Assembly: GCF_006439355.1 (NCBI RefSeq)
Contig: NZ_VFTG01000010.1
Span: 62,001-126,000, forward strand
Source of the DNA: Mesorhizobium sp. B4-1-3
Lineage (GTDB): Bacteria > Pseudomonadota > Alphaproteobacteria > Rhizobiales > Rhizobiaceae
DNA: 64,000 bases
Direction: 5' to 3'
The translations under genes and the position numbers were made by a program. Below are positions 1 to 64,000 of this stretch, piece after piece (within the stretch, counting starts at the first letter, position 1; every line of letters begins with the position of its first letter). The notes under the pieces are model-generated. The model had not been told where the DNA came from. It did not search any database and was given only the letters and a program-made list of their open reading frames with translations.

Positions 1-934
1 AGGGCCGGTTTGACAATCTTCTGATCGAATCCACCGGCGTTTCCGAGCCGCTTCCGGTTGCCTCCACCTTCGAGTTTCGTGACGAAAATGGCGTCAGCCT
101 GTCGGACGTGGCGAAGCTCGACGCCATGGTCACCGTGGTCGACGCCGCCAATCTGCTGAAGGACTACGCCTCGAGCGATTTCCTGAAAGATCGCGGTGAA
201 TCGCTTGGCAATGGGGATAACCGCGCGCTTGTCGATCTGCTGGTCGAGCAGATCGAATTTGCCGATGTCATCGTGCTCAACAAGGTGTCGGCCGCGACGG
301 CGGGCCACCTCGACGCCGCGCGAAAGATCGTGCGTGCGCTCAATCGGGATGCGCGGATCATCGAGACTGATTTTGGTCGGGTGGACCTTGCGGCAATCCT
401 CGACACCGGCCTGTTCGATTTCGACAAGGCGCATGAGCATCCGCTCTGGTTCAAGGAGCTGAACGGCTTTTCCGAACACGTTCCCGAAACCGAGGAATAC
501 GGGATTAGTTCGTTCGTTTACCGGGCGCGCCGGCCCTTCGATCCGACGAGGTTCAAGGCTTTCATCGACCGCGCATGGCCGGGCGTCGTCCGCGCCAAGG
601 GATTCTGCTGGCTGGCCACGCGCCCGCGGCATGTTGGCGAATTGAGCCAGGCTGGTGCGTTGGTCCGCAGCGGCCGGCGCGGCTTCTGGTGGTCGGCGGT
701 TCGAAGGCCAGATGGCCCGACAACGACGGCTGGCGCCAGTCCATGCTGCCTTACTTCGATCCGGTTTGGGGAGACCGCCGGCAGGAGATCGCCTTCATCG
801 GAATGCACCCGATGAACGAAGCGCGCATCCGGGATAAACTCGATTCCTGCTTGGTTGCCGCCGAAACTTTCTCGCCGGCGCAATGGAAGCATCTGTCCGA
901 TCCGTTTCCGCGCCGGACGGAGGAAGCCGCATGA
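1..934 (+). pseudogene. CobW/COG0523-family metal GTPase, 5' truncated by the window and frameshifted
   Basis: The reading frame enters from the left edge and shows the G3-like motif ESTGVSEP, typical of CobW/P47K (COG0523) GTPases that allocate zinc or other metals. The frame runs to about base 700, where one base appears to be missing (the text gcggttcgaaggcc reads correctly as ...AVPKARWPD only with one extra base), and the C-terminal CobW_C part continues in another frame to the stop at 934. The stop overlaps the next start (ATGA). Position directly before a zinc ABC transporter suggests a zinc chaperone role. It may be a true pseudogene or a sequencing error; the C-terminal half is well conserved, which favours recent damage or error. 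Confidence 0.8.
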
Positions 935-1074
935 ACTGGCCACGAATCTCGGCGGGGCGAACGATCTTCGCCCGCAGCTTCCTCGTCTGGTCCGCGTTCG
1001 AGCGTCTGGGGGTCTTGGTCCTCATCATCGTCGCGCTGTGGCTGGCGGTTGCCTGGGCGGTGTCGCTGGCATGA
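931..1074 (+). CDS. 47-aa membrane peptide in the zinc transporter operon
   Basis: A small open frame starts at an ATG overlapping the stop of the GTPase (ATGA) and ends with a TGA overlapping the start of the ATPase gene (ATGA). It encodes 47 residues with a basic N-terminus and one hydrophobic segment (VLVLIIVALWLAVAWAV) that should span the membrane. The overlaps on both sides indicate translational coupling within the operon. No family was recognised. An accessory subunit of the transporter is possible, but that is inferred only from position. Confidence 0.6.
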   Translation: MNWPRISAGRTIFARSFLVWSAFERLGVLVLIIVALWLAVAWAVSLA

Positions 1075-1856
1075 ACAACACAGATCCCGCAGCCGCCGAG
1101 GCGGGCGGCCGCCTCATCAGCCTGTCGAACGTGACAGTCGCCTATGATCGGCGCCCGGCCGTGCATCATCTTTCCGGCTCGTTTCTTCCGGGCAGCATGA
1201 CGGCGATCGCGGGCCCGAATGGCGCCGGCAAATCGACGCTGGTCAAGGCGCTGATGAACCAGCTCCCTGTCGTGGAAGGACATATCGACCACGCCGAACT
1301 TTCCTCGCGCGACTTCGGCTACCTGCCGCAGGCGGCGGAGATCGACCGCAGTTTCCCGCTGAGCGTCGGAGACACGGTCATGCTCGGCGGGTGGCACGTC
1401 GTCGGCGCGTTTCGCGGTATCACCGCGGCGATCACGGCGAAGGCGCGTGAGGCGCTGTCGGCCGTCGGCCTGGAGGGGTTCGAACGTCGTCCCATTGGCT
1501 CGCTGTCCGCAGGGCAGTTCCAGCGTGTGCTGTTCGCCCGGTTGCTGCTGCAGGACGCGCGGGTCATCCTGCTCGATGAGCCGTTCACCGCCATCGACGC
1601 CAGGACCACGCGCGACCTGATGGATATCCTGCTGCGTTGGCACCGCGACGGCCGCACGATCATCGCCGTCCTGCATGATTTCGAGCAGGTGCGGGCACAT
1701 TTCCCCGAAACGCTGCTGATCGCCCGCGAACCGATCGGATGGGGTCCGACATCATCGGTGATGACCGCAGAGAATCTGCTCAAGGCAAGAGCCATGGCGG
1801 AAAACTGGGACGACTTTGCCGAGGTTTGTCACCGGCCGGGGAATAAGGCGGCATGA
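1071..1856 (+). CDS. aztA: Zinc ABC transporter ATP-binding protein (AztA-type)
   Basis: A 261-residue ATPase of the metal (zinc/manganese) ABC family. Visible are Walker A GPNGAGKST (about residues 48-56), an ABC signature LSAGQ (about 145-149, where the family usually has LSGGQ), Walker B VILLDEP (about 165-171) and the H-loop VLHD. The N-terminal text AYDRRPAVHHL resembles AztA proteins rather than classical ZnuC. The start at 1071 is chosen because it overlaps the upstream stop and puts Walker A at the usual distance. It overlaps aztB by four bases. It should energise zinc import at the inner membrane. Confidence 0.85.
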   Translation: MNNTDPAAAEAGGRLISLSNVTVAYDRRPAVHHLSGSFLPGSMTAIAGPNGAGKSTLVKALMNQLPVVEGHIDHAELSSRDFGYLPQAAEIDRSFPLSVGDTVMLGGWHVVGAFRGITAAITAKAREALSAVGLEGFERRPIGSLSAGQFQRVLFARLLLQDARVILLDEPFTAIDARTTRDLMDILLRWHRDGRTIIAVLHDFEQVRAHFPETLLIAREPIGWGPTSSVMTAENLLKARAMAENWDDFAEVCHRPGNKAA

Positions 1857-2722
1857 GCCTCCACGACCTGCTTTTGGCGCCTTTCGCCGACTATGGCTTC
1901 ATGCGCCGGGCGCTTGTCGCCTGTTTCTGCCTTGGACTGGGCTCCGGCCCGGTCGGCGTGCTCCTGATGCTGCGCCGTATGAGCCTGGTCGGGGATTCGC
2001 TCAGCCATGCCGTGCTTCCCGGCGCGGCGGTCGGCTTCCTGTTCGCGGGCTTTTCGCTGACGGCCATGGGCATCGGCGGGCTGATCGCCGGGCTCGCCGT
2101 TGCGATCCTGTCGGGCATCGTCAGCCGCACGACGTCGCTGCGCGAGGATGCCAGTTTCGCCACCTTCTATCTCACGTCGCTCGCCGCCGGCGTGCTGATC
2201 GTCTCGCTGCGCGGATCGAGCCGGGATCTGCTGCACGTACTGTTCGGCACCATCCTCGCGATCGACGCGCCGGCGCTTTACCTCGTCGCGACGATCGCTT
2301 CGCTCACGCTGATCATCCTTGCGATCGTATACCGCCCGTTGATCGCAGAATGTTTCGACCCCGGATTTCTTCGCGCGGTCGGCGGACGCGGGCCGCTCCA
2401 CCATCTCGTCTTTCTCTTCCTGGTCGTTCTCAATCTCGTCGCCGGCTTTCAGGCCCTGGGTACGCTCATGGCGGTGGGGCTCATGATGCTGCCCGCCGCG
2501 ATTGCCCGGCTATGGGCACGCAGCGTGCCCGGAATGTTCATCGTCGCGGCTTCGACGGCAGCGCTCTCCGGTTTCATCGGGCTGATCGCCTCATTCCATC
2601 TCGGCTACGCCTCGGGACCATGCATTATCCTGACCGCAAGCCTCCTCTATTGCGTCTCGCTGCTTGCCGCTCCGTCGGGTGCCGTGCGGCGCCTGTTTCC
2701 CCGCCCACACCTTACGGGCTGA
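1853..2722 (+). CDS. aztB: Zinc ABC transporter permease (AztB-type, ABC-3 family)
   Basis: A 289-residue polytopic membrane protein with at least seven hydrophobic segments and the ABC-3 family text MSLVGDSLSHAVLPGAAVG near residues 43-61, typical of ZnuB/MntB/AztB permeases. Its start overlaps the aztA stop (ATGA), so the two are translationally coupled. It forms the transmembrane pore for zinc passed on by the periplasmic binding protein encoded next. Length is normal and no damage is seen. Confidence 0.85.
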   Translation: MSLHDLLLAPFADYGFMRRALVACFCLGLGSGPVGVLLMLRRMSLVGDSLSHAVLPGAAVGFLFAGFSLTAMGIGGLIAGLAVAILSGIVSRTTSLREDASFATFYLTSLAAGVLIVSLRGSSRDLLHVLFGTILAIDAPALYLVATIASLTLIILAIVYRPLIAECFDPGFLRAVGGRGPLHHLVFLFLVVLNLVAGFQALGTLMAVGLMMLPAAIARLWARSVPGMFIVAASTAALSGFIGLIASFHLGYASGPCIILTASLLYCVSLLAAPSGAVRRLFPRPHLTG

Positions 2723-2740
2723 TCACCAAGGAGAGTCTCG

Positions 2741-3655
2741 ATGAGAAGACTGAACATGATGGCCACGCTTGGGCTGAGCGCTGTTGCCGTGTTGGCGGTG
2801 GCGGCCGCTGCCTCCGCGAAGACACTGCATGTCGTTGCGAGCTTCACGGTGCTTGCCGACGTGGCCAAGGAAGTCGGCGGCAGCAATGTCGAAGTCAAGA
2901 CAATCGTACCGGCCGACGGCGATCCCCATGAATACGAGCCGACGCCGGACGACGCCAAGAACCTCAAAGCCGCCGATGTCGTTTTCGTCAGTGGCGAAGG
3001 ACTGGAGGGCTGGATGGATCGCCTGATCAGCGGTTCCGGTTACACCGGAACGCCGGTCGTCGCTTCCGAAGGCGTCAAGACCCGCACGATGGATGAGGAC
3101 GGCAAGACCGTGACCGATCCGCATGTCTGGAACAGCCCGGTCAATGTCGAGGTCTGGGTCGGCAACATCGAGAAGGCGCTCGAGGCGGCCGATCCCGAGG
3201 AGGCAGGACATTTCAAGGCGAATGCCGAGAGATACATGAAGAAGCTCCATGAACTCGACACCTACGCGCGTTCCAAGATCGACCCGATTCCGCAGGAGAA
3301 GCGCAAGGTGCTGACCAGCCATGACGCCTTCGGCTATTTCGGACGTGAGTACGGAGTTTCTTTCTTGTCGCCGCTTGGCTTGTCGACCGAGTCCGAGGCC
3401 TCGGCCGGCGACGTCGCCAAGCTGATCGGGCAGATCAAGAAGGAAGGCGCGAAGACCTATTTCTTTGAAAACTCCAACGATCCGCGTCTCGTCAAGCAGA
3501 TCGCGGGCGCCACTGGCGCCGAAGCGGGCGGAGAGCTCTACGTCGAGGCCCTTTCGAAGGAGGACGGTCCCGCGCCAACCTACGCCAGGATGTTCAAATA
3601 CAACGTCGACCAATTGGCTGCTGCCATGGCTAAGCAGAAGGTTGCTGCGAAGTAG
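2741..3655 (+). CDS. aztC: Zinc ABC transporter substrate-binding protein (AztC-type)
   Basis: A 304-residue periplasmic binding protein of cluster A-I (ZnuA/TroA/AztC fold). A Sec signal peptide covers about residues 1-26 (cleavage after AASA). Likely metal-ligand histidines sit in DPHEYEP (about H63), DPHVWNS (about H128) and SHDAFGYF (about H194). The long His-rich loop of many ZnuA proteins is absent, as in AztC. A good ribosome-binding site (AAGGAG) lies eight bases before the ATG. It ends the GTPase-aztABC operon; the AztD chaperone found beside aztC in some species is not here. Confidence 0.82.
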   Translation: MRRLNMMATLGLSAVAVLAVAAAASAKTLHVVASFTVLADVAKEVGGSNVEVKTIVPADGDPHEYEPTPDDAKNLKAADVVFVSGEGLEGWMDRLISGSGYTGTPVVASEGVKTRTMDEDGKTVTDPHVWNSPVNVEVWVGNIEKALEAADPEEAGHFKANAERYMKKLHELDTYARSKIDPIPQEKRKVLTSHDAFGYFGREYGVSFLSPLGLSTESEASAGDVAKLIGQIKKEGAKTYFFENSNDPRLVKQIAGATGAEAGGELYVEALSKEDGPAPTYARMFKYNVDQLAAAMAKQKVAAK

Positions 3656-4226
3656 GGGGCCCGTGCGTCGAGTGGTGAAAGGCCCGGTGGAGCCGGGGCC
3701 CTCGCGCTATTGCTTCTTGATCTCGAGGGATGCACTTGGCAGGTGGTCGATGACGGCCAGTGCGCTGCGATCGCTCGTCCCGCTAGCCGGTGAAGGTCCG
3801 CACAACCACCGACGCTGCCGGCAAAGTGCGTCGCTGAATTCTGCTGGCGCCGGCGCGGCGGCGGCAGCGCCCTACATGCCTTGGCCATGCCTTCGACCCA
3901 AAAGCTGCCGATCCGGAACCGGCCTAAAAGCCGTCACCGGACGGATCTACAATCAGGAGACCGACCGAGGTTCTTTTGAGGTTTCGTCTTTTCTGTATTG
4001 CGCCGGCCGAATTGCGCACGTGCACATGTGGACGCAGGGTGCCTCGATCCGCATTAGTGCAAACTTGATACGAGTTCTCATTCTGGGGGTTTTGTAGAGA
4101 CCCACTATTGAAGAAGCACTCTTCTGCTAGCCGCGACGCTCAGCATAGAGCGTAAACGTGGCTTGGCTCACGGTCTCGATCAGCTAACTGCCGCCCCGGC
4201 GCCCCATGCACTGACGCCAGCCATCA
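3656..4226. other. Intergenic region without a recognised gene
   Basis: A GC-rich hairpin (ggcccgg at 3681-3687 against ccggggcc at 3693-3700) just after aztC may end the zinc operon, but it lacks a clear T-run. The rest shows no open frame with recognisable protein features. Confidence 0.5.
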
Positions 4227-4682
4227 CTAAGTCCTAGGCTTTCGTTTGGGCGGCCCCTTTTGGGCCGGTGTAGGTTGCGGTTTGCGTCCGAGCCCCGCCG
4301 CCTTCGCGAGCGTAGATCTTTGAGCTGCGTAGTTCGGCGCAACCATCGGGTAATCCGGCTTCAGTCCCCACTTTTCGCGGTATTCGTCTGGAGTGAGCCC
4401 ATAATGCACCGCAAGATGCCTTTTCAGTGATTTGAATTTCTTCCCGTCTTCAAGGCAGATGATGTAGTCAGGTGTTACCGACCTTTTCGGATTGGTAGCC
4501 GGATCCTGCTTCGGAAGCGCGCTCACGCTCGGCCGGCCAAGGCCTGACAGCGACGAATGGATCGAGGCGATGAGGTCCGGCAACCCAGCGACGGGCATGG
4601 GATTTTGGCTGACGTAGGCAGAGACAAGGTCTGCCGTCAGCCCTACAAGATCGGCCGTCACGGCTTCGTTTTGTTCGCTCAA
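4227..4682 (-). CDS. Ros/MucR family zinc-finger-type transcriptional regulator
   Basis: A 151-residue protein with the Ros/MucR core: YIICLEDGKKFKSLKRHL, then HYGLTPDEYREKWGL, DYPMVAPNYA and a C-terminal GLGRK tail. Family members bind AT-rich DNA and control exopolysaccharide, motility and symbiosis genes. The finger reads C-x2-D rather than C-x2-C; such Cys/Asp variants are known among Mesorhizobium loti Ml proteins, some of which fold without zinc. The start is probably the TTG at 4682, which has a GAGGAG ribosome-binding site about seven bases upstream. Probably one of several paralogues in the genome, so no symbol is assigned. Confidence 0.88.
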   Translation of the reverse strand: MSEQNEAVTADLVGLTADLVSAYVSQNPMPVAGLPDLIASIHSSLSGLGRPSVSALPKQDPATNPKRSVTPDYIICLEDGKKFKSLKRHLAVHYGLTPDEYREKWGLKPDYPMVAPNYAAQRSTLAKAAGLGRKPQPTPAQKGPPKRKPRT

Positions 4683-5040
4683 GTATTCGCTCCTCGTATT
4701 GGGTCAAATCCGCTTCGCCACTTGTCCTATATCGCAATTTTGGGCGGCGCCAAATAGCGCTGCTGAAACTGTTAGATTGGGCTCTGGCGGGCGGCCACTC
4801 TCAGGGGGCATTTGATCCGCCTGGGGGGTTCCTGGAAGCATTTCGAACGTTCTGGGTCGCGCCTCAGCCCGAATTGCGGGTGCTTGTGGACAAAGTCGGA
4901 CACTAGATTCGGCTTTGGAGACGTTTGGTGGCATAGAGCTGTGGCACGTTCGCCTTACTGATAACGGGGCTTTAGCGACTCCAAATGGCTGACGTACAAA
5001 CGGCAATTCTGCGTCCAATGTCGGTCATCGCAACCCGTAT
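4683..5040. other. Intergenic region upstream of the MucR-like gene
   Basis: No protein-coding frame with recognisable features was found. It contains the promoter region of the minus-strand regulator and ends at the transposase scar. Confidence 0.4.
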
Positions 5041-5213
5041 TGCCATCCCGGCGGGTCCTTCCGGCACGAAATGCTCGACCTAGCGCGCCACGACCTTCGC
5101 CGTCACGCCATAGGTCCGCGCCGCAGCGGCTGTTGAAGGGCGGCCTTCAACAACGGCGAGCGCTATCTCCTCTCGACGCAACGGCGCCAAACGGGCATTT
5201 TTGGGATGTTCAT
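5041..5213 (-). pseudogene. IS481-family transposase, N-terminal remnant
   Basis: On the minus strand the text LRREEIALAVVEG, then STAAAARTYGVTAKVVAR, a stop codon, then VEHFVPEGPAGMA matches the N-terminal helix-turn-helix of IS481-type transposases. One frameshift lies after the initial MNIPK and one in-frame TAG follows VVAR; the catalytic DDE domain is absent. Bases upstream of its start (about 5214-5300) may be the remaining IS end. This is a scar left by a decayed insertion sequence. Confidence 0.7.
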
Positions 5214-5517
5214 TCGGCTCTCCGGGTATCGCTGAAGCTTTGCCATCTCAGCTTTCCCGGCCCCAGATGGACAAGCTCCTGAAAGCTCACATTTAGCGGG
5301 CGTTATTTTTGTTGCCCGTCGAAGCCGCCGTTCCGCTTTCGGTGCCAAAATTGGCTTCCCAGACTATGGCTAACTTGGCTTTCTGGCCAAGGCCAACGCC
5401 AGCTCAGGATCGCAAGGCCGCTCAATGATCGGGGCGTGATGACCGACCTTGGGGTGCCGCCCTCTACAGGATGTTAAGTCGCTTGGTTTTCTGGCTATAC
5501 TGAGCTATCGACGCCTG

Positions 5518-6063
5518 ATGGCGATGTTTAGAGAATTGCGTACAAAGTTGGGGATGCGAAAGCCCTATCCGGGCAAGCACGTTACTGTTGGGCGAAAAAC
5601 CTACGGCGTTGATGTCAGCAACGTCTTCCAAGCGACGGCCGAAGCACCTGTCATCATTGGAAGCTACTGCTCGATCGCCGCGGGCGTTCTTTTCATAGCC
5701 GCCGGCGAGCATCCCATCTCACTGGTCTCGACGTATCCTTTCGCCGGCGCGGACCGAGATCTGACAAAGGGGCCGATCACTATCGGCAACGATGTGTGGA
5801 TAGGCTCTCGCGCCATCGTACTTTCCGGCGTGACGATTGGCCATGGCGCTGTTGTTGGGGCGGGCTCGGTTGTCACAAAGGATGTGCCGCCCTACGGAAT
5901 TGTTGCGGGCAACCCGGCGAGGCTGATCAGACATCGCTTTGAGCCAGAAGTCATAGCCGGTCTGCTCGCCATTCGGTGGTGGGACTGGAGCGATGAAAAG
6001 ATTGAAGCCGCCATGCCCGACTTTCACCACTCAGTGTCCGATTTCGTCTCGAAATACCAGTAG
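5518..6063 (+). CDS. CatB-like hexapeptide-repeat acetyltransferase
   Basis: About 181 residues with left-handed beta-helix hexapeptide repeats: IIGSYCSIAAGV, then ITIGNDVWIGSRAIVLSGV, TIGHGAVVGAGSVVTKDV and the closing IVAGNPARLIRHRF. The conserved histidine in AAGEHPIS corresponds to the catalytic His of CatB/VatD acetyltransferases. It likely O-acetylates a sugar or small molecule with acetyl-CoA. The frame is open from 5449, but ATG 5518 (or 5524) fits the family N-terminus better; no clear ribosome-binding site decides. The adjacent glycosyltransferase-like gene suggests surface polysaccharide modification rather than drug resistance. Confidence 0.75.
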   Translation: MAMFRELRTKLGMRKPYPGKHVTVGRKTYGVDVSNVFQATAEAPVIIGSYCSIAAGVLFIAAGEHPISLVSTYPFAGADRDLTKGPITIGNDVWIGSRAIVLSGVTIGHGAVVGAGSVVTKDVPPYGIVAGNPARLIRHRFEPEVIAGLLAIRWWDWSDEKIEAAMPDFHHSVSDFVSKYQ

Positions 6064-6128
6064 CTCTATCTCGCGAAAAAGGCGGGCACCCACCGCCTGC
6101 GCTGCCGTTGGAGGGAATGGCCGCCGCC

Positions 6129-7001
6129 ATGATCACATTAGGAGAGTACAAATTGCGGGATTGGAGCCGCCTTCGGCCGATTACCCATGCATACAAATCT
6201 ATTCGCTATAGAGCTATTGACGGACGATTTCTGTCGCAACGAGCACGGAAAGGCGACATTCAGGCTATTTGCGCCGCCGCTCGGGACCGCCGTGTGCTGC
6301 TGACGATAGCAGTCAGCGATGCTCAATGTCTTGATATGCAGTTGCGACTGGCGAGGGGACTGGTTCGCCACGATCTGCACATCATTGCTGACAACAGCAT
6401 CGGTGAAGCCGCCGCCGATGAGAACGAGCAAGTATGCGCGAGTCATGGCGCTGTCTATGTCAGGCTCCCTGTCAATCCATGGACAGCAAGAAATGCCAGC
6501 CGGTCTCACGGCGCTGCGATGAATTGGATGTGGCACAACATTCTGAAGCCGGCCGCGCCGGCAGCATTCGGATTCCTTGACCAGGATCTTTTCCCGACGC
6601 AGCCATGTGACCCCTTCCAACCCCTTAAAGACGCGGCCTTTTACGGTGATCTGCGTTGGTCAGGCGCGCGGTGGTTTCTCTGGGCTGGCTACTGCTTCTT
6701 TCGATTTGATGCGGTCGCCCGTGAGCCTCTCGATTTCGGGCTCGACTGGTTCGCCAACCGTCTAGATACTGGCGGTGCAAATTGGAACGTGCTTTATCGG
6801 CACGCGGACCCAAACACGGTGCCGCAACGGCCGATCACTTCATTCGCTGCCTTGCCGGGGGTCGAACTCAGACAGGCCTATTGCGAATGGCGGGGAACTT
6901 GGCTCCATGAGGTCGGCCTGGACGGAGACTTGTCTTTAAAGGCGAGAAAGCGCGAAGCGGTCTTGCGGCTGCTAGAACCGGCGCTTCAGCGCCGATGCTG
7001 A
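6129..7001 (+). CDS. Glycosyltransferase-like protein (GT-A type, hypothetical)
   Basis: About 290 residues. The central text AFGFLDQDLFPTQP carries a D-x-D motif in the context seen in nucleotide-sugar-dependent GT-A enzymes, and the N-terminal segment VLLTIAVSDAQ resembles the first strand of that fold. No signal peptide or membrane segment is evident. Starts at TTG 6108, ATG 6117 and ATG 6129 are possible; a GGAGGG at 6110-6115 could serve the last. It follows the acetyltransferase by under 70 bases, so they may form a polysaccharide-decoration pair. Assignment rests on motif context only. Confidence 0.55.
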   Translation: MITLGEYKLRDWSRLRPITHAYKSIRYRAIDGRFLSQRARKGDIQAICAAARDRRVLLTIAVSDAQCLDMQLRLARGLVRHDLHIIADNSIGEAAADENEQVCASHGAVYVRLPVNPWTARNASRSHGAAMNWMWHNILKPAAPAAFGFLDQDLFPTQPCDPFQPLKDAAFYGDLRWSGARWFLWAGYCFFRFDAVAREPLDFGLDWFANRLDTGGANWNVLYRHADPNTVPQRPITSFAALPGVELRQAYCEWRGTWLHEVGLDGDLSLKARKREAVLRLLEPALQRRC

Positions 7002-7239
7002 CCAGTTGTGAATTGGCAATGCCGCGCTCTTGGTAAAGTACTCTACCCGTGAATGGCTGAGGCTGCGGCCGATCATCGACCGTAAGAATCAGGTCAGAAA
7101 CGCTGGCTGCAGGGCCACAGGCGTGAGGACACGCACGGCCCTGACACGTTGAGGGAACACCGTGTCGCCGAGAACGCACGCTGGTGGGCTCGTAGCTGAG
7201 GTGCTATGTTCATTGCCGCTAAATTAAAATGGAAAAAGT

Positions 7240-7530
7240 GTGGTGGGCTTGAGGGTGCGTCCCAAAACAGTTGCGGTCGTTCTGTTAGTCGGCTTGGCCG
7301 CGCCCTTGTCATTCGCGGCAACGAACTTCATTTGCAAACGGCTGGCAGCGTCGAGCGCTGCCGATACTCTAAATCCAAACGCGCTTCCTACGGCTGGCAC
7401 GAAATTCATTTCGCCCAAGGAGGCTGATAGCGGAGAAGCTACAACTTTGACATTATGGCGGTGGCAAGCATCATACCCACACTTAAAAACCAGAGGAAAA
7501 GCAGAATTTTCCATTCTCTCTTTCGACTAG
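7240..7530 (+). CDS. Possible small exported protein, unknown function
   Basis: A 96-residue frame from a GTG start has a convincing Sec signal peptide (basic RPK, hydrophobic TVAVVLLVGLAAPLSF, AxA-like site before ATNF) followed by a short polar chain with one cysteine. No ribosome-binding site is obvious and no family was recognised. The surrounding 7.0-8.1 kb is otherwise empty, so this may be a real lone gene or chance. Confidence 0.35.
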   Translation: MVGLRVRPKTVAVVLLVGLAAPLSFAATNFICKRLAASSAADTLNPNALPTAGTKFISPKEADSGEATTLTLWRWQASYPHLKTRGKAEFSILSFD

Positions 7531-8087
7531 ATATAAAGCGTGTCAGATATCGCCCTTGCCGATCCATGATAGGAAAGTCTTTTATTATGATAAATCAAAT
7601 AATAACTTTAAACAACAACGCAGGAAGAAATGTGCCGAAGCCGACAATGCTAGTGATCAATCCTTTCGGCCCTACGAGATTAGTCATCTTTCGCACTTCA
7701 ATTTTCCGGGCAGCGCTTGTGATTTGCGAATAGCATACCCGCTTCGGTTAACAGCCGAGCCCATCTACCGCAACTTCTCATCGACCCGCAACAGGCCGCT
7801 GGCAGGCTCCGCTGTCCTCACCCCGTCTGTCACCCGTCTCGCGCGCTGGTGAGTCTTCCAGACCGTTTCTGGCGGCGGGCGACGCGCTCTCCCTACTCAA
7901 TGTGCATATGTGGCGGCAGGGAGCGAGGCAGTCGACCAGAGCCCTCCCTTTCCCGATGACGGAAGCCTGTTCTGGACCCCGGTGTCTCGATCAGGAACAG
8001 GAAGACCAGGTGCGACCCGGCAAATTCCTGAATACGCGAAGCAGTTAGAAGCATTGCCGCTAGAGCATTTCTGTTGGCAGGCTTGAA
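7531..8087. other. Intergenic, AT-richer than its surroundings, no gene recognised
   Basis: Bases 7560-7740 are notably AT-rich compared with the rest of the window, which suggests foreign or regulatory DNA. Short open frames here have no protein-like features. Confidence 0.35.
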
Positions 8088-8333
8088 GTGGCAATCATTT
8101 ATGGCGATATTTGTGTGTACCACGGACTGGAGAACGCCATTGTCGAGATCATTATCGATCAATTGGAACGGCTAAAGACAGCACGGGCGAAGGAGCTTTT
8201 AGATCAAGATCGCTTGGAGGACGTAAGAACCAGAAGCGTGTCGACGCTGCCTAACTTGAGCAACGAGCGCATTACCATTGAGCAAGTTGATGGGATAGCT
8301 AAGGTTAAAGTTCTAGTCCCAAGCTTACGCTGA
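8088..8333 (+). CDS. Hypothetical protein, 81 aa
   Basis: An 81-residue frame starting at GTG with a helical, charged middle (about residues 20-50, rich in E, K, R, D) and a beta-like end RITIEQVDGIAKVKVLV. No family recognised, no clear ribosome-binding site, isolated from other genes. Called only because its composition looks protein-like. Confidence 0.3.
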   Translation: MAIIYGDICVYHGLENAIVEIIIDQLERLKTARAKELLDQDRLEDVRTRSVSTLPNLSNERITIEQVDGIAKVKVLVPSLR

Positions 8334-8441
8334 CCAGCGGTTTCCTGTCGCGGTCAGTGACGGACGACCTGGTGAAGGCGGCGGAGCGCGAAGGCATCCC
8401 AGTACCCGAGATTAACGCAGAATCGACAGCATTTTCGAAGT

Positions 8442-8613
8442 GATTTTCGAGGCTATGGAGAACCGCGAAGGCAGCTAGCGTAGCAAAATGGAACACATTG
8501 CACGCCGCGCTGTTGTCTATGCGGCGGTCGGTCCCCCCGGGGGTTAGCCGCTGGACTGGAAAAAGTCGCAGGAAGGCCCGTCGCTTACGCTCATTAGCTG
8601 CGACGGGCTTTCG
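8442..8613. repeat. Dispersed repeat, copy 1
   Basis: About 170 bases closely resembling 38648-38816. Shared landmarks are tagcgtagcaaaatggaaca, the motif agccgctgga and a closing hairpin in which aggcccgtcgc pairs with gcgacgggctt. The 5' end of both copies can be read as the tail of a tiny peptide (IFEAM...). The hairpin could act as a transcription terminator. Confidence 0.7.
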
Positions 8614-9208
8614 TTAGGAACAGCTAAATTTGCGTAGTCGAAGCAGAAGGAGCATGATTGCGTTTCTGCCCCGCGCGGCACACGGGTAAGGGCCAAGCGC
8701 TGCACACGGGCGCGTATTGGGCAGCGTGCGTTGGATATCGTTCCTGCTGGCAGACCCAGCCGGATTCCGGTAGTGGCAAGCCAGATGCCAACCGGACCTA
8801 AAGGCCAGAAGCGAGACCCGCCGACGTGATTGGCAACGCCGTTTGCGTTATCGGCATCGCCACTGGCGAGGAAGCCGACGACGGACGACACCAGCTCAAA
8901 CTGTGGTCCCCATCCCATTGTCCAAACCCGCTGCAAAGGTCGATGGAACACGTTTGCGAGAAGATGGACGCCGTTGCGCCGAAGTTGGGCAGCTACACCC
9001 TATGGATCGACCGCTTGCCCCCATAACGCTGATACGGCCCACAGTTGCCGACAATTCTAACAACGCTAAATCAAGCTGGGATATTACCGGATTCCATAAC
9101 GCTATGCATAAGTCTTGTTAAGGCGTAATCTGTTTTGGTCGCCCGCGCATAACTGGCAACGGACGCTTGGAAGAGACGATCAGGCTTTCGCCCAACCGGA
9201 GGAAAGCT
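8614..9208. other. Intergenic region, no gene recognised
   Basis: No frame with convincing protein features on either strand. It separates the dispersed repeat from the small DUF3606-like gene at 9209. Confidence 0.35.
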
Positions 9209-9376
9209 ATGTCCAGCGAGAGCGGCCGCGAAACTCAGACTGCTAAGCAAAAGCAAGTCAACTGGCTTGTAGACAGAACTGGCATCACCCCTACACAGGC
9301 CTATGAGCTTATCGACTTGCTCGGTATGAGCAATCCGCCGTCGCTGGTGCGTGAAGCGCTTTTGCTGAAAAAGTAG
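9209..9376 (+). CDS. Small DUF3606-like protein (paralogue family in this window)
   Basis: A 55-residue protein with an excellent ribosome-binding site (GGAGGA at 9198-9203). Its core NWLVDRTGITPTQAYELI followed by DLLGMSNPPSLVREA matches the genes at 39454 and 22427 and, more distantly, the clear DUF3606 protein at 40141-40317 (pattern G-I/L-T/S-x-x-Q-A/V-x-x-L-I). These are short helical proteins of unknown function, common and multi-copy in rhizobia. The assignment to a DUF3606-like fold is my inference from the shared pattern. Confidence 0.65.
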   Translation: MSSESGRETQTAKQKQVNWLVDRTGITPTQAYELIDLLGMSNPPSLVREALLLKK

Positions 9377-9384
9377 TCCTGCCC

Positions 9385-9800
9385 AAGGGTGGCGACGTCC
9401 CACCATCAGGTCGAGCGCTGCGGCGTACTCGGCATGGCCCATGCCGCTCCAGTTCATCGCCTCGACATGCATGCTCCAGAACGCCCGAAGCGCGATCCCA
9501 CCGCTGATAGCGCGGCCGCCTTTGGGGACCCTTCGGCTGCGGCGCCTTGCGCTGGCGTCCGGTCTTCTTGCGACACAAATTCTGCAGCTTTTTCGCACGC
9601 TTGCGCAGGTCATCGTTGCTCACCAGATGGTGCATCCACAGCTCCAATGCTCCTGATCGAAAGATCGCGCTGCGGGCAAAATTCCTGCGCACTGAGAGTG
9701 CTGCCGAGCCAGCTCGCGACCTGCGACGACCAGTAGGGCTTTTGGCCTTGGCCCAAGAGCGGCGAGGCGCCATCCGAAGTATCGCCCACAAACCGAAGGA
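9385..9800 (-). pseudogene. Decayed transposase-associated gene
   Basis: Read on the minus strand in shifting frames, the region gives YWSSQVASWLGSTLSAQEF, then LWMHHLVSNDDLRKRAKKL, then FWSMHVEAMNWSGMGHAEYA. The last is typical of the small accessory proteins and helix-turn-helix subunits of rhizobial insertion sequences (IS66/IS3-like). At least two frame changes are needed and the catalytic part is missing, so this is a relic. The exact IS family is uncertain. Confidence 0.55.
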
Positions 9801-10459
9801 ACCCGACATGACGCGAGACTTCACTACTTCAACTATGTGCAGGGACCGGACGGTTACTACGATCGAAGACCGATTGCCGCCCGTAGGCCCACCAGCGCCG
9901 GCGAGGCTTTCCAGTCGAACCGGCGCGCGCTTGCGCCGGCTTTCCCTTCAAGATGAACTTGCCAAGCATCACCTGCTCGGAGCTATTCTTGTTGATCTGC
10001 CGGCGAGCCTTCATGCCGCGCTCGCGGCTTTCGGCCAGACGCAGCGCCAAAGCGCGTAGCGAGCCCGCAAGCGCGATGGGCGGGGCTTTCAGGGCTGCTG
10101 CAATGTCGTCAAAGATCGCTTCCATGGTTGCCACCTGCGATTTCTTCGAGGCAACCATAGAACGAAACAGGGATTTTTGAATCCCCCTCGCTGTTGCTGC
10201 AAAACCTACAGCGACCATGGTCATCGGGCTCTATGACATCCCTTGTGCAAGCTTCCTGGATCAGGCGGACCATCCAGGGAAAGGGGCACACAGTTTGAGG
10301 GAAGGGGCTCGCACGCCGGCGCCTCGAAAGAGGATCGCGACAGGGCTCGTACCTCAGCCAGCCAACAACGTCGGCGGCTGCTCCCCGGGTCTTGCCACCG
10401 CGGAGCCCAGGTCGAGAAAGATGGCATGGTCCAGATAGAGGCAGCGCAGGCCCGCGGCA
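9801..10459. other. Scar region without a recognised intact gene
   Basis: A minus-strand frame (9829-10224, 131 aa) is open but unrecognised and has no convincing start. The stretch lies between a transposase relic and a nuoD relic and is best read as IS-associated debris. Confidence 0.35.
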
Positions 10460-10575
10460 TGTTGCGCGCCATGCGCTTCCGCCGCCTTGAGCGCGGGCAA
10501 GCCACTCACCTGCTCGCGGACGTCACGGCTGTACTGGGATCTGTCGATATCGTGCTGGGTGACGTGGACGGATAA
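10460..10575 (+). pseudogene. nuoD 3' remnant (NADH dehydrogenase subunit D tail)
   Basis: The frame ends HLLADVTAVLGSVDIVLGDV-D-G-stop, close to the conserved C-terminus of NuoD (usually ...ADVxAxxGSxDIVxGxVDR). Upstream, in another frame, CCAPCASAALSAG resembles the preceding NuoD segment, so at least one frameshift separates them. Nothing of the remaining roughly 350 residues was found. A fragment carried in by rearrangement is the simplest explanation. Confidence 0.45.
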
Positions 10576-10843
10576 TGGGAGAACCCACTCAAAGTGGTCA
10601 CTTCGTTTCCGGCTTCACCTCGGTATTGCGAAGCCCATTGCCATTGCCCATTCGACTGCGGCGCGGGCTGGTCGCACTACCAAGCTGAAGCTTGCCTCGG
10701 CCTGAGACCTGCAATGGTATGGGGAGGCAAACCCAGATCACGCGTTTGTTTGCGAGCCTACCCCTTAAATGCCTTGCTCTGTCACCGCGCGCTTGGAAGA
10801 GTCGTTGCCTTATCCCGTCGTTAGAGCACCAAGGAAGAAATCC

Positions 10844-11212
10844 ATGCGCAATATCTTACTTGCAACAGTGTTCAGTGCCGTTGCCCCCCTCACTCTGTCG
10901 AACCCCGCTTACGCCCATGCCAAGCTGGAGGCGGCCCAGCCGCCCATCAACGGGACTGTCAAGGACGCGCCGACTGAGCTCGACCTCAAGTTCAGCGAGG
11001 AGCTCAATCTGAAGTTCACCGGCGTGAAGGTGACCGGACCCGACAAAAAGGAAATCAAGACCGACGGCGACATGCTGATGGATGGCGACAAGACTTTCAT
11101 GGTCAACCTTCCCGCTGGACTCGGCGCGGGCAACTACAAGGTCGAATGGCACGCGCTCTCGCAGGACGGCCACAAGACCCACGGCACCTACAAATTCACC
11201 GTGAAGCCCTGA
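10844..11212 (+). CDS. copC: CopC-family periplasmic copper-binding protein
   Basis: A 122-residue protein with a Sec signal peptide (cleavage after AYA), leaving an N-terminal HAKLEAAQPP. The mature His1 and the C-terminal motif QDGHKTHG match the Cu(II) site of CopC/PcoC (His1, Asp, His). AAGGA lies nine bases before ATG 10844. It is followed after 86 bases by copD, giving a copper-handling pair. CopC binds copper in the periplasm and is thought to deliver it to CopD. Confidence 0.88.
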   Translation: MRNILLATVFSAVAPLTLSNPAYAHAKLEAAQPPINGTVKDAPTELDLKFSEELNLKFTGVKVTGPDKKEIKTDGDMLMDGDKTFMVNLPAGLGAGNYKVEWHALSQDGHKTHGTYKFTVKP

Positions 11213-11298
11213 TCGCAAGACGGTGGGAATCCGTCGGTGTTCCCGCCACCGTTCGCGCCGATGACAGACGCTCCTTCCATGCGCAGGAAAGCGGTTCG

Positions 11299-12192
11299 AT
11301 GAGCCCGGACACGCTGCTCGCGGCATGCCGCTTCCTGCACGACGGAGCGCTGATGGCGTTGTGGGGATGCTTCGGGTATCTGGCGACGCTTGTTCCGGAA
11401 GGTCTGGCCAAAGAGGTATCGGACAAGCTGGCGGCCTCGCGTCTCGCGGCAGCCGGGCTGGCGGCGGTGACGACGCTTCTGGCCCTGCCTCTTCAGGCGG
11501 CGATCATCGGCGAAGGCTGGCCGGATGCCGCGAACGGGCAGATGCTGATGGATGTCATCACGTCGACCAGCGTCGGCAAGGCGTGGCTGGCGCAGCTTGC
11601 CGGCGTCGTCGTGGTGGTGATCGCGCAATTTCTTGCCGTTCGCCACCGACTGGCAGCGACGGCGGCAACATCGGGCCTGGCGCTAGCAACGCTTGCGCTC
11701 AGCGGCCACGCGGTCATGCAGGAGGGATGGCAGGGCGTCGCGCACCCGCTCAACGACATGCTTCATGTGCTGGCTGCCGGGGCATGGTTCGGCGCGCTCC
11801 TGCCGCTCCTCCTTGTGCTCTCCGCCTTCGGCCAACCGCCCTCTCGGGCGGAGGCATCGGTCGCGCTTCGCCGCTTTTCGACGGCCGGCCACTGGGCGGT
11901 CGCGCTGGCGATCCTTTCCGGTGTGGCGAATAGCTTTTTCATCGTCGGCTGGCCGCCGCTGGGCTGGGGCTCGACTTATCGGGTGTTGCTGACGGCAAAG
12001 ATCGCCGTCGTCTCCGTGATGACAGCATTGGCGATCCTCAACCGCTACTGGTTCGTACCCCGCATCCGCCGCGACTGGGCAGCGGCCGTAGCGGCGATTC
12101 GAACCGGTACGCTAGCGGAGATCGGGCTCGGGCTCACAGCCATCCTGCTCGTCTCGATCTTCGGCATGCTCGATCCCGCCGGACTGCAGTGA
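11299..12192 (+). CDS. copD: CopD-family copper resistance/import membrane protein
   Basis: A 297-residue polytopic protein with about eight hydrophobic segments. The region MLHVLAAGAWFGALLPLLL matches the CopD domain, where a histidine in a membrane helix is conserved. ATG 11299 is chosen over upstream starts because it gives the usual CopD N-terminus (helical LAACRFLHDGALMALWG). With CopC it probably moves copper across the inner membrane. The gene is intact. Confidence 0.85.
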   Translation: MSPDTLLAACRFLHDGALMALWGCFGYLATLVPEGLAKEVSDKLAASRLAAAGLAAVTTLLALPLQAAIIGEGWPDAANGQMLMDVITSTSVGKAWLAQLAGVVVVVIAQFLAVRHRLAATAATSGLALATLALSGHAVMQEGWQGVAHPLNDMLHVLAAGAWFGALLPLLLVLSAFGQPPSRAEASVALRRFSTAGHWAVALAILSGVANSFFIVGWPPLGWGSTYRVLLTAKIAVVSVMTALAILNRYWFVPRIRRDWAAAVAAIRTGTLAEIGLGLTAILLVSIFGMLDPAGLQ

Positions 12193-12278
12193 CGGGTCGC
12201 TGAGGCACCCGTCACACGAAGCTGTGATACCCAAGATACCCGTTGACCAATGCGCCGCGCTGTGGCGAATTTGGCGCC

Positions 12279-12440
12279 GATGGTTCCCCTCGGGGATCAA
12301 AAGGGAACACGGTGCGGAGAGATCTCAAGCCGTGGCTGTCCCCGCAACTGTAAGCGGCGTGCCGTTTTCATTTGCCACTGGTCGCATGGGTCGGGAAGTC
12401 GAAAACGGTGGTAAGCCGCGAGCCAGGAGACCTGCCATCC
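12279..12440 (+). promoter_or_regulatory. Cobalamin (B12) riboswitch
   Basis: The stretch has the B12-box hallmarks in order: an AAAGGGAA core with GGTGCGG, CTGTCCCCGCAACTGTAAGCGG, TCGGGAAGTCG, and the closing GAGCCAGGAGACCTGCCAT. The following sequence up to the ATG at 12515 can form alternative stems and probably masks the ribosome-binding site when adenosylcobalamin binds. It sits immediately upstream of a cobalt/nickel permease, the expected target. Confidence 0.9.
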
Positions 12441-12514
12441 CGGACGTCAAAGCAGAACACCGGACGGGTGATCCGGTGTGCGAGCCCGACTGAGAGGCGG
12501 GCAAGTCCCCTGCG

Positions 12515-13602
12515 ATGACAGCAACGTCTAAGGCAGAAACCATGCTGACCGCTCTATCGAAACTATTCAACGAAAGCACGCCGGACCTGAAGGCAAGGCT
12601 CGTCACAATCTACTGCGTACTCACTGTCCTCAACATCGGCGCCTGGATCTGGGCCTTCATCGCCTTTCACAACAAACCGGCATTGCTCGGCGTCGCGCTC
12701 GTCATCTACGGCCTGGGACTGCGCCACGCCGTCGATGCCGACCATATTGCGGCCGTCGACAACATCACGCGCAAGCTCATGCAGGACAACCAACGACCGG
12801 TATCGGTCGGCTTTTTCTTCGCCATGGGTCATTCCGCGATCGTGGTCATCGTCGCTGCGGCGGTCGCCGGAGCGGCGTCCCTGCTCGGCAGTTTCCAGAG
12901 CTTTCAAGACATCGGCGGCACGATAAGCACCGGCATCTCGGCGCTGTTCCTGCTCGCTATCGCGGCAATGAACATCATGATCTTCCTTTCGATCTACAAA
13001 AGCTACCGCCGTGTCCGGGCCGGCGGAGCCTATGTCGAGGAAGACCTCGACCTGTTGCTCAACAATCGCGGCTTTCTCGCCCGCATCTTCCGGCCGATGT
13101 TCAGGCTGGTGACGCAGAGCTGGCACATGTTCCCGCTGGGCTTCCTGTTCGGTCTCGGCTTCGACACGGCGACCGAGGTCGCTACGTTCGGCGTCTCGGC
13201 CACGCAGGCCGCAAGGGGCGTGTCGTTCGAGGCGATCCTGGTCTTCCCGGTGCTTTTCGCGGCCGGCATGTCGCTGGTCGACACCACGGACGGCGTGATG
13301 ATGCTGGGCGCCTACGACTGGGCCTTCGTCAAGCCGATCCGCAAGCTGTACTACAACATGACCATCACGCTGGTGTCATCGTCGCGGTGCTGATCGGCGG
13401 CATCGAGGCGCTCGGCCTCGTCAGCGATAAGCTCGGGCTGTCGGGCGGATTCTGGGACGGCGTCGGCACGCTCAACGACAACTTCAACAATCTGGGCTTC
13501 GCCATCATCGGCATCTTCATCGCCGCCTGGGCAGTCTCCCACATCGTCTACAAGGCGAAAGGCCTCGACGAGGCCGATGTTGTGTCGGCTGTCCGGAAGT
13601 AG
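12515..13602 (+). pseudogene. NiCoT-family cobalt/nickel permease, interrupted by a frameshift
   Basis: The signature RHAVDADHIAAVDN of NiCoT (HoxN/NixA/NicT) permeases is at about residues 70-83; further family segments are FFFAMGHSAIVVI and LGFDTATEV. The frame breaks near 13377 after NMTITLVS: one missing base sends it into a stop at 13393, while IVAVLIGGIEALGLV continues in the next frame to 13602 and restores a full-length protein of about 360 residues. Control by the B12 riboswitch points to cobalt as substrate. Start may be ATG 12515 or 12542. A true mutation would remove the last membrane helices; a sequencing error is equally possible. Confidence 0.85.
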
Positions 13603-13653
13603 TTGCGTGCAGGGCCCGCCTGCGTTGTGCAAGCGGGCCTTGCCGCAGCCCGT

Positions 13654-14125
13654 TCAGGCTCCCGCGGGCTGGAAGCCAGCCTCCTTGAAGCGCCTGGGCA
13701 TCAGGAAATCGACGATGGCGAACGCAACGATCGCCAGCCCCGTCAGCGGAAAGATGACCGAAATCGCGAGCGCGATCACGATGATGGCTGCCGGCGCCCG
13801 GTAGTTCTTCGGATAGAGCGGTGCGCCAAGACGCCCTGCCGGCCGGCGCTTCCACCACATCACGACGCCTGACAGCGCCATGGCGACGATCGACAGGCAG
13901 AACAACACGTTAAGCGCTGTGTTCCACCAGCCGAGATTGGCTTGGTGTGCAGGGCGATGCCCACCGCCATCGCCTTGCAAGCCCGTAGTCGGCGAAGCGC
14001 ACATCTGCAAGTACCTTGCCGGTATAGCGCTCGATATGGACGGTGCGGTCGCCGAACGGGTTGCTGGTATCGGTGCCATCACATGTGAAGATAGCCCCAA
14101 AAAAAGTCCCATCCGATCGGACCAA
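13654..14125 (-). pseudogene. PepSY-associated membrane protein, C-terminal remnant
   Basis: Two frames on the minus strand join to give SDGTFFGAIFTCDGTD, then TVHIERYTGKVLADVRFADYGL, then NLGWWNTALNVLFCLSIV with MWWKRRPAGRLG and a final hydrophobic pair of helices. This is the C-terminal third of PepSY-TM proteins often found with iron or copper uptake genes. The N-terminus is missing and one frameshift lies near 13970. It converges on the cobalt permease. Confidence 0.7.
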
Positions 14126-15194
14126 AGTCCGTCGCGATTGCGGGTTGGCAAGCCGACACTCTGCCGGCGCGTCAGCCAGGTTGCCACCTTTGGACGCGAA
14201 GCCCGGCTTGCTTCGCTAAGAGCCGCACGTACCCGCCCCGAGCAAGCCGGGCGCCCCCTCATGAGTGCGTGACTGACCGAACATCGGGTTACGAGCTATT
14301 TTTCCCCAAAGGAACTTTGCTTCCCGAGTGAGGAAAGACCATTCCCGGCGAAGTATGCGAATACCGGCCCAGATTGCCGGAACCCGATTGGTCTGCCTGA
14401 ATTGAGGCTAGGTGGTTGGTCGATCCTTCAGGGATGTAGCTAACCACCAGCCCGTCGCCGGTTAGCAGAGACAGGCGGCGGGCACCTAATCCGCTGGTGG
14501 CTAGAACCTTCTCCACATGGATTATAAGTGGCTATGCCACGTTTTTTCTTCGACATAGCCGACAACGGAGACGTCCACCACGACGCGCGTGGACTCTGAC
14601 ATTTGCCGATATGTCGTCGATTGCGGAGGAAGCGATACCCGTCAGGAACATAGTCGGTCGCTAAAAGTTCGCAGTGCGCTTGACCACCATCCCCTCCTGG
14701 AAAGGCGTTTGCTAGCATCCATTACGTAGGAGGAGGAGAAGACGGTTTTCCGATCCGCGGCGATTTGAACATGAGAAGGCGGATCGCGATTTCTCGGCCA
14801 GCCGGATCAGAAGGCCGCAATGGCCGGACGTCGCGTTCGCAGTCCGAGCGCCGTTTCCGAAGCGTGCCCAACCTTCAGAACCGTGGCGTCCCTCAGATGC
14901 CGGCTGATGATCGACATCGAGGTCGCAGACCAGACACGGAGAAGCCGTTGCACAGCGCAAGAGCCGGACCGCCAGTCAAGTTGAAGGGTGGCCAGAACAG
15001 CAAGGGCCCTCGACCAGGCGCGACTATAGAAGCAACGTCCCATTTCCGGTTTTCGAATTGTGATGGAGAACGGATTGGAAGCCTGAGCGCTCTCATCTAG
15101 CCCCTACAGTGGGCGCGACATCATCTTCGAGGCATTGCGGTCGGATTGGCAGACTGGTCGACCCAGGCATGCGGATCGAAACGCGGGGCCTCTG
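14126..15194. other. Intergenic region of about 1 kb, no gene recognised
   Basis: Short frames on both strands lack recognisable features and ribosome-binding sites. Considering the decayed genes to its left, this is probably eroded coding DNA or a rearrangement junction. Confidence 0.4.
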
Positions 15195-15542
15195 TCAGCT
15201 TTCAGCGGTTAGCTGGATTTCGACACGGATATCGGGCAGCGCGAAGCTCGCTCCGACCGTGGCACGCGCCGGCGGCTCGGCACCGAGCCAGTCCACCCAA
15301 GCCTTGTTCATCGCGTCGAAATCCGCGACATCCTTCAGGCAGATCTGTGCGCACAGCAGCTGCGATCGGTCGGCGCCAACACTCTCCAGAAGCGCATCGG
15401 CCTTTCTCAATATCTGCCTGGTCTGGCCAGCTATGTCGGCTTCTTTGTCGTCGGCCGTCAGGCCGGAAAGGTAGATCGTTCCGTTATGGACGACCATCCG
15501 GCTGAGCTTCTCGTTCTTCTGGTGTCTTTCAATCTTGGCCAT
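15195..15542 (-). CDS. RidA/YjgF family protein
   Basis: A 115-residue protein with the RidA pattern: VVHNGTIYLSGLTADD near the N-terminus, QTRQILRKADALLESVG in the middle, and a C-terminal VGASFALPDIRVEIQLTA whose arginine corresponds to the substrate-binding Arg of RidA. Members deaminate reactive enamine/imine intermediates from PLP enzymes, though divergent subgroups have other or unknown activities. Monocistronic, between a gap and ligD. Confidence 0.85.
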   Translation of the reverse strand: MAKIERHQKNEKLSRMVVHNGTIYLSGLTADDKEADIAGQTRQILRKADALLESVGADRSQLLCAQICLKDVADFDAMNKAWVDWLGAEPPARATVGASFALPDIRVEIQLTAES

Positions 15543-15788
15543 TGTCAGCCTGCGTTCGAGATATCATGCGTGCGCTGCGGTCTGTTTTGCGCTGGTCTCC
15601 GCCTATGCTGAAAGGAAAGCGGCTCGTGGCAAAATGTTCCGTGGGACCTCGCTGTGAGGACGGCAGCCGCCGACGGGCAGAGCTTTCAAACTCTGACATC
15701 CACAGCAGGGGACACATGCACTTTTACTAAAATTCCCGGAACCGATCGCGGCTGCGACCTTTGAATCCGGTTAGGGAGTGCTGAGTGT

Positions 15789-17558
15789 ATGAGTAAATCG
15801 AAGGGGCAACTCGCCTTTATCGAATTCCAGTCACCGACGCTGGCCGAGAGGGCTCCTGATGGCGGCGAATGGCTCCACGAAATCAAATACGACGGATATC
15901 GAACCGAGATTGTCATTGAGGATGGGCAGGCGCGCGCCTTTACGCGCCGGGGCTACGACTGGTCCCACCGCTACAAGCGCATCATTCAGGCTGCTGCGAC
16001 CCTCCCGATCAAATCCGCAATCATCGATGGCGAAGCGGTCGTCCTCGGCGCGACTGGCTTGCCGGACTTCCAAGCTCTCGAGCGCGAGCTGGGGAATCCG
16101 AACTCGTCAAAGCTCATGTTCTTCGCGTTCGATCTTTTGCACCTCAACGGCCGCGATCTTCGACAGCGACCACTCATTGAGCGCAAAGCCGCGCTGCAAA
16201 GCCTTTTGCAAGAAACGGCTCCAACGCTGACCTATGCCGAGCATCTGGATGTAACCGGTAAGGACGTGTTCGATCATGCTTGCAGAATGGGCTTGGAGGG
16301 CGTCGTATCCAAGCGAGCCGATGCCCCATATCGCTCAGGACGGCAAACAAGCTGGCTCAAGATCAAATGCATAAAGAGCGACACGTTCCCGATTGTCGCG
16401 TTCGTTGAAAAGCTCGGCGCGCAGCCCCGCCGCATCGCGTCACTGTACATCGGCAGGTGGCAAGGCGACCGGCTGCTTTATGCCGGGAAGGCGCAAAGCG
16501 GCTACACGCTTGAAGAAGCCCGGCGCGTTCGGGACCGGCTTGATCCCCTGATCATAGAGAAGTCTTCCTTATCGGAGGCGATCAAGAAACCGAAGGCGAC
16601 TTGGGTCAAGCCAGAGGTCCTGGCCGAGGTGCAATTCAGCGGCGTGACGGATCGCGGCATTCTACGCGAGGCGGTGTTCAAGGGATTACGCGAGGATCTC
16701 CAAACCATCCCGGCGAAGCCACCATCGCCCTCCAAGCGAAGGATGGAAGGCCAACATGGCGTTCCTCGCGAGAACGTCCTGCAGCTTCTGCCCGAAGCTG
16801 TTGCGCCTTCTAAGGAGGAATTGGCGAGCTATTGGCGGCGGGTCGCCGACAGAGCGTTGGTCCATCTAGGTCGCCGACCATTAAAGCTGGTTCGCCATGC
16901 CTATGGGGCCACCTTCTACCACAAGGGGCCGCTGCCCCCGATCCCAGCTTCGGTGCGCCAGCTGCGGGTCCAAAAGCGCGAGGGTGGCGAAGGTGTCCGG
17001 GTCTGGGTAGATGATCTCGACGGCTTACTTGGATTGGTCGAAATGGACGCCGTCGAGCTTCATCCATGGAACGCTACCATTAACGACATCGAACACGCCG
17101 ACCAGCTCGTCCTCGACCTTGACAGAGGGGAAGGCGTGGCATGGGAGGCGGTGATCGAGGCCGCGCTGTCGCTGCGTGGCATCCTGGAAGCAGCGGGCTT
17201 GGAGAGCTGGCCGAAAGTCACCGGCGGTAAGGGCATCCACCTCACGGCCCCGCTAGCGGCGGAGATGACGCATGACAGTGCCCGCAAACTGGCAAGATCG
17301 ATGGCGCAATGCCTCGTTGACGCCGCTCCTGACCGGTACCTGCTATCAGCCGACCCGGCAGCGCGGAGAGGCCGCATTTTTCTTGATTATCTTCGCAACG
17401 GCCGAGGCAACACCGCAGTTGGTGCGTTCTCACCTCGATCGCGGCCCGGCTTTCCGATTGCCCATCCAGTTACATGGAAACAGGTTGAAGCAGGCATTAG
17501 GCCGGACGCTTTCACCATGAGCCATCCGTTCAAGCCCGCTGCTCAAAGGGCGGCTTGA
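15789..17558 (+). CDS. ligD: LigD-type ATP-dependent DNA ligase/polymerase (NHEJ), LIG-POL form
   Basis: A 589-residue two-domain protein. The N-terminal ligase has motif I EIKYDGYR (Lys about 33 is adenylated), FFAFDLLHLNG, EGVVSKR (motif IV) and WLKIK (motif V) plus an OB-fold. The C-terminal half is the LigD polymerase/primase: LVLDLDRGEG, TGGKGIHL and RIFLDYLRNGRGNT. The 3'-phosphoesterase domain of classical LigD is absent. It would seal and fill breaks with a Ku partner not encoded here. AGGGAG precedes the ATG. Rhizobia often carry several such ligases, some on accessory DNA. Confidence 0.9.
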   Translation: MSKSKGQLAFIEFQSPTLAERAPDGGEWLHEIKYDGYRTEIVIEDGQARAFTRRGYDWSHRYKRIIQAAATLPIKSAIIDGEAVVLGATGLPDFQALERELGNPNSSKLMFFAFDLLHLNGRDLRQRPLIERKAALQSLLQETAPTLTYAEHLDVTGKDVFDHACRMGLEGVVSKRADAPYRSGRQTSWLKIKCIKSDTFPIVAFVEKLGAQPRRIASLYIGRWQGDRLLYAGKAQSGYTLEEARRVRDRLDPLIIEKSSLSEAIKKPKATWVKPEVLAEVQFSGVTDRGILREAVFKGLREDLQTIPAKPPSPSKRRMEGQHGVPRENVLQLLPEAVAPSKEELASYWRRVADRALVHLGRRPLKLVRHAYGATFYHKGPLPPIPASVRQLRVQKREGGEGVRVWVDDLDGLLGLVEMDAVELHPWNATINDIEHADQLVLDLDRGEGVAWEAVIEAALSLRGILEAAGLESWPKVTGGKGIHLTAPLAAEMTHDSARKLARSMAQCLVDAAPDRYLLSADPAARRGRIFLDYLRNGRGNTAVGAFSPRSRPGFPIAHPVTWKQVEAGIRPDAFTMSHPFKPAAQRAA

Positions 17559-17590
17559 TTGTAAGAAAGAGCATAGCAGGGGGGCGCTGC

Positions 17591-17806
17591 TCAGGCGCTG
17601 CCTTCCGCAGGGCTTTCCTCGTCCAACTCATGCGGCACTGGCCGATAGGCATTGGCCGTCAACCACTCGGCCAAAATTGTTTCCACCAGATCGAGTTTCG
17701 GCCTACCCATCTCAGCAGCCAGATCGTTCAGGATCTCACCCGTGCCGGGCTGAATGGCGACTCCGCCAACATTCCGCAACAACAGCGCGGCGCGGCGAAG
17801 CAACAC
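17591..17806 (-). CDS. Hypothetical protein, 71 aa, possibly the tail of the preceding gene
   Basis: A 71-residue frame from a GTG, LLRRAALLLRNVGGVAI followed by LVETILAEWLTANAYRPV. It overlaps the end of the 17728-18090 gene in another frame. The N-terminal sense of that gene at MSRHQFVEELEKPP and the helical content of this frame suggest they were once one frame joined near 17840, so either gene may be shortened by a frameshift. No family recognised. Confidence 0.4.
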   Translation of the reverse strand: MLLRRAALLLRNVGGVAIQPGTGEILNDLAAEMGRPKLDLVETILAEWLTANAYRPVPHELDEESPAEGSA

Positions 17807-18090
17807 CTGCAGATCGGCTCGCGAGGCGTCGCTGATGTGATCGGCGGCTTTTCCAACTCTTCCACAAACTGGTGGCGAGACATCGATGTGCCTTTCTCTG
17901 GTAACAATTTACGCAACTCCTGACCGAGCTCGTTGAGAGCTCTGGTGATTACATCCACCGCCTGCAGGTTGATCGCAATTGCGATGTCCTCTCCCAACGT
18001 TTCAAGTGTCAGCACTCCAACCTTGTCTTCGCCATCGCTGAGCATTCCAATTGACACGCCCGTAGGCATATGAGGTGGTTTCCGGTCCAT
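17728..18090 (-). CDS. Hypothetical protein, 120 aa, C-terminus possibly frameshifted
   Basis: Begins MDRKPPHMPTGVSIGML and continues VLTLETLGEDIAIAINLQA, a plausible small alpha/beta protein; after about residue 85 the composition changes to an unlikely cysteine-rich CRCCFAAPRCCCG, the mark of a wrong frame. It starts 11 bases after the stop of the Cys/His gene with an AGGGA site, so it is the third gene of a tight minus-strand operon. No family recognised. Confidence 0.5.
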   Translation of the reverse strand: MDRKPPHMPTGVSIGMLSDGEDKVGVLTLETLGEDIAIAINLQAVDVITRALNELGQELRKLLPEKGTSMSRHQFVEELEKPPITSATPREPICRCCFAAPRCCCGMLAESPFSPARVRS

Positions 18091-18101
18091 GTCGTTTTTC
18101 C

Positions 18102-18278
18102 CTAAAGGAATCGCTCTCCGTCTCCCCGGTGCTCAAAACAGAACCAGTGCGGCTCTTGTTTCGGCTTGGCAAAGCCCCAACCCGCATCCTTGCCGCAAGA
18201 AGGATGCTCACAACAATGGTGGTGGACGCCGGGAGCGGTCGCGTATTCCGCCGGTGGCAATCTGATTTCGTCGCTCAT
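18102..18278 (-). CDS. Small Cys/His-rich protein, 58 aa
   Basis: An intact frame MSDEIRLPPAEYATAPG followed by VHHHCCEHPSCGKDAGWGF and EPHWFCFEHRGDGE. Five cysteines and a run of histidines are arranged like a metal-binding site (CCEHPSC ... CFEH). Its ATG overlaps the stop of the upstream gene (ATGA), indicating coupled translation. The pattern suggests a zinc-binding fold; no named family was recognised. Confidence 0.65.
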   Translation of the reverse strand: MSDEIRLPPAEYATAPGVHHHCCEHPSCGKDAGWGFAKPKQEPHWFCFEHRGDGERFL

Positions 18279-18481
18279 GTTGCTCCCGCCCTTCGGTCTG
18301 AGGAGGAGGCCGTGGAGCGTAATGATGACAGAGCATCAAGCCGCTGCTGAAGACGGCCATTCAGCACGATCATCTCCTTAAGCGCCTTCAATGTATCGCC
18401 TTTGTGGAGGGCAATGAACTGATCGGCCGTAGCTTGAAGCGCAGCCTCTTGGCGGCTGTCGAGCCTGACAATGTGGTCCAT
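18275..18481 (-). CDS. Hypothetical helical protein, 68 aa, first gene of a small operon
   Basis: Starts at ATG 18481 with an AGGAG about ten bases upstream. The chain (DHIVRLDSRQEAALQATAD, then LKALKEMIVLNGRLQQRLD) should form two amphipathic helices. It ends in the ATGA overlap with the Cys/His gene. Function unknown; a DNA- or partner-binding helical hairpin is possible but only from composition. Confidence 0.6.
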   Translation of the reverse strand: MDHIVRLDSRQEAALQATADQFIALHKGDTLKALKEMIVLNGRLQQRLDALSSLRSTASSSDRRAGAT

Positions 18482-18582
18482 TTCACCGACTCCTAGCTGT
18501 CCAAGCTCTTAGTGAACAAAACGGGAACAAAATTGTCAAGGTCGAATTGACTCGGCGAGGAGCAGGTTCCTATGCGTGGACC

Positions 18583-18906
18583 ATGCCTGAGCCCAGCAGC
18601 AGAACTCGACGCGTCGTTCAGACGCTAAACCGAGCCCATGAGATCGGGCAGTTAATCCGTGTTCGCTGCATCAATTGCAACGTTACGCGGCACTATCTGC
18701 CGGGTGATCTGGCCAAGCTGATGGGGGACATTCCGTTCTGGGATGTCGAGCGGCATATGCGGTGTGAGCGCTGTCGTCGTCGGGAGTTCGACGTGGACAT
18801 TTTGCTGCCCAGCGCCGCGCAGCGCGTGAACATACAGATTAGGCGGCTTGTAGGAGTTCGTATTGTGCGGCGGGTGATGTGGAAGGATGATGCGCCAAAC
18901 GACTAA
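18583..18906 (+). CDS. Zinc-ribbon-like hypothetical protein
   Basis: About 107 residues (the frame is open from 18547). Two cysteine pairs, RCINCNVTRHYLPGDL and MRCERCRRREFDVDI, are spaced as in zinc ribbons. The C-terminus is a basic beta-rich tail (VGVRIVRRVMWK). Divergent from the small operon at 18481. Similar proteins of unknown function are frequent in Mesorhizobium. Nucleic acid binding is plausible because of the ribbon plus basic charge. Confidence 0.65.
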   Translation: MPEPSSRTRRVVQTLNRAHEIGQLIRVRCINCNVTRHYLPGDLAKLMGDIPFWDVERHMRCERCRRREFDVDILLPSAAQRVNIQIRRLVGVRIVRRVMWKDDAPND

Positions 18907-18917
18907 TAACGACTCTG

Positions 18918-19499
18918 CTACCTACCTGTTGGAACCGCCGGAGGCTTAATGTCGGTCCGATAAAACCACTGCATTTCCAGCTTTAAATTCAGCACAGGGT
19001 CATCAGGTCCGGGGACTCCCAGCCCCACACATTCCATTTTTCTATTCCTATAGTTTGGGACTTCGATCCAACCGGTGCATTTATATCGCCTCGGATCGTA
19101 CCCCCGATAGTATTTAACGTACGAGATAACGACAGTTTTCGCCCCGTCCAGCATTTCCTCACGCAACCTGTGACAATCTGAATGCTCCGGGTTAATCAGC
19201 TTAGATGGCTTAACCGCCCATAACTTGTAAGGCGCTTTCCGCGTGTATTGCAAACCGCTGTCGGTAAAGGCTTCCGCATGTATCTTTTCGCGCCGCCCGT
19301 AGAGGGTATACGAAACATTCCACGTGACCTGGAAACTGCGCAGTTTTGCGAGCGCGTTATCCGCCTCGGTCATTGGGCGGCAATCCACGGGCTCGGCTCG
19401 CTGGTCGTCCTTCAACTTAGCCCACGACGCTATTGGCAGGCAGGTCATACCGAAAAGAACGACCGTGGCGCTCACGAAGACCGTATTCAAAAATCTCAT
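18918..19499 (-). CDS. Secreted hypothetical protein
   Basis: About 193 residues with a Sec signal peptide ([18 protein letters not shown]... cleavage near SWA), four or more cysteines in the mature part and a beta-rich body ([31 protein letters not shown]). The start at 19499 gives the best signal peptide. Periplasmic location is likely; no family recognised. Confidence 0.65.
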
Positions 19500-19516
19500 A
19501 GTCGCCATCCACCGGG

Positions 19517-20222
19517 CTAGAACAAGGACCCCTGAGCCGGTGCTTGCTGCGGAACCTTGATCTGCGTGGCGGGTTTCTCAACCATGATCAGGGCATCGTC
19601 AGGTGCTGTCCGCTGCAAAAGCCTCGCCTCCGACCGCGGCGCAGTAAGCCACGTCTCGGTTTCCTGTTGCGTGGTCAGGATGACCGGCATTGCCATTCTC
19701 GTGAATGGGAGCAATCAGCGCGTTCGGCTTGGTCGTCATGAAGCCGTAGACCTGATGGTCGCGGGGGCCTTCCTTGACCTTGCGGACTCCGTGCCACGGC
19801 GTCCACAAACCAGCGAAGAAGAACAACGGGCGCTCCTCGTTCAATGCGAACCAGAAGTTTCGCTGTATGCCGGTCTCTGGATCCCTGTCGTTTGGGGTTG
19901 GGCTCGGTTCGGCAAAGCCCGTTACCGGCACAACGCACCGGTTTTCGACGCCGACAAATTGCTGCCAGTGGGTATATTGAGGGTTTCGGACATTGGTAGT
20001 ACCGGAATCCGCGTTGCCCCTGATCCGCTCCGGCGGTGTCGGCATTCCCCATCGGAGATTGGCGAGTTCGCGCTGGCCGTCCGCGGCGTTGCGCACCACA
20101 GCGCCGAATTGGTTGGGATAGATATCAACGGATGGCTCTAGGTTGCCCAAGACGTCTCGCAGGGTACGCGTCCACTGGCGGATGGCTTCTTGACTGGTGG
20201 TGATGTTGTAGAGGTTACACAT
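19517..20222 (-). pseudogene. SRAP/YedK-HMCES family DNA-protein crosslink protein, frameshifted
   Basis: Starts MCNLYNITTSQEAIRQW, so Cys2, the residue that forms the thiazolidine crosslink with abasic sites, is present. FAGLWTPW and RCVVPVTGFAEPSP are family motifs. The frame breaks at about 19700: removing one base in gagaatggcaatg restores MPVILTTQQETETWL and a tail to GSLF. The intact gene would encode about 234 residues that shield abasic sites in single-stranded DNA. Only the C-terminal fifth is affected. Either a recent mutation or an error. Confidence 0.85.
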
Positions 20223-20412
20223 ACTTCGCAATCTGCATTATCGCCGAGCCTTCCGCCAGATATCCGCGTCGCCTACTGTTGGGTACGAGCTATAAGGCGA
20301 ACATGTCCGCGCAACTCGCCCTCTACTCCTCATTCATCGGCAGGAAACCTGGAATAGGTTCCAAGATAGCCATCCCAAGGCTTTCGACGGATCGCTCATT
20401 CGCCTGCATTCC

Positions 20413-21012
20413 GTGACAGTGAGTGACGGTCACATCGATCTGCGATTCCAGCGCACCGCCCTGTCGGCATACGTGGCAAGCAGGGATCCTGGATTTGAAC
20501 GCCGCTTCCCGAATGCCAGCCGCGCCGATCCGATGGGTATCACGATTGTGGCTCTCAGCAATGATGGTCATGTGCTCGTTACGAAACGAGCGCTCGATGC
20601 CGAGCAGAATCCCGGAGCTCTGTACTTCGTCGGCGGGTATGCCGACGCGCAAGACAAAGATGGTCCAATAGATCTGTTTGTTGAGGCGGAACGGGAGCTA
20701 AGAGAAGAAACAGGCGAGGTTGAGGTTGATCGATCTGCGTCCCTGCTGCTCGGGATCGGATATGACCCACACTACTGCCACCCGGAAGCAACTGTCATGC
20801 TGGTTTTGAACATTCCGGGGGATAAAATGTTGCGCCATGTGGGCAAAGCGAAGGATGCACGGGAGGCACATTCGTTCCACCTCGTGACCCTAGAGTCCGT
20901 AGTGGACGACACTGCCGTCAAGGAGCTTGGCGGTCCGGCGACGTGGAGCTTCTGCCAAAGCAGCGCGCTTCTGCGAAAAGTCTCCCCGTTGCTGCTCGGC
21001 AATTGCGGCTGA
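20413..21012 (+). CDS. Nudix hydrolase family protein
   Basis: A 199-residue protein from a GTG start with a Nudix box: GGYADAQDKDG then AERELREETGEVEV, keeping the RExxEExG catalytic core but with an insertion between the leading G and the helix. The substrate cannot be read; family members cleave nucleoside diphosphates linked to another moiety. It is divergent from the SRAP gene. The start is uncertain because no ribosome-binding site stands out. Confidence 0.75.
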   Translation: MTVSDGHIDLRFQRTALSAYVASRDPGFERRFPNASRADPMGITIVALSNDGHVLVTKRALDAEQNPGALYFVGGYADAQDKDGPIDLFVEAERELREETGEVEVDRSASLLLGIGYDPHYCHPEATVMLVLNIPGDKMLRHVGKAKDAREAHSFHLVTLESVVDDTAVKELGGPATWSFCQSSALLRKVSPLLLGNCG

Positions 21013-21021
21013 ATGTTGGGG

Positions 21022-21369
21022 CTAGCTCTCCGCGACGGAGCCGCTTGAGGCAATTGCACTGTTAGCGCTGTCAATTCTTCCCTCGTCTCTCTTGGCGTGG
21101 AAGAATTTCCTCTGCGCACGTGACATTCTCTTATTGAAACTTCCAAAAAGATAGCCGCCGGGCAACACGCATACAATCCCGGTGAATACGTTATTTGGGA
21201 CGAATAGGGATAGCATCGCTAGATCTACACAAACGATAGCAGCAATACCCATTACCGTGGCGAGCGCATCTTGCCACATACGATCCATCGGAAGGAATTT
21301 CTCCATCCATGGCATTACCAGCGGGTTCTTATCCCAAAACTGGTCAATTCGGATGGGCTCTTGTGGCAT
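21022..21369 (-). CDS. Membrane protein, 115 aa, unknown function
   Basis: The chain starts MPQEPIRIDQFWDKNPLV, has two hydrophobic segments (ALATVMGIAAIVCVDLAML and FTGIVCVLPGGYLFG) and ends with a charged tail. It converges on the Nudix gene with a few bases between them. No family recognised. Confidence 0.55.
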   Translation of the reverse strand: MPQEPIRIDQFWDKNPLVMPWMEKFLPMDRMWQDALATVMGIAAIVCVDLAMLSLFVPNNVFTGIVCVLPGGYLFGSFNKRMSRAQRKFFHAKRDEGRIDSANSAIASSGSVAES

Positions 21370-21509
21370 GGCTCTAGACGATCCGCAGGCACAACTGACC
21401 GGAGGCCATTATGGGCCCAGATGTTAAGACAAGACCAATCACAAGCCCGGCACTATCGTGACCCGGCCCCAAACCAGCGGATGAGCGCGGGGGCGGGCGC
21501 CAACGTCGC

Positions 21510-22005
21510 CTATCTTGCCACTCCGCGTTCGTTCAGAATTCGATAGACCTGCATCCGTGAGCAGCCCACCAGCTTCGCAATCTGCGTTGGACTATAGTTC
21601 TCCTCACTGAGCGCCAGCACCTGTCCTCTATCGAGGCGCTGTTTGCCGCCCTTACGCACTCCTTCGCGTTTGGCTCGCTCGATGCCCTCGCGTTGCCGCT
21701 CTTTGATGAACCTGCGTCCATCTGCGCGACCATGCCTAACACTGTAAGCACGATATGGCCCATTTCGCCGCGCGTTGAGACGTGCGGGTCCAGGACCGTC
21801 ACGAACGCCCCTCGTTGCTCGCACTCATGGATCAAGTTGAGAACGTCGCGGGTGTCACGACCGAGCCGATCTAGACGGTTGACGACCAGCTCATCCCCCG
21901 GCCTCAGGAAGTCGATGATGGTCGCCAATTTCTGTCCAGTACAACCGGGCCGGGCTCCTTTCGCGCCCTCGCTGCTCGTCTCGCTAAGCGCCTCGGCTTC
22001 AACAG
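21510..22005 (-). pseudogene. Serine recombinase (resolvase/invertase) remnant
   Basis: One frame gives IIDFLRPGDELVVNRLDRLGRD, VLDPHVSTRGEMGHIV and LTVLGMVAQM; the frame then shifts near 21740 to ERQREGIERAKREG and a C-terminal Hin-type helix-turn-helix YSPTQIAKLVGCSRMQVYR. The first about 30 residues with the catalytic serine are missing (a stop precedes the readable part). The protein cannot be an active recombinase; it is a relic of a mobile element. Confidence 0.8.
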
Positions 22006-22118
22006 CTCAGGCCAGTCAAAACCACTTTTTACCTACCGGTAACAATTGTGATTCCGCAGGAACAGGTTTCGGTCTTCCTTTGGAAGGAGAAAAAGACTGG
22101 GGCCGCACGGGTGGACGC

Positions 22119-22229
22119 ATGATGAACCGCATAAGAAACGGCGGCGGCCTGTTCGAGGCCGCAATGGTCGCGGTCATGGCCTTGGCGGCTATCGGAATCA
22201 TCCTCGTCATTGCCGTGGGGGTTTACTGA
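22119..22229 (+). CDS. Small single-pass membrane peptide, 36 aa
   Basis: From ATG 22119 (or 22122) a short frame reads MNRIRNGGGLFEAAMV followed by a hydrophobic helix ALAAIGIILVIAVGVY. Basic N-terminus plus one helix predicts an inner-membrane peptide. No ribosome-binding site is clear and no family recognised, so it may not be translated. Confidence 0.4.
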   Translation: MMNRIRNGGGLFEAAMVAVMALAAIGIILVIAVGVY

Positions 22230-22426
22230 CGTCGTTCAGCCCCGCTGCTCAATTGCGCTTGAGCGGCAATCCACGTCCACCGGGGGCAAACAGATACGGT
22301 TCATCTGATCCCCCGCTCCACAAATGCCAATGAGGCGCCTGGAAATGAATGCGCAGCAAGTCGCGCTTTTAAAATCAGCGGCATAGATCGGAACGAATAT
22401 CAAATGATGTTATTCGGGGGCCATCC

Positions 22427-22591
22427 TATGCGCTTGCATCCGATCGCGGCCTCGTACCGAGGCTTCGGGCAGAGACCGGCATCACCGAGGCACAGGCATT
22501 GGAGTTGATCTCGCTCGTCGGTACGAATTGGTCCTCCCTGCTTCGAGAGGCGAAAGCCATCAAGCTGAGGTCGCCGGAATCTCCGCCGTAG
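22427..22591 (+). pseudogene. DUF3606-like paralogue lacking a start codon
   Basis: The frame gives DRGLVPRLRAETGITEAQ, then ALELISLVGTNWSSLLREA, nearly the same as the intact gene at 39454. No ATG or GTG with a ribosome-binding site exists upstream in this frame; the nearby ATG is out of frame. It seems to be a copy that lost its 5' end. Confidence 0.6.
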
Positions 22592-22603
22592 GCGCATTTC
22601 TAA

Positions 22604-23434
22604 GTGCTCGCGCTTGTCCGCAAGCCGATTTCTAATGACGTGGGAACATTAGCGCCCGGGGCAAGTTCGGCACGTAACTCAATCCGGTCACATGATTTGG
22701 CACACGACCCGTCCTCGAATGTTTTAATCCGTAAGCTTCAGAACATCTCCGCCCTGACCCAGTCAGAGATAGCTATCTTAGAAGGCATCCCACTTCTAAA
22801 GAAGGACTATCAGGCCAATCAGGACATTGTCCGCGAGGGAGATCGACCCACTCATTCATTTGTCGTGTTGGAGGGCTTGGTGGGATCAACCAAGCTTACC
22901 GGCGAGGGCAAACGGCAGATCACCTCATTCTTTGTCCCGGGAGATATTCCCGATCTGCACGGAATGCATCTCTCGGTTCTCGACTGCACCTTCTCATCCC
23001 TCACTCGCGCCACCCTAGGCTTCATGCGGCATGACGCCATGCAAGCGGTCTGCGATCAACATGCCTCCATAGCAACTGTGCTTTGGCGCTCGACACTGAT
23101 CGACGCAGCGATTTATCGAGAATGGGTCACCAATCTCGGAAGGCGCGACGCCTATGCTGGCATGGCTCACATTCTCTGCGAACTGATCGTCCGCCTTCAA
23201 TCCATGGGGCTCATTGAGGATCATGTAGCGGAGCTTCCGATCACCCAGACTGCGCTTGCCGATGCGTTAGGCTTGTCCACCGTGCACGTGAACCGAGTGC
23301 TTCAGGAATTGCGACGAGACGGGTTGATAATCACCGACGGGTCGCGATTTCATGCTGTTGACTGGGGCGAGCTTGTCCGAGCAGGAGATTTTGACGCCAC
23401 CTACCTGCACCAAAGGACCGCGAAAACATTGTGA
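22604..23434 (+). CDS. Crp/Fnr-family transcriptional regulator
   Basis: Up to 276 residues. A cyclic-nucleotide-binding-like beta barrel covers about residues 40-160 (NQDIVREGDRPTHSFVVLEG, FFVPGDIPDLHGM) and a winged helix-turn-helix lies near the C-terminus (TQTALADALGLSTVHVNRVL). No FNR-type cysteine cluster is seen at the N-terminus. The GTG at 22604 is the frame's first start; a shorter protein beginning near LIRKLQNISALT would match the family better. Rhizobia carry many such paralogues of unknown signal. The next gene follows by 15 bases. Confidence 0.8.
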   Translation: MLALVRKPISNDVGTLAPGASSARNSIRSHDLAHDPSSNVLIRKLQNISALTQSEIAILEGIPLLKKDYQANQDIVREGDRPTHSFVVLEGLVGSTKLTGEGKRQITSFFVPGDIPDLHGMHLSVLDCTFSSLTRATLGFMRHDAMQAVCDQHASIATVLWRSTLIDAAIYREWVTNLGRRDAYAGMAHILCELIVRLQSMGLIEDHVAELPITQTALADALGLSTVHVNRVLQELRRDGLIITDGSRFHAVDWGELVRAGDFDATYLHQRTAKTL

Positions 23435-23449
23435 TGGCGAGCTGGCTCG

Positions 23450-23707
23450 ATGGCGAGATACTTCTTCGACAGCGGTGACCGCGACACTGTACTCAAGGAT
23501 GAGGTGGGCATCGAATGCGATGGCATCGAGAATGCGCGTCGTGAGGCCATGCAAGGTTTAATAGACCTGACGAGAGAAGCCCTTGAGGACCTCAATGGCC
23601 AGCAGTTATTCATCGAAATCCGCGACGAGCATGGTGAGAAGCTGGCGAGATTTAGCCTGTCTCTGCATACGCAACTGAGGGACCAAGAGGCCAGCGATTT
23701 GCGGTGA
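23450..23707 (+). CDS. DUF6894-type small protein
   Basis: An 85-residue protein with the MARYFF start and the D-x-G/E-A-R-x-E-A pattern (GIENARREAMQGLIDL) of DUF6894-type proteins, ending in a beta-hairpin FIEIRDEHGEKLARFSL. It follows the Crp/Fnr gene closely and may be co-transcribed. Function unknown; a second member lies at 37525-37827. Confidence 0.7.
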   Translation: MARYFFDSGDRDTVLKDEVGIECDGIENARREAMQGLIDLTREALEDLNGQQLFIEIRDEHGEKLARFSLSLHTQLRDQEASDLR

Positions 23708-24221
23708 TGGTCAAGCTGCATGTCTTGCCCACATGCAGGAACGCGAACTCCCTGCATCCCCATCTTTTGAAATTTGGTCAGGCGGCCACCAGGACGGGGC
23801 GCATAGCGGTCGGACCTGTTACATCAGGTTTTAGGTTTGATAGCTGGCTGTCACAAATGGCTACCAGCTGATCTGATGTTACGGCTGCCGACACTGGCGA
23901 AGTTACGTCACCCGGGGGTATACCCTGTTGTGCTGCCAGCAATACCGGTTACGGCATGTCGAGTGACGCAGCAAGGTCTTCTCGCGTGTTATGGTTCCCG
24001 CGATTGAAAATGTACGCGACCAGCGCATCACGGACTAGGAAATCGGCTTGAAAGACTGTCATGCGCCCGTCTTCGTCATAGAGAGATGGACGACCGAATT
24101 TCGCCTGCGTCGGACGTGTTGCACAATTTGCATGGTCTCAACGTCGCCAGCTACTAAAACTGCTGTCCGCTTGGCGGTAAGATCGTGAGATGTCCCATGT
24201 TTTGGGTATCCGTGAGGTATT
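23708..24221. other. Intergenic region with a possible minus-strand fragment
   Basis: Between about 23950 and 24120 the minus strand reads FGRPSLYDEDGRMTVFQADF then VAYIFNRGNHNTREDL before a stop, which looks protein-like, but no proper start is present. It may be the relic of a small gene. Nothing else recognised. Confidence 0.35.
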
Positions 24222-24809
24222 CTAAGCAAGACCAGAGGCCCAATAGGGCTTCGTCAGGTTCATGACCATCCAACGCCCGGCAGTACATGGTGAGGCCGTG
24301 GTAAACAGAATGCCGGAGGGGTTCCGGTCAATCTTTTCCCACCAACTCCGGATGTTTTGACGCTGTGCGTGAGGTCCTCCGGCGAATGAAGGCGACTTTA
24401 GGTCATGGGACCAACGCGGCTCATACCAATAAATAGGTGTGGCAAGCGAACCATCCAGATTGTGGAGGGTTCGGAAAGGACCGATTCTGAACCGATTGAC
24501 GGCATGTCTCTTTTCAAGAGAGCTCAACGCGCCGACGTATCGGTTTTGATTATTGAAGACGTTTATCAAGCCTCTGAATATGTCCACGATCTGAACGGCT
24601 CTGTCGTGAGCTTCATGGAAGCCTCTCTCGGAGATCACGACCTTCAAATATGTTCGGGCGTTGTCGGGATCCTCAATGCCAGAGTTTGGACTTCCGGTCG
24701 AAATTGCCGATCGTCGTTCAGTCAGCGCCTTGCGCATGAAAGAGGAATTGGCGGACTTCAGCCAAAACAATCTTATGCCATCTGAGGATAGTGAATTTAC
24801 GAGGGGCAT
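24222..24809 (-). CDS. Hypothetical protein, 195 aa, probably incomplete
   Basis: The segment HEAHDRAVQIVDIFRGLINVF and later NPSGILFTTASPCTAGRWMV look like a real folded protein with a helical first half. An upstream in-frame stop lies just before the ATG and the end (LTKPYWASGLA) comes abruptly, so the gene may be broken at one or both ends. No family was recognised with confidence. The 24810-25095 stretch upstream holds no clear gene. Confidence 0.45.
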   Translation of the reverse strand: MPLVNSLSSDGIRLFWLKSANSSFMRKALTERRSAISTGSPNSGIEDPDNARTYLKVVISERGFHEAHDRAVQIVDIFRGLINVFNNQNRYVGALSSLEKRHAVNRFRIGPFRTLHNLDGSLATPIYWYEPRWSHDLKSPSFAGGPHAQRQNIRSWWEKIDRNPSGILFTTASPCTAGRWMVMNLTKPYWASGLA

Positions 24810-25095
24810 TTACTCATACGTGACAGTTAGAAGCAGAACAAATTGATGCTGAGTTCTTGATAAATACCTCTGGTAGGCTGTCTCGCAGGCGCGAAGGGGG
24901 CCGCAAGCGCCGCCAGAATGATCCGCGTCTATAGGCAGTCGGCGTACAGTCGATTCGGCTCACTCCGGCAGCATGCGGTCGGCGGTACCGTCGTCCCGGT
25001 CCTCCGCAATCTCGGGCCAGTAAGTGCCGCCGATGTCGCAGATGGCGCTCGCTCCTCTTCCGAGCAGGCGACGCGCAAGGAATGCGATGATGGCA

Positions 25096-25677
25096 TTACA
25101 TCGCGGCTTCTTGCTCCATCTCTTTCATGTCCTGAAAACGGTCCGCGATCCGCGGGTGGACCCGTCCGCCGTCCGCCGCGCCGATGGCCACGACGATCTC
25201 GTCGGCGGCTGGACCGTCGGCGATCTGAAAGTTGGCGGTGATGAAATGCGAGCGGCGGCCGTTCTGGCTCTTGTGCATCATCGGCAGCGACAGCAGCGCG
25301 CCCGGCGCGTTGCGCGTGTTGCAGAATTCGAGATAGGTCGTGCCGCCGACAGCGTCGCGGAACACGTTGCCGAATCGGAGCGTGTGGATCATCGCGGAAG
25401 CGTGCTCGATCTCGCCCGCCACCCCCACGGCGGCTGCCTTGCCGTAGCTCTCGATGCGCTCGGAAGCCATAAGCTCGAGCAGCCGACGCGTAAGTTCATA
25501 CCCCAGACGGGGTGCGATGGCCACGATCTCCGGCCGCAGGTCCTCGACGAAGCCGCGTCCGGCCCAGGGATTGCGCACCACGCCGGCGACGACAATCGAT
25601 GTTACCGGCTTGGCGGCCGCCTTGCCGCCTTCGATATGCACTTCCTCGATAAAGGTGCAGACTTTTCTCAATTCCAT
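25096..25677 (-). CDS. Amino acid synthesis family protein (AA_synth, DUF1185)
   Basis: A 193-residue protein starting MELRKVCTFIEEVHIEGG and containing TSIVVAGVVRNPWAGRGFV and SYGKAAAVGVAGEIEHASAM, the signature of the AA_synth/DUF1185 family (PF06684). The biochemical role is not established. It is divergent from the PucR-like regulator, an arrangement that points to shared regulation, and belongs to the flavin-monooxygenase catabolic block. Confidence 0.8.
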   Translation of the reverse strand: MELRKVCTFIEEVHIEGGKAAAKPVTSIVVAGVVRNPWAGRGFVEDLRPEIVAIAPRLGYELTRRLLELMASERIESYGKAAAVGVAGEIEHASAMIHTLRFGNVFRDAVGGTTYLEFCNTRNAPGALLSLPMMHKSQNGRRSHFITANFQIADGPAADEIVVAIGAADGGRVHPRIADRFQDMKEMEQEAAM

Positions 25678-25839
25678 GATTTTTTGGCCTCGTTGCTGGA
25701 GGCTCAGCCTATTCGGGCCGGCTGACCAGGTATTCCTCCGGTTCGTAGGAAAAATCGGCGTGCACCGCGCTTGGAAGCAGTGTAGCGTTGGTATATCCGC
25801 GGCGGCTTAAATTGACCCCTCGCGGGGCGGAAGACGCGC

Positions 25840-27639
25840 GTGGATCAGGAGTCGCAAATTCTCTCTTTGCGGGACGCCGCCAGCCTCATCAATTCGGGTG
25901 GCGATCTCCAGTCGGTGCTGCGCGACCTCGTGCTGGCAGCCTGCCGCCATGCCAAATGGACGCTGGGCTCGATCATGAGCATCGATGCGCCGCATGGCCA
26001 CGCCTACGTGATCGTGCGCCATGACCCGACGCTCATTCACCGCACCTTGCCGGATCGCTGGGAACTCGCCACCAGTCCTTCGATCGTCGCGCTCAACCGC
26101 AATGAACCTGTCTACATAAGGGACGCGCGGGTGTCGGAGGAGTTTCCCGGCTACCGCCGCGAGGCGTTCGAGCGCGACTACCGCAGCGTGCTTGTCATGC
26201 CGATGAATTGCGTCGACGAGGACGGACGGCCGATGGTGCTGACGGTCGTCTCGCGCGAGATCACCGAAGTGAGCGCCGAGGATATCGCCTTCATCGGCAT
26301 GATCGTGCATCTGGGTGAGATCGCGGTGGAGAAACAGCACCGCCTGCACCAGGAGAAGCAGGCCGGCGAGCGCCTGCAGCGCGCCTTATCTGCACACACC
26401 TCGCTGCTGCAGCAGGCCCTGTCGGAAGGATCAGTGGCCGCTCTCGCCGGAAAGGTCGGCGAGCTGCTGCCCAACCCGGTCGTAGTCGTCGATTTCCACG
26501 CCAACCTGGTCGTGGCCGGCCGCTCGCCGAGCGAAGCGCATTTCGATGCCGCCGCCTGGCAACAGGCCGTCGGCGGCGTGCTCAACCGGCAGATCGTCAA
26601 GGTCGCGCGCGGGGCCTCGGACGCACGCCAGAACGAGACGCTGTTCGTTGACGACGGCAAGCACCGGGTCAGGCTTTCGGTGCGGGTCGAGCCGCTAACC
26701 ATCGACGATGAAGTGGTTGGCGGGCTGATGATTTTTCCGACGCCCAAGCAGTCTGGCCAACTCGACCAGATGCTGCTCGACAGCGCCAAATTCGCACTCA
26801 GCGTGCAGATGATGCGCAGCTTCGTCCGCTTCCGCTTCGAAACCAGATCGCTGACCGAGCTTTTCCTGGAAGTCGTGGAGCGCCGCTGGCGAGATGAGGC
26901 GGATATCGTCAGTCGCGCCCGCCGGCTGGGGGTCAACCTGACCACGCCGCAAAAAGTGATCGTCGTCGACTACGCCGAGGAGGCCAAGGACGGCGGCGGT
27001 GATCTTGCCGATCCCCACCATGCATTGGTCCGTCTGCTGGAACAGGCAGCCGTGCCGGGCACGGTGATTGCCGTCGAAGGCGGCCTTGTCTGTCTCGTTG
27101 CGGACGATGGTGGCCAGGACGGCCTGCGTTTGGCGAAATTGCCAAGCAAGATCGCCGCAGAGCTCGGCCGCTATTTCGGGCGTGAGCCGGCGGTGCTGGT
27201 TTCCGAGACATGCACCGTACTGGCCGATTACCCGACCGCTTGGGAACGCTGCCGTCGCATGATCCGCATCGGCCGCTCCTTCGGACGCACCGGAGTCTTC
27301 ACCGGCCAGGATTTTGGTCCACTGCCCATGCTCGTGGCCGCCGCCGACGTGCCCGATGTGCGCAACTTCGTCGACAAAAGCGTCGGCGCGCTGATTGCGC
27401 ATGATCGCGAGCACGGCACGCCCTATCTGGACACGCTGTTTGCCTATCTGCGCGAAGGCTGTCGCAGCCAGGCCTGCGCCGATGCCATCGGGCTGCATGT
27501 CACGACCTTGCGCTACCGCCTGTCGCGGATGGAGGAATTGTTCGGCATCCAGCTCGACACGCCTGAACAGCGTTTCGCGGTTGAGTTGGCGATCCGCCTC
27601 AGCGGCATCATCGACAGCCGCGTGCCGGTCGTCCGCTAG
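25840..27639 (+). CDS. GAF-PucR/CdaR-type transcriptional regulator
   Basis: A 599-residue protein. The N-terminal 170 residues look like a GAF sensor (SIMSIDAPHGHAYVIV, YRSVLVMPMNC); a central part resembles the PucR GGDEF-like region; the C-terminus has the PucR helix-turn-helix (LDTLFAYLREGCRSQACADA then LHVTTLRYRLSRMEELFGI). Start is a GTG. Such regulators activate catabolic operons in response to their substrate, here presumably both the divergent DUF1185 gene and the downstream oxygenase genes. Confidence 0.85.
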   Translation: MDQESQILSLRDAASLINSGGDLQSVLRDLVLAACRHAKWTLGSIMSIDAPHGHAYVIVRHDPTLIHRTLPDRWELATSPSIVALNRNEPVYIRDARVSEEFPGYRREAFERDYRSVLVMPMNCVDEDGRPMVLTVVSREITEVSAEDIAFIGMIVHLGEIAVEKQHRLHQEKQAGERLQRALSAHTSLLQQALSEGSVAALAGKVGELLPNPVVVVDFHANLVVAGRSPSEAHFDAAAWQQAVGGVLNRQIVKVARGASDARQNETLFVDDGKHRVRLSVRVEPLTIDDEVVGGLMIFPTPKQSGQLDQMLLDSAKFALSVQMMRSFVRFRFETRSLTELFLEVVERRWRDEADIVSRARRLGVNLTTPQKVIVVDYAEEAKDGGGDLADPHHALVRLLEQAAVPGTVIAVEGGLVCLVADDGGQDGLRLAKLPSKIAAELGRYFGREPAVLVSETCTVLADYPTAWERCRRMIRIGRSFGRTGVFTGQDFGPLPMLVAAADVPDVRNFVDKSVGALIAHDREHGTPYLDTLFAYLREGCRSQACADAIGLHVTTLRYRLSRMEELFGIQLDTPEQRFAVELAIRLSGIIDSRVPVVR

Positions 27640-27811
27640 AAGCGCCCCAACACTCCTGCCGTCATATCGCATCCGGTACCCAGACACGTGAGCGTCGCGC
27701 TCCCGCTTGCTCGGGTTGGCAGCAGCCCATCGCGAGCCCTTTCCTACAGATCGGAGGAAGAACGGGCGCGGGCTCCTGCCTACCTTCGAATCAACGATGT
27801 GGAGGAAGACA

Positions 27812-28789
27812 ATGACCGATGCGGTGGCACAAAGGACGATCGATCCGATCGCCTTGCGTCGTGCCTTCGGCACCTTCGTCACCGGTGTCACCGTTATCAC
27901 CACACGCGACTGCGACGGCAATCCGCGCGGCATGACAGCTAATTCCTTCACCTCCGTCTCGCTAGACCCGCCACTGCTTCTGGTCTGCGTCGGCAAATCG
28001 GCGTCGAGCTTTCGGGCGTTCAACGAGACGCAGTCCTTCGCGGTCAATTTCCTGCATGAAGCGCAGGCCGATGTGGCATCGGTGTTCGCGTCCAAGGTGG
28101 CCTCCAAATTCCAGTCGGTGAACCATGACCGCGCCCATACCGGCGCGCCGGTCCTCACGGACAGCCTGACCTGGTTCGACTGCACCGTTCACAACCGTGT
28201 CGAGGCCGGCGACCACATCATCCTGATCGGCCAGGTGCAGGCCTTCGGCACCAGCCCGTCGGCGCCGCTGGGTTTTTGCCGCGGCCGCTACGCCAGCGTG
28301 AAGGATCCGCTGCCTGCCGGCTGGCTCGCCTCGCAGGACATGATCATCGGGTATCTGGTCGAAGCAGGAAACCGCGTCCTCTTGCGTGCCGACGGCAAGG
28401 GCGGTTTTGTGCTGCCGACGGCGCGCCGCCGCAAGGCGGACAGCAAACTGGTGCTGGATGGGGGCGAGGCGCTGAGCCTCATCCCTGAAACCACTTTCGT
28501 CTATTCGGTCTTCGACATCGCCGACAGCGATCCTGGCTATCTGATCTACCGTGCCGAGCTCAGCCACGCGAGCGCGGAAGCCGCGCTGCCGAACGGCCAT
28601 GCCTTCTTTCCCGTCGACGCGCTGCCCTACGAGCGGATCGCCACGTCCGAGTTGCGCGCCATGCTGCGCCGCTATGCTCGCGAGCGGCAGGACAAACGGT
28701 TCGGCATCTACATGGATTCCGGCGACGGCGGCCGGGTCGCGATGATCGACGGCCAGTCGAATTCGTGGACGCAGGCCGAGTCCGAATGA
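27812..28789 (+). CDS. Flavin reductase domain protein with C-terminal extension
   Basis: A 325-residue protein from ATG 27812, preceded by GGAGGAAG. The first 165 residues are a flavin reductase-like FMN-binding split barrel: RRAFGTFVTGVTVITTRD, PRGMTANSFTSVSLDPPLL and FCRGRYA. It probably gives reduced FMN to the luciferase-like monooxygenase encoded at 30355. The extra 150 residues (DSGDGGRVAMIDG tail) are not part of the basic reductase and may sense or regulate. First gene of the catabolic operon. Confidence 0.82.
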   Translation: MTDAVAQRTIDPIALRRAFGTFVTGVTVITTRDCDGNPRGMTANSFTSVSLDPPLLLVCVGKSASSFRAFNETQSFAVNFLHEAQADVASVFASKVASKFQSVNHDRAHTGAPVLTDSLTWFDCTVHNRVEAGDHIILIGQVQAFGTSPSAPLGFCRGRYASVKDPLPAGWLASQDMIIGYLVEAGNRVLLRADGKGGFVLPTARRRKADSKLVLDGGEALSLIPETTFVYSVFDIADSDPGYLIYRAELSHASAEAALPNGHAFFPVDALPYERIATSELRAMLRRYARERQDKRFGIYMDSGDGGRVAMIDGQSNSWTQAESE

Positions 28790-28811
28790 CAATCCACGCA
28801 GGACAGACGGC

Positions 28812-30323
28812 ATGAAAACGACGGTCGCATCGCTCGAAGGCTCGCGCCAAAAGCTGTTCATCAACGGTGCGTTCGTGGCGCCGAGGAGCGGGCACTATAT
28901 CGACAGTTTCGACCCGACCACCGGCAGGCCCTGGTACCAATTCGCCGAGGCGACCGCCGAGGATGTTGGCGGGGCTGTCGAGGCCGCGCGGGCTGCCTTC
29001 GCCAATCCGGCCTGGCGGCGCATGACCCAGACCGACCGCGGCAGACTCGTGCGACGGCTCGCAGAACTGGTGCTGGAGAATGCCGACGAGCTGGCACTGA
29101 TCGAGACGCGCGATAACGGCAAGCTGCTGAAGGAAATGCGGGCGCAGATGCGCGCCATGCCCGACAGCTACACCTACTTCGCCGGCATGGCCGACAAGCT
29201 GCTTGGAGACACGATCCCCGTCAACAAGCTCGACATGCTGAACTTCAACCTGCGCGAGCCGATCGGGGTCGTCGGCATGATCACGCCGTGGAACTCGCCG
29301 CTGATGCTGCTCACCGGTACGCTGGCGCCGTGCCTGGCGCTTGGCAACACGGCGGTCATCAAGCCGTCGGAACATGCTTCGGCCTCGACGATTGCCCTGG
29401 CCGAGCTGATCATGGAGGCGGGCTTTCCCGCCGGCGTCGTCAATGTAGTGACCGGCACGGGAGCTGTCGCGGGCGAAGCACTGACGCGCCATCCGGGCAT
29501 CGCCAAACTGGTCTTCACCGGCTCGACCGGGACCGGGCGGCGCATTGCCGCCAATGCGGCGCAGAATCTCATCCCTTGCTCGATGGAGCTTGGCGGCAAG
29601 TCGCCGCATGTCGTCTTCGGTGACGTCGATGTCGAGCATGCCGTGAACGGCGTCGTATCGGGAGTCTTCGCGGCCGCGGGCCAGACCTGCGTCGCCGGCT
29701 CGCGCTGCTTCGTCGAGGCGAGCGCCTATGACCGCTTTGTCGAGGCGCTGGTCGAGCGAACAAGGCGGGTGCGTGTCGGCCTGCCGATGCTGGAGGAAAC
29801 CGACGTCGGCCCGCTGGCGCTGTCGGCGCAGCTTGGCAAGGTTGAAACCTATGTCGCCTCGGGCGTGCGCCAAGGCGCGCGGATAGCGGCCGGCGGCAAG
29901 CGACCGCAAACGGACGAGCTCGCCGGCGGCTGGTATTTCGAGCCGACCGTGATGATCAATGCCCACAACAGCATGGAGTTCATGCAGGAGGAGCTGTTCG
30001 GTCCTGTCGTCGGCGTGATCCCGTTTTCGTCGGAGGACGAGATGATCCGGCTCGCCAACGACACGCGCTACGGGCTCGCCTCCGGCATCTGGACGCGCGA
30101 CATCAATCGCGCGCTGCGCTTCGCAAGGAATGTCGAGGCCGGCACGGTCTGGATCAACACCTATCGCGCCTCTTCCTTCATGTCCGCCAATGGCGGCTTC
30201 AAGGAGAGCGGCTACGGGAGGCGCGGCGGCTTCGACGCCATGGAGGAGTTCTCGCGCCTGAAAAACGTCGTGATCGACTATTCCGGCGCCATGCAGGACC
30301 CCTTCATTATCCGCCTTCGCTGA
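28812..30323 (+). CDS. NAD(P)-dependent aldehyde dehydrogenase
   Basis: A 503-residue ALDH with all key motifs: TPWNSPLML, KPSEHASAST (cofactor lysine), FTGSTGTGRRIA, the general base in MELGGKSPHVVF and the catalytic cysteine in AAGQTCVAGSR. The end has the family text GGFKESGYGRRGG. It likely oxidises the aldehyde released by the monooxygenase in the same operon. The substrate cannot be read from sequence. Confidence 0.9.
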   Translation: MKTTVASLEGSRQKLFINGAFVAPRSGHYIDSFDPTTGRPWYQFAEATAEDVGGAVEAARAAFANPAWRRMTQTDRGRLVRRLAELVLENADELALIETRDNGKLLKEMRAQMRAMPDSYTYFAGMADKLLGDTIPVNKLDMLNFNLREPIGVVGMITPWNSPLMLLTGTLAPCLALGNTAVIKPSEHASASTIALAELIMEAGFPAGVVNVVTGTGAVAGEALTRHPGIAKLVFTGSTGTGRRIAANAAQNLIPCSMELGGKSPHVVFGDVDVEHAVNGVVSGVFAAAGQTCVAGSRCFVEASAYDRFVEALVERTRRVRVGLPMLEETDVGPLALSAQLGKVETYVASGVRQGARIAAGGKRPQTDELAGGWYFEPTVMINAHNSMEFMQEELFGPVVGVIPFSSEDEMIRLANDTRYGLASGIWTRDINRALRFARNVEAGTVWINTYRASSFMSANGGFKESGYGRRGGFDAMEEFSRLKNVVIDYSGAMQDPFIIRLR

Positions 30324-30354
30324 CCATGAACCCGACCCAAACCGGGAGACCCAG

Positions 30355-31431
30355 ATGAAATTCGCGGTTTCGCTGACCATGGAGCGCTTCTCACCCGACA
30401 CCCCGATGGCAACGGTGAAAGGCAATCTGCTCGAGCTCGCGCGCATGGCGGACGAGGGCGGCTTCGAGACGCTTTGGACGGCGGAGCACCATACGCTCGA
30501 ATGCACGATCTCGCCCAATCCGCTGATGACGCTGACCTGGCTTGCGCAGCACACCGAGCAGATAAGGCTCGGCACGTCGACGCTGGTCGCCCCCTATTGG
30601 AGCCCGATCCGTCTGGCGGGCGAGGCGGCGCTTTGCGACCACCTGACGGGCGGGCGGCTGGAGTTCGGCATCGCGCGCGGTTCCTATCAGTACGAGTTCG
30701 ACCGCATGGCCGGCGGCATGCCGCAGCAGGAAGGCGTTGCCTATCTGAAGGAGCTGTTGCCAGCGGTGAAGAAACTGTGGGCCGAAGACTACGCCCATGA
30801 CGGCCACTACTGGAAGTTCCCTGTGGCCGCTGGCGTCCCGAAGCCGCTGCAGAACCCGCACCCGCCGATCTGGGTGGCCGCGCGAGACCCCGGCACATTC
30901 GATTGGGCGGTCGGCATCGGCGCCTCGATCCTGTCGACGCCGTTGTCGGCACCACCGGCCGAGATCGGCGTGCTCGGCGACAAGTTCCGCAAGGCCGTTG
31001 CCGATCATCCGGAAGTACCGCGGCCGCGCCTGATGATGCAGCGGCGCACCTGCGTCTACGACCGGGCGCAAGACTGGGAGGTCGCGGTCGGGCATGCCAT
31101 CGACTATGGCCGCGCCTTCGAGAACTTGTTCCAGAATATCGGCACGGTGCGAAGCGGCTTTCCCGAAGCGGTGCCTTACGAGAGCGTCAAAGGCAAGGAC
31201 AACTACAATCCCGAGAACATCCGCCGCAACCTCATGTTCGGCACCCCGGACGAGGTGATCGAGAAGCTGCTCGACTACGAGACTGCCGGCGTCGACCAGT
31301 ATTGTCTCGGCCTGACGTTCAACCTGCCGTTTGAGCTACAGAAGAAGACGATCAAGCTTTGGGTCGACGAGGTGATGCCGGTCTTCGCCGCGCGCGAGCG
31401 CGACAAGGCGCGACAGGTGGCGAGGGCGTGA
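30355..31431 (+). CDS. Luciferase-like (LLM) flavin-dependent monooxygenase
   Basis: A 358-residue member of the bacterial luciferase-like fold: MKFAVSLTMERFSPDTP, ARMADEGGFETLWTAEHH, LGTSTLVAPYWSPIRLAGEA and LEFGIARGSYQYEFDRM. Class C flavin monooxygenases of this type need FMNH2 from a separate reductase, which is encoded two genes upstream. It probably inserts oxygen next to a C-N, C-S or carbonyl carbon. Confidence 0.88.
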   Translation: MKFAVSLTMERFSPDTPMATVKGNLLELARMADEGGFETLWTAEHHTLECTISPNPLMTLTWLAQHTEQIRLGTSTLVAPYWSPIRLAGEAALCDHLTGGRLEFGIARGSYQYEFDRMAGGMPQQEGVAYLKELLPAVKKLWAEDYAHDGHYWKFPVAAGVPKPLQNPHPPIWVAARDPGTFDWAVGIGASILSTPLSAPPAEIGVLGDKFRKAVADHPEVPRPRLMMQRRTCVYDRAQDWEVAVGHAIDYGRAFENLFQNIGTVRSGFPEAVPYESVKGKDNYNPENIRRNLMFGTPDEVIEKLLDYETAGVDQYCLGLTFNLPFELQKKTIKLWVDEVMPVFAARERDKARQVARA

Positions 31432-31433
31432 TC

Positions 31434-32261
31434 ATGGCCCGCTCCGGTCAGCTTGATGTGCAAGGTGTGCTGCTCAACTGGCGTCTTGAGGGCGAGGGCG
31501 GCGTGCCGCTGGTCTGCATCCATGGCGTCGGTTCCTACCTCGAAGCCTGGAGCGGCGTAGCCGAGCGGCTCAAGGATCGCTTCGCGGTCCTTGCCTTCGA
31601 TCTGCGCGGACACGGGCGCTCCAGCCGCGTCAAAGGTCGGTACGAGATCGACGACTTCGTCGGCGAGACGTTGGCGCTGGCGGACCATTTGGGGTTCGCG
31701 ACTTTCAATCTTGCCGGGTTTTCGCTGGGCGGCTTGATCGCGCAGCGCCTTGCGCTGACGCATGTGGAGCGGCTGCAAAAACTGGTGCTGTTGTCGACGA
31801 TCGCCGGCCGCACGCTCGAGGAACGCCATGCGGTGCGCGGCCGGCTGGCGACGTTGATGGTAAGCGACGCCCCGGCGCACCACGCCGCCTCGTTGTCGCG
31901 CTGGCTGACGGAGGATTTTCAGGACAGGAACCCTGACATCATCGCGGAGCTGCGCCGGCGCGACGCCGAGAACGACCGCGATTGCTACGCCGCGGCTTAC
32001 CGGGTTCTCGCCGAAACCGACTTCGGCGGCATCCTCGACCGTATCACCTGCCCGACGTTGATCGTGACCGGCGAGAACGACCAGGGATCCAGTCCTCGCA
32101 TGGCGCGGCTGATGCACGAACAGGTACAGGGCTCCGAGCTCGCCATCCTGCCCGGGCTTCGCCACTCGATCCTGATCGAGGCGCCGGCTCTCGTCGCCGA
32201 AACCATGGCCGACTTCCTGTTGGGTGCCTGCTGCAGGAGAGGAGATCTCGCGCGTGGGTAG
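31434..32261 (+). CDS. Alpha/beta hydrolase
   Basis: A 275-residue hydrolase. Oxyanion and nucleophile motifs are visible: CIHGVGSYLEAW, AFDLRGHGRSS, the nucleophile elbow AGFSLGGLIAQ, an acid region TLIVTGENDQGS and the terminal histidine LPGLRHSILIEAP. The ATG lies two bases after the stop of the monooxygenase gene, so they are co-translated. It would hydrolyse an ester, amide or enol-lactone in the pathway. Confidence 0.85.
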   Translation: MARSGQLDVQGVLLNWRLEGEGGVPLVCIHGVGSYLEAWSGVAERLKDRFAVLAFDLRGHGRSSRVKGRYEIDDFVGETLALADHLGFATFNLAGFSLGGLIAQRLALTHVERLQKLVLLSTIAGRTLEERHAVRGRLATLMVSDAPAHHAASLSRWLTEDFQDRNPDIIAELRRRDAENDRDCYAAAYRVLAETDFGGILDRITCPTLIVTGENDQGSSPRMARLMHEQVQGSELAILPGLRHSILIEAPALVAETMADFLLGACCRRGDLARG

Positions 32262-32524
32262 CGGTCTCCGCGGAGCAGGGGAGGGTGTTTCGTTCAAAGC
32301 GCCGGGTGGCACCTCGCTGGGAACAAGCCAGAGCTTTTCGTGTGAGCGAAGGAACGACGGAGGCAAACATCCTCCGCGGCGGCGGAAGACTGGGCCGGCG
32401 CTGGCGTCGCTAAATCCACGAGCCGTCGAGACGGCGCCGACCCGTCGGCAGGGATTGCGAGATCATGACCGCTGAACGGGCATGAAACGCATGAGACTGA
32501 ACAACAACAAGGGAACACACGAAA

Positions 32525-33358
32525 ATGACATTCTGGAACAGACGACAGCTGACGATGGCAGCACTCGCGCTGGCGCTTGGCGCCTATCCCGCCCACGCAG
32601 GTGCGGTGCTCGACCGCGTGATGGCCGCCGGCACCCTCAAGGTTGCGACCGATGCCAATTGGGCGCCGCAATCGTTCGTGAATGCAAACAATGAACTCGA
32701 CGGCTTCGACGTCGACGTGGCCAAGGCGATCGGCCAGCATCTCGGCGTCAAGGTCGAGTTCGTCACGCCCGGATGGGACATCATTACCGCCGGCAACTGG
32801 GCGGGTCGTTGGGATATGCATGTCGGCTCGATGACGCCGACCAAGAAGCGCGCAGAGATCTTCGATTTTCCGGCGGTGTACTATTATACCCCGGCAGCGG
32901 TCGCTGTGCACAAGGACAGCAAGGCCAAGACGCTCGCCGACCTGGACGGCAAGGTGGTCGGCGCCACCAGCACCTCCACTTTCGAAGCTTATGCCAAGAA
33001 AGATCTTACGCTCGACGCCGCCGGCGCGCCACCTTTCGAGTACAAGCTCAATCCGAAGGAAGTGCACTCTTACGAGAATTCGACGACAGCCCTCGACGAC
33101 CTTCGCCTTGGCGACGGCGTACGCCTGGATGCGGTGGTCTCGTCGCTGCCGTCCATCCTCGATGCCGAGAAGGCCGGCTATCCTATCAAGCAAGTCGGCG
33201 ATCCGGTGTTCTACGAACCGCTGGCAATCGCCATCGAGCATGGCGACCCGGAACTGTCGGCCAAGATCGCCGAGGCCGTGAAGCAGATGAAGGCGGACGG
33301 CACGATGAGCAACTTGTCGGAAAAATGGTACGGCCAAGATTATTCGAAGACGAATTAA
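32525..33358 (+). CDS. ABC transporter substrate-binding protein, polar amino acid family
   Basis: A 277-residue periplasmic protein of family 3 with a signal peptide (cleavage near AHA). Diagnostic text: GTLKVATDANWAPQSF, DGFDVDVAKAIGQHLGVKVEF, GSMTPTKKRAEIFDF. Family members bind amino acids, opines or related nitrogen compounds. With the permease and ATPase that follow it supplies the substrate for the catabolic enzymes upstream. Confidence 0.85.
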   Translation: MTFWNRRQLTMAALALALGAYPAHAGAVLDRVMAAGTLKVATDANWAPQSFVNANNELDGFDVDVAKAIGQHLGVKVEFVTPGWDIITAGNWAGRWDMHVGSMTPTKKRAEIFDFPAVYYYTPAAVAVHKDSKAKTLADLDGKVVGATSTSTFEAYAKKDLTLDAAGAPPFEYKLNPKEVHSYENSTTALDDLRLGDGVRLDAVVSSLPSILDAEKAGYPIKQVGDPVFYEPLAIAIEHGDPELSAKIAEAVKQMKADGTMSNLSEKWYGQDYSKTN

Positions 33359-33413
33359 TCTCTCCAAGGGCGGCCTGCCACCAGCAGGCCGCCGAACCGC
33401 CGGTGCTGAAAAG

Positions 33414-34388
33414 ATGCTTTATCAGGATACCGTCGAGGCCGAAGTCCTCGTTCACAAGCCCTGGTTCGTGGCGACGATGTTTGGCGTCGTCCTGCTGGTC
33501 TTCATGGCCTTCAACCTGTCGGGCACCGGCTTCGCCGAACTCATGCGCCCGGTGATCGGCGAACCGCAAACGAGCGGCATCTACGGGCGCTTCGCCATCG
33601 GTTTTGCCATTGCCGTGATGTTCACGCTCAACGTCGTGCTGATTGGTTTTGCGCCGCTCAAATTGCAGATCGGCATTGTGTGGCTGGAACTGCTGCTCCT
33701 GTTCATGGCCTTCTTCGAAACGTTCCACCTCAGCTTGCCTTTCATCGGCGAGAAGCTGCCGTTCCTGATCACCCAGGGCGTCGCCACCACCCTCTATGTC
33801 TCGGCGATTTCCATCGTCATCGCCTCAGTCATTGCCGTGGCCGGCGCTGTCGCCAAGCTCTCCAACAATGGCTTCGCCTATGCCATTGCCAGCTTCTACA
33901 CCTCCTTGTTCCGCGGCCTGCCGCTTCTTATGCAGGTCTATCTGATCTATCTCGGGCTGCCGCAGCTCGGGTTCGTCATCAATGCCGTGCCCGCCGGTAT
34001 CCTGGCGCTGTCGCTGTGCTACGGCGCCTACATGACCGAGATTTTCCGCTCGGGCATCCAGAGCATCGACCGCGGCCAGTGGGAGGCTTCGCGCTCGATG
34101 GGGTTCGGCTTCGCTTTGACCATGCGCCGCATTATCCTGCCGCAGGCGCTGCCGGTGATCATTCCGCCGACGGGCAACCAGTTCATCTCGATGCTGAAGG
34201 ATTCCTCGCTGGTTTCCGTCATCGGCGTGTGGGAGCTGATGTTCCTGGCGCGCACGCTTGGCCAGAAGACCTTCCAGCACATGGAGATGCTGATCTCCGC
34301 CGCCATCATCTATTGGATGCTGTCTATCTGCCTCGAACTGATCCAGTCCCGCATCGAACGGCACTATGGCAGGAGCAAGATGCGATGA
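33414..34388 (+). CDS. ABC transporter permease, polar amino acid type
   Basis: A 324-residue permease with an N-terminal pair of extra hydrophobic segments (residues 15-90) and the usual permease domain after about residue 120 ([43 protein letters not shown]-loop). Only one permease is present, so it should act as a homodimer. Its stop overlaps the ATPase start (ATGA). Confidence 0.85.
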
Positions 34389-35128
34389 GCACCGAGGCTA
34401 TCATCGAAGTCAGGGCCGTTTCCAAATGGTACGGCCAGTTCCATGCTCTGAAGAACATCAACCTGACGGTGCACAAGGGCGAACGCATAGTCATCTGCGG
34501 GCCTTCCGGCTCGGGCAAATCGACACTGATCCGCTGCTTCAATCGCCTCGAAGCCCATCAGCAGGGCGAGATCGTCGTCAACGGCGTCGCGCTGCATGGC
34601 AGGATGAGCAACGTCGCGGCCGTACGCTCGAATGTCGGCATGGTCTTTCAGCACTTCAATCTGTTTCCGCATATGACGGTGCTGATGAACTGCATGGCCG
34701 GGCCGATGTGGGTCAAAGGTGTTTCGGCCGTCGAGGCGCGCCAGACGGCGCTCCAGTTCCTGGAGCGGGTCCGGATTCCCGAACAGGCGAACAAGTTCCC
34801 CGTCCAGCTTTCTGGCGGCCAGCAGCAGCGCGTGGCGATTGCCCGCAGCCTGTGCATGAAACCCGATGTGATGCTCTTCGACGAGCCGACCTCGGCCCTC
34901 GATCCGGAAATGGTCTCGGAGGTGCTGGAGACGATGACGGGGCTGGCCCGTGACGGCATGACGATGGTGTGCGTGACGCACGAGATGGGCTTTGCCCGCG
35001 CGGTTGCGGACCGCGTCATCTTCATGGACGCCGGACAGATCCTTGAGGAGGGCACCCCCGACGAGTTTTTCGGCAACCCGCGTCATAATCGGACAAAGTT
35101 GTTCCTCAGCCAGATACTGAAGCATTAA
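34385..35128 (+). CDS. ABC transporter ATP-binding protein, polar amino acid type
   Basis: A 247-residue ATPase of the GlnQ/HisP group: Walker [27 protein letters not shown]-loop, signature [15 protein letters not shown], Walker [16 protein letters not shown] and H-loop THEMGFA. Start overlaps the permease stop. It is the last gene of the catabolic block; the next feature is a RiPP-like peptide gene 26 bases later. Confidence 0.9.
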
Positions 35129-35154
35129 ACCATCCAGCAGAAGGCCGTTTTCGA

Positions 35155-35256
35155 GTGAAGTTTTCGGAAACCGGAAAGCCGGTCCGTGTTCGCAAGGACA
35201 AGCCTTCTGCCGTCGTTGTGGGGCCTTCGGCGCCGCCGTCCGTCGTGTCCACATAA
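35155..35256 (+). CDS. RiPP-precursor-like peptide, 33 aa, degenerate copy
   Basis: From GTG 35155 the frame reads MKFSETGKPVRVRKDKPSA then VVVGPSAPPSVVST. It aligns along its length with the intact 32-aa peptide at 37968-38066 (VRK-K-SA-VxGPSAPP). The leader motif YEKP of the intact copy is changed to TGKP and the start is GTG, so this copy is probably decaying. A degraded terminator follows. Confidence 0.5.
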   Translation: MKFSETGKPVRVRKDKPSAVVVGPSAPPSVVST

Positions 35257-35272
35257 CTACGCAACAGCCTTG

Positions 35273-35305
35273 GGAGCCCGTCGGCTCTGTCGGCGAGCTT
35301 TTTCT
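35273..35305 (+). terminator. Degenerate hairpin with T-run after the RiPP-like copy
   Basis: agcccgtcgg pairs imperfectly with tcggcgagct and is followed by ttttt. The same position after the intact copy (38083-38112) has a much better hairpin. Confidence 0.4.
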
Positions 35306-35325
35306 GGACGACGCAGCTTTCTCTT

Positions 35326-35513
35326 TGAAGGCGAACCAAAACACAGCGGCCTCGGCCTCGTCGGTGACTCGCACCCACTCCATTTCGTCGCGCCTTCGCC
35401 TGGAAGTCGCGGCCAGTTCCTATTCTGGCGGTGTCCAGCGGTGTCTCGGCTATCACCGTTTGACTTGCTGTCACCGCTTCACCGGCCATCGTCTCGACCA
35501 CATAGCTTTTCGT
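35326..35513 (-). pseudogene. Decayed small gene (EWVRVTDEAEAAVFW family), copy A
   Basis: The minus strand reads KSYVVETMAGEAVTAS, IAETPLDTARIGTGRD and, after one frameshift, EWVRVTDEAEAAVFWFAFK. The codon matching the ATG of copy B (39252) is ACG here, and the original stop is lost. It is about 75-80% similar to copy B by eye. The undamaged gene would encode a roughly 62-residue protein of unknown function. Confidence 0.6.
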
Positions 35514-35598
35514 GCATTGCGCTCCCATCGGTCACCGAGCAACGATGATCGCAAAGCCTTGTTCCTGCTCGAGGCACGCGTGCGCTTGGCACCCCGGC

Positions 35599-35836
35599 CT
35601 AGCTGAATGGACGATGACTATTCATAGGCCACCACCTGCGGAGTTCGGTCGCCAGCACGTCAAGACATTTCGCATCGGGCGCGTAGTTGCCCCCAAGCGC
35701 AGGATACCGCTCCGTCTGCGGCCGATAGAACTTCAGCCAGTTCGGCACGTCCCCGAAGGGGGAACGTTCCTCGCCAGATTCCCTTCTCCAGCGTGACTGT
35801 GCCCGTCTCCGAATCGTATGTCGCAGTTGCTTTCAT
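35599..35836 (-). pseudogene. Hypothetical protein with a single-base insertion
   Basis: Starts MKATATYDSETGTVTLEKGI; after GTFP the frame is broken by one surplus C in a run of five, and the sense continues GDVPNWLKFYRPQTERY to a stop at 35599. The corrected product has about 78 residues and resembles small conserved hypothetical proteins of Mesorhizobium. A homopolymer insertion may be a real mutation or an error. Confidence 0.6.
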
Positions 35837-35913
35837 GGCGGCGTTATAGGCTGGTGTTCCTGAAACAAAGCCAGGGTCCGATCGTTTGCGAATTGCAAAC
35901 CAGCGGCTGCGCC

Positions 35914-36123
35914 ATGCCGCCTACTTCGATCAGGAAAGCCGAGTACGATCCCGCAAGTAAGACCTTGTCAGTCTGGTTTGTGGCCCTCGACAAGCACTAC
36001 TATTTCGAGGAAGTCCCTCCGGCATTTGTGCGGCGTCCCGGTCAGCGTTTGTCAAGGGCCGCTCCGAGGCTGCTTGACTTCAGCAGAGGCTTTCGCACGC
36101 CGCGCGGACGCCGTCGCATCTAG
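35914..36123 (+). pseudogene. KTSC-domain protein, frameshifted copy
   Basis: Starts MPPTSIRKAEYDPASKTL and SVWFVALDKHYYFEEVPP, matching KTSC domain proteins (PF13619). After EEVPP the frame is wrong: one base shift gives AASRSAFVKGR, the expected continuation, then a stop. Upstream about 60 bases also match the other KTSC copy at 39753, so both came from one ancestral segment. KTSC function is unknown. Confidence 0.65.
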
Positions 36124-36543
36124 CTTACCGCGCCACGAGCAGTTCTGCAGATACGACCGGGCCTAAGTCGCAGGAGTTGACATGTGCTTACACGTCCTCC
36201 GCGGATCGCTGGAATAGCTGCTCTGCGCGACAAGCCGGCGGCTCATGATGTCGAGCGGCCGGCTCGGGGAGCGCTCGCTGTCGGAATGCGATGCGCGCTA
36301 GTCCAGGGCACTTTGAACTTGCCAACCCATTAGACCGCTCGCCGCTCCTGGCCTCGCCGGTCGTGGAGCGTAGGCACCCTTGGCTGTAGCCGGCTAAATC
36401 TAGCGCCTAGCCGTACTCGACCACTCTCTGGCGCCGTCGGGTGCACCGTCCGTTTGCAGACGAATCCCAATCCGATCCGATGTCACGAACGTGTACTTAG
36501 TCGACCAAATCCGGCGGACATCGCCCGCTTGCGAAAAGTTCGA
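36124..36543. other. Intergenic region, no gene recognised
   Basis: No coding frame of note on either strand. It lies downstream of the outer-membrane protein gene and of the KTSC relic. Confidence 0.4.
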
Positions 36544-37293
36544 CTAAAAACCGCCGCCGAACTTATAGCTGAGGCGAGCCATAACAGCGTCCGCTCTGGC
36601 CTTGACCTTATACGTCTCGGGATTGTCGCCCAGGGAGCCGTCGTCGAACACGTTGTTCCCGGTGCTGGTCTTTGAGCCGAGATTGATGTGCGTGTAGTCG
36701 ATGCCGAGGCTAAGCTTGTCGGTAAGGGCGTAGTCGACCCCCAGACCTAGCGCGTAGCCGTTGTGCCACTCGTTCTGCTCGTAGGTAACCAAAGCATCGT
36801 TGTCTCTTGCCTTGAACCCTACCTCGCCACCTGCATAGCCGCCCTTGGCGTAGACCAGGAACCGGTCGAACGCATAGCCGACCTTACCAACCACCGTCGC
36901 ATAGTGCTGGATCCTGCCGGTCTCGGTGTCGGTGTCGGGAAAGTAGGGACTGACAATCGTCTTCCGGATGCCAGTCGCGGTCCAAGAGGCTTCACCGCCG
37001 AACACGAATTGGTCCCATTGATACTGGGCACCAACATGTACGCCACCAGCAATATTTGTATCGCGGAAATGAAACCCCTCGGTCCCCGCTGGAACCAGAT
37101 CGGTGAAGAAGCCACCGCTCGGCTGAGTAAAGTCGGTCGCACTGACGGTCCCAGTGGCGACGCCTATGTGTGCGCCGGCGTAAATGCCGCTCCAGTCGTA
37201 AGCCGACCCGGCAACCGGAGTAACCAAGTCAGCCGCATAGCCAGTTGTTGTGCTGAACACGACCACTGCAGTTAACGCTAGAAGTTTTCTCAA
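36544..37293 (-). CDS. Outer-membrane beta-barrel protein (Omp25/RopB-like)
   Basis: About 249 residues with a signal peptide (LRKLLALTAVVVFSTTTGYA) and the family start DWSGIYAGAHIGVATG, alternating beta strands, and a C-terminal VMARLSYKFGGGF ending in phenylalanine as BAM-targeted barrels do. An eight-stranded porin-like barrel of the Omp25/Omp31/RopB group is expected. The best start is TTG 37293 with GGGGAG about nine bases upstream. Such proteins are abundant surface proteins of rhizobia. Confidence 0.82.
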   Translation of the reverse strand: MRKLLALTAVVVFSTTTGYAADLVTPVAGSAYDWSGIYAGAHIGVATGTVSATDFTQPSGGFFTDLVPAGTEGFHFRDTNIAGGVHVGAQYQWDQFVFGGEASWTATGIRKTIVSPYFPDTDTETGRIQHYATVVGKVGYAFDRFLVYAKGGYAGGEVGFKARDNDALVTYEQNEWHNGYALGLGVDYALTDKLSLGIDYTHINLGSKTSTGNNVFDDGSLGDNPETYKVKARADAVMARLSYKFGGGF

Positions 37294-37469
37294 GGTATTT
37301 GCTCCCCAACTTGAACCCAAGGTGAGCTTAGCAGTATCATGAGCTTTGTACTGTGGCGGATATGTCGCACGGCGACAAAATCAGGGGTTGCACCGGCGAG
37401 GGTTGCGCGTCTCTGAGGCGCGTCCACCGCTTAACGTTTGTGAAAGCATCTGCCGCAGACTGCGCGCAT

Positions 37470-37516
37470 CATGGTTTCGCTCACCCCCGTCACCCCGGCG
37501 GGGACCGGGAACCATG
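37470..37516. repeat. Stem-loop palindrome
   Basis: catggtt (37470-37476) and aaccatg (37510-37516) pair perfectly around a GC-rich loop that itself can fold (ccccggcgggg). This resembles the extragenic palindromic units of rhizobial genomes. Confidence 0.5.
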
Positions 37517-37524
37517 CCAACCTT

Positions 37525-37827
37525 TCACCCGCTGGCTCCGTCCGGCGGGTTTTTTGTTTCGTGCTCACTGCTGCCGGGGATGTAACGGGCCTCTCCTGAC
37601 GGCACTTTTGCGGCGAATTGGAGCGTGAACAGGAGCCGATCTTGGTCATCTGTCACGTTCATGATCCACGGTGTCATATGGTCCCAGAAGGACTGCTTAG
37701 CGTCGTTTATCATCTCGCCGGCAGCGCGCACTGCTTCCATCCGCGCCGCATCCAGATCGGGGAGATCGACACCATCTTCGTCGGGGATGAAAGTGCCGTT
37801 GTCGACGTGGAAAAAATATCTGGTCAT
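37525..37827 (-). CDS. DUF6894-type small protein
   Basis: 100 residues starting MTRYFFHVDNGTFIPDEDG with DLDAARMEAVRAAGEM and WIMNVTDDQDRLLFTLQFA, the pattern of DUF6894-type proteins: a short beta sheet, a helix carrying AR-x-EA and a final hairpin. Function unknown. On the opposite strand its 3' end contains a terminator-like hairpin (37528-37555) with a T-run. Confidence 0.72.
   Translation of the reverse strand: MTRYFFHVDNGTFIPDEDGVDLPDLDAARMEAVRAAGEMINDAKQSFWDHMTPWIMNVTDDQDRLLFTLQFAAKVPSGEARYIPGSSEHETKNPPDGASG
37528..37555 (+). terminator. Rho-independent terminator-like hairpin
   Basis: cccgctgg/tccggcggg stem followed by six T. It lies on the + strand inside the end of the DUF6894 gene; no clear + strand gene precedes it, so it may end antisense transcription. 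Confidence 0.45.
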
Positions 37828-37967
37828 GCTGCTCTGGCCCATTGGACAGAACCCCAACTCTCAGAGAACCACTTTTGTTGCCACGTGGGGTTCCCTTCCT
37901 GCTTGACAACCACCGATAGCGCGGGCCAGTTACGTCGCGTTATGAGGGACCAACCGGGGGACTTTTG

Positions 37968-38066
37968 ATGAAGAAGACCTATGAAAAGCCTGTTCTTGTT
38001 CGCAAGGCCAAGCTTTCTGCCATCGTTGCTGGACCGTCGGCGCCGCCGCCCATCACTGTTGGATGA
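37968..38066 (+). CDS. Orphan RiPP-precursor-like peptide, 32 aa
   Basis: ATG 37968 is preceded by a GGGGGA site seven bases upstream. The peptide starts MKKTYEKPVLVRKAKLSA and ends with a VAGPSAPPPITVG tail. The leader has the Y-x-x-P-x-L motif that RiPP recognition elements (for example lasso B1 proteins) bind, and similar short MKKTYEKP... peptides in Mesorhizobium are annotated as putative RiPP precursors. The tail lacks the Glu/Asp expected of a lasso ring, so the modification type is unknown. No modifying enzyme is encoded nearby. A strong terminator follows. Confidence 0.6.
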   Translation: MKKTYEKPVLVRKAKLSAIVAGPSAPPPITVG

Positions 38067-38082
38067 TGGTTAAAGAATGCCA

Positions 38083-38112
38083 GGCCCGTCGGCTTCGGTC
38101 GGCGGGTTTTTA
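38083..38112 (+). terminator. Rho-independent terminator after the RiPP-like gene
   Basis: gcccgtcggc, a ttcg loop, then gtcggcgggttttt: a stable GC stem with T-run, 16 bases after the stop codon of the 32-aa peptide. It defines a short monocistronic transcript. Confidence 0.75.
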
Positions 38113-38159
38113 TTGCTCTGTGAACCCTCGCTCCACCACTATGTCGGCAAAGTGAGTGG

Positions 38160-38408
38160 TTATTCTGCCACCTGGTTCTGGTCGTGGGCTGCGCCTGATC
38201 GTTTGCGCGGGCTTGCGCGTTTGCCGTTGCCGCACATGTCTAGCGCGCGACGGAAAGCAACCGCGCTGACGTCGCATTTTTGTTTTGAAGGGCCGTTCGA
38301 ATTGATGACGATTCTGGCCTGCTCAATCGTTAGCCCGTGCTTTAACGCCAGTTCCGCTGGGTCATAGGTTTCCGCCCAAGCTGGTGCCGTTGCACTCCTG
38401 CCCTGCAT
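38160..38408 (-). CDS. Hypothetical protein with DUF3606-like helix, 82 aa
   Basis: A strong AAGGAGG ribosome-binding site precedes ATG 38408. The core ELALKHGLTIEQARIVINSNG has the G-L-T-x-x-Q-A pattern shared with the DUF3606-like genes at 9209, 39454 and 40141. The C-terminus is basic. Probably a small helical DNA- or protein-binding protein; function unknown. Confidence 0.62.
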   Translation of the reverse strand: MQGRSATAPAWAETYDPAELALKHGLTIEQARIVINSNGPSKQKCDVSAVAFRRALDMCGNGKRASPRKRSGAAHDQNQVAE

Positions 38409-38517
38409 GAAAACCTCCTTTTATTCGGGCAGTTCAACGCTGTCTCGCCAAAAAGGTTGCTGAGCTGCCCCTCGCGCTTGGCCGGAACTTTACCCCAGCC
38501 GAGTACATTCCTTTCTG

Positions 38518-38619
38518 ATGTTTAGTGACAAAGAAACACTGATCGTTGAACTGTGCCTTCTGCTGGCTGTGCCGATCTCCGTCGCTCTGGCCGTGTTGTC
38601 AGAGGTGATACTTCACTGA
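38518..38619 (+). CDS. Small hydrophobic peptide, 33 aa
   Basis: MFSDKETLIVELCLLLAV then PISVALAVLSEVILH: an acidic start and one membrane helix. Its TGA overlaps the next ATG by one base (TGATG), suggesting coupling with the following mini-ORF. No ribosome-binding site stands out. Might be a membrane micropeptide; evidence is limited to composition. Confidence 0.35.
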   Translation: MFSDKETLIVELCLLLAVPISVALAVLSEVILH

Positions 38620-38690
38620 TGAGCGCGCGCGCCGGCTTCGTCGTGGCGATCTTCGAAGCAATGCAGCAGCGCGACGGCAGCTTGGCGTAG
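38619..38690 (+). CDS. Mini-ORF, 23 aa, coupled to the hydrophobic peptide
   Basis: MSARAGFVVAIFEAMQQRDG plus three residues. The IFEAM...R-x-GS end is shared with repeat copy 1 at 8442 (IFEAMENREGS), where the coding 5' part is different. Conservation of this reading between two repeat copies is the only support for translation. Confidence 0.3.
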   Translation: MSARAGFVVAIFEAMQQRDGSLA

Positions 38691-38816
38691 CAAAATGGAA
38701 CATATCGCGCGCTGCTGAGTTGGGAACAACGGGTCGAACCCCTGGAGGGGTGTAGCCGCTGGAGAAAGTCTAAGGAAGGACCGTCGCCTACGTTAAGTAG
38801 CTGTGACGGGCTTTCC
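38648..38816. repeat. Dispersed repeat, copy 2
   Basis: Matches 8442-8613: gcgtagcaaaatggaacat, agccgctgga, then aaggaccgtcgcc ... gtgacgggctttcc. The hairpin is less perfect than in copy 1. See the separate observation. Confidence 0.7.
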
Positions 38817-38859
38817 GCTGGCAGGAGTTCGTCTGCCATTGTGCACGTCCGTGAGATGG

Positions 38860-39036
38860 ATGCATCGCTACGACATCGACCTTGATCCGGAAGGCACTTG
38901 GTCGGTGGTCGACCTCGACACGGGGCTCACCTGCGAAATCGGAGGTCTTGTGCTGGAAGGCCTTCGTTTCAAGATCGCAGACCAATTGGCCTCGTTGCTG
39001 AACGACATGGACCGCCAGAGAAGGCGACTGCATTAG
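38860..39036 (+). CDS. Hypothetical protein, 58 aa
   Basis: MHRYDIDLDPEGTWSVVDLD then GLTCEIGGLVLEGLRFKIA and a helical end. A compact beta-beta-alpha layout typical of small conserved rhizobial proteins. The start is weakly supported (no good ribosome-binding site), but the amino-acid pattern looks real. No family recognised. Confidence 0.5.
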   Translation: MHRYDIDLDPEGTWSVVDLDTGLTCEIGGLVLEGLRFKIADQLASLLNDMDRQRRRLH

Positions 39037-39064
39037 CCGCTTTCGGACGGGCTTCCACCAAAGG

Positions 39065-39252
39065 TCATTTGAACGCGAACCAAAACACGGCGGCGTCGGC
39101 TTCGTCAGTAACTCGCACCCACTCCAACTCGTCGCGCCTCTCGTGGACCTCGCGGCCGGTTCCTATCCTGGCGGCATCCAGCGGCGTTTCGGCTATCTTC
39201 GATTGGCTGTCACAGCTTCACCGGCCATTGTCTCGACTACATAACTTTTCAT
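39065..39252 (-). pseudogene. Decayed small gene (EWVRVTDEADAAVFW family), copy B
   Basis: MKSYVVETMAGEAVTAN, then a frame change before IAETPLDAARIGTGREV and ELEWVRVTDEADAAVFWF, stop at 39065. Unlike copy A it keeps ATG and stop codons, but a one-base indel near 39205 brings an early TAG. The family is unknown; the two copies show that the ancestral protein was about 62 residues. Confidence 0.6.
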
Positions 39253-39453
39253 GCACTGCGCTCCGTTCGCTCAACCGACGAACAATGATCGCAAAGGCTT
39301 GTTCCCGGATCGGCGAGCACTGGACTCACGGCGCGCTTCAAGCCTGGTGAACCGCCGATCAATATCCACAGGCGCCGTTCCTTGGGAACCATATCAAATG
39401 TTAATCGTCGTTCAGGCCCGGGGCAGCCCAAAATTGACCGGAGGGACGCAGCA

Positions 39454-39612
39454 ATGCCAGCGGATGGCAAGTCGCCGCAGGACGGGATCCTGGAAAGGCT
39501 CGTCCGGGAGATCGGCATTACCGAAACTCAAGCTCTGGAGCTCGTCGCCTTGTTGGGCCGGAACTGGAGTTCGCTTGTCCGCGAGGCGAAGAATCTCTTG
39601 GCTAAAAACTAG
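39454..39612 (+). CDS. Small DUF3606-like protein
   Basis: 52 residues from ATG 39454 with GGAGGG eight bases upstream. Core: ERLVREIGITETQALELVAL then GRNWSSLVREAKNLLAKN. It is the best preserved of the paralogues at 9209 and 22427. Probably two helices with a loop; function unknown. Confidence 0.7.
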   Translation: MPADGKSPQDGILERLVREIGITETQALELVALLGRNWSSLVREAKNLLAKN

Positions 39613-39752
39613 ACGGCGGCCTGCGCCCCGCCACATCCAGTCGCCGTTGCGCTCAAGAGTTACCGGCAGGTGTTTCGAGTGTAGGTTCCGAGCTCCTGAA
39701 ACAAAAGCTGCAGTCGGATCGTTTGCGATTTTGCAAAGCAGTGTTGTGCGCC

Positions 39753-39962
39753 ATGCCGTCCACCTCGATCAAAAAAACCGAATACGACCGGCGACCAGAG
39801 TTCTCTCCGTCTGGTTCGTGGCCAGCGGCAAGCGGCAAGCGTTATGAATTCGAGGAGGTGCCGCCGGAAACTTACGCGGCATTCCGGTCGGCCTTCGTCA
39901 AAGGCCGCTTTTTCAACGACCGCATTCGCAATCGCTTCCGCTATCGGCGCATATCCGACTAG
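39753..39962 (+). CDS. KTSC-domain protein with a scrambled internal segment
   Basis: MPSTSIKKTEYD, then an abnormal segment RRPEFSPSGSWPA, then ASGKRYEFEEVPPETYAAF and FVKGRFFNDRIRNRFRYRRI. The abnormal segment is the normal ATRVLSVWFV read out of frame: one base is missing before it and a 7-base tandem duplication (gcggcaa twice) after it brings the frame back. Thus the ORF is open but about 13 residues of the domain core are altered. Function of KTSC is unknown. Confidence 0.65.
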   Translation: MPSTSIKKTEYDRRPEFSPSGSWPAASGKRYEFEEVPPETYAAFRSAFVKGRFFNDRIRNRFRYRRISD

Positions 39963-40144
39963 CTGTCCAGCTCAAGCGGCTCATGCTCGCCCTCGAACTG
40001 GTGCCACATGACCTGGCGAATGTCTTTGAGATCGACGATTTGGCCGCAGGTTTCGCAACGATAGAAATCTGAATCCTCCTTAGCCTCCGACGGGCAGTGC
40101 ACCGTCACCCCTTTCGGAGGGCCGAGATCGGAAAGCCTTGTCAT
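39959..40144 (-). CDS. Small zinc-ribbon-like protein, 61 aa
   Basis: TVHCPSEAKEDSDFYRCETCGQIVDL followed by QVMWHQFEGEH, split here as FYRCETCGQIVDL and VMWHQFEGEHEPL: a C-x2-C pair with a later H-x6-H pair suggests one zinc site. Its ATG overlaps the stop of the DUF3606 gene upstream (ATGA). It converges with the KTSC gene (stops overlap). Function unknown. Confidence 0.65.
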   Translation of the reverse strand: MTRLSDLGPPKGVTVHCPSEAKEDSDFYRCETCGQIVDLKDIRQVMWHQFEGEHEPLELDS

Positions 40145-40317
40145 CCTTGGAGCTTCCTTGCCAGCGTCCCGCGGTCGTTGCCATGCGTTTTGATCAACTC
40201 GCGCACCTGCTGGGCGGACAGGCCGACCTTTTGGGCGAAGTACTCCACCTCATAGCCTTCGTCGGCTGAAACCCGATTGCGGTCGCGAAAGTCTTGCTTG
40301 GCTGTGTCGTCTGCCAT
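40141..40317 (-). CDS. DUF3606 family protein, 58 aa
   Basis: MADDTAKQDFRDRNRVSADE then VEYFAQKVGLSAQQVRELI and THGNDRGTLARKLQG. This is a textbook DUF3606 protein (pattern ...F-x-V-x-x-x-Q/L-R-x-A/L-I-x-x-x-G-N-D/S). It is translationally coupled to the downstream zinc-ribbon gene by an ATGA overlap. Function unknown; multi-copy in rhizobia. Confidence 0.75.
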   Translation of the reverse strand: MADDTAKQDFRDRNRVSADEGYEVEYFAQKVGLSAQQVRELIKTHGNDRGTLARKLQG

Positions 40318-40432
40318 GTACGTAACTCCGAGGCATCAATCCGCTCGCGGGTGAGAACGCGCCGTATAGGTAGCCGTTGCAATTCACCTGCATGGCGTTC
40401 AATGATCAACGCAAATGTCCGTGGGGGGTGAA

Positions 40433-40834
40433 ATGTTTAAGCAGATACAAACATTGGCGGTTGTTGCGCTCGCTCTTTCAGGCTGCGTCAGCGATTATAA
40501 AAAAGTCGATGGCAAGCCTTTCTATGGCACTACGCCAGCGTTCACGGCGTGGGATCAGAAGAAGAAGGATGGCCTCATCCCTGTATCCATATCCTGCCGG
40601 ATGCCCCAATCCGGCCCTGCGGCCTATGCGCCAAAAGGCACGACTGTATCGACCAAATGGGCAAAAGCGCCCCCGAACGTTAAATGGGTGGAGTTCTTCA
40701 CTGGCCCCCAGTCAGACGTAGAACCAGAGCGAGTTCATGCCAGATCGTTGGGGGCGCGGAAAATTTCCGGCGGAAGCTTCTATCAAACAGTTTCCAAGCA
40801 ACGAATCTACTGTGAGATCTGGCGGACCGACTGA
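40433..40834 (+). CDS. Putative lipoprotein, unknown function
   Basis: About 133 residues. MFKQIQTLAVVALALSGC ends in a lipobox (LSGC), so the mature protein is probably anchored to a membrane by a lipidated cysteine. GGGGGTGA just before ATG 40433 supports this start over 40415. The mature chain has a pair of further cysteines (SCRMPQSG and IYCEIW). No family recognised. Confidence 0.65.
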   Translation: MFKQIQTLAVVALALSGCVSDYKKVDGKPFYGTTPAFTAWDQKKKDGLIPVSISCRMPQSGPAAYAPKGTTVSTKWAKAPPNVKWVEFFTGPQSDVEPERVHARSLGARKISGGSFYQTVSKQRIYCEIWRTD

Positions 40835-40852
40835 ACTCAATTAGCGAGCACT

Positions 40853-41345
40853 AACGGAAGATGGCCCCCAGGGTTCGACGCATCAGGGCCGAGTTTGGAG
40901 GCTCGCCAACATAGATCATGCAGTCGAAATCGAAATCACCCACGATAAGCTTGTCGTTCGGGATGATCTTCACGTCTATGTCGATGTCGGGTTGTCCCGC
41001 AGGAGGAAGTGTGCCGCAGCGCCGATGATAGCCGTCCCAAATTCGGAACTGGCTATAACACCGACACTCCCGCTGATGGAGGAGTGAGCGCGCTGCGCAG
41101 CGCTGGCCGCGTTCTCGCAGCTGTCGAAAATGGCCGTGCAGTTGTCGAGGTACTCTCGCCCGGCGTCCGTTAGTTCCAGCCCTCGGCTCTTTCGCACGAA
41201 CAATTGCACCTGAAGCGCATCCTCCAATCTCTGCAGGTGGTGGCTGAGCGTGGACTTGGGAACGTTATAGGTATGCGCGGCTCTCGACATGCTTCCGGCG
41301 CGGGCGATCTGAACAACGCATTCCGAGAATGCTGCGAAAGTCGAT
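40853..41345 (-). pseudogene. LysR-family regulator, truncated and frameshifted
   Basis: The N-terminal winged helix is readable as VVQIARAGSMSRAAHTY and STLSHHLQRLEDALQVQLF; a stop after RDNPTST marks a frameshift at about 40985, beyond which DVKIIPNDKLIVGDFDFD and IYVGEPPNSALMRRTLG continue until a stop at 40853. Only the first half of the effector-binding domain remains. A proper start codon is not evident. Non-functional. Confidence 0.75.
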
Positions 41346-41418
41346 CGGAAGCCAAACGGACTGCTTTTCAGGCGCGGGACACGACGAATTGAGAGCCGGT
41401 GTTAGTGACGACCGTTAC

Positions 41419-42162
41419 TTAGCGGGCACCTGTTCCGCCACGTTTGGTCTGAGCTTCGAGGCCTAGAATGAGGGTTTCGATCAAACAGTTGTAACCGCCA
41501 TCGAGCGGCGCCTCGTCTCCGCTTTTCCAACGCATTACGAAGGAACGGTTGTACATCTGTGGCAAGTGCTCCGTGACCAATGGGAAGCGACTTTTGTCGA
41601 GCGCGCTAAGACCGGCATCGAAGGCTTCCACCCATGCCGACCCTTCCGTCGCTCCCTCAGCGGCCAATTCCATAGTGATATAGCCTTCCAGTGCACCGAT
41701 GACGGCGTTAAAGGCGTCGACGAGCCCCCGGCCCTCGAACCCGGCTTGGGTCAGCGCCTTCAGCACGATTTCGACCCACGCAGCGTTGGGCGCGCCGTTG
41801 GAGCGGATGTGCGGGCCAAGCAGGGGTGCGGCGCGCGGATGTTCATGAACGCGCGCGCGGAAGCGATGGAACAGAATGCGGATCGTCTGGCGCCAGTCGT
41901 CGGGGAGGTCCTCGAGGGTCATCAGGCTGGCAATCAGCGAGCCTGAAATTTCGGCGAGCAGGTTCGTTTTGTCGCCGCCGACATGCCAATAGAGAGCAGC
42001 CGGGTAGACATTCAGGCGACGCGCCAGCGCGCGCACTGAAAAGCCCTCCAGACCCTCTTCGTCGATCAGTTCAATGGCGGCGTGAACGACCCGGTCCCGA
42101 TTCAAGCCGATGGCTGCGGCGCGGCCCACATAACGCTTCGTCGCTCCGGTCTTATTCGTCAT
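41419..42162 (-). CDS. TetR/AcrR-family regulator (TetR_C type 1)
   Basis: About 247 residues from ATG 42162. DNA-binding helix-turn-helix: VVHAAIELIDEEGLEGFSV then ALARRLNVYPAALYWHV. The C-terminal ligand domain has features of TetR_C_1 (LLGPHIRSNGAPN, LEGYITMELAAEG). Divergent from the peptide-type ABC operon with a perfect palindrome between them, so it probably represses that operon and itself until a ligand binds. Confidence 0.85.
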   Translation of the reverse strand: MTNKTGATKRYVGRAAAIGLNRDRVVHAAIELIDEEGLEGFSVRALARRLNVYPAALYWHVGGDKTNLLAEISGSLIASLMTLEDLPDDWRQTIRILFHRFRARVHEHPRAAPLLGPHIRSNGAPNAAWVEIVLKALTQAGFEGRGLVDAFNAVIGALEGYITMELAAEGATEGSAWVEAFDAGLSALDKSRFPLVTEHLPQMYNRSFVMRWKSGDEAPLDGGYNCLIETLILGLEAQTKRGGTGAR

Positions 42163-42279
42163 TGGCAATCTCGGCTGCTGTGAGCCCCAGAGGGCACAAT
42201 CAGCTGCGCGCCGCAAGTGTCGACAGAAGATCAACCGCAAAATCCCGATTGACATCGCAAAAGTATATACATAACTTTA

Positions 42280-42294
42280 TTGTCCGCCGGACAA
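42280..42294. promoter_or_regulatory. Palindromic operator candidate
   Basis: ttgtccgccggacaa is a perfect 7-1-7 palindrome next to an AT-rich promoter-like stretch (agtatatacataacttt). It lies between the divergent TetR gene and the transporter operon, as expected for the TetR operator. Confidence 0.6.
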
Positions 42295-42429
42295 AAACTC
42301 GCCAGCAGGTGGCCCGTCTGAATGGTAGGCCGGGGTGCGGGTCACGGGCCCGGGCGCACCCCGGTGTCCTCGGCACGGCCATCAGGCGGTCTGGAGCGGC
42401 TAGCGCCGACAAAGCAGGGAGGAGTCGAC

Positions 42430-44073
42430 ATGATGATGGGACAAGCCGTTTATCAGCCGCGCCGATGGCTGGTCGGCATCACTTTCTTGGTGTTGCTGAT
42501 GCTTCCGGCAATTACGTTTGCCGGCACGCCGATCGGTACGCTGGTCGAAGCCTTTGCCCTCGATGAGATGATCACGATGGATCCTGGGGAAGCCTTCGAG
42601 CTGTCAGCAGCCGAGGTCAACGCCAATGTCTATGATCTTCTCGTGCGGTTCGATCTTACCGATACCACTAAGGTGAAGCCGGATCTGGCTGAAAGTTGGA
42701 CAGTGTCGGCCAATGGTTTGACCTATACTTTCAAGTTGCGGTCGGGCCTGAAGTTCGCCTCCGGCAATCCAATTACCGCCGAGGACGTTGCCTGGTCATT
42801 TGAGCGCGTGGTCAGGCTCGACAAGACCCCAGCCTTTATTATCGAGCAGCTCGGGCTTACCGGCGATAACGTGACCGAAAGGGCCAAAGCGATGGGCCCT
42901 GACGTTTTTGCGCTCACGGTCGACGAACCATACTCCCCGACCTTTGTGCTCAACTGCTTAGCCTCGACCGTGGCTTCAGTGGTCGACAAGAAGCTTGTGC
43001 TTGATCACCTCAAGGCCGTCGCTCCAAACGACGACTACAGATATGACAATGATTTCGGCAACGATTGGCTCAAGACGCATACAGCGGGTTCGGGGCCGTT
43101 CAAGCTTCGGGAATGGCGCGCCAACGAGGCGCTCGTCCTCGACCGCAACGATCAATTTTGGGGTGAGAAGGCCAAGCTCAGCCGCGTCATCTACCGTCAT
43201 ATGAAAGAAAGTTCGACGCAGCGGCTCGCGCTGGAAGCTGGCGACATCGACGTGGCCCGTAACTTGGACCCGAACGACCTCGATGCCGTGGCGAAGAACG
43301 ACGAAATCAGCCTGAGCAGCGCGCCTAAGGGGACGATCTATTACCTCAGCCTGAACCAGCGGAATGAGAAGCTGGCCAGGCCCGAGGTGCGGCAGGCGTT
43401 CAAATATCTCGTCGACTATGATGCCATTGGGACCACATTGATCAGGGGAATCGGTGAGATCCATCAGACCTTCCTGCCGAAGGGTGTCCTCGGCGAATTG
43501 GAGGAGAACCCCTTCAAGCTGGATGTGGCAAAGGCAAAGGAGCTTCTGGACAGGGCTGGGCTGAAGGACGGCTTGTCCGTCACGATGGATGTGCGCAGTG
43601 GTCAGCCTGTGACCGGCATCGCAGAATCGATCCAGCAGACCGCCGGGGAGGCGGGAGTGAAGATCGAAATCATTCCTGGGGACGACAAGCAGACCCTGAC
43701 CAAATATCGCGCCCGCAACCACGACATTTATATCGGCCAATGGGGGCAGGACTATTTCGATCCCCATTCCAATGCCCAGACCTTCGCCTCCAACACTGAC
43801 AACTCGGACGACAGCAAAAACCAGACTCTTGCCTGGCGCAACGCGTGGAACGTGCCGGAGTTAAGCAAGCAGACGGAGGCCGCTCTCCTAGAAAAGGACA
43901 CTGGCAAACGTGCCGAGATGTACCGGCATCTCCAAAAGGAGGTTCTGGATACCAGCCCCTTTGTGATCATTTTTCAGCAGATCGAGGTTGCCGCTGTGCG
44001 CAGCAACGTCAAGGGATTTGAGCTCGGTCCGAGCTTCGACACGAACTATCTCGGCAACGTGGCGAAGGAATAA
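42430..44073 (+). CDS. ABC transporter substrate-binding protein, family 5 (peptide/nickel type)
   Basis: About 547 residues with a signal peptide (cleavage near TFA). SBP_bac_5 landmarks: LAESWTVSANGLTYTFKLRS, TAEDVAWSFERVV and IYIGQWGQDYFDPHSNAQT. A strong GGGAGGAG site precedes the ATG cluster 42430-42436. Family members bind oligopeptides, opines, nickel or glutathione; which one cannot be read. First gene of the operon. Confidence 0.88.
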   Translation: MMMGQAVYQPRRWLVGITFLVLLMLPAITFAGTPIGTLVEAFALDEMITMDPGEAFELSAAEVNANVYDLLVRFDLTDTTKVKPDLAESWTVSANGLTYTFKLRSGLKFASGNPITAEDVAWSFERVVRLDKTPAFIIEQLGLTGDNVTERAKAMGPDVFALTVDEPYSPTFVLNCLASTVASVVDKKLVLDHLKAVAPNDDYRYDNDFGNDWLKTHTAGSGPFKLREWRANEALVLDRNDQFWGEKAKLSRVIYRHMKESSTQRLALEAGDIDVARNLDPNDLDAVAKNDEISLSSAPKGTIYYLSLNQRNEKLARPEVRQAFKYLVDYDAIGTTLIRGIGEIHQTFLPKGVLGELEENPFKLDVAKAKELLDRAGLKDGLSVTMDVRSGQPVTGIAESIQQTAGEAGVKIEIIPGDDKQTLTKYRARNHDIYIGQWGQDYFDPHSNAQTFASNTDNSDDSKNQTLAWRNAWNVPELSKQTEAALLEKDTGKRAEMYRHLQKEVLDTSPFVIIFQQIEVAAVRSNVKGFELGPSFDTNYLGNVAKE

Positions 44074-44078
44074 GCCCG

Positions 44079-45149
44079 GTGGAATCGCCCGGCCCGGCCA
44101 CGCCGCGGAATGAGTCAAGGGGCATTGATGCCTCCGCCCTCCTCGCGTTCGCTATCAGGTTCATCGGCGTCGCCGCTGCCACCTATCTTGGGCTGCTGGC
44201 GGTAACCTTCTTCATCGGTCGGGTGATCCCCATCGATCCCGTGTTGGCGGTGCTCGGGGATCGGGCGCCGGCCAGCGTGGTGGAGCGAACCCGTCGCGAG
44301 ATGGGGCTCGACTTGCCGCTCGTCCAGCAGTTCTACCTTTATCTGAAAAGCGTGCTGGCCGGCGATTTTGGCAGGTCGGTTTTGACCACCAACCCCGTGA
44401 TGGATGACATCCGCCGGGTGTTCCCGGCCACCATCGAACTGGCGACGCTGGGTACCTTAATCGGCTCCGTCCTTGGAATTCCGCTCGGGGTGCTGGCTGC
44501 CGTCAAGCGCAACAGTATTGCCGATCAGATCGTCCGCGTCGTCGGGCTGATCGGCTATTCGGTCCCTATCTTTTGGCTCGGCCTGCTCTCGCTGTTGCTC
44601 TTCTATGCCAAGCTGCAGTGGGTGGGGTTTCCAGGTCGCATAGACGTTGCCTACGAATACTCCTTCGTGCCCCTCACCGGCTTCTATCTCGTGGATGCTG
44701 CAGCGCAGCGGCAATGGGAGGTCTTCTACGACGTCCTACGCCACATCCTGCTGCCGGCTTCGCTGCTTGGCTATGTCTCGCTTGCCTATGTCAGCCGCAT
44801 GACGCGCTCCTTCGTGCTGAACGAGCTCACACAGGAGTACATCGTCGCTGCTCGTGCCAAGGGGCTTTCGGAAGCACGTATCATCTGGCGGCACGCCTTG
44901 CGTAACGCGGCAGTGCCGCTGGTGACGGTGGTCGCGCTCTCCTATGCCGGGCTTCTGGAAGGCTCCGTGTTGACGGAGACGGTTTTCTCCTGGCCCGGTA
45001 TTGGCCTCTACATCACCAACTCGCTGCAGAACGCCGACATGAATGCGGTGCTAGGCGGCACCGTGGTCATAGGGTCGGTTTTCATAGCCATCAACCTGAT
45101 CTCGGACCTGCTGTACCGCCTACTCGACCCACGGACGAACGCGCAATGA
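44079..45149 (+). CDS. ABC permease, DppB type
   Basis: A 356-residue permease starting at GTG 44079. DppB landmarks: RREMGLDLPLVQQFYLYLKS, YVSRMTRSFVLNELTQEYIV and ARAKGLSEARIIWRHALRNA (EAA loop), followed by a last helix. Six or seven hydrophobic segments. Its stop overlaps the next start (ATGA). It forms the channel with the DppC-type subunit. Confidence 0.88.
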   Translation: MESPGPATPRNESRGIDASALLAFAIRFIGVAAATYLGLLAVTFFIGRVIPIDPVLAVLGDRAPASVVERTRREMGLDLPLVQQFYLYLKSVLAGDFGRSVLTTNPVMDDIRRVFPATIELATLGTLIGSVLGIPLGVLAAVKRNSIADQIVRVVGLIGYSVPIFWLGLLSLLLFYAKLQWVGFPGRIDVAYEYSFVPLTGFYLVDAAAQRQWEVFYDVLRHILLPASLLGYVSLAYVSRMTRSFVLNELTQEYIVAARAKGLSEARIIWRHALRNAAVPLVTVVALSYAGLLEGSVLTETVFSWPGIGLYITNSLQNADMNAVLGGTVVIGSVFIAINLISDLLYRLLDPRTNAQ

Positions 45150-46072
45150 GCACAACAAACTCATCAACGATGGCGTTACGTGAATGGCTGGTTTCGGAAC
45201 GGCCTCTTTCGCGATGGCAAGCCAGCCTCGGCCGGTTTTACGTGAAGTGGCGAGATTTCGCCGCCAACAAGCTGGCAATGGTGGGGCTTTTCATCATCAT
45301 ATCCCTTTTGTTTATCGCCTGCTTTGCCGACCTGCTCGCGACCCACTCGCCCGTCGTCGGTGATCTCAAGAGCGCCAGACTGTTGCCGCCCTCCCCGGAA
45401 TATTGGTTCGGCACGGACGACCTGGGTCGCGACATCTATTCGCGGGTCATCTACGGCTCGCGGATCACCCTATTTGTCGTCGTCCTCGTCGCCTTGACGG
45501 CGGCGCCTATAGGCTTGGTCATCGGCACGCTGGCAGGTTATTCGGCAGGGTGGATCGATGCGGTTCTGATGCGCATCACCGATATCTTTCTTGCCTTCCC
45601 AAAACTGGTCTTGGCTCTCGCGTTCGTCGCCGCGCTTGGCCCCGGCATCGAGAATGCCGTGCTGGCCATCGCGATTACTTCCTGGCCGCCATATGCGCGT
45701 CTTGCCAGGGCGGAAACGCTGGCGGTGCGCAATTTCGACTACATCAAGGCCGTCGAGCTGATAGGCGCCTCGCCGTTCCGTATTGTGCTTCGGCATATCA
45801 TGCCCATGTGCCTCTCTTCCCTGATCGTCAGGGTGACGCTCGATATGGCGGGCATCATCCTCACGGCCGCAGGTTTGGGTTTCGTGGGATTGGGCGCGCA
45901 GCCACCGCTGCCCGAATGGGGGGCGATGATCGCGTCGGGCCGACGGTTCATCCTCGACCAGTGGTGGGTTGCCGCAGCGCCGGGTCTCGCCATCCTCATC
46001 GTCAGCCTTGGCTTCAACTTGCTCGGCGACGGTCTGCGCGATGCGCTCGACCCCAGGAGCTCCGACCAATGA
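45146..46072 (+). CDS. ABC permease, DppC type
   Basis: A 308-residue permease with the DppC N-terminal domain (NKLAMVGLFIIISLLFIACF), the text YWFGTDDLGRDIYSRVIYGS found before the permease domain, and the EAA loop AVELIGASPFRIVLRHIMP. Starts and ends in four-base overlaps with its neighbours, indicating tight translational coupling. Confidence 0.88.
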   Translation: MSTTNSSTMALREWLVSERPLSRWQASLGRFYVKWRDFAANKLAMVGLFIIISLLFIACFADLLATHSPVVGDLKSARLLPPSPEYWFGTDDLGRDIYSRVIYGSRITLFVVVLVALTAAPIGLVIGTLAGYSAGWIDAVLMRITDIFLAFPKLVLALAFVAALGPGIENAVLAIAITSWPPYARLARAETLAVRNFDYIKAVELIGASPFRIVLRHIMPMCLSSLIVRVTLDMAGIILTAAGLGFVGLGAQPPLPEWGAMIASGRRFILDQWWVAAAPGLAILIVSLGFNLLGDGLRDALDPRSSDQ

Positions 46073-46959
46073 ACATGACGGCCGCCAATATGGAACCGAC
46101 GGCAATTACGGACCCGCCGGCAAGGGGTTGCAGCCTGCTAAATGTCCAGAACCTCAGTGTGGCCTATCCAACCCAGAGGGGTGCAGTTCACGCTGTCCGC
46201 GGGGTCTCGTTCTCCTTGGGGCGCGAGCGCCTCGGCATCGTCGGCGAGTCTGGCTCGGGCAAGTCGCAGACCGGCCGCGCGATCATGGGACTGTCGGATT
46301 CCCGGGCTCAGATAGCTGCCGACAGGCTTGAGTTCCGTGGCCTCAACCTGTTGTCGCTGCCACCACGAGAACGGCGGGCACTGCGAGGAAGGCGCATCGC
46401 CATGATCCTCCAGGACCCCAAGCACGCGCTCGATCCAGTCATGAGCATCGGCCGCCAGGTCGTCGAGACCTTGCGCACACATGAGACGGTCTCGAAAGTC
46501 GAAGCGCGAGAACGGGTCCTAGATATGTTGGCCGCCGTTCAGATCCGCGACCCTAAACGCGTGTTCGACCTGTACCCGCACGAAGTGTCAGGTGGCATGG
46601 GCCAGCGCGTGATGATCGCCATGATGCTGGTTGCCAATCCGGAGTTGCTGATCGCCGACGAGCCGACCTCAGCGCTGGATGTCACCATCCAGCTTGAAGT
46701 TCTGGCAATCCTTGACCGGCTGGTGGCAGAGCGAGGGATGGGCCTGATCTTCATCTCGCATGATCTCAGGCTCGTCTCGTCCTTCTGCGACCGAGTGGCG
46801 GTCATGTATGCGGGTAAGGTGGTGGAGCAATTGCCAGCCTCGGAACTCGCTCGAGCGCAGCACCCCTATACGCGCGGCCTGCTCGACTGCATGCCGAAAA
46901 TCGGTGCCAGGCGCCACCCCCTGCCGGTTTTGGCGCGCGAAGCGGAGTGGGCAGCATGA
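46069..46959 (+). CDS. ABC ATP-binding protein, DppD type
   Basis: A 296-residue ATPase: Walker A GESGSGKSQ, ABC signature VSGGMGQRVMIAMM, Walker [16 protein letters not shown]-loop ISHD and the OppD/DppD C-terminus HPYTRGLLDCMP. The final position of Walker A is Q instead of the usual S/T (GKSQT), as in many DppD proteins. Start overlaps the permease stop. Confidence 0.87.
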   Translation: MNMTAANMEPTAITDPPARGCSLLNVQNLSVAYPTQRGAVHAVRGVSFSLGRERLGIVGESGSGKSQTGRAIMGLSDSRAQIAADRLEFRGLNLLSLPPRERRALRGRRIAMILQDPKHALDPVMSIGRQVVETLRTHETVSKVEARERVLDMLAAVQIRDPKRVFDLYPHEVSGGMGQRVMIAMMLVANPELLIADEPTSALDVTIQLEVLAILDRLVAERGMGLIFISHDLRLVSSFCDRVAVMYAGKVVEQLPASELARAQHPYTRGLLDCMPKIGARRHPLPVLAREAEWAA

Positions 46960-47228
46960 TCACTACACAGAAGACAAGAACGCCCACAGACCTCTCGCTC
47001 GACATAGTGGGGCGTATGGCTCGCCGCAATGTCCCCTTCGCGTTGCAGCGCAGGGGTTTGCCGATGGCGTCGCGTATCGCCGGTGAAGGCTCTCCGCGGG
47101 CAGGGGTTCGCCAACGGAATGACGAAGTTCGGGCGCGCGCTTTTATCTCCCGCCGAGCGTCAGGGGCGGGCGCTCTGCCCATTACGGGTGAAGACAGATT
47201 CAGCGGCTTGGCGGGGCCGCAGTCATGA
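46956..47228 (+). CDS. Orphan 90-aa protein inserted between the two ATPase genes
   Basis: The frame begins at an ATGA overlap with the DppD-type gene and ends at an ATGA overlap with the DppF-type gene. The product (MITTQKTRTPTDLSLDIVGR start, basic and Arg-rich body, GLAGPQS end) matches nothing I know. In related operons the two ATPase genes normally abut. It may be a real coupled gene, a spacer from an insertion, or part of a former C-terminal extension. Confidence 0.45.
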   Translation: MITTQKTRTPTDLSLDIVGRMARRNVPFALQRRGLPMASRIAGEGSPRAGVRQRNDEVRARAFISRRASGAGALPITGEDRFSGLAGPQS

Positions 47229-48073
47229 CCTCGGCCCTCACCATCACCAGGCTCGAAGTTGCGTTCAACTCCTTCCGCGCGCTCAAACGGGTTAGCCTCG
47301 AAGTACAGCCAGGGGAATCTTTCGGGCTGGTCGGAGAGTCTGGGTCAGGCAAGTCGACCCTGCTGCGCGCCATCGTGGGCCTTGCACCGATCGCTTCCGG
47401 CAGGATCGCTCTCAACGGCAGGTGGCTCGGCCGCCGCGACAGGCACTTTCATCGCAGGGTCCAGATGGTGTTCCAGGATCCTTACGGATCGCTGCATCCG
47501 CGCCAGACGGTGGATCGGCTATTACGTGAACCCCTCCTCATCCATGGCTTGACCGACAGGGAAGCCCGGATCCGCCGCGCGCTTGATGAGGTAGGCCTGG
47601 GCTCTGGGTTCCGGTTCCGCTATTCGCATCAGCTTTCCGGAGGCCAGCGCCAGCGTGTGGCAATAGCGCGCGCACTCATCCTGGAACCTTCGATCCTCCT
47701 TTTAGACGAACCTACCTCTGCGCTCGATGCCTCCGTTCAGGCCGAGGTGCTGAACCTGCTCGAGCAAGTGCGCCTTGATCGCGGTCTGACCTTTCTGATG
47801 GTCAGCCACGATCTCGCTGTCATCGCTCACATGTGTGGGCGCCTCATGGTGATGCAGAACGGCGAAGCGGTTGAACAACTCACAGCCCAAGACCTCGTGT
47901 CCGGCCGTGTCACCCAGGACTACACGCGGCGCCTGCTCGCAGCGAGCGGGGGCTTCGTGCGCATTCGAAATCCAGAACATTCAAGAGACCAGGCAGAACC
48001 GATCGTCAAACCGCGAGGCGAAAACGATGAGACGAGATTTGGCCGTGGGGGGCTTGAGCGCTCTCCTGTTTGA
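47225..48073 (+). CDS. ABC ATP-binding protein, DppF type
   Basis: A 282-residue ATPase: Walker A GESGSGKST, Q-loop MVFQDPYGSLHPRQTV, signature LSGGQRQRVAIARAL, Walker [15 protein letters not shown]. The C-terminus extends 47 bases into the porin gene in another frame; the last 30 residues look non-conserved. Completes the five-gene transporter. Confidence 0.87.
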   Translation: MTSALTITRLEVAFNSFRALKRVSLEVQPGESFGLVGESGSGKSTLLRAIVGLAPIASGRIALNGRWLGRRDRHFHRRVQMVFQDPYGSLHPRQTVDRLLREPLLIHGLTDREARIRRALDEVGLGSGFRFRYSHQLSGGQRQRVAIARALILEPSILLLDEPTSALDASVQAEVLNLLEQVRLDRGLTFLMVSHDLAVIAHMCGRLMVMQNGEAVEQLTAQDLVSGRVTQDYTRRLLAASGGFVRIRNPEHSRDQAEPIVKPRGENDETRFGRGGLERSPV

Positions 48074-49097
48074 AGTTCCATCCGCTTCCATGGCGGCGCA
48101 GGTTGCGATCGCTGATCCATACACGGATCGATATCTTCGCGTCTGCGAGGTGATGGGTTCGGGCTACTTCTACATTCCTCAAAGTGACATCTGCCTGAGG
48201 GTGACCGGCTCCGTGGAATACGATGTCGCTGCAGGCCCGGACGTCTATACCGGCAAGCCGTCGAAGACATGGAAGCAGACTGCAAAGGCCGCGCTTCAGC
48301 TGGACACCAAAGCCGAGACGGAGCTCGGTATCTTGAGCACCTATTTCGGCATCGAGGGCAGTTTCGCAGACGGTGCCGATGATGGGATCGCCTTTTCCGG
48401 AGCAACGATTGAACTGAGCGGCTGGGAGGTTGGGGCCACGGATTCGCAGTTTGATACTTGGCTCGGATCCGCCGGCAATGTTCTCGACGATGATGTGGTT
48501 CCTTATGCCGGCGGCATGACCAATCAGGTCAACTATACAGCTTTTCTTGGGAGCGGGCTTTCCGTCCTGATCGGGGCCGAGCAGGGCACGAAGGACGAAA
48601 GCGGTGACCAGGGCGAGGAGAGCGAGAAGTTGCAAGCCGACGATCATCTGATCGACAGCTACGTTCCGCATTTGGTCGGGGGTGTGAAGCTCGGAAAGGA
48701 CTGGGGTGCGATCGCGACCGTCCTTGGCTACGACTCTGTTGCCAAAGAATTCGCGGCGAAGGTGCGCCTTGACGTCCAACTGAACGACAGCGTCTCGGCT
48801 TTCCTCATGGGCGGCTATCAATCGGACCACGAGAAGCCGAACTATTTCGGCGCATGGGATGGCACCTACGCGGCGTGGAGTGGCATCTCGGCAAGCCTTT
48901 CACCGAAGGCCACCTTCAACAGCCAGATCGCTTTGGCGGATTCGGGAACATATGCGCTGGCCATCAACGTGGACTACGAAGCAGTTCCCGGGTTCATCAT
49001 CACGCCGGAACTCGACTACGTGTCTTTCGGTGCGGTCTCGCAGTCGGACTTTGATGATGCGCTCGGCGGCGTCGTCAGCATCAAGCGCGAGTTTTGA
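48027..49097 (+). CDS. Outer-membrane porin (Porin_2 family)
   Basis: About 356 residues with a poor but present signal peptide. The Porin_2 start pattern VCEVMGSGYFYIPQSDICLRV is split here as VCEVMGSGYFYIPQ and ICLRVTGSVEYD; the end VVSIKREF has the terminal phenylalanine of barrel porins. Start at ATG 48027 lies within the preceding ATPase gene. As part of the peptide-transporter operon it may give a dedicated entry route through the outer membrane. Confidence 0.8.
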   Translation: MRRDLAVGGLSALLFEVPSASMAAQVAIADPYTDRYLRVCEVMGSGYFYIPQSDICLRVTGSVEYDVAAGPDVYTGKPSKTWKQTAKAALQLDTKAETELGILSTYFGIEGSFADGADDGIAFSGATIELSGWEVGATDSQFDTWLGSAGNVLDDDVVPYAGGMTNQVNYTAFLGSGLSVLIGAEQGTKDESGDQGEESEKLQADDHLIDSYVPHLVGGVKLGKDWGAIATVLGYDSVAKEFAAKVRLDVQLNDSVSAFLMGGYQSDHEKPNYFGAWDGTYAAWSGISASLSPKATFNSQIALADSGTYALAINVDYEAVPGFIITPELDYVSFGAVSQSDFDDALGGVVSIKREF

Positions 49098-49163
49098 CAT
49101 CGTCCAGGCTCCAAGCCCGGAAACCAATCAGCAGACCCGCTTTCGGATAAAGGAAGGAAGATC

Positions 49164-50330
49164 ATGACTTCGACGCGACGTTCACTTCTCAAAGCCGGAG
49201 TGGCAGGGCTGCTCACATTGCCGCGATCCTATGCTTCGGCCAGCCAGCAAGGCCAGTCCTTCGAAAGCTGGCGGCGCGACTTCGAGGCGAGTGTTCCAGC
49301 ACGTTTGAACGCCGCGAAGGTTCCCGGCGCCGCCGTTGCGATAGCATCCAAGAAGGGTGGCACGCGATATGCCACAGCATTTGGCTTTGCCGATATCGAG
49401 CAGATGCGAAAGCTCACGCCTGAGACGCCCATGCATCTGGCCTCCGTCAGCAAGCTGTTCACCGCCTCCGCGCTGGTGCAGCTCTTCGAGCGGCGACGTC
49501 TGGACCTCCACAGCGATGTGAACACTTTCATCGATTTTCCGGTCAGAAATCCGCGCCATCCTCGCATTCCGATCACCCCTCACCAACTCATCACCCACAC
49601 GTCCAGTATTTCCGATGAAGGATACGGCGACGTCTCTTTCCCAGGTGATCCCAAACAGAGTCTGTCGAGCTTCCTCAAGGACTATCTTGTCAAGGGCGGT
49701 GCCACCTATTCACAGCACTCGTTTCTGAATGCAGAGCCTGGGGCAAAGTGGGACTACTGCAACGTTGCCGTTGCTTTGGCGGGTTATGTCGTCGAGCACG
49801 TCAGCAAACAGAGCTTTTCCTCCTATGTGGAAACCAACATTCTCCAACCGCTCGGCATCCACAACGCCCATTGGTATCTGAAGGACTTCGCGCCGAATGT
49901 GCTGGCTAAGCCATACGAGCTCGAGAACGGAAGATTGGTCGCGCTGCCGCAGCAGGGATATCCCGACGTTCCCGCCGGCATGCTTCGCTGCTCGGTCAGC
50001 GATCTTGCATCGTCGCTGCGGGCGATGATCGGCGCTGACGCCGGCGAGCGGGCCATTCTGTCCGAGCGAGCGGTAGCCGAAATGCTGCGGCGACAGGTCG
50101 ACCCGAAAATCTATGCTTATCAAGGGCTCGGCTGGACGGAAGAAGAAACCACGACCCAAAAGTTCGTCGGCCATTCGGGCAGCGACAACGGAGCATTGAA
50201 TATGGTTGCCCTAACCGGCGATCGGAATCATGCCGTGGCTGTGTTGCTGAACGTCGATGGCACCCCTGCGACGAGCAGTTTTCGGGCCTCGATGGTCGAC
50301 GACCTGTTGGTCGGAGCGAAGCTTGCATGA
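49164..50330 (+). CDS. Serine hydrolase (beta-lactamase/esterase/D-aminopeptidase-like)
   Basis: A 388-residue exported enzyme of the class C beta-lactamase fold. Visible: SVSK at about residues 94-97 (nucleophile and base), YCN at about 197-199 and HSGSDNG at about 337-343 in place of the KTG triad. The N-terminus RRSLLKAGVAGLLTL resembles a twin-arginine-like or Sec signal. In the operon with a peptide transporter and porin it may trim D-amino acid peptides, esters or beta-lactams before uptake. Substrate unknown. Confidence 0.82.
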   Translation: MTSTRRSLLKAGVAGLLTLPRSYASASQQGQSFESWRRDFEASVPARLNAAKVPGAAVAIASKKGGTRYATAFGFADIEQMRKLTPETPMHLASVSKLFTASALVQLFERRRLDLHSDVNTFIDFPVRNPRHPRIPITPHQLITHTSSISDEGYGDVSFPGDPKQSLSSFLKDYLVKGGATYSQHSFLNAEPGAKWDYCNVAVALAGYVVEHVSKQSFSSYVETNILQPLGIHNAHWYLKDFAPNVLAKPYELENGRLVALPQQGYPDVPAGMLRCSVSDLASSLRAMIGADAGERAILSERAVAEMLRRQVDPKIYAYQGLGWTEEETTTQKFVGHSGSDNGALNMVALTGDRNHAVAVLLNVDGTPATSSFRASMVDDLLVGAKLA

Positions 50331-50417
50331 GGTGAACCAATCTGGCCGAAGGCGGGAGCATGGGACGAGGAATTTCTGCTTTCGCCGCGGGTCTGAACGT
50401 AAGCGCATTCAGGCACG

Positions 50418-50433
50418 TGCAGTCATGACTGCA
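50418..50433. promoter_or_regulatory. Perfect 16-bp palindrome upstream of traR
   Basis: tgcagtcatgactgca is a perfect inverted repeat. The GTGCAG/CTGCA ends resemble halves of TraR-type tra-boxes but with a longer middle. It lies about 170 bases before the traR start, so a regulatory site is plausible. Confidence 0.45.
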
Positions 50434-50604
50434 GGAAATATCCGTCGAGCTTCAATGCCAGGAGTGAGGCCGGCCTGAGCTAGCCTCAACCCGACACTCA
50501 CAGGGCCAAAAAAATCCATCTGGTCCAGAGCGTATGAGGCATTTGGCTCGCTCGAGATGATGAAACGGGTGGGATCGGCAGTTCGGTGCAATCGGCGTCG
50601 GGGC

Positions 50605-51354
50605 ATGCAGGATCTGGCGGTGCATGACGTCTTCCAAAGATTGGTCGAACAACTGACAGCCAGTTCCGGCGAGCTCGATCTGCGCACCGCCCTGGCGGAG
50701 GCGGCCGCTTCGCTGGATTTGCCTTCCTTCGCATATCTTCTTGCCTCCCCCAAGCTGGCGTGCGCCACGAGCCTGATCTCCACCTACCCTTGTCCCTGGA
50801 CGACCCACTATCTACGGAGCGCTTACGAGAAGCTCGATCCGGTCATTGTGCTGGCGCGTAGCCGCCAGGATCCGTTCAGCTGGCATGCCGACGGCGGCGA
50901 TCTCGGATGGTCAGCAAGACAACAGGAGTTGATGGAAGAGGCCAGGCAATTCGGCATTCACTGCGGGTTCACCATTCCAATTCATGATCACCGCGGCCAC
51001 TTTGCGGCTCTGACCTTCGCTTCCGATGAAACTCGGCCATTGTTCCTCCGCACGATTGAACGGTACGAGCGCGTCCTGCAGCTGATTGCAATTTTCTTCC
51101 ATATCCACGCGCGCCAGTTCCTGACAGACACGGGCGTCGTGGATGGTGTCGCTTTATCGCGAAGAGAGGTTGAATGTCTAAAATGGGCCGCTCGCGGCAA
51201 GTCGGCTTGGGATATCGGCCATATCCTTGGCATCAGTCAGCGTACCGCGGCGTTCCATCTCGACAATGCCAAGAAGAAACTGGGCGTGCGGACCATCACT
51301 CAAGCAGCTGTCCGGTTGGCGATATCTAGGCCTTCCAAATTTAGCCGGGAGTAA
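50605..51354 (+). CDS. traR: LuxR-family AHL-responsive activator TraR
   Basis: About 249 residues from ATG 50605 (the frame is open from 50557). The autoinducer domain has the invariant residues in YPCPWTTHYL (W65, Y69), KLDPVIVLARS (D78, P79) and FSWHADGG (W93). The C-terminal LuxR helix-turn-helix is LSRREVECLKWAARGKSAWD and ILGISQRTAAFHLDNAKKKL. It sits directly upstream of traI. By analogy with ICEMlSymR7A TraR it would bind AHL and activate traI-fseA. QseM is its expected antiactivator. Confidence 0.88.
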   Translation: MQDLAVHDVFQRLVEQLTASSGELDLRTALAEAAASLDLPSFAYLLASPKLACATSLISTYPCPWTTHYLRSAYEKLDPVIVLARSRQDPFSWHADGGDLGWSARQQELMEEARQFGIHCGFTIPIHDHRGHFAALTFASDETRPLFLRTIERYERVLQLIAIFFHIHARQFLTDTGVVDGVALSRREVECLKWAARGKSAWDIGHILGISQRTAAFHLDNAKKKLGVRTITQAAVRLAISRPSKFSRE

Positions 51355-51357
51355 AGC

Positions 51358-51379
51358 AACCTGTGCACCTGCGCAGGTT
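51358..51379 (+). promoter_or_regulatory. Predicted tra-box (TraR-binding site) upstream of traI
   Basis: aacctgtgca-cc-tgcgcaggtt: two 10-base half-sites in inverted orientation with nine of ten matching positions. It starts four bases after the traR stop and lies 59 bases before the traI ATG, the expected place for a LuxR-type site overlapping the -35 region. Confidence 0.75.
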
Positions 51380-51438
51380 GAGCCGGTCACGGCGTTCGCC
51401 TCCAATCGCGCTTGTTTCAAGCGAGGAGGAGCGCTGTC

Positions 51439-52068
51439 ATGCTGCAGTTGATCACGCCGGATTGCTACGCCGATTTTGCTGACGAGCTTAAGGAGATGTA
51501 CCGGTTGCGGCACCGCGTCTTCAGCGACAGGCTGAACTGGGACGTTTCTGCCGACGGCGATTGTGAGGTTGATCATTTCGACGGGCTGAACCCTTGCTAC
51601 CTCCTGCTCCGGGGGCTGGATCGGCGCGTTGACGGCTGTGTCCGCCTGCTACCGACGACCGGGCCGACGATGCTGCGCGACTGCTTCGCCGTGCTCCTTG
51701 CGAACCGCCCCGCGCCCGCCGATTCACGGATTTGGGAAAGCAGTCGCTTCGCTCTTGATCTTCCGTCGTCGGCTCCGAAGCAGGCCGGTATAGCCGTCGG
51801 CACCTACGAACTCTTCGCAGGCATGATCGAGTTTGGTCTTTCGCGAGATCTGAGCCGGATCGTGACGGTGACGGATCTGCGCATCGAAAGGATTCTGCGC
51901 CGTGCCGGCTGGCCCCTCGAGCGCCTGTCTGACCCTCAGACGATCGGGAGCACGCGTGCCGTTGCCGGATATCTCCGCGTATCTATGGACGATCTTGCAG
52001 CGATCCGGCGCAACGGCGGCATCAACGGGCCGGTGCTGTGGGCACCTGTGCTCAACAAGGTTGCTTGA
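51439..52068 (+). CDS. traI: Acyl-homoserine-lactone synthase TraI (LuxI family)
   Basis: A 209-residue LuxI enzyme from ATG 51439 with a GAGGAGG site. All conserved positions are present: R24, F28 and W34 (MYRLRHRVFSDRLNWDV), D45 and D48 (EVDHFD), R69 (GCVRLLPTTGP) and E100/R103 (WESSRFAL). It makes an acyl-homoserine lactone from SAM and acyl-ACP. The fatty acyl chain cannot be predicted. The fseA frames follow after 37 bases, so the three are probably one TraR-driven transcript. Confidence 0.92.
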   Translation: MLQLITPDCYADFADELKEMYRLRHRVFSDRLNWDVSADGDCEVDHFDGLNPCYLLLRGLDRRVDGCVRLLPTTGPTMLRDCFAVLLANRPAPADSRIWESSRFALDLPSSAPKQAGIAVGTYELFAGMIEFGLSRDLSRIVTVTDLRIERILRRAGWPLERLSDPQTIGSTRAVAGYLRVSMDDLAAIRRNGGINGPVLWAPVLNKVA

Positions 52069-52105
52069 GCTCGGCTTGCATCCATCCAATCCAGGAACCG
52101 ACATT

Positions 52106-52363
52106 ATGACAGCGACAGGCTCTGATCCCGCTGTGCCGCACTGGCAGGATGAAGCCGCCTATGGCTATACGCAAGGTCTGACCAGCCACGGCTGGGCATG
52201 GGAGTTCCTTCGCCGCAATGCAGCCTTTCGGCGCGATCTGGCGGAGGCATTGCGCCACGCGCAGCAGTGTCAACCCTCTGGCAGCGCATGCACGCAATTT
52301 CGGCTCGTCGGTGTCGACCTTTCGCGGTGGGGCGTCCTGTTTTGCAAGCTCTGGCGAGAGTGA
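52106..52363 (+). CDS. fseA: FseA N-terminal part (Msi172-like)
   Basis: 85 residues starting MTATGSDPAVPHWQDEAAYGYTQG (written here as HWQDEAAYGYTQGL) with GWAWEFLRRNAAFRRDL, the N-terminal domain of the DUF6499/DUF2285 proteins. The frame ends at TGA 52361 soon after VDLSRWGVLFCKLWRE. At the codon TTT (52340-52342) followed by T, a +1 slip joins it to the next frame. ICEMlSymR7A msi172 has this layout and its +1 slippage of tRNA-Phe makes FseA, the activator of rdfS. On its own the short product probably has no activator role. Confidence 0.85.
   Translation: MTATGSDPAVPHWQDEAAYGYTQGLTSHGWAWEFLRRNAAFRRDLAEALRHAQQCQPSGSACTQFRLVGVDLSRWGVLFCKLWRE
52340..52343 (+). promoter_or_regulatory. Programmed +1 ribosomal frameshift site
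   Basis: Codons CTG-TTT-TGC: tRNA-Phe on UUU can move one base forward onto the overlapping UUU. Beyond it the +1 frame continues ASSGESDASVFW without a stop until 52919, while frame 0 stops seven codons later. Confidence 0.75.
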
Positions 52364-52919
52364 CGCGAGCGTCTTCTGGTGTCCTCGCCAATGCTCGAGC
52401 GTACTGGTGGTAGTCGCGGAATCCGCGATTTTTCCGAATGGTGACGACGCAGTTTTCGATCCTGCACAGGTCTGTTGCCGAATGTCCATCCTGCTTTCCG
52501 GCGACGCACATCAGCACGTTCTGTTCGAGGATGAAGCCAAGGCTTTGCAACTGGCTGTTTCGGGTGCAAGCCTTCTCGAACCGGCGCGACTGACCTCCAC
52601 GATCTTATGGGCGCCGGCGGACGTGAAGCGGAGCCTGACCGGGATCGCATGCCTGAACGGGCTCCGGTCGAGCGGCAGACTGGCCGATAGATTTTTTCCG
52701 CCCGAGCCGCGCGGGCCGCGGCTCCGCTCTGTCCTTCGCGCGTTCGATGGCTTCGTGGCGGGCGCATCGCATCGCGAGATCGGCGTCGTCCTTTTTGGGC
52801 AAGCCCGCGTCGACCACGATTGGGCGGATCCCCGAGACCACCTGCGCGACACCGTGCGCCGCGCGATAGGGCGGGGCCGCCTTCTTGTAAACGGCGGCTA
52901 CAGGCAATTTATGCGCTAG
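52344..52919 (+). CDS. fseA: FseA C-terminal part (Msi171-like, DUF2285)
   Basis: 191 codons in the +1 frame. SGESDASVFWCPRQCSSVLV continues the N-terminal domain exactly where fused homologues continue (pattern R/F-x-x-D-P...VFW-x-P-x-x-x-x-VL). The DUF2285 part reads LRALRAFDGF-like SVLRAFDGFVAGASHREIG, then DHLRDTVRRAIGRGRLLV. There is no good independent start. The fused FseA would be about 271 residues and activate rdfS; the QseM antiactivator shares this domain. Confidence 0.82.
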   Translation, partial: ASSGESDASVFWCPRQCSSVLVVVAESAIFPNGDDAVFDPAQVCCRMSILLSGDAHQHVLFEDEAKALQLAVSGASLLEPARLTSTILWAPADVKRSLTGIACLNGLRSSGRLADRFFPPEPRGPRLRSVLRAFDGFVAGASHREIGVVLFGQARVDHDWADPRDHLRDTVRRAIGRGRLLVNGGYRQFMR

Positions 52920-53140
52920 CATGCTGACTTTCCGCATAGTGCTTCCTCACGAAGAAGTTCATCAGCATCAGCCATGGCTCCGCCCGACCAGGAGCTTTCC
53001 GAACCAGCGAACCTAATGTCGCATCGTGCGGCGAGGGTCGCGGTGCACTGTCGGATCCTGACCTGATCGCGCCAGCGGGCGGTCACACGCGGGAGCTCAC
53101 CCATGACCGCTGGATACAGAACAAATTCATGTGTATCGGC

Positions 53141-53401
53141 TTATGCCGCACGCCCTGCGAACAGCGCCTTGTACCCACTGGTTATCAGCCAGTTCGTCCT
53201 TTCCAGGTGACTACGGATCGCCTTGCGAGCGCGACTTGGCTCCTGCCTTGGATCGATACCCAATATGGTGTGCGCCATCTCCTCCTCGCTGGCATTGTAG
53301 GAGCACGCGTCGAGGAGCCTCAGATAGATCGCGAAATGCTCATTGTCGTAGGTGGTTAGGCTGTCGGCCCAGGGAACTTCGTCGGCTACATTTTCAATCA
53401 T
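53141..53401 (-). CDS. qseM: QseM-like antiactivator (DUF2285)
   Basis: An 86-residue DUF2285 protein: VADEVPWADSLTTYDNEH, YLRLLDACSYNASEEEMAH and KAIRSHLERTNWLITSGYKAL. In ICEMlSymR7A, QseM of the same size and fold binds TraR and FseA and blocks transfer in most cells. Placement beside a divergent Xre-type gene agrees with qseM-qseC. Small size and DUF2285 alone make this assignment good but inferential. Confidence 0.82.
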   Translation of the reverse strand: MIENVADEVPWADSLTTYDNEHFAIYLRLLDACSYNASEEEMAHTILGIDPRQEPSRARKAIRSHLERTNWLITSGYKALFAGRAA

Positions 53402-53433
53402 TCTTGCTTCGCTAGCTACTCACAGGTGTCGAT

Positions 53434-53468
53434 TTGTAGAGAATACTCCGTGGTGAAATTCTCGACAA
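53434..53468. promoter_or_regulatory. Inverted-repeat operator between qseM and qseC
   Basis: ttgtagagaat (53434-53444) and attctcgacaa (53458-53468) are inverted 11-base half-sites (10 of 11 match) separated by 13 bases. They lie in the 85-base divergent promoter region and are probable QseC binding sites. Confidence 0.7.
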
Positions 53469-53486
53469 GAGAGTGGCCTCCCATGT

Positions 53487-53702
53487 ATGGAGATCCGAGA
53501 GGTGTTTGCCCGCAATCTGCGCCAGCAACGCCAAAGAAAGAACCTGTCACAAGAGGCGCTGGCGCATGAGGCTGGCGTCGACCGGACCTATATCAGCGCG
53601 CTTGAGCGCTCGGTCTACGCCGCGAGTATCGATACGGTCGCAAAGTTGGCCAGAGTCCTAGAGGTCAGGCCAGCGGATTTGCTCGATCCCGATTCACGGT
53701 AG
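53487..53702 (+). CDS. qseC: QseC-like Xre-family regulator
   Basis: 71 residues, almost all a Cro/C1-type helix-turn-helix: NLRQQRQRKNLSQEALAHEA then GVDRTYISALERSVYAASID. Divergent from qseM with paired operator sites between them. In ICEMlSymR7A QseC controls qseM and itself by concentration-dependent occupancy of two operators, making a switch. Only a short 5' untranslated region is possible here. Confidence 0.85.
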   Translation: MEIREVFARNLRQQRQRKNLSQEALAHEAGVDRTYISALERSVYAASIDTVAKLARVLEVRPADLLDPDSR

Positions 53703-54117
53703 ATCTGGCAACAGCCTCAGAGCAACGCCTTTGGACTGGTCAAGGAGCGCCTGCGCGCCTGGTGGCGCGCACCAGGTGCTCGTGAACCGAGCCCGCTTTC
53801 CTTCGCAATGCTCAGGCGGTCTCGGCCATACGGCTTCGCCCCCTGGCGCGGGCAGCCCTCCGGGCTGTGACGGTCGCCGCCCTTTAGGCGGCGCAGTCTT
53901 TTTGGGTTGGCCTTCCCGGCGACGCGGTGTGGGCGGCTCTCCCTTCTAGGCCCGCCGCGGCGGCCCGCAACCCTCCGCTTCAGCTCCGGGTCCTCCACTT
54001 CGTTCCGGTCCTTCGGATGCCGGCCGCCTCCGACGGCAGGCCTTTCCGGTCGTTTTTCGCCGCCCACCCCGCTTCCGGGGAAGGGCGCAGCGAGATTTTT
54101 CGAGCGGAGATCGGATC
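53703..54117. other. Intergenic region with hairpins before ardC
   Basis: Very GC-rich, several hairpins (gcagccctccgggctgt; the terminator at 53874). A minus-strand open frame exists but has low-complexity composition. Ribosome-binding and promoter signals for ardC are at the right end. Confidence 0.5.
53874..53903 (+). terminator. Rho-independent terminator downstream of qseC
   Basis: gccgcc-cttta-ggcggc stem followed by gcagtcttttt. It separates qseC from the ardC operon. Confidence 0.65.
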
Positions 54118-55083
54118 ATGCGCAAGACCGGCAAACATGGTGCCCGCGGCGAAGTTGGCGGGAAGAAGGGCGAGCCGCTTAAGCGCAGCCTTTATTCGGA
54201 GATCACTGACCGCATCATCGCTGATCTGGAGCGGGGTTGCGTGCCTTGGGTCCAGCCTTGGGGGAAGGCGAATGCCTCCCTTGGCCTGCCGAAGAACGCC
54301 GCCACGGGGCGGAGCTATTCGGGGATCAATATCCTGATCCTGTGGGGCGCGGTGATCGAACGCGGTTACTCCGGCCAGAACTGGCTCACCTTCCGGCAGG
54401 CGCTTGCCCTCGGCGGCAATGTCCGGAAGGGCGAGCACGGCACCACCATCGTGCATGCCGACCGCTTCGTTCCGAAGGGCGAGAAGGAGCGCGCCAAGAC
54501 CGATGGCGACGAGCCGCAGGCCGTTCCTTTCCTCAAGCGCTTCACTGTCTTCAACGTCGCGCAATGCGATGGCCTGCCCGAACACCTCTACGCTGACGCC
54601 GAGCCGCTGCCCGAACGCGATATCATCCCGCAGGCCGAAGCGCTCATGCGCGCGAGCGGTGCGGACATCCGCATCGGCGGCGATCGCGCGCTCTACATGC
54701 TTGCCGGCGACTTCATTCAGCTGCCGCCCCAGCCGGCTTTCTTCAAGCAGATCGACTACTACCGCACTTGCTTTCACGAGCTTGGCCACTGGACCGGACA
54801 CCCGACGCGGCTCGCCCGTGACATGTCCGGCTCGTTCGGGTCCAAGGCCTATGCTCGCGAGGAACTGGTCGCCGAGATCGCCGCAGCTTTCGTTTGCTCC
54901 ACGCTCGGCATCGAGCCGACCGTGCGCCACGCCGACTATCTAGGCTCGTGGCTCGCGGTGCTGCGCGAGGACAACCGCGCCATCTTCCGTGCCGCCAGCC
55001 TTGCTTCGAAAGCTGCCGATTTCCTGCTCGCTTTCGGGGCCGGCGCGGTCGACGCGGAGGACCTTGGGGAGATCGCGGCATGA
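54118..55083 (+). CDS. ardC: ArdC-like antirestriction protein (DUF1738 plus zincin domain)
   Basis: A 321-residue protein. N-terminal ssDNA-binding region: YSEITDRIIADLERGCVPWV, then GRSYSGINILILWG and GGNVRKGEHGTTIVHADRF. C-terminal M78-like metallopeptidase domain: DYYRTCFHELGHWTGH with zinc ligands HExxH, and EELVAEIAAAFVC. ArdC proteins protect incoming single-stranded DNA from restriction. Start of a run of ICE cargo genes linked by short overlaps. Confidence 0.88.
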   Translation: MRKTGKHGARGEVGGKKGEPLKRSLYSEITDRIIADLERGCVPWVQPWGKANASLGLPKNAATGRSYSGINILILWGAVIERGYSGQNWLTFRQALALGGNVRKGEHGTTIVHADRFVPKGEKERAKTDGDEPQAVPFLKRFTVFNVAQCDGLPEHLYADAEPLPERDIIPQAEALMRASGADIRIGGDRALYMLAGDFIQLPPQPAFFKQIDYYRTCFHELGHWTGHPTRLARDMSGSFGSKAYAREELVAEIAAAFVCSTLGIEPTVRHADYLGSWLAVLREDNRAIFRAASLASKAADFLLAFGAGAVDAEDLGEIAA

Positions 55084-55283
55084 GCGCGCGTGATCCTCAT
55101 TCCCTGCAATCGGAGCCGACCCCGGAAGGCGAGCAGACGCTCATTCCCGGCGTCCGGCCGGTCACGACGCGCGACCGGCTTAGCCTCCTGATGGAGGCGA
55201 CAATGCGTCCGCGCGCTGCGCAGAAGCCGCTCGATATCGGCCTCTTCGATGAGGCCCAGCGCAACCAACTCGACCTGTTTTGA
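55080..55283 (+). CDS. Small conserved ICE protein, 67 aa
   Basis: MSARDPHSLQSEPTPEGEQT, PVTTRDRLSLLMEATMR and a terminal FDEAQRNQLDLF. Starts in an ATGA overlap with ardC and is followed 14 bases later by the DUF2958 gene. It has no recognised domain, but its place in the ardC operon and coupled start support a real gene. Confidence 0.65.
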   Translation: MSARDPHSLQSEPTPEGEQTLIPGVRPVTTRDRLSLLMEATMRPRAAQKPLDIGLFDEAQRNQLDLF

Positions 55284-55297
55284 CTCGGAGTTTCGTT

Positions 55298-55708
55298 ATG
55301 ATCCTGATCACCGATGAATTGCGCGCTCGGCTGCTGGCCAATGGCGCAGCCGATACCGAAACTGATCATCTCCCGGTCGTCAAACTTTTCAATCCGACCG
55401 GAGCAGCGACCTGGCTCCTGACCGAGCTCGACGCCGATGGCGATACGCTGTTCGGTCTCTGTGATCTCGGCTTTGGCTTCCCGGAACTCGGCAGCGTCAG
55501 CCTCGCCGAGCTTGAAGTGGTCAAAGGTCCGCTTGGCCTCGGCATCGAGCGCGACGTGTATTTCACGGCGCGGTTTCCGCTCTCGGTCTATGCCGAGGCC
55601 GCGCGTATCGCCGGCCGCATCACCGAGGCCGAACGGCTTTTGCGGCAGGCCGCCGCCGCGCTCTCGATTTCCCTTCCCGAGCTTCCGCCCGACCGGGCGG
55701 AAGAATAG
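55298..55708 (+). CDS. DUF2958 family protein
   Basis: 136 residues from ATG 55298: MILITDELRARLLANG, DHLPVVKLFNPTGAATWLL and LFGLCDLGFGFPELGSVSL. This is DUF2958, a small protein typical of plasmids and integrative elements, often next to ardC and parB-like genes. Role unknown. Confidence 0.85.
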   Translation: MILITDELRARLLANGAADTETDHLPVVKLFNPTGAATWLLTELDADGDTLFGLCDLGFGFPELGSVSLAELEVVKGPLGLGIERDVYFTARFPLSVYAEAARIAGRITEAERLLRQAAAALSISLPELPPDRAEE

Positions 55709-55792
55709 CGCCGATAGCGCAAAACCGGCCCGCCGCTCGGCCTCCGGCCTCGCGGAAAGGGCATTTCAACCAGTGCAAAAGGAGACAGAACT

Positions 55793-57523
55793 ATGCAGCT
55801 TGCTCATGTCGCAATCGACCATTTAAGCATTTCAGCAGCCAACATGCGCAATTCCAAGCGCGCGCCGGACATTTCCGACATCCTGCCATCCGTCCGCGCA
55901 CGCGGCGTCCTTGTGCCGCTTCTGGTGCGGCCCAACGGCGCGCCCGACAGCTTCGAAATCGTCGCCGGGCGGCGACGCTATTTCGCGGCGAGAACCGTTG
56001 CCGACGAGCGTGGCGAGGCCAAGCCCTTGCCCTGCGCTATCATGGAAGATGGCGACGATGCCGACGCGCTCGAAGCCTCGCTGATTGAGAACATCGCCCG
56101 CCTCGACCCCGATGAAGTCTCGCAATGGGAAACGTTTTCGCGGCTGATCGGGCAGGGGCGCACCATAGCTGATGTCGCCGCCACGTTCGGCATCACCGAG
56201 CATCAGGTGAAGCGCATTCTGGCGCTCGGCGATCTGTTGCCAAAGATACGCGAGGCCTATCGACGGGAAGAGATCGACACGGAAACGGTGCGCCATCTCA
56301 CCATGGCCTCGAAGACGCAGCAGAAGGATTGGCTGGCGCTGTTCGCCGATCCCGATCAACATGCCCCACGCGGCTGGCAGTTGAAGCAATGGCTGTTCGG
56401 GGGCCAGTCGATCTCCACCAAAGTGGCCTTGTTTGCCATCGAGAACTATGCCGGCGTGATCGTCTCCGACCTGTTCGGCGACGACAGCTATTTTGCCGAT
56501 GCCGACCTGTTCTGGCAGAAGCAGAACGAGGCGATTGCCGCGAAGCGCGACGCCTATCTTGAAGCCGGCTGGACCGATGTGGTGGTGCTCGAACCGGGTC
56601 AGTATTTCCATTCGTGGGATTATGAAAAGACGCCGAAGAAAAAGGGCGGCAAGGTCGTGATCACCGTCTCTCAGCGCGGCGAGGTCGAGTGTCATGAGGG
56701 CTATCTGTCGCGCAAGGAAGCGCGCCGCGCCCGTTCGAACGGCGAGGCCGGCGAGGAGACCGGGACACCGGCCAAGCCGTCGCGTCCCGAGCTCAGCGGC
56801 CCGATGCAGAACTATGTCGACCTGCACCGCCACGCAGCCGTGCGCACCGCGCTGCTCGATTATCCGGGCATCGCCCTGCGCCTCATGGTGGCGCACGCCA
56901 TCACCGGCTCGAGCCTCTGGCAGGTACGCGTCGAGCCGCAGCGCGCCGCAAACGAGACGGTGGCGGCAAGCATCGCGGGCAGCAAGGCGCAAGCCGCTTT
57001 CGCCGAAAAACGACGCGAGGTTCTGGCCCTGCTCGGGCAGCCTGACGAGGATGGTCCGGTTGCCGGCGGCAATTGCGACGACTTCGCCACCGCCAGCATC
57101 TTCGCTCGGCTGCTCGGGCTTTCGGATGACGATGTCATGCATGTCCTGGCTCTCGTCATGGCCGAAACGCTTGGCTGCGGCAGCGCCGCCGTCGAGGCGC
57201 TCGGCAATCATCTTGGCCTCGACATGCGCGGCTGTTGGCAGCCGGACGATGCCTTCTTCGACCTTTTGCGCGACAGGGACGTTGCCAACGCCATGCTGGC
57301 CGATGTCGGCGGCAGGCAGGTCGCCGACGGCAATGTTTCCGAGAAGGTGAAGACGCAAAAGAAGATCATCCGCGACTTCCTTGCCGGTGAAAATGGCAGG
57401 CAAAAGGTCGATGACTGGCTGCCGCGCTGGCTGAAATTCCCGGTCGAAAGCTACACCGATCGCGGTGGCTTCCGCACCGCCGACCAATGGTCGAAAGTCC
57501 AGCCCCTGTTCGCATCCGAGTGA
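55793..57523 (+). CDS. ParB/RepB-like nuclease-domain protein of ICE
   Basis: A 576-residue protein with the ParB N-terminal box: ISAANMRNSKRAPDISDIL, FEIVAGRRRYFAARTVA and ALEASLIENIARLDPDEVSQ, followed by a KorB/ParB-type helix-turn-helix (TIADVAATFGITEHQVKRIL). The remaining 350 residues are the long C-terminal region seen in plasmid and ICE ParB-like proteins. An aaaggagac site precedes the ATG. No parA is nearby, so a regulatory rather than partition role is likely. Confidence 0.87.
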   Translation: MQLAHVAIDHLSISAANMRNSKRAPDISDILPSVRARGVLVPLLVRPNGAPDSFEIVAGRRRYFAARTVADERGEAKPLPCAIMEDGDDADALEASLIENIARLDPDEVSQWETFSRLIGQGRTIADVAATFGITEHQVKRILALGDLLPKIREAYRREEIDTETVRHLTMASKTQQKDWLALFADPDQHAPRGWQLKQWLFGGQSISTKVALFAIENYAGVIVSDLFGDDSYFADADLFWQKQNEAIAAKRDAYLEAGWTDVVVLEPGQYFHSWDYEKTPKKKGGKVVITVSQRGEVECHEGYLSRKEARRARSNGEAGEETGTPAKPSRPELSGPMQNYVDLHRHAAVRTALLDYPGIALRLMVAHAITGSSLWQVRVEPQRAANETVAASIAGSKAQAAFAEKRREVLALLGQPDEDGPVAGGNCDDFATASIFARLLGLSDDDVMHVLALVMAETLGCGSAAVEALGNHLGLDMRGCWQPDDAFFDLLRDRDVANAMLADVGGRQVADGNVSEKVKTQKKIIRDFLAGENGRQKVDDWLPRWLKFPVESYTDRGGFRTADQWSKVQPLFASE

Positions 57524-58051
57524 TCAATCCATGACGGGCGGCGGCGATGTGGAACGCCGCCGCTTGTCGCAAGAGCGACCGCAGCGACCGCTCTGCAGAA
57601 GACCGCGATGACACCGCGCCGGTCCGGTTCAGTCACCCCCAAGGCTAGCCTTGGACAAACCTCGGACGCTTCCGCAGTTGGCGCGTTTGCTGCCTGGCAC
57701 GGTTGCGTTGACACGGCCCCCGGCCATCCCATCCCTGTCGCTGCCTGACCGCTGCTTGGCTGCAGCGACCGCGTGTTCTCAGGGCTCTCCTTTGCTCTCG
57801 ACGGTGACCATTCCCCTGCGCTTGGCTTTTCGACCTATGGGCGGATCCAGCCCGCCCGAAACCCTCGCCACCAACTTTTTTCCCCGCCGCCTGCGGCGGC
57901 TTCCTCGCGCCGCTGCGCTTCAAAAAAGCCGCCCGCTCGGGTCCTCCGCTGACGCTGCGGCCCTGTCGGGTTCGGGCGGGCCGGACGCGCCCATCACGGT
58001 CAGCCATCGCAGGGGAATGGTCCCCGGCGAGCACCAAAAAGGAGACTTGAA
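57524..58051. other. Intergenic region before DUF736
   Basis: GC-rich, no recognised protein. Inverted short repeats (ccgccgcctgcggcggc near 57887) can form a hairpin. A noncoding leader or control region is likely. Confidence 0.5.
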
Positions 58052-58375
58052 ATGACTGCGATCGGATACGTCACCAAGCAGGAAAACGGAGGCTACAAGG
58101 GCCAGCTCAAGACGCTCAGCGTCCGCGCCGACATCGCCATCGTGCCCAACCAGGCCAAGAGCGCCGACAGCCATCCCGACTTCCGGGTGTTGACGCAAGG
58201 TGTCGAAGTTGGCGCCGGCTGGATCAGGACCGGCGAGGCCTCCGGCAAGGATTATGTGAGCCTGTCGATCGCAGCCCCCGAGTTCGGCCCGCGCAAACTC
58301 TACGCCAATCTCGGCCGTGCCGCCGGCCAGGATGACGACGACACCTACGCCATCATCTGGAACCCGGTCGACTGA
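58052..58375 (+). CDS. DUF736 family protein
   Basis: 107 residues: IGYVTKQENGGYKGQLKTL, SVRADIAIVPNQAKSADSHP and RKLYANLGRAAGQDDDDTYA. DUF736 proteins are hallmark small genes of rhizobial and related ICEs and plasmids; function unknown. aaaggagac lies seven bases before the ATG. Confidence 0.9.
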   Translation: MTAIGYVTKQENGGYKGQLKTLSVRADIAIVPNQAKSADSHPDFRVLTQGVEVGAGWIRTGEASGKDYVSLSIAAPEFGPRKLYANLGRAAGQDDDDTYAIIWNPVD

Positions 58376-58554
58376 CCGGCGAGACCAATAGCCCTCGCGC
58401 CGCCGGCGCGGGGGCTCCCTTCCGAAGTCCTCCAGCGCGAACCTAGCCCGCCCGAGGGGCGGCGAAAACTCCCAACCGACTCTTCGCCCGTCCCGCAAGT
58501 GCTCTCGCTCGCCGATCCTCGCCGTCGGCTTCCATAGGCGAAACGAGGATCATC

Positions 58555-58794
58555 ATGGACGACGAAAACGAACGCGCCGCCCGCGCCAAGAAGGGCAGCC
58601 CGTTCCTCAATACGGCGCAGGCTGCCTTCTATATCGGCCTTTCTCAACGAACCTTGGAAAAGATGCGGATCAAGGGTGCTGGCCCGAAATTCCGCAAGCA
58701 CGGCCGCTATGTCCGCTACCACATCGATGAGCTCGACGAGTGGTCGAAAGGACGCCAAGACGAGACCGGCGCCGATGACGGAGGTCGCTCATGA
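58555..58794 (+). CDS. rdfS: RdfS-like excisionase (helix-turn-helix)
   Basis: 79 residues with an AlpA/MerR-like winged helix: FLNTAQAAFYIGLSQRTLEKM, then GPKFRKHGRYVRYHIDELDEW. It is followed in four-base overlap by traF and then transglycosylase and rlxS genes, the operon order of ICEMlSymR7A rdfS. RdfS redirects the integrase toward excision and is switched on by FseA. The upstream gap 58376-58554 should hold its promoter. Confidence 0.85.
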   Translation: MDDENERAARAKKGSPFLNTAQAAFYIGLSQRTLEKMRIKGAGPKFRKHGRYVRYHIDELDEWSKGRQDETGADDGGRS

Positions 58795-59339
58795 GCCGGC
58801 GACCTTCCATCCGCCTGATCGGCAGTAAGCTGCGGCGGATTCGCGCCCGCAAAGCGATCTCCGCGACGGCGATTGGCCTAGGCCTCCTTGCTTTTACGGT
58901 CTTCGCCAGACCAAGCCCCGTGCTCGTCTGGAACGCCTCGGCAAGTGCGCCAATCGGGCTTTATCGCGTCGTGGCTGGAGCGCCAGCGCGCGGCGATCTG
59001 GTGCTCGCCCGCGCACCGGATTTCACCGCTGATCTTGCTGCTGAACGCGGTTACCTGCCGCGCAATGTGCCGCTGGTGAAGCGCATCGCCGCGCTCCCGC
59101 GCGAGCATGTCTGTGCCTTCAACGAAGCGATCATCATTGGCGGAAAGATCGTCGCGCGTCGCCTCGCGACCGATACGCAGGTCCGTGCGCTGCCTTGGTG
59201 GAATGAGTGCCGCGCGCTGTCGCAGGATGAGTTTTTCCTGCTCAACAGCGAGGCCTCGCGCTCGTTTGACAGCCGCTATTTCGGGCCGGTCCCCGCCAAA
59301 CACATCATCGGGAGGCTCGTGCCGCTATGGACCGAGTGA
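58791..59339 (+). CDS. traF: TraF-type S26 signal-peptidase-like protease
   Basis: 182 residues with one N-terminal membrane helix, then the S26 motif box: SASAPIGLYRVV (catalytic serine), GDLVLARAP and PLVKRIAALPREHVCAFN (catalytic lysine), with YFGPVPAKHIIGRLVPLW near the end. TraF processes the conjugative pilin in related systems. Coupled to rdfS (ATGA). Confidence 0.9.
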   Translation: MSRRPSIRLIGSKLRRIRARKAISATAIGLGLLAFTVFARPSPVLVWNASASAPIGLYRVVAGAPARGDLVLARAPDFTADLAAERGYLPRNVPLVKRIAALPREHVCAFNEAIIIGGKIVARRLATDTQVRALPWWNECRALSQDEFFLLNSEASRSFDSRYFGPVPAKHIIGRLVPLWTE

Positions 59340-59983
59340 CCCTCCTGATGATCGGCATGATCGCCGTTGCGCCATGCGCCTGTTCCGCCTCGACGGGCGC
59401 TGAGCCGGTCGCCATCTCCTATACTCCGCAGCTTCGAAAGTGGCAGCACTTCGTATCGGAAGCAAGCCAACGTTTCCGAATTCCCGAAAGCTGGATCTAT
59501 GCGGTCATGGATGCCGAGAGCGGCGGCAGGACCATGCTCGATGGACGTCCGATAACCTCGCGGGCTGGGGCCATGGGCCTGATGCAGGTGATGCCTGCGA
59601 CCTATAACGAGATGCGCGTCGCGCAGGGCCTGGGCGGCGATCCGTACGATCCGCGTGACAACATTCTGGCGGGAACAGCGTATCTGCGCGCCATGTATGA
59701 CCGCTTCGGGTTCCCCGGCCTGTTCGCTGCCTACAACGCTGGGCCAGAGCGCTATGACGACCATCTGCAGCGCGGGCGACCGCTGCCGGACGAGACGGTC
59801 GACTACCTCAGAAAGCTCAGCGCCGCAGGGGTTTCGGCTTCGGACATCAATGGGTTCAAGGGCAAATCTCCGCCCGAAAAGGCATCGAAAACCTCCTCCG
59901 GGCGATCACTCTTTTTCCTGCGCGACGGTGTTCCTGGCAGCGCTCCGAACGGCGAAATTTTGGTGCCGCTTCGATCGCACTGA
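59327..59983 (+). CDS. VirB1-like lytic transglycosylase
   Basis: 218 residues with a signal peptide and lipobox-like cysteine (APCACS). The SLT domain shows FRIPESWIYAVMDAESGG (catalytic Glu), GAMGLMQVMPATYNEM and DNILAGTAYLRAMYDRF, AAYNAGPERY. It opens the cell wall for the type IV apparatus. The start overlaps the traF gene by 13 bases. Intergenic bases 59984-60201 hold no clear gene. Confidence 0.87.
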   Translation: MDRVTLLMIGMIAVAPCACSASTGAEPVAISYTPQLRKWQHFVSEASQRFRIPESWIYAVMDAESGGRTMLDGRPITSRAGAMGLMQVMPATYNEMRVAQGLGGDPYDPRDNILAGTAYLRAMYDRFGFPGLFAAYNAGPERYDDHLQRGRPLPDETVDYLRKLSAAGVSASDINGFKGKSPPEKASKTSSGRSLFFLRDGVPGSAPNGEILVPLRSH

Positions 59984-60201
59984 TGAGGATCATGCCGTCG
60001 GATCGCCCGCGAGGGCAGCGCGCGGCATGGCTGGCTGGAGGCGGGCAAGGGCAGGTTCGCGGAAGGCAAGATAAAGGCACTGCCTCCGAGAGGCGGCTAA
60101 GTGGTTGTCTGCACATCGTTTCTGCCGGAGGCCGTTTGCGTGCCTTGGAGGCTGATCCCCGCAACTGTTTGATTTAACGCCAGATTTCCGGGAGGCCTCA
60201 C

Positions 60202-62169
60202 GTGAAGGATGACGAGTTCAAGCCCAGGCTTGGCAGGATCCGGTCGATTGGCTCGAAAGCCGGCAAGCGCTACGCCAACCAGCTTCGGTCGGCGATCAAT
60301 CGGGCAGGCGGCAAACACCGGCATGGCGGCCGTTTTGCCGGAAGTCGGACAGGACGTGGCGGAGCGACAGCGGCGCTCCTCAAAGCCCGCGACCGCTATG
60401 CCGCGTTTCGCCAGCGTCGGGTGATGGTCAAGGCGCGCATCGTCAAGCTGGCCGGCAAGGCTGTTGAGGGGGCGCGGGCGCATCTGCGTTATCTCAAGCG
60501 CGATGGTGTCACGCGCGGGGGTGAGCCGGGCGAGCTCTATGGGGCCGACAACGATCGCGTCGACGGAAAAGAGTTCCTCGATCGCGCGAATGGCGACCGC
60601 CACCAGTTCCGCTTCATCGTCGCGCCCGAGGACGGCATCGAATATGAGCACCTGAAGCCGCTGACCCGCCGTCTCATGGCCCAGATGGAAGAGGACCTCG
60701 GCACGAAGCTCGACTGGGTCGCCGTCGATCATTTCAACACCGGCCACCCGCACACCCACATCATCGTCCGCGGCAGGGATGATCGTGGCGAGAATCTTGT
60801 CATCGCCCGTGAATACATTTCGTCTGGTTTGCGGGACCGGGCGGCCGAACTTGTGAGCCTCGACCTCGGTCCACGCACAGATCGCGAGATCGAGCTTCGT
60901 CTGCGCCAGGAGATGCAGCAGGAGCGCTTCACCAGCATCGACCGGCAGCTGTTGCGAATGCGTGATGATGATGGCCTCGTCTCGCCAGATGCCCGCAGTG
61001 CGTTTCGCCACTCGCTGCACCAAGGGCGGCTGCGAAAGCTTGAGCGGATGGGTCTTGCCGCGGAGATCGGCTCGGCCCGCTGGCGCCTGGACGATGAGCT
61101 CGAAGGAATGCTCCGTCGGTTGGGCGAGCGCGGCGACATCATCAAGACCATGCATCGCGAACTGACTGGCAGGGGACTCACGCGTTGCGCCGCCGACTAT
61201 GTCGTGCACGATGTGGAACAGAATGCCCAGACCGTCGTCGGCCGCGTTGTCGCGCGTGGGCTGGCTCATGAGATCAACGATCGCCACTATATGATCGTCG
61301 ATGGCCTTGACGGCAAGAGTCACTACATCGGGATCGGCAAAGGCGAGGCCACGGAGCCCACGCCCGACGGCTGCATCGTCCGTGTCACGCCTCGAAACAC
61401 CAAGCCGAGACAGGTCGATCGCACCATCGCCGACATCGCCGCGGCGAATGGTGGGCGCTACAATGTCGATATTCATCTTAAACATGACCCTTCCGCCACC
61501 GAACGCTTCGCCGAAACCCATGTCCGCCGTCTTGAGGCGATCCGGCGCGCCACTGGCGGCGTGGAGCGCGAACCGAACGGCACCTGGATCATCGCGCCGG
61601 ACCATCTCGAGCGTGTTGCCGACTATGAGCGCCAGCGGGCCAAGGTTGAACCTGTTGTGGTCGACAAGCTGTCGTCGATTCCGCTGGAACGCCAGGTAAG
61701 CTTCGACGGTGCGACCTGGCTCGACCGGGAACTGGTTTCGGATCGGCCGGAGGCGTTGCGCGTTTCTGGCTTTGGCCGCGAGGTGCGGGAGGCGCAAACC
61801 CGCCGGCGGCAGTGGTTGGTTGCGCAAGGCCTCGCCCAGGAAGAGCAGGACCGGATCGTCTATCGCGCCAACATGATTTCGATGCTGCGCCAGCGCGAGC
61901 TGAACCGTGTTGCCGGCCAGCTCTCGGAGGAACTTGGTTTGTCCTATACCGAGCCGCGGCCTGGTGATCGTATCGAGGGCACGGTGCGCCGATCCGTCGA
62001 ACTTGCCAGTGGCAAATTTGCCGTCATTGAGAAATCGCGCGAGTTCACGCTTGTGCCATGGCGGCCGGTGCTTGACCGCTACATGGGGAGGGAGGTTTCC
62101 GGGATCGTTAGCGGCGAGGGGATTTCATGGACAGTGGGTCGGCAGAGGAGCGGTCCGAGCGTTTCGTGA
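60202..62169 (+). CDS. rlxS: MobP-family relaxase RlxS (DUF3363-containing)
   Basis: A 655-residue relaxase from GTG 60202. The HUH motif is HFNTGHPHTHIIVRG at about residues 176-190; motif-I-type RYANQLRSAINRAG region and a tyrosine-containing ELYGADNDRVDGKEF segment lie before it. The long C-terminal part is the DUF3363 domain. It nicks oriT and pilots single-stranded ICE DNA. Last of the rdfS-traF-(transglycosylase)-rlxS operon. Confidence 0.88.
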   Translation: MKDDEFKPRLGRIRSIGSKAGKRYANQLRSAINRAGGKHRHGGRFAGSRTGRGGATAALLKARDRYAAFRQRRVMVKARIVKLAGKAVEGARAHLRYLKRDGVTRGGEPGELYGADNDRVDGKEFLDRANGDRHQFRFIVAPEDGIEYEHLKPLTRRLMAQMEEDLGTKLDWVAVDHFNTGHPHTHIIVRGRDDRGENLVIAREYISSGLRDRAAELVSLDLGPRTDREIELRLRQEMQQERFTSIDRQLLRMRDDDGLVSPDARSAFRHSLHQGRLRKLERMGLAAEIGSARWRLDDELEGMLRRLGERGDIIKTMHRELTGRGLTRCAADYVVHDVEQNAQTVVGRVVARGLAHEINDRHYMIVDGLDGKSHYIGIGKGEATEPTPDGCIVRVTPRNTKPRQVDRTIADIAAANGGRYNVDIHLKHDPSATERFAETHVRRLEAIRRATGGVEREPNGTWIIAPDHLERVADYERQRAKVEPVVVDKLSSIPLERQVSFDGATWLDRELVSDRPEALRVSGFGREVREAQTRRRQWLVAQGLAQEEQDRIVYRANMISMLRQRELNRVAGQLSEELGLSYTEPRPGDRIEGTVRRSVELASGKFAVIEKSREFTLVPWRPVLDRYMGREVSGIVSGEGISWTVGRQRSGPSVS

Positions 62170-62272
62170 CATGGCCGCACACTTCCTTGGCTTGTGCTCC
62201 GATACGGGTACTCAGTCGGAAGGATTACGCCTGCGATCGGATGAGCCCCGGTTTCGTCAGCACCTAAATACC

Positions 62273-62291
62273 TGATAAGGCAACATTATCA
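62273..62291. promoter_or_regulatory. Inverted repeat in an AT-rich gap after rlxS (possible oriT element)
   Basis: tgataa (62273-62278) and ttatca (62286-62291) form a perfect inverted repeat in a 60-base AT-rich stretch directly downstream of the relaxase. Position fits an oriT, but no nic consensus could be confirmed, so this is a candidate only. Confidence 0.3.
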
Positions 62292-62374
62292 TTCATTTTG
62301 CGCCGACGACAAGGTGTGCGTCTTTGATACGGAAATTCTGGCGCAAAGTGCACGCGCCATTTACCCTCGAAACC

Positions 62375-63300
62375 ATGAATCGCCTCGATCCCCTCACAGC
62401 CAGTCCATTGCCCGCCATCCCGCCGCACCGCCGACCACCCCGGCCTGGGCCCTGGCCGGCGGCGGCGCCTTGGCTTCGCTCGACGTGCTTGCTCGGGCGC
62501 AGACTGCTTGGGTCAGCGCCTGGCGCCAGCGGCTGGCGCTCAACTGCGCCGCCGCCAGCATGCGGCTCGCCGGCCGCGCCGAGGACCGGGCCGCTCTGCG
62601 CGACGCCTGGCACCTGCGCCCAACCGGCGCGGATCCCGATCCCGCTGGCGCGATCCTCGCCGTCTGGCGACAGCTGGCGGTGCAGCCGGTTGCCGCCGGC
62701 GCCGACCGGCTCGAAAAGATCGTCGACCAACTTGGCCTCCATTGGGACGGCGCGTCGCTCGCCGACCTCTCCAAGGACTTCCAAGAAGTGGCGGCGTCCC
62801 CACGGCCGGAGCCGTTCGCCGCCGCGGCGATGGCCCGCCCGCGTCGTAGCGATCCGCCCCGATGCCGAGCTTGTTGCCTGGTGGCTGTGCGACCTGGTGC
62901 CGGCGCAAAGCCTGCGCTGGCCGCGGCCGCTGCCGCTGTTGATGGCGCAGGTTTTTGGCACAGCCTTCCGCGCTGAGGCCGGCGGCGGCAAGCGCATCCG
63001 ACCGGGGGAAAAAGGTTTTGAGCGGGCGGTCTGCGTAGCAGCGGCAGATGCCTGCCGGTTAGCGGCTGAGCTGTCGCGCCGCGGCGAGAAACTTGTGGCG
63101 GTGGCGCCGAAACTGCGCGCCAAGGGGCGCCGACGAGGTGATTTTTTGCTCCTGAATAAAGACGCCGTTTCGGGTATCGCTGACGACCAAAAACCTATCG
63201 CGCTTTGCGGCGCGACGCCTGTTCAAGCCTGTTCGAGCGGCTGCAACAACTCGAAGCCGTGCGCGAGCTCTCCGGCCGCACCACCTTCCGGCTGTTCGGG
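62375..63300 (+). pseudogene. DUF1403 family gene with several frameshifts
   Basis: Readable in three pieces: MNRLDPLTASPLPAIPPH; then AWALAGGGALASLDVLARA, RQRLALNCAAASMRLAGRAED and HLRPTGADPDPAGAI in a second frame; then WWLCDLVPAQSLRWPRPLPL and KLVAVAPKLRAKG back in the first; and LFERLQQLEAVRELSGRTTF in the third. These are successive parts of a DUF1403 protein. At least three indels, including a near-duplicate cctgttcaagcctgttcgagc. An IS21 fragment abuts the end at about 63300. Broken. Confidence 0.7.
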
Positions 63301-63524
63301 CTGCCGTCGAGCCGTTTCGGCCGCTCCGGCGACTTGAACGGCTTCACGCCGTCCGCCGCCACGTAGACCCGTGTGATGCTGCAGCCCAAATGCCGCGCGA
63401 TCCGCTTCAATCCCCACCCGCAGGCCTTCAGGCGCAACATCTCCGCCACGTCGTCCGGCGTCTTCATCACCTGCCCCCGTGGATCACTCCACGACGGGCT
63501 TTCCGTGATTCGTTGTTCGTTCAT
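63297..63524 (-). pseudogene. IS21-family IstA transposase, N-terminal fragment
   Basis: From ATG 63524: NEQRITESPSWSDPRGQVM, DDVAEMLRLKACGWGLKRIA and HLGCSITRVYVAADGVKPF then SPERPKRLDG. This is the helix-turn-helix start of IS21-type IstA; the rest is replaced by antisense DUF1403 sequence. It marks an IS-mediated break at the end of that gene. Confidence 0.7.
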
Positions 63525-63708
63525 TTGCTCTCTCCTCAGCTATCCAGTGAGGGGGCGATTCCTCGTGGCACCGAGGGAGCAATTTTCCATGATGCGCAAC
63601 ATGTGAGCCACTAATCTGTGGGGTGCTTGCTGCAGACGACCGGCAGCCGCTACCGCCTCGATCGCCTGCCATGGCAGACTGGCGGAATCTGCTTCAAGGG
63701 GCTGACAA

Positions 63709-64000
63709 ATGGGCAAGAGGCGCCCTGCATGCTGTGCATTGTGCGGAGAACTGCGACTGGTCACCCGAGAACACGTGGTGCCGCGCGGGCTCTATCCGGA
63801 TTCGAAGGCCAGTAGCCGCTTCCAGCGAATCGTGATCCCCACCTGCCATACCTGCAACAACGGAACTGCAGATGATGATGCGCATTTCCGCAACGTGGTC
63901 ACGATTGCCGGCGACGCCAACCCGGCGGTCAAGGAGCTATGGGACGGCCCAATCATGCGCAGTTTCGGACAGGTTGACGGCCGGAGACGGGCGCTGGATC
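63709..64000 (+). CDS. HNH endonuclease-like protein, 3' end outside the window
   Basis: From ATG 63709 the open frame runs off the right edge (97 residues seen). CCALCGELRLVTREHVVPRG and IPTCHTCNNGTADDDAHF form an HNH-type site: C-x2-C, E-H-V-V-P and C-x2-C-N-N. Such proteins are often nucleases on mobile elements. No good ribosome-binding site is seen, so the start may be elsewhere. Confidence 0.65.
   Translation, partial: MGKRRPACCALCGELRLVTREHVVPRGLYPDSKASSRFQRIVIPTCHTCNNGTADDDAHFRNVVTIAGDANPAVKELWDGPIMRSFGQVDGRRRALD

Follow-up and report, generated by a model that had tools for sequence, protein, structure and literature searches.

In ICEMlSymR7A of Mesorhizobium japonicum, the frames msi172 and msi171 are reportedly fused by a slip of tRNA-Phe from UUU to UUC, as a 2015 PNAS study is said to have found, and the R7A slip site is said to be UUU-C. 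The order in this element is described as traR upstream of traI2, msi172-msi171 and qseM-qseC, with a tra-box spacing of 69 and 67 bp (PMC5882170). The DUF6499 part of FseA is described as carrying the motif AWEFLRRN, and the FseA box as consisting of two inverted hexamers 15-16 bp apart before rdfS; FseA is described as binding the box and activating rdfS (PMC10359603). A mechanistically related case is the +1 frameshift of PA-X at UCC_UUU_CGU, for which a move of the P-site tRNA-Phe from UUU onto an overlapping Phe codon is assumed; a single tRNA is stated to serve both UUU and UUC, with better binding to UUC (PMC3498833).

We analysed a window of 64,000 nucleotides from Mesorhizobium sp. 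B4-1-3, whose genome comprises 6.13 Mb in 58 contigs; the window covers positions 62001-126000 of contig 2. Like ICEMlSymR7A as described, the window has a DUF6499 and a DUF2285 part with a +1 join, and fseA is located 3' of a tra-box and traI and beside qseM/qseC, with rdfS, traF and rlxS as the presumed targets (PMC5882170, PMC10359603, PMC11963761). PA-X is an unrelated protein made by a eukaryotic ribosome, and its +1 codon is UUC, whereas that of the window is UUU. Judged from sequence comparison, a programmed +1 ribosomal frameshift at UUU_U is very probably (about 0.85) how the window locus produces FseA, the activator of ICE transfer. Compared with R7A, for which C is the reported base, the window has U as the skipped base; R7A also has a second, traI1 unit, and none was found in the window genome.

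The transfer module and its regulatory sites

The features of the locus are as follows (positions in the window, strand, description).
49164-50330, PF00144 serine hydrolase (beta-lactamase-like family), just 5' of traR
50557..51354, +, traR-like LuxR-family quorum-sensing activator, 265 aa (PF03472 E 1.2e-29, PF00196 E 4.7e-16)
51359..51378, no strand, tra-box-like inverted repeat ACCTGTGCACCTGCGCAGGT, read from the sequence, centred about 70 bp before traI
51439..52068, +, traI, acyl-homoserine-lactone (AHL) synthase, 209 aa (PF00765 E 1.6e-45)
52106..52363, +, fseA first frame (msi172-like, DUF6499), 85 codons then TGA (PF20109 E 1e-12)
52340..52343, +, slip site TTT-T, placed by sequence and homologue comparison
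52344..52919, +, fseA second frame (msi171-like, DUF2285 DNA-binding domain), 191 codons then TAG (PF10074, RovC DNA-binding, E 6.8e-19); the join-spanning peptide of the predicted fused FseA contains RWGVLFASSGESD
53141..53401, -, qseM antiactivator, lone DUF2285, 86 aa (PF10074 E 1.4e-6; solved QseM 7uqt E 2.6e-35)
53487..53702, +, qseC-like helix-turn-helix regulator, divergent from qseM (PF01381 E 4.8e-16)
54118..55083, +, ardC-like antirestriction gene (PF08401 E 7.3e-42, PF18818 E 3.2e-52)
58461..58488, no strand, candidate FseA-box-like inverted hexamers GGCGAA-N16-TTCGCC, 5' of rdfS
58555..58794, +, rdfS, recombination directionality factor, 79 aa (PF12728 E 2.6e-8; solved RdfS 8dgl E 4.9e-42)
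58791..59339, +, traF signal peptidase (PF10502 E 9.5e-28; TIGR02771 E 1.3e-26, slightly below its cut-off)
59327..59983, +, msi107-like lytic transglycosylase (PF01464 E 7.3e-20)
60202..62169, +, rlxS relaxase (NF041267, 1049.5 bits, cut-off 850)

The order from 50557 is thus traR-like gene, tra-box-like repeat, traI, fseA in two frames, qseM on the minus strand, qseC-like and ardC-like genes, and, toward the window end, FseA-box-like repeat, rdfS, traF, transglycosylase and rlxS; DUF2958, ParB-like and DUF736 genes, in that order, lie between the ardC-like gene and the FseA-box-like repeat. By its gene content and order, the locus is a transfer module of the ICEMlSymR7A type (traR-traI-fseA-qseM/qseC, rdfS-traF-msi107, rlxS). 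TraR is the top NCBIfam model for 50557..51354 at 94.2 bits, below its cut-off of 250, and traI matches NF052393 with E 5.7e-57 at 192.4 bits, likewise below a cut-off of 250. We infer the names qseC and msi107 from gene position. A conjugative coupling protein of the TraG type and a TrbB-like ATPase, the sole trb-type genes checked, are encoded further 3' on the same contig (L186; L numbers are our own locus handles).

The first-pass annotation had described traR, traI and fseA as contiguous with a single tra-box, and we found the same arrangement with one tra-box-like site. Its view that this is a simpler layout does not hold, since the order is that published for ICEMlSymR7A (PMC5882170). 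It had listed neither qseM and the qseC-like gene nor the FseA-box-like repeat and rdfS. The AHL synthase family has one further match in the genome, a partial one on contig 23 (L107, 87245-87646). A separate second traI1 unit was not found in the genome, in which contig 23 holds the only other AHL synthase family match, and none of the ten genome-wide sites with at most three mismatches to the tra-box pattern is located on that contig.

The tra-box search pattern was written from the window site, whose 0 mismatches are therefore by construction. The traI start could be read at 44 loci, counting that of the window; 28 of them have such a repeat with at most three mismatches 67-74 bp upstream, and the best site of the other 16 has 4-8 mismatches. 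Genome-wide, the ten sites compare with nine for the reversed control, so that the count is no better than chance and only the perfect site was used. The FseA-box-like pair is a perfect one with 16 bp spacing that ends 66 bp before the rdfS start, the letters of the pattern being taken from the site itself. By our estimate, chance alone would place some perfect inverted hexamer pair with such spacing in about 2% of all stretches of 100 bp; with 15-16 bp between its halves, the pair seen here is present at eight places in the genome. With up to two mismatches the window contains 10 sites against 6.3 expected, which is near chance, and only the perfect site before rdfS was used. Together with this repeat, rdfS is a likely FseA target.

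The two frames of fseA and their join

The coding pattern agrees with the two frames described in the first-pass annotation. The gene starts with ATG at 52106, frame 0 stops with TGA at 52361-52363, and the +1 frame is open up to TAG at 52917-52919. The domain matches likewise bear out its assignment to the FseA-type DUF6499/DUF2285 family, and the AWEFLRRN motif is present in the N-terminal DUF6499 part. A comparison of the second part with the RovC structure 6xz5 gave a weak match (E 0.0033); five better-scoring short matches are designed proteins and irrelevant. The two domains of one known protein are encoded in two frames with a single join point.

The slip context is CTG TTT T GC at 52337-52345. 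Near the join, frame 0 reads TGG GGC GTC CTG TTT TGC AAG CTC TGG CGA GAG TGA, and with one base skipped the reading TTT (T) GCA AGC TCT GGC leads into the DUF2285 frame. In the eight loci of the same genus that form a TTTT clade with the window locus as a member (see below), the pairwise differences at the three codon positions amounted to 0.41/0.31/0.57 for frame 0 in the 45 bases preceding the slip site, and to 0.18/0.24/0.39 for the +1 frame in the 36 bases that directly follow it. The constrained frame therefore changes over at TTTT, which places the join at CTG-TTT-T, where it had been put on the sequence alone; the overlapping +1 codon is UUU, not UUC, as had been read, the skipped T lying within 52340-52343. 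In annotation, the locus should accordingly read as encoding one putative fused activator, with its likely target and antiactivator close by.

Slip sites in homologues and the TTTT lineage

Two homologue searches were combined. PF20109 was run against 61 genomes (match in 37) and the first part from the window against 146 genomes of the same genus (match in 97), and the resulting 188 sources gave 183 first-part matches, which after dropping 13 partial ones represent 114 distinct sites. These comprise 93 TTTC and 11 TTTT sites whose second part lies in the +1 frame, plus ten others, namely four TTTC sites for which no second part was found, two TTTC in frame +2, two TTTC in frame 0 and two TATA in frame 0. 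A scan of named genomes contributed L197 of Chelativorans salis, with TTTC, and L200 of Chelativorans xinjiangense, with TTTT. In a wider draw, 385 genomes of the class were searched; 25 matched, including the window's own, and yielded 29 loci (L202-L230). Sixteen were placed as +1 sites (14 TTTC, one TTTT, one TGTC), L227 repeated an own-genome locus, four were in frame 0, and eight could not be placed or had no match. In a recount of all 232 sources, 220 matches less 23 dropped gave 134 distinct sites, 121 of them +1 and 13 others; compared with the earlier tallies, one TTTC locus is now in frame 0 and L214 is no longer kept.

The 121 distinct +1 sites consist of 106 TTTC, 13 TTTT, one TGTC (L208) and one misplaced site (L216). 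The join falls at TTT plus a pyrimidine in 119 of them, and the window site conforms with TTT-T; its skipped base is T rather than C, the commonest form among the loci seen. The fusion point thus has the same position in the homologues, against the possibility, raised in the first-pass annotation, that it might lie elsewhere. The second part has at least 180 codons in 102 of the 106 TTTC loci and in 11 of the 13 TTTT loci, the short ones among the latter being L089 (contig end) and L200 (158 codons). The Phe codon at the slip site is TTT in all 119 TTTC and TTTT sites. Within the second parts, TTC outnumbers TTT among the Phe codons (358 TTC vs 192 TTT), counted over 106 loci that consist of 93 TTTC and 13 TTTT loci without the TTTC loci of the wider draw and so differ from the 106 TTTC sites of the recount.

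Several other forms of the gene were observed. L062, L063, L220 and L221, and partly L218 and L224, encode FseA-like proteins in one frame without a shift, and the first four have TAT or TGT in place of the slip Phe codon. L208 is a +1 FseA-type locus with the slip codon TGT-C at about 1684, either decayed or using a different slip. The first part of fseA ends early at L033 and L064, which lie on a plasmid and are immediately preceded by IS transposases.

The genome of the window (G000) has three more fseA-type loci, L065, L066 and L067 on contigs 5, 8 and 15, all of them TTTC. An RdfS-like gene is located less than 1 kb from the slip site at L065 and L066; L067 has a stop 14 codons past the slip site and is probably broken. 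Several ICEs or their remnants therefore seem to coexist in the cell, and TTTT and TTTC slip sites would meet one tRNA set in this genome.

In a tree of 100 rows, calculated without L067, L151 and L185 (second parts of 14-37 codons), eight TTTT loci form a starred group with a support of 98. A second tree of 56 rows contained 54 of these rows, chosen by us, together with L197 and L200. In it, nine TTTT loci, the eight of the same genus and L200 of Chelativorans xinjiangense, form one clade (100/96), all members of which are TTTT. The eight same-genus members, from eight genomes, share 53-69% protein identity (51-69% with L200 included). L200 may be damaged, since its second part has only 158 codons and ends in a stop. 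Outside the clade, TTTT occurs at L089 and L123 within a TTTC group, once in a distant group and at L207, in a distant family and off the 100-row tree. The 100-row tree requires a minimum of four changes of the skipped base, three of them forced by starred branches. The TTTT loci L036, L143, L156 and L178 have six T in a row and the window has four; the A-site codon is UGC in the window and the clade, UCC in L069 and UGU in L207. At all eight same-genus clade loci, traR, traI and qseM are in place. A link of TTTT to the compact array was rejected because traR and traI are also present at 34 of 92 TTTC loci, some with short flanks. As far as the comparison of these loci goes, UUU in place of UUC at the slip site is a stable variant of one lineage on a known +1 frameshift.

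Two loci illustrate the range of this comparison. L032, on plasmid MesoLj131c2 of Mesorhizobium sp. 131-3-5 (NZ_AP023255.1), shares with the window the order traR, traI, fseA, qseM and HTH regulator, its traR and traI being unannotated in the record and located by tblastn. The bases after the slip, GCAAGCTC, are identical in the two, whereas L032 has TTTC and its second part is 45.5% identical to that of the window. L196 of Mesorhizobium sp. ORS 3428 (NZ_MDFL01000129.1) resembles the window in TTTT and in the order traR-traI-fseA-qseM-qseC-ardC; with 59% identity in the second part it belongs to the clade of the window as a divergent member, and its contig is apparently the one that also carries L180. 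Searches of an open-access library brought up no description of a UUUU slip site in fseA.

Proposed frameshifting at UUU_U and the fate of the skipped base

In the scheme that we propose, and for which we infer the slip, its tRNA, its efficiency and its regulation, TraR, together with its AHL, would initiate transcription from the tra-box that precedes traI, and traI and both fseA frames would be on one transcript. The majority of ribosomes would end at TGA 52361 and release a short DUF6499 protein. In a minority, the P-site tRNA, presumably tRNA-Phe, would shift by one base from UUU to the overlapping UUU with UGC in the A site, and reading would resume at GCA in the DUF2285 frame. Full-length FseA would bind the inverted repeat 5' of rdfS and turn on rdfS, traF and rlxS, and QseM would restrain both TraR and FseA.

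Bacterial tRNA-Phe is a single tRNA for UUU and UUC, with tighter binding to UUC, assumed as for PA-X. A slip from UUU to UUC gains pairing because the tRNA binds UUC better; a slip at UUU_U brings no codon-anticodon gain, though full re-pairing is possible. The slip may differ in efficiency between the two sites, as the first-pass annotation had suggested. No downstream RNA structure stands out at nine TTTT loci (mean z -0.17) or at 21 hand-picked TTTC loci (mean z -0.12), the z of -2.33 at L143 belonging to a single TTTT locus. A downstream RNA stimulator specific for TTTT was rejected on these loci. A Shine-Dalgarno-like G run is located about 14 bases 5' of the slip in both kinds, with mean energies of -6.8 for TTTT and -6.6 for TTTC. 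At 52331-52333, just 5' of the slip site, the window has the Gly codon GGC. GGG is over-represented at this place: 49 of 106 loci use it, compared with 221 among the 1238 Gly codons of the second parts, the loci being related to one another. It creates the run TGGGGG, for which pairing to 16S rRNA is conceivable.

That the gene is simply broken, by a true frameshift mutation or a base-count error and with no fused product, is most improbable. Two frames by themselves would give the same picture, and some related TTTC loci do appear broken or have no second domain in their +1 frame, but the split falls at the identical base in 106 TTTC and 12 other TTTT loci. The latter, which are distinct loci, also speak against the miscounted T run that the first-pass annotation had considered as a refutation. 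Moreover, both parts are under purifying selection in the clade of eight, with a dN/dS of 0.20 (median of 28 pairs, maximum 0.31) for the second part and 0.27 (maximum 0.59, 23 of 28 pairs usable) for the first. Decay or sequencing error is hardly likely in view of this selection, of the slow evolution of the skipped base described below and of TTTT being shared lineage-wide. Scarcely more credible are two separate proteins, with a start in the second frame, or slippage of RNA polymerase on the T run in place of the ribosome. An ATG does open the +1 frame at 52218, a published account argues for separate genes in Azorhizobium (PMC9601964), and the six-T runs at L036, L143, L156 and L178 would suit a slipping polymerase. 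The window, however, has only four T and most of the listed TTTC sites have runs of three, and the variation tracks frame 0 up to the slip site and the +1 frame beyond it, which argues against both proposals.

A programmed frameshift at UUU_U being the preferred reading, the meaning of its U is a separate matter. UUU_U could be a lineage-specific set point: the clade would have fixed U, selection would keep it, and frameshifting without a re-pairing gain and with the slow UGC codon in the A site would reset the amount of FseA per quorum-activated cell. We put this forward tentatively, at well below even odds. The rival to the set point, and to it only, is that the ribosome treats UUUC and UUUU alike, tRNA-Phe reading both, and that the clade merely inherited TTTT, for which the chances fall a little short of even. 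The repeated origin of TTTT, including L089 and L123 within a TTTC group and the distant L207, fits equivalence, as does the finding that A or G never occurs as the skipped base among the +1 sites of the genus-and-relatives set. Against it, the skipped T is invariant in the clade of eight, where 17 of the 18 other two-fold columns with full conservation vary at the wobble base. The 56-row tree shows no change at the third slip-codon base and three changes at the skipped base, and 15 other conserved two-fold pyrimidine columns changed 3-9 times, with one equalling the skipped base at three. The invariance of the skipped T and its place among the slowest comparable sites of the tree suggest that U is retained for its own sake in the clade. 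Its retention may also stem from selection on the short frame-0 product, since this base opens a codon when read in frame 0 (Cys vs Arg).

The array layout and the +1 frameshift of FseA are known; uncommon, on the loci compared, is UUU in place of UUC, kept by one lineage. The slip at UUU_C is usually explained by better pairing of tRNA-Phe with UUC, as stated for PA-X (PMC3498833). The natural clade of nine UUU_U loci offers a direct test of this pairing-gain account: if UUU_U still shifts, the pairing gain would be dispensable, and the UUU_C fseA genes in the same cell would make both sites comparable under one tRNA pool.
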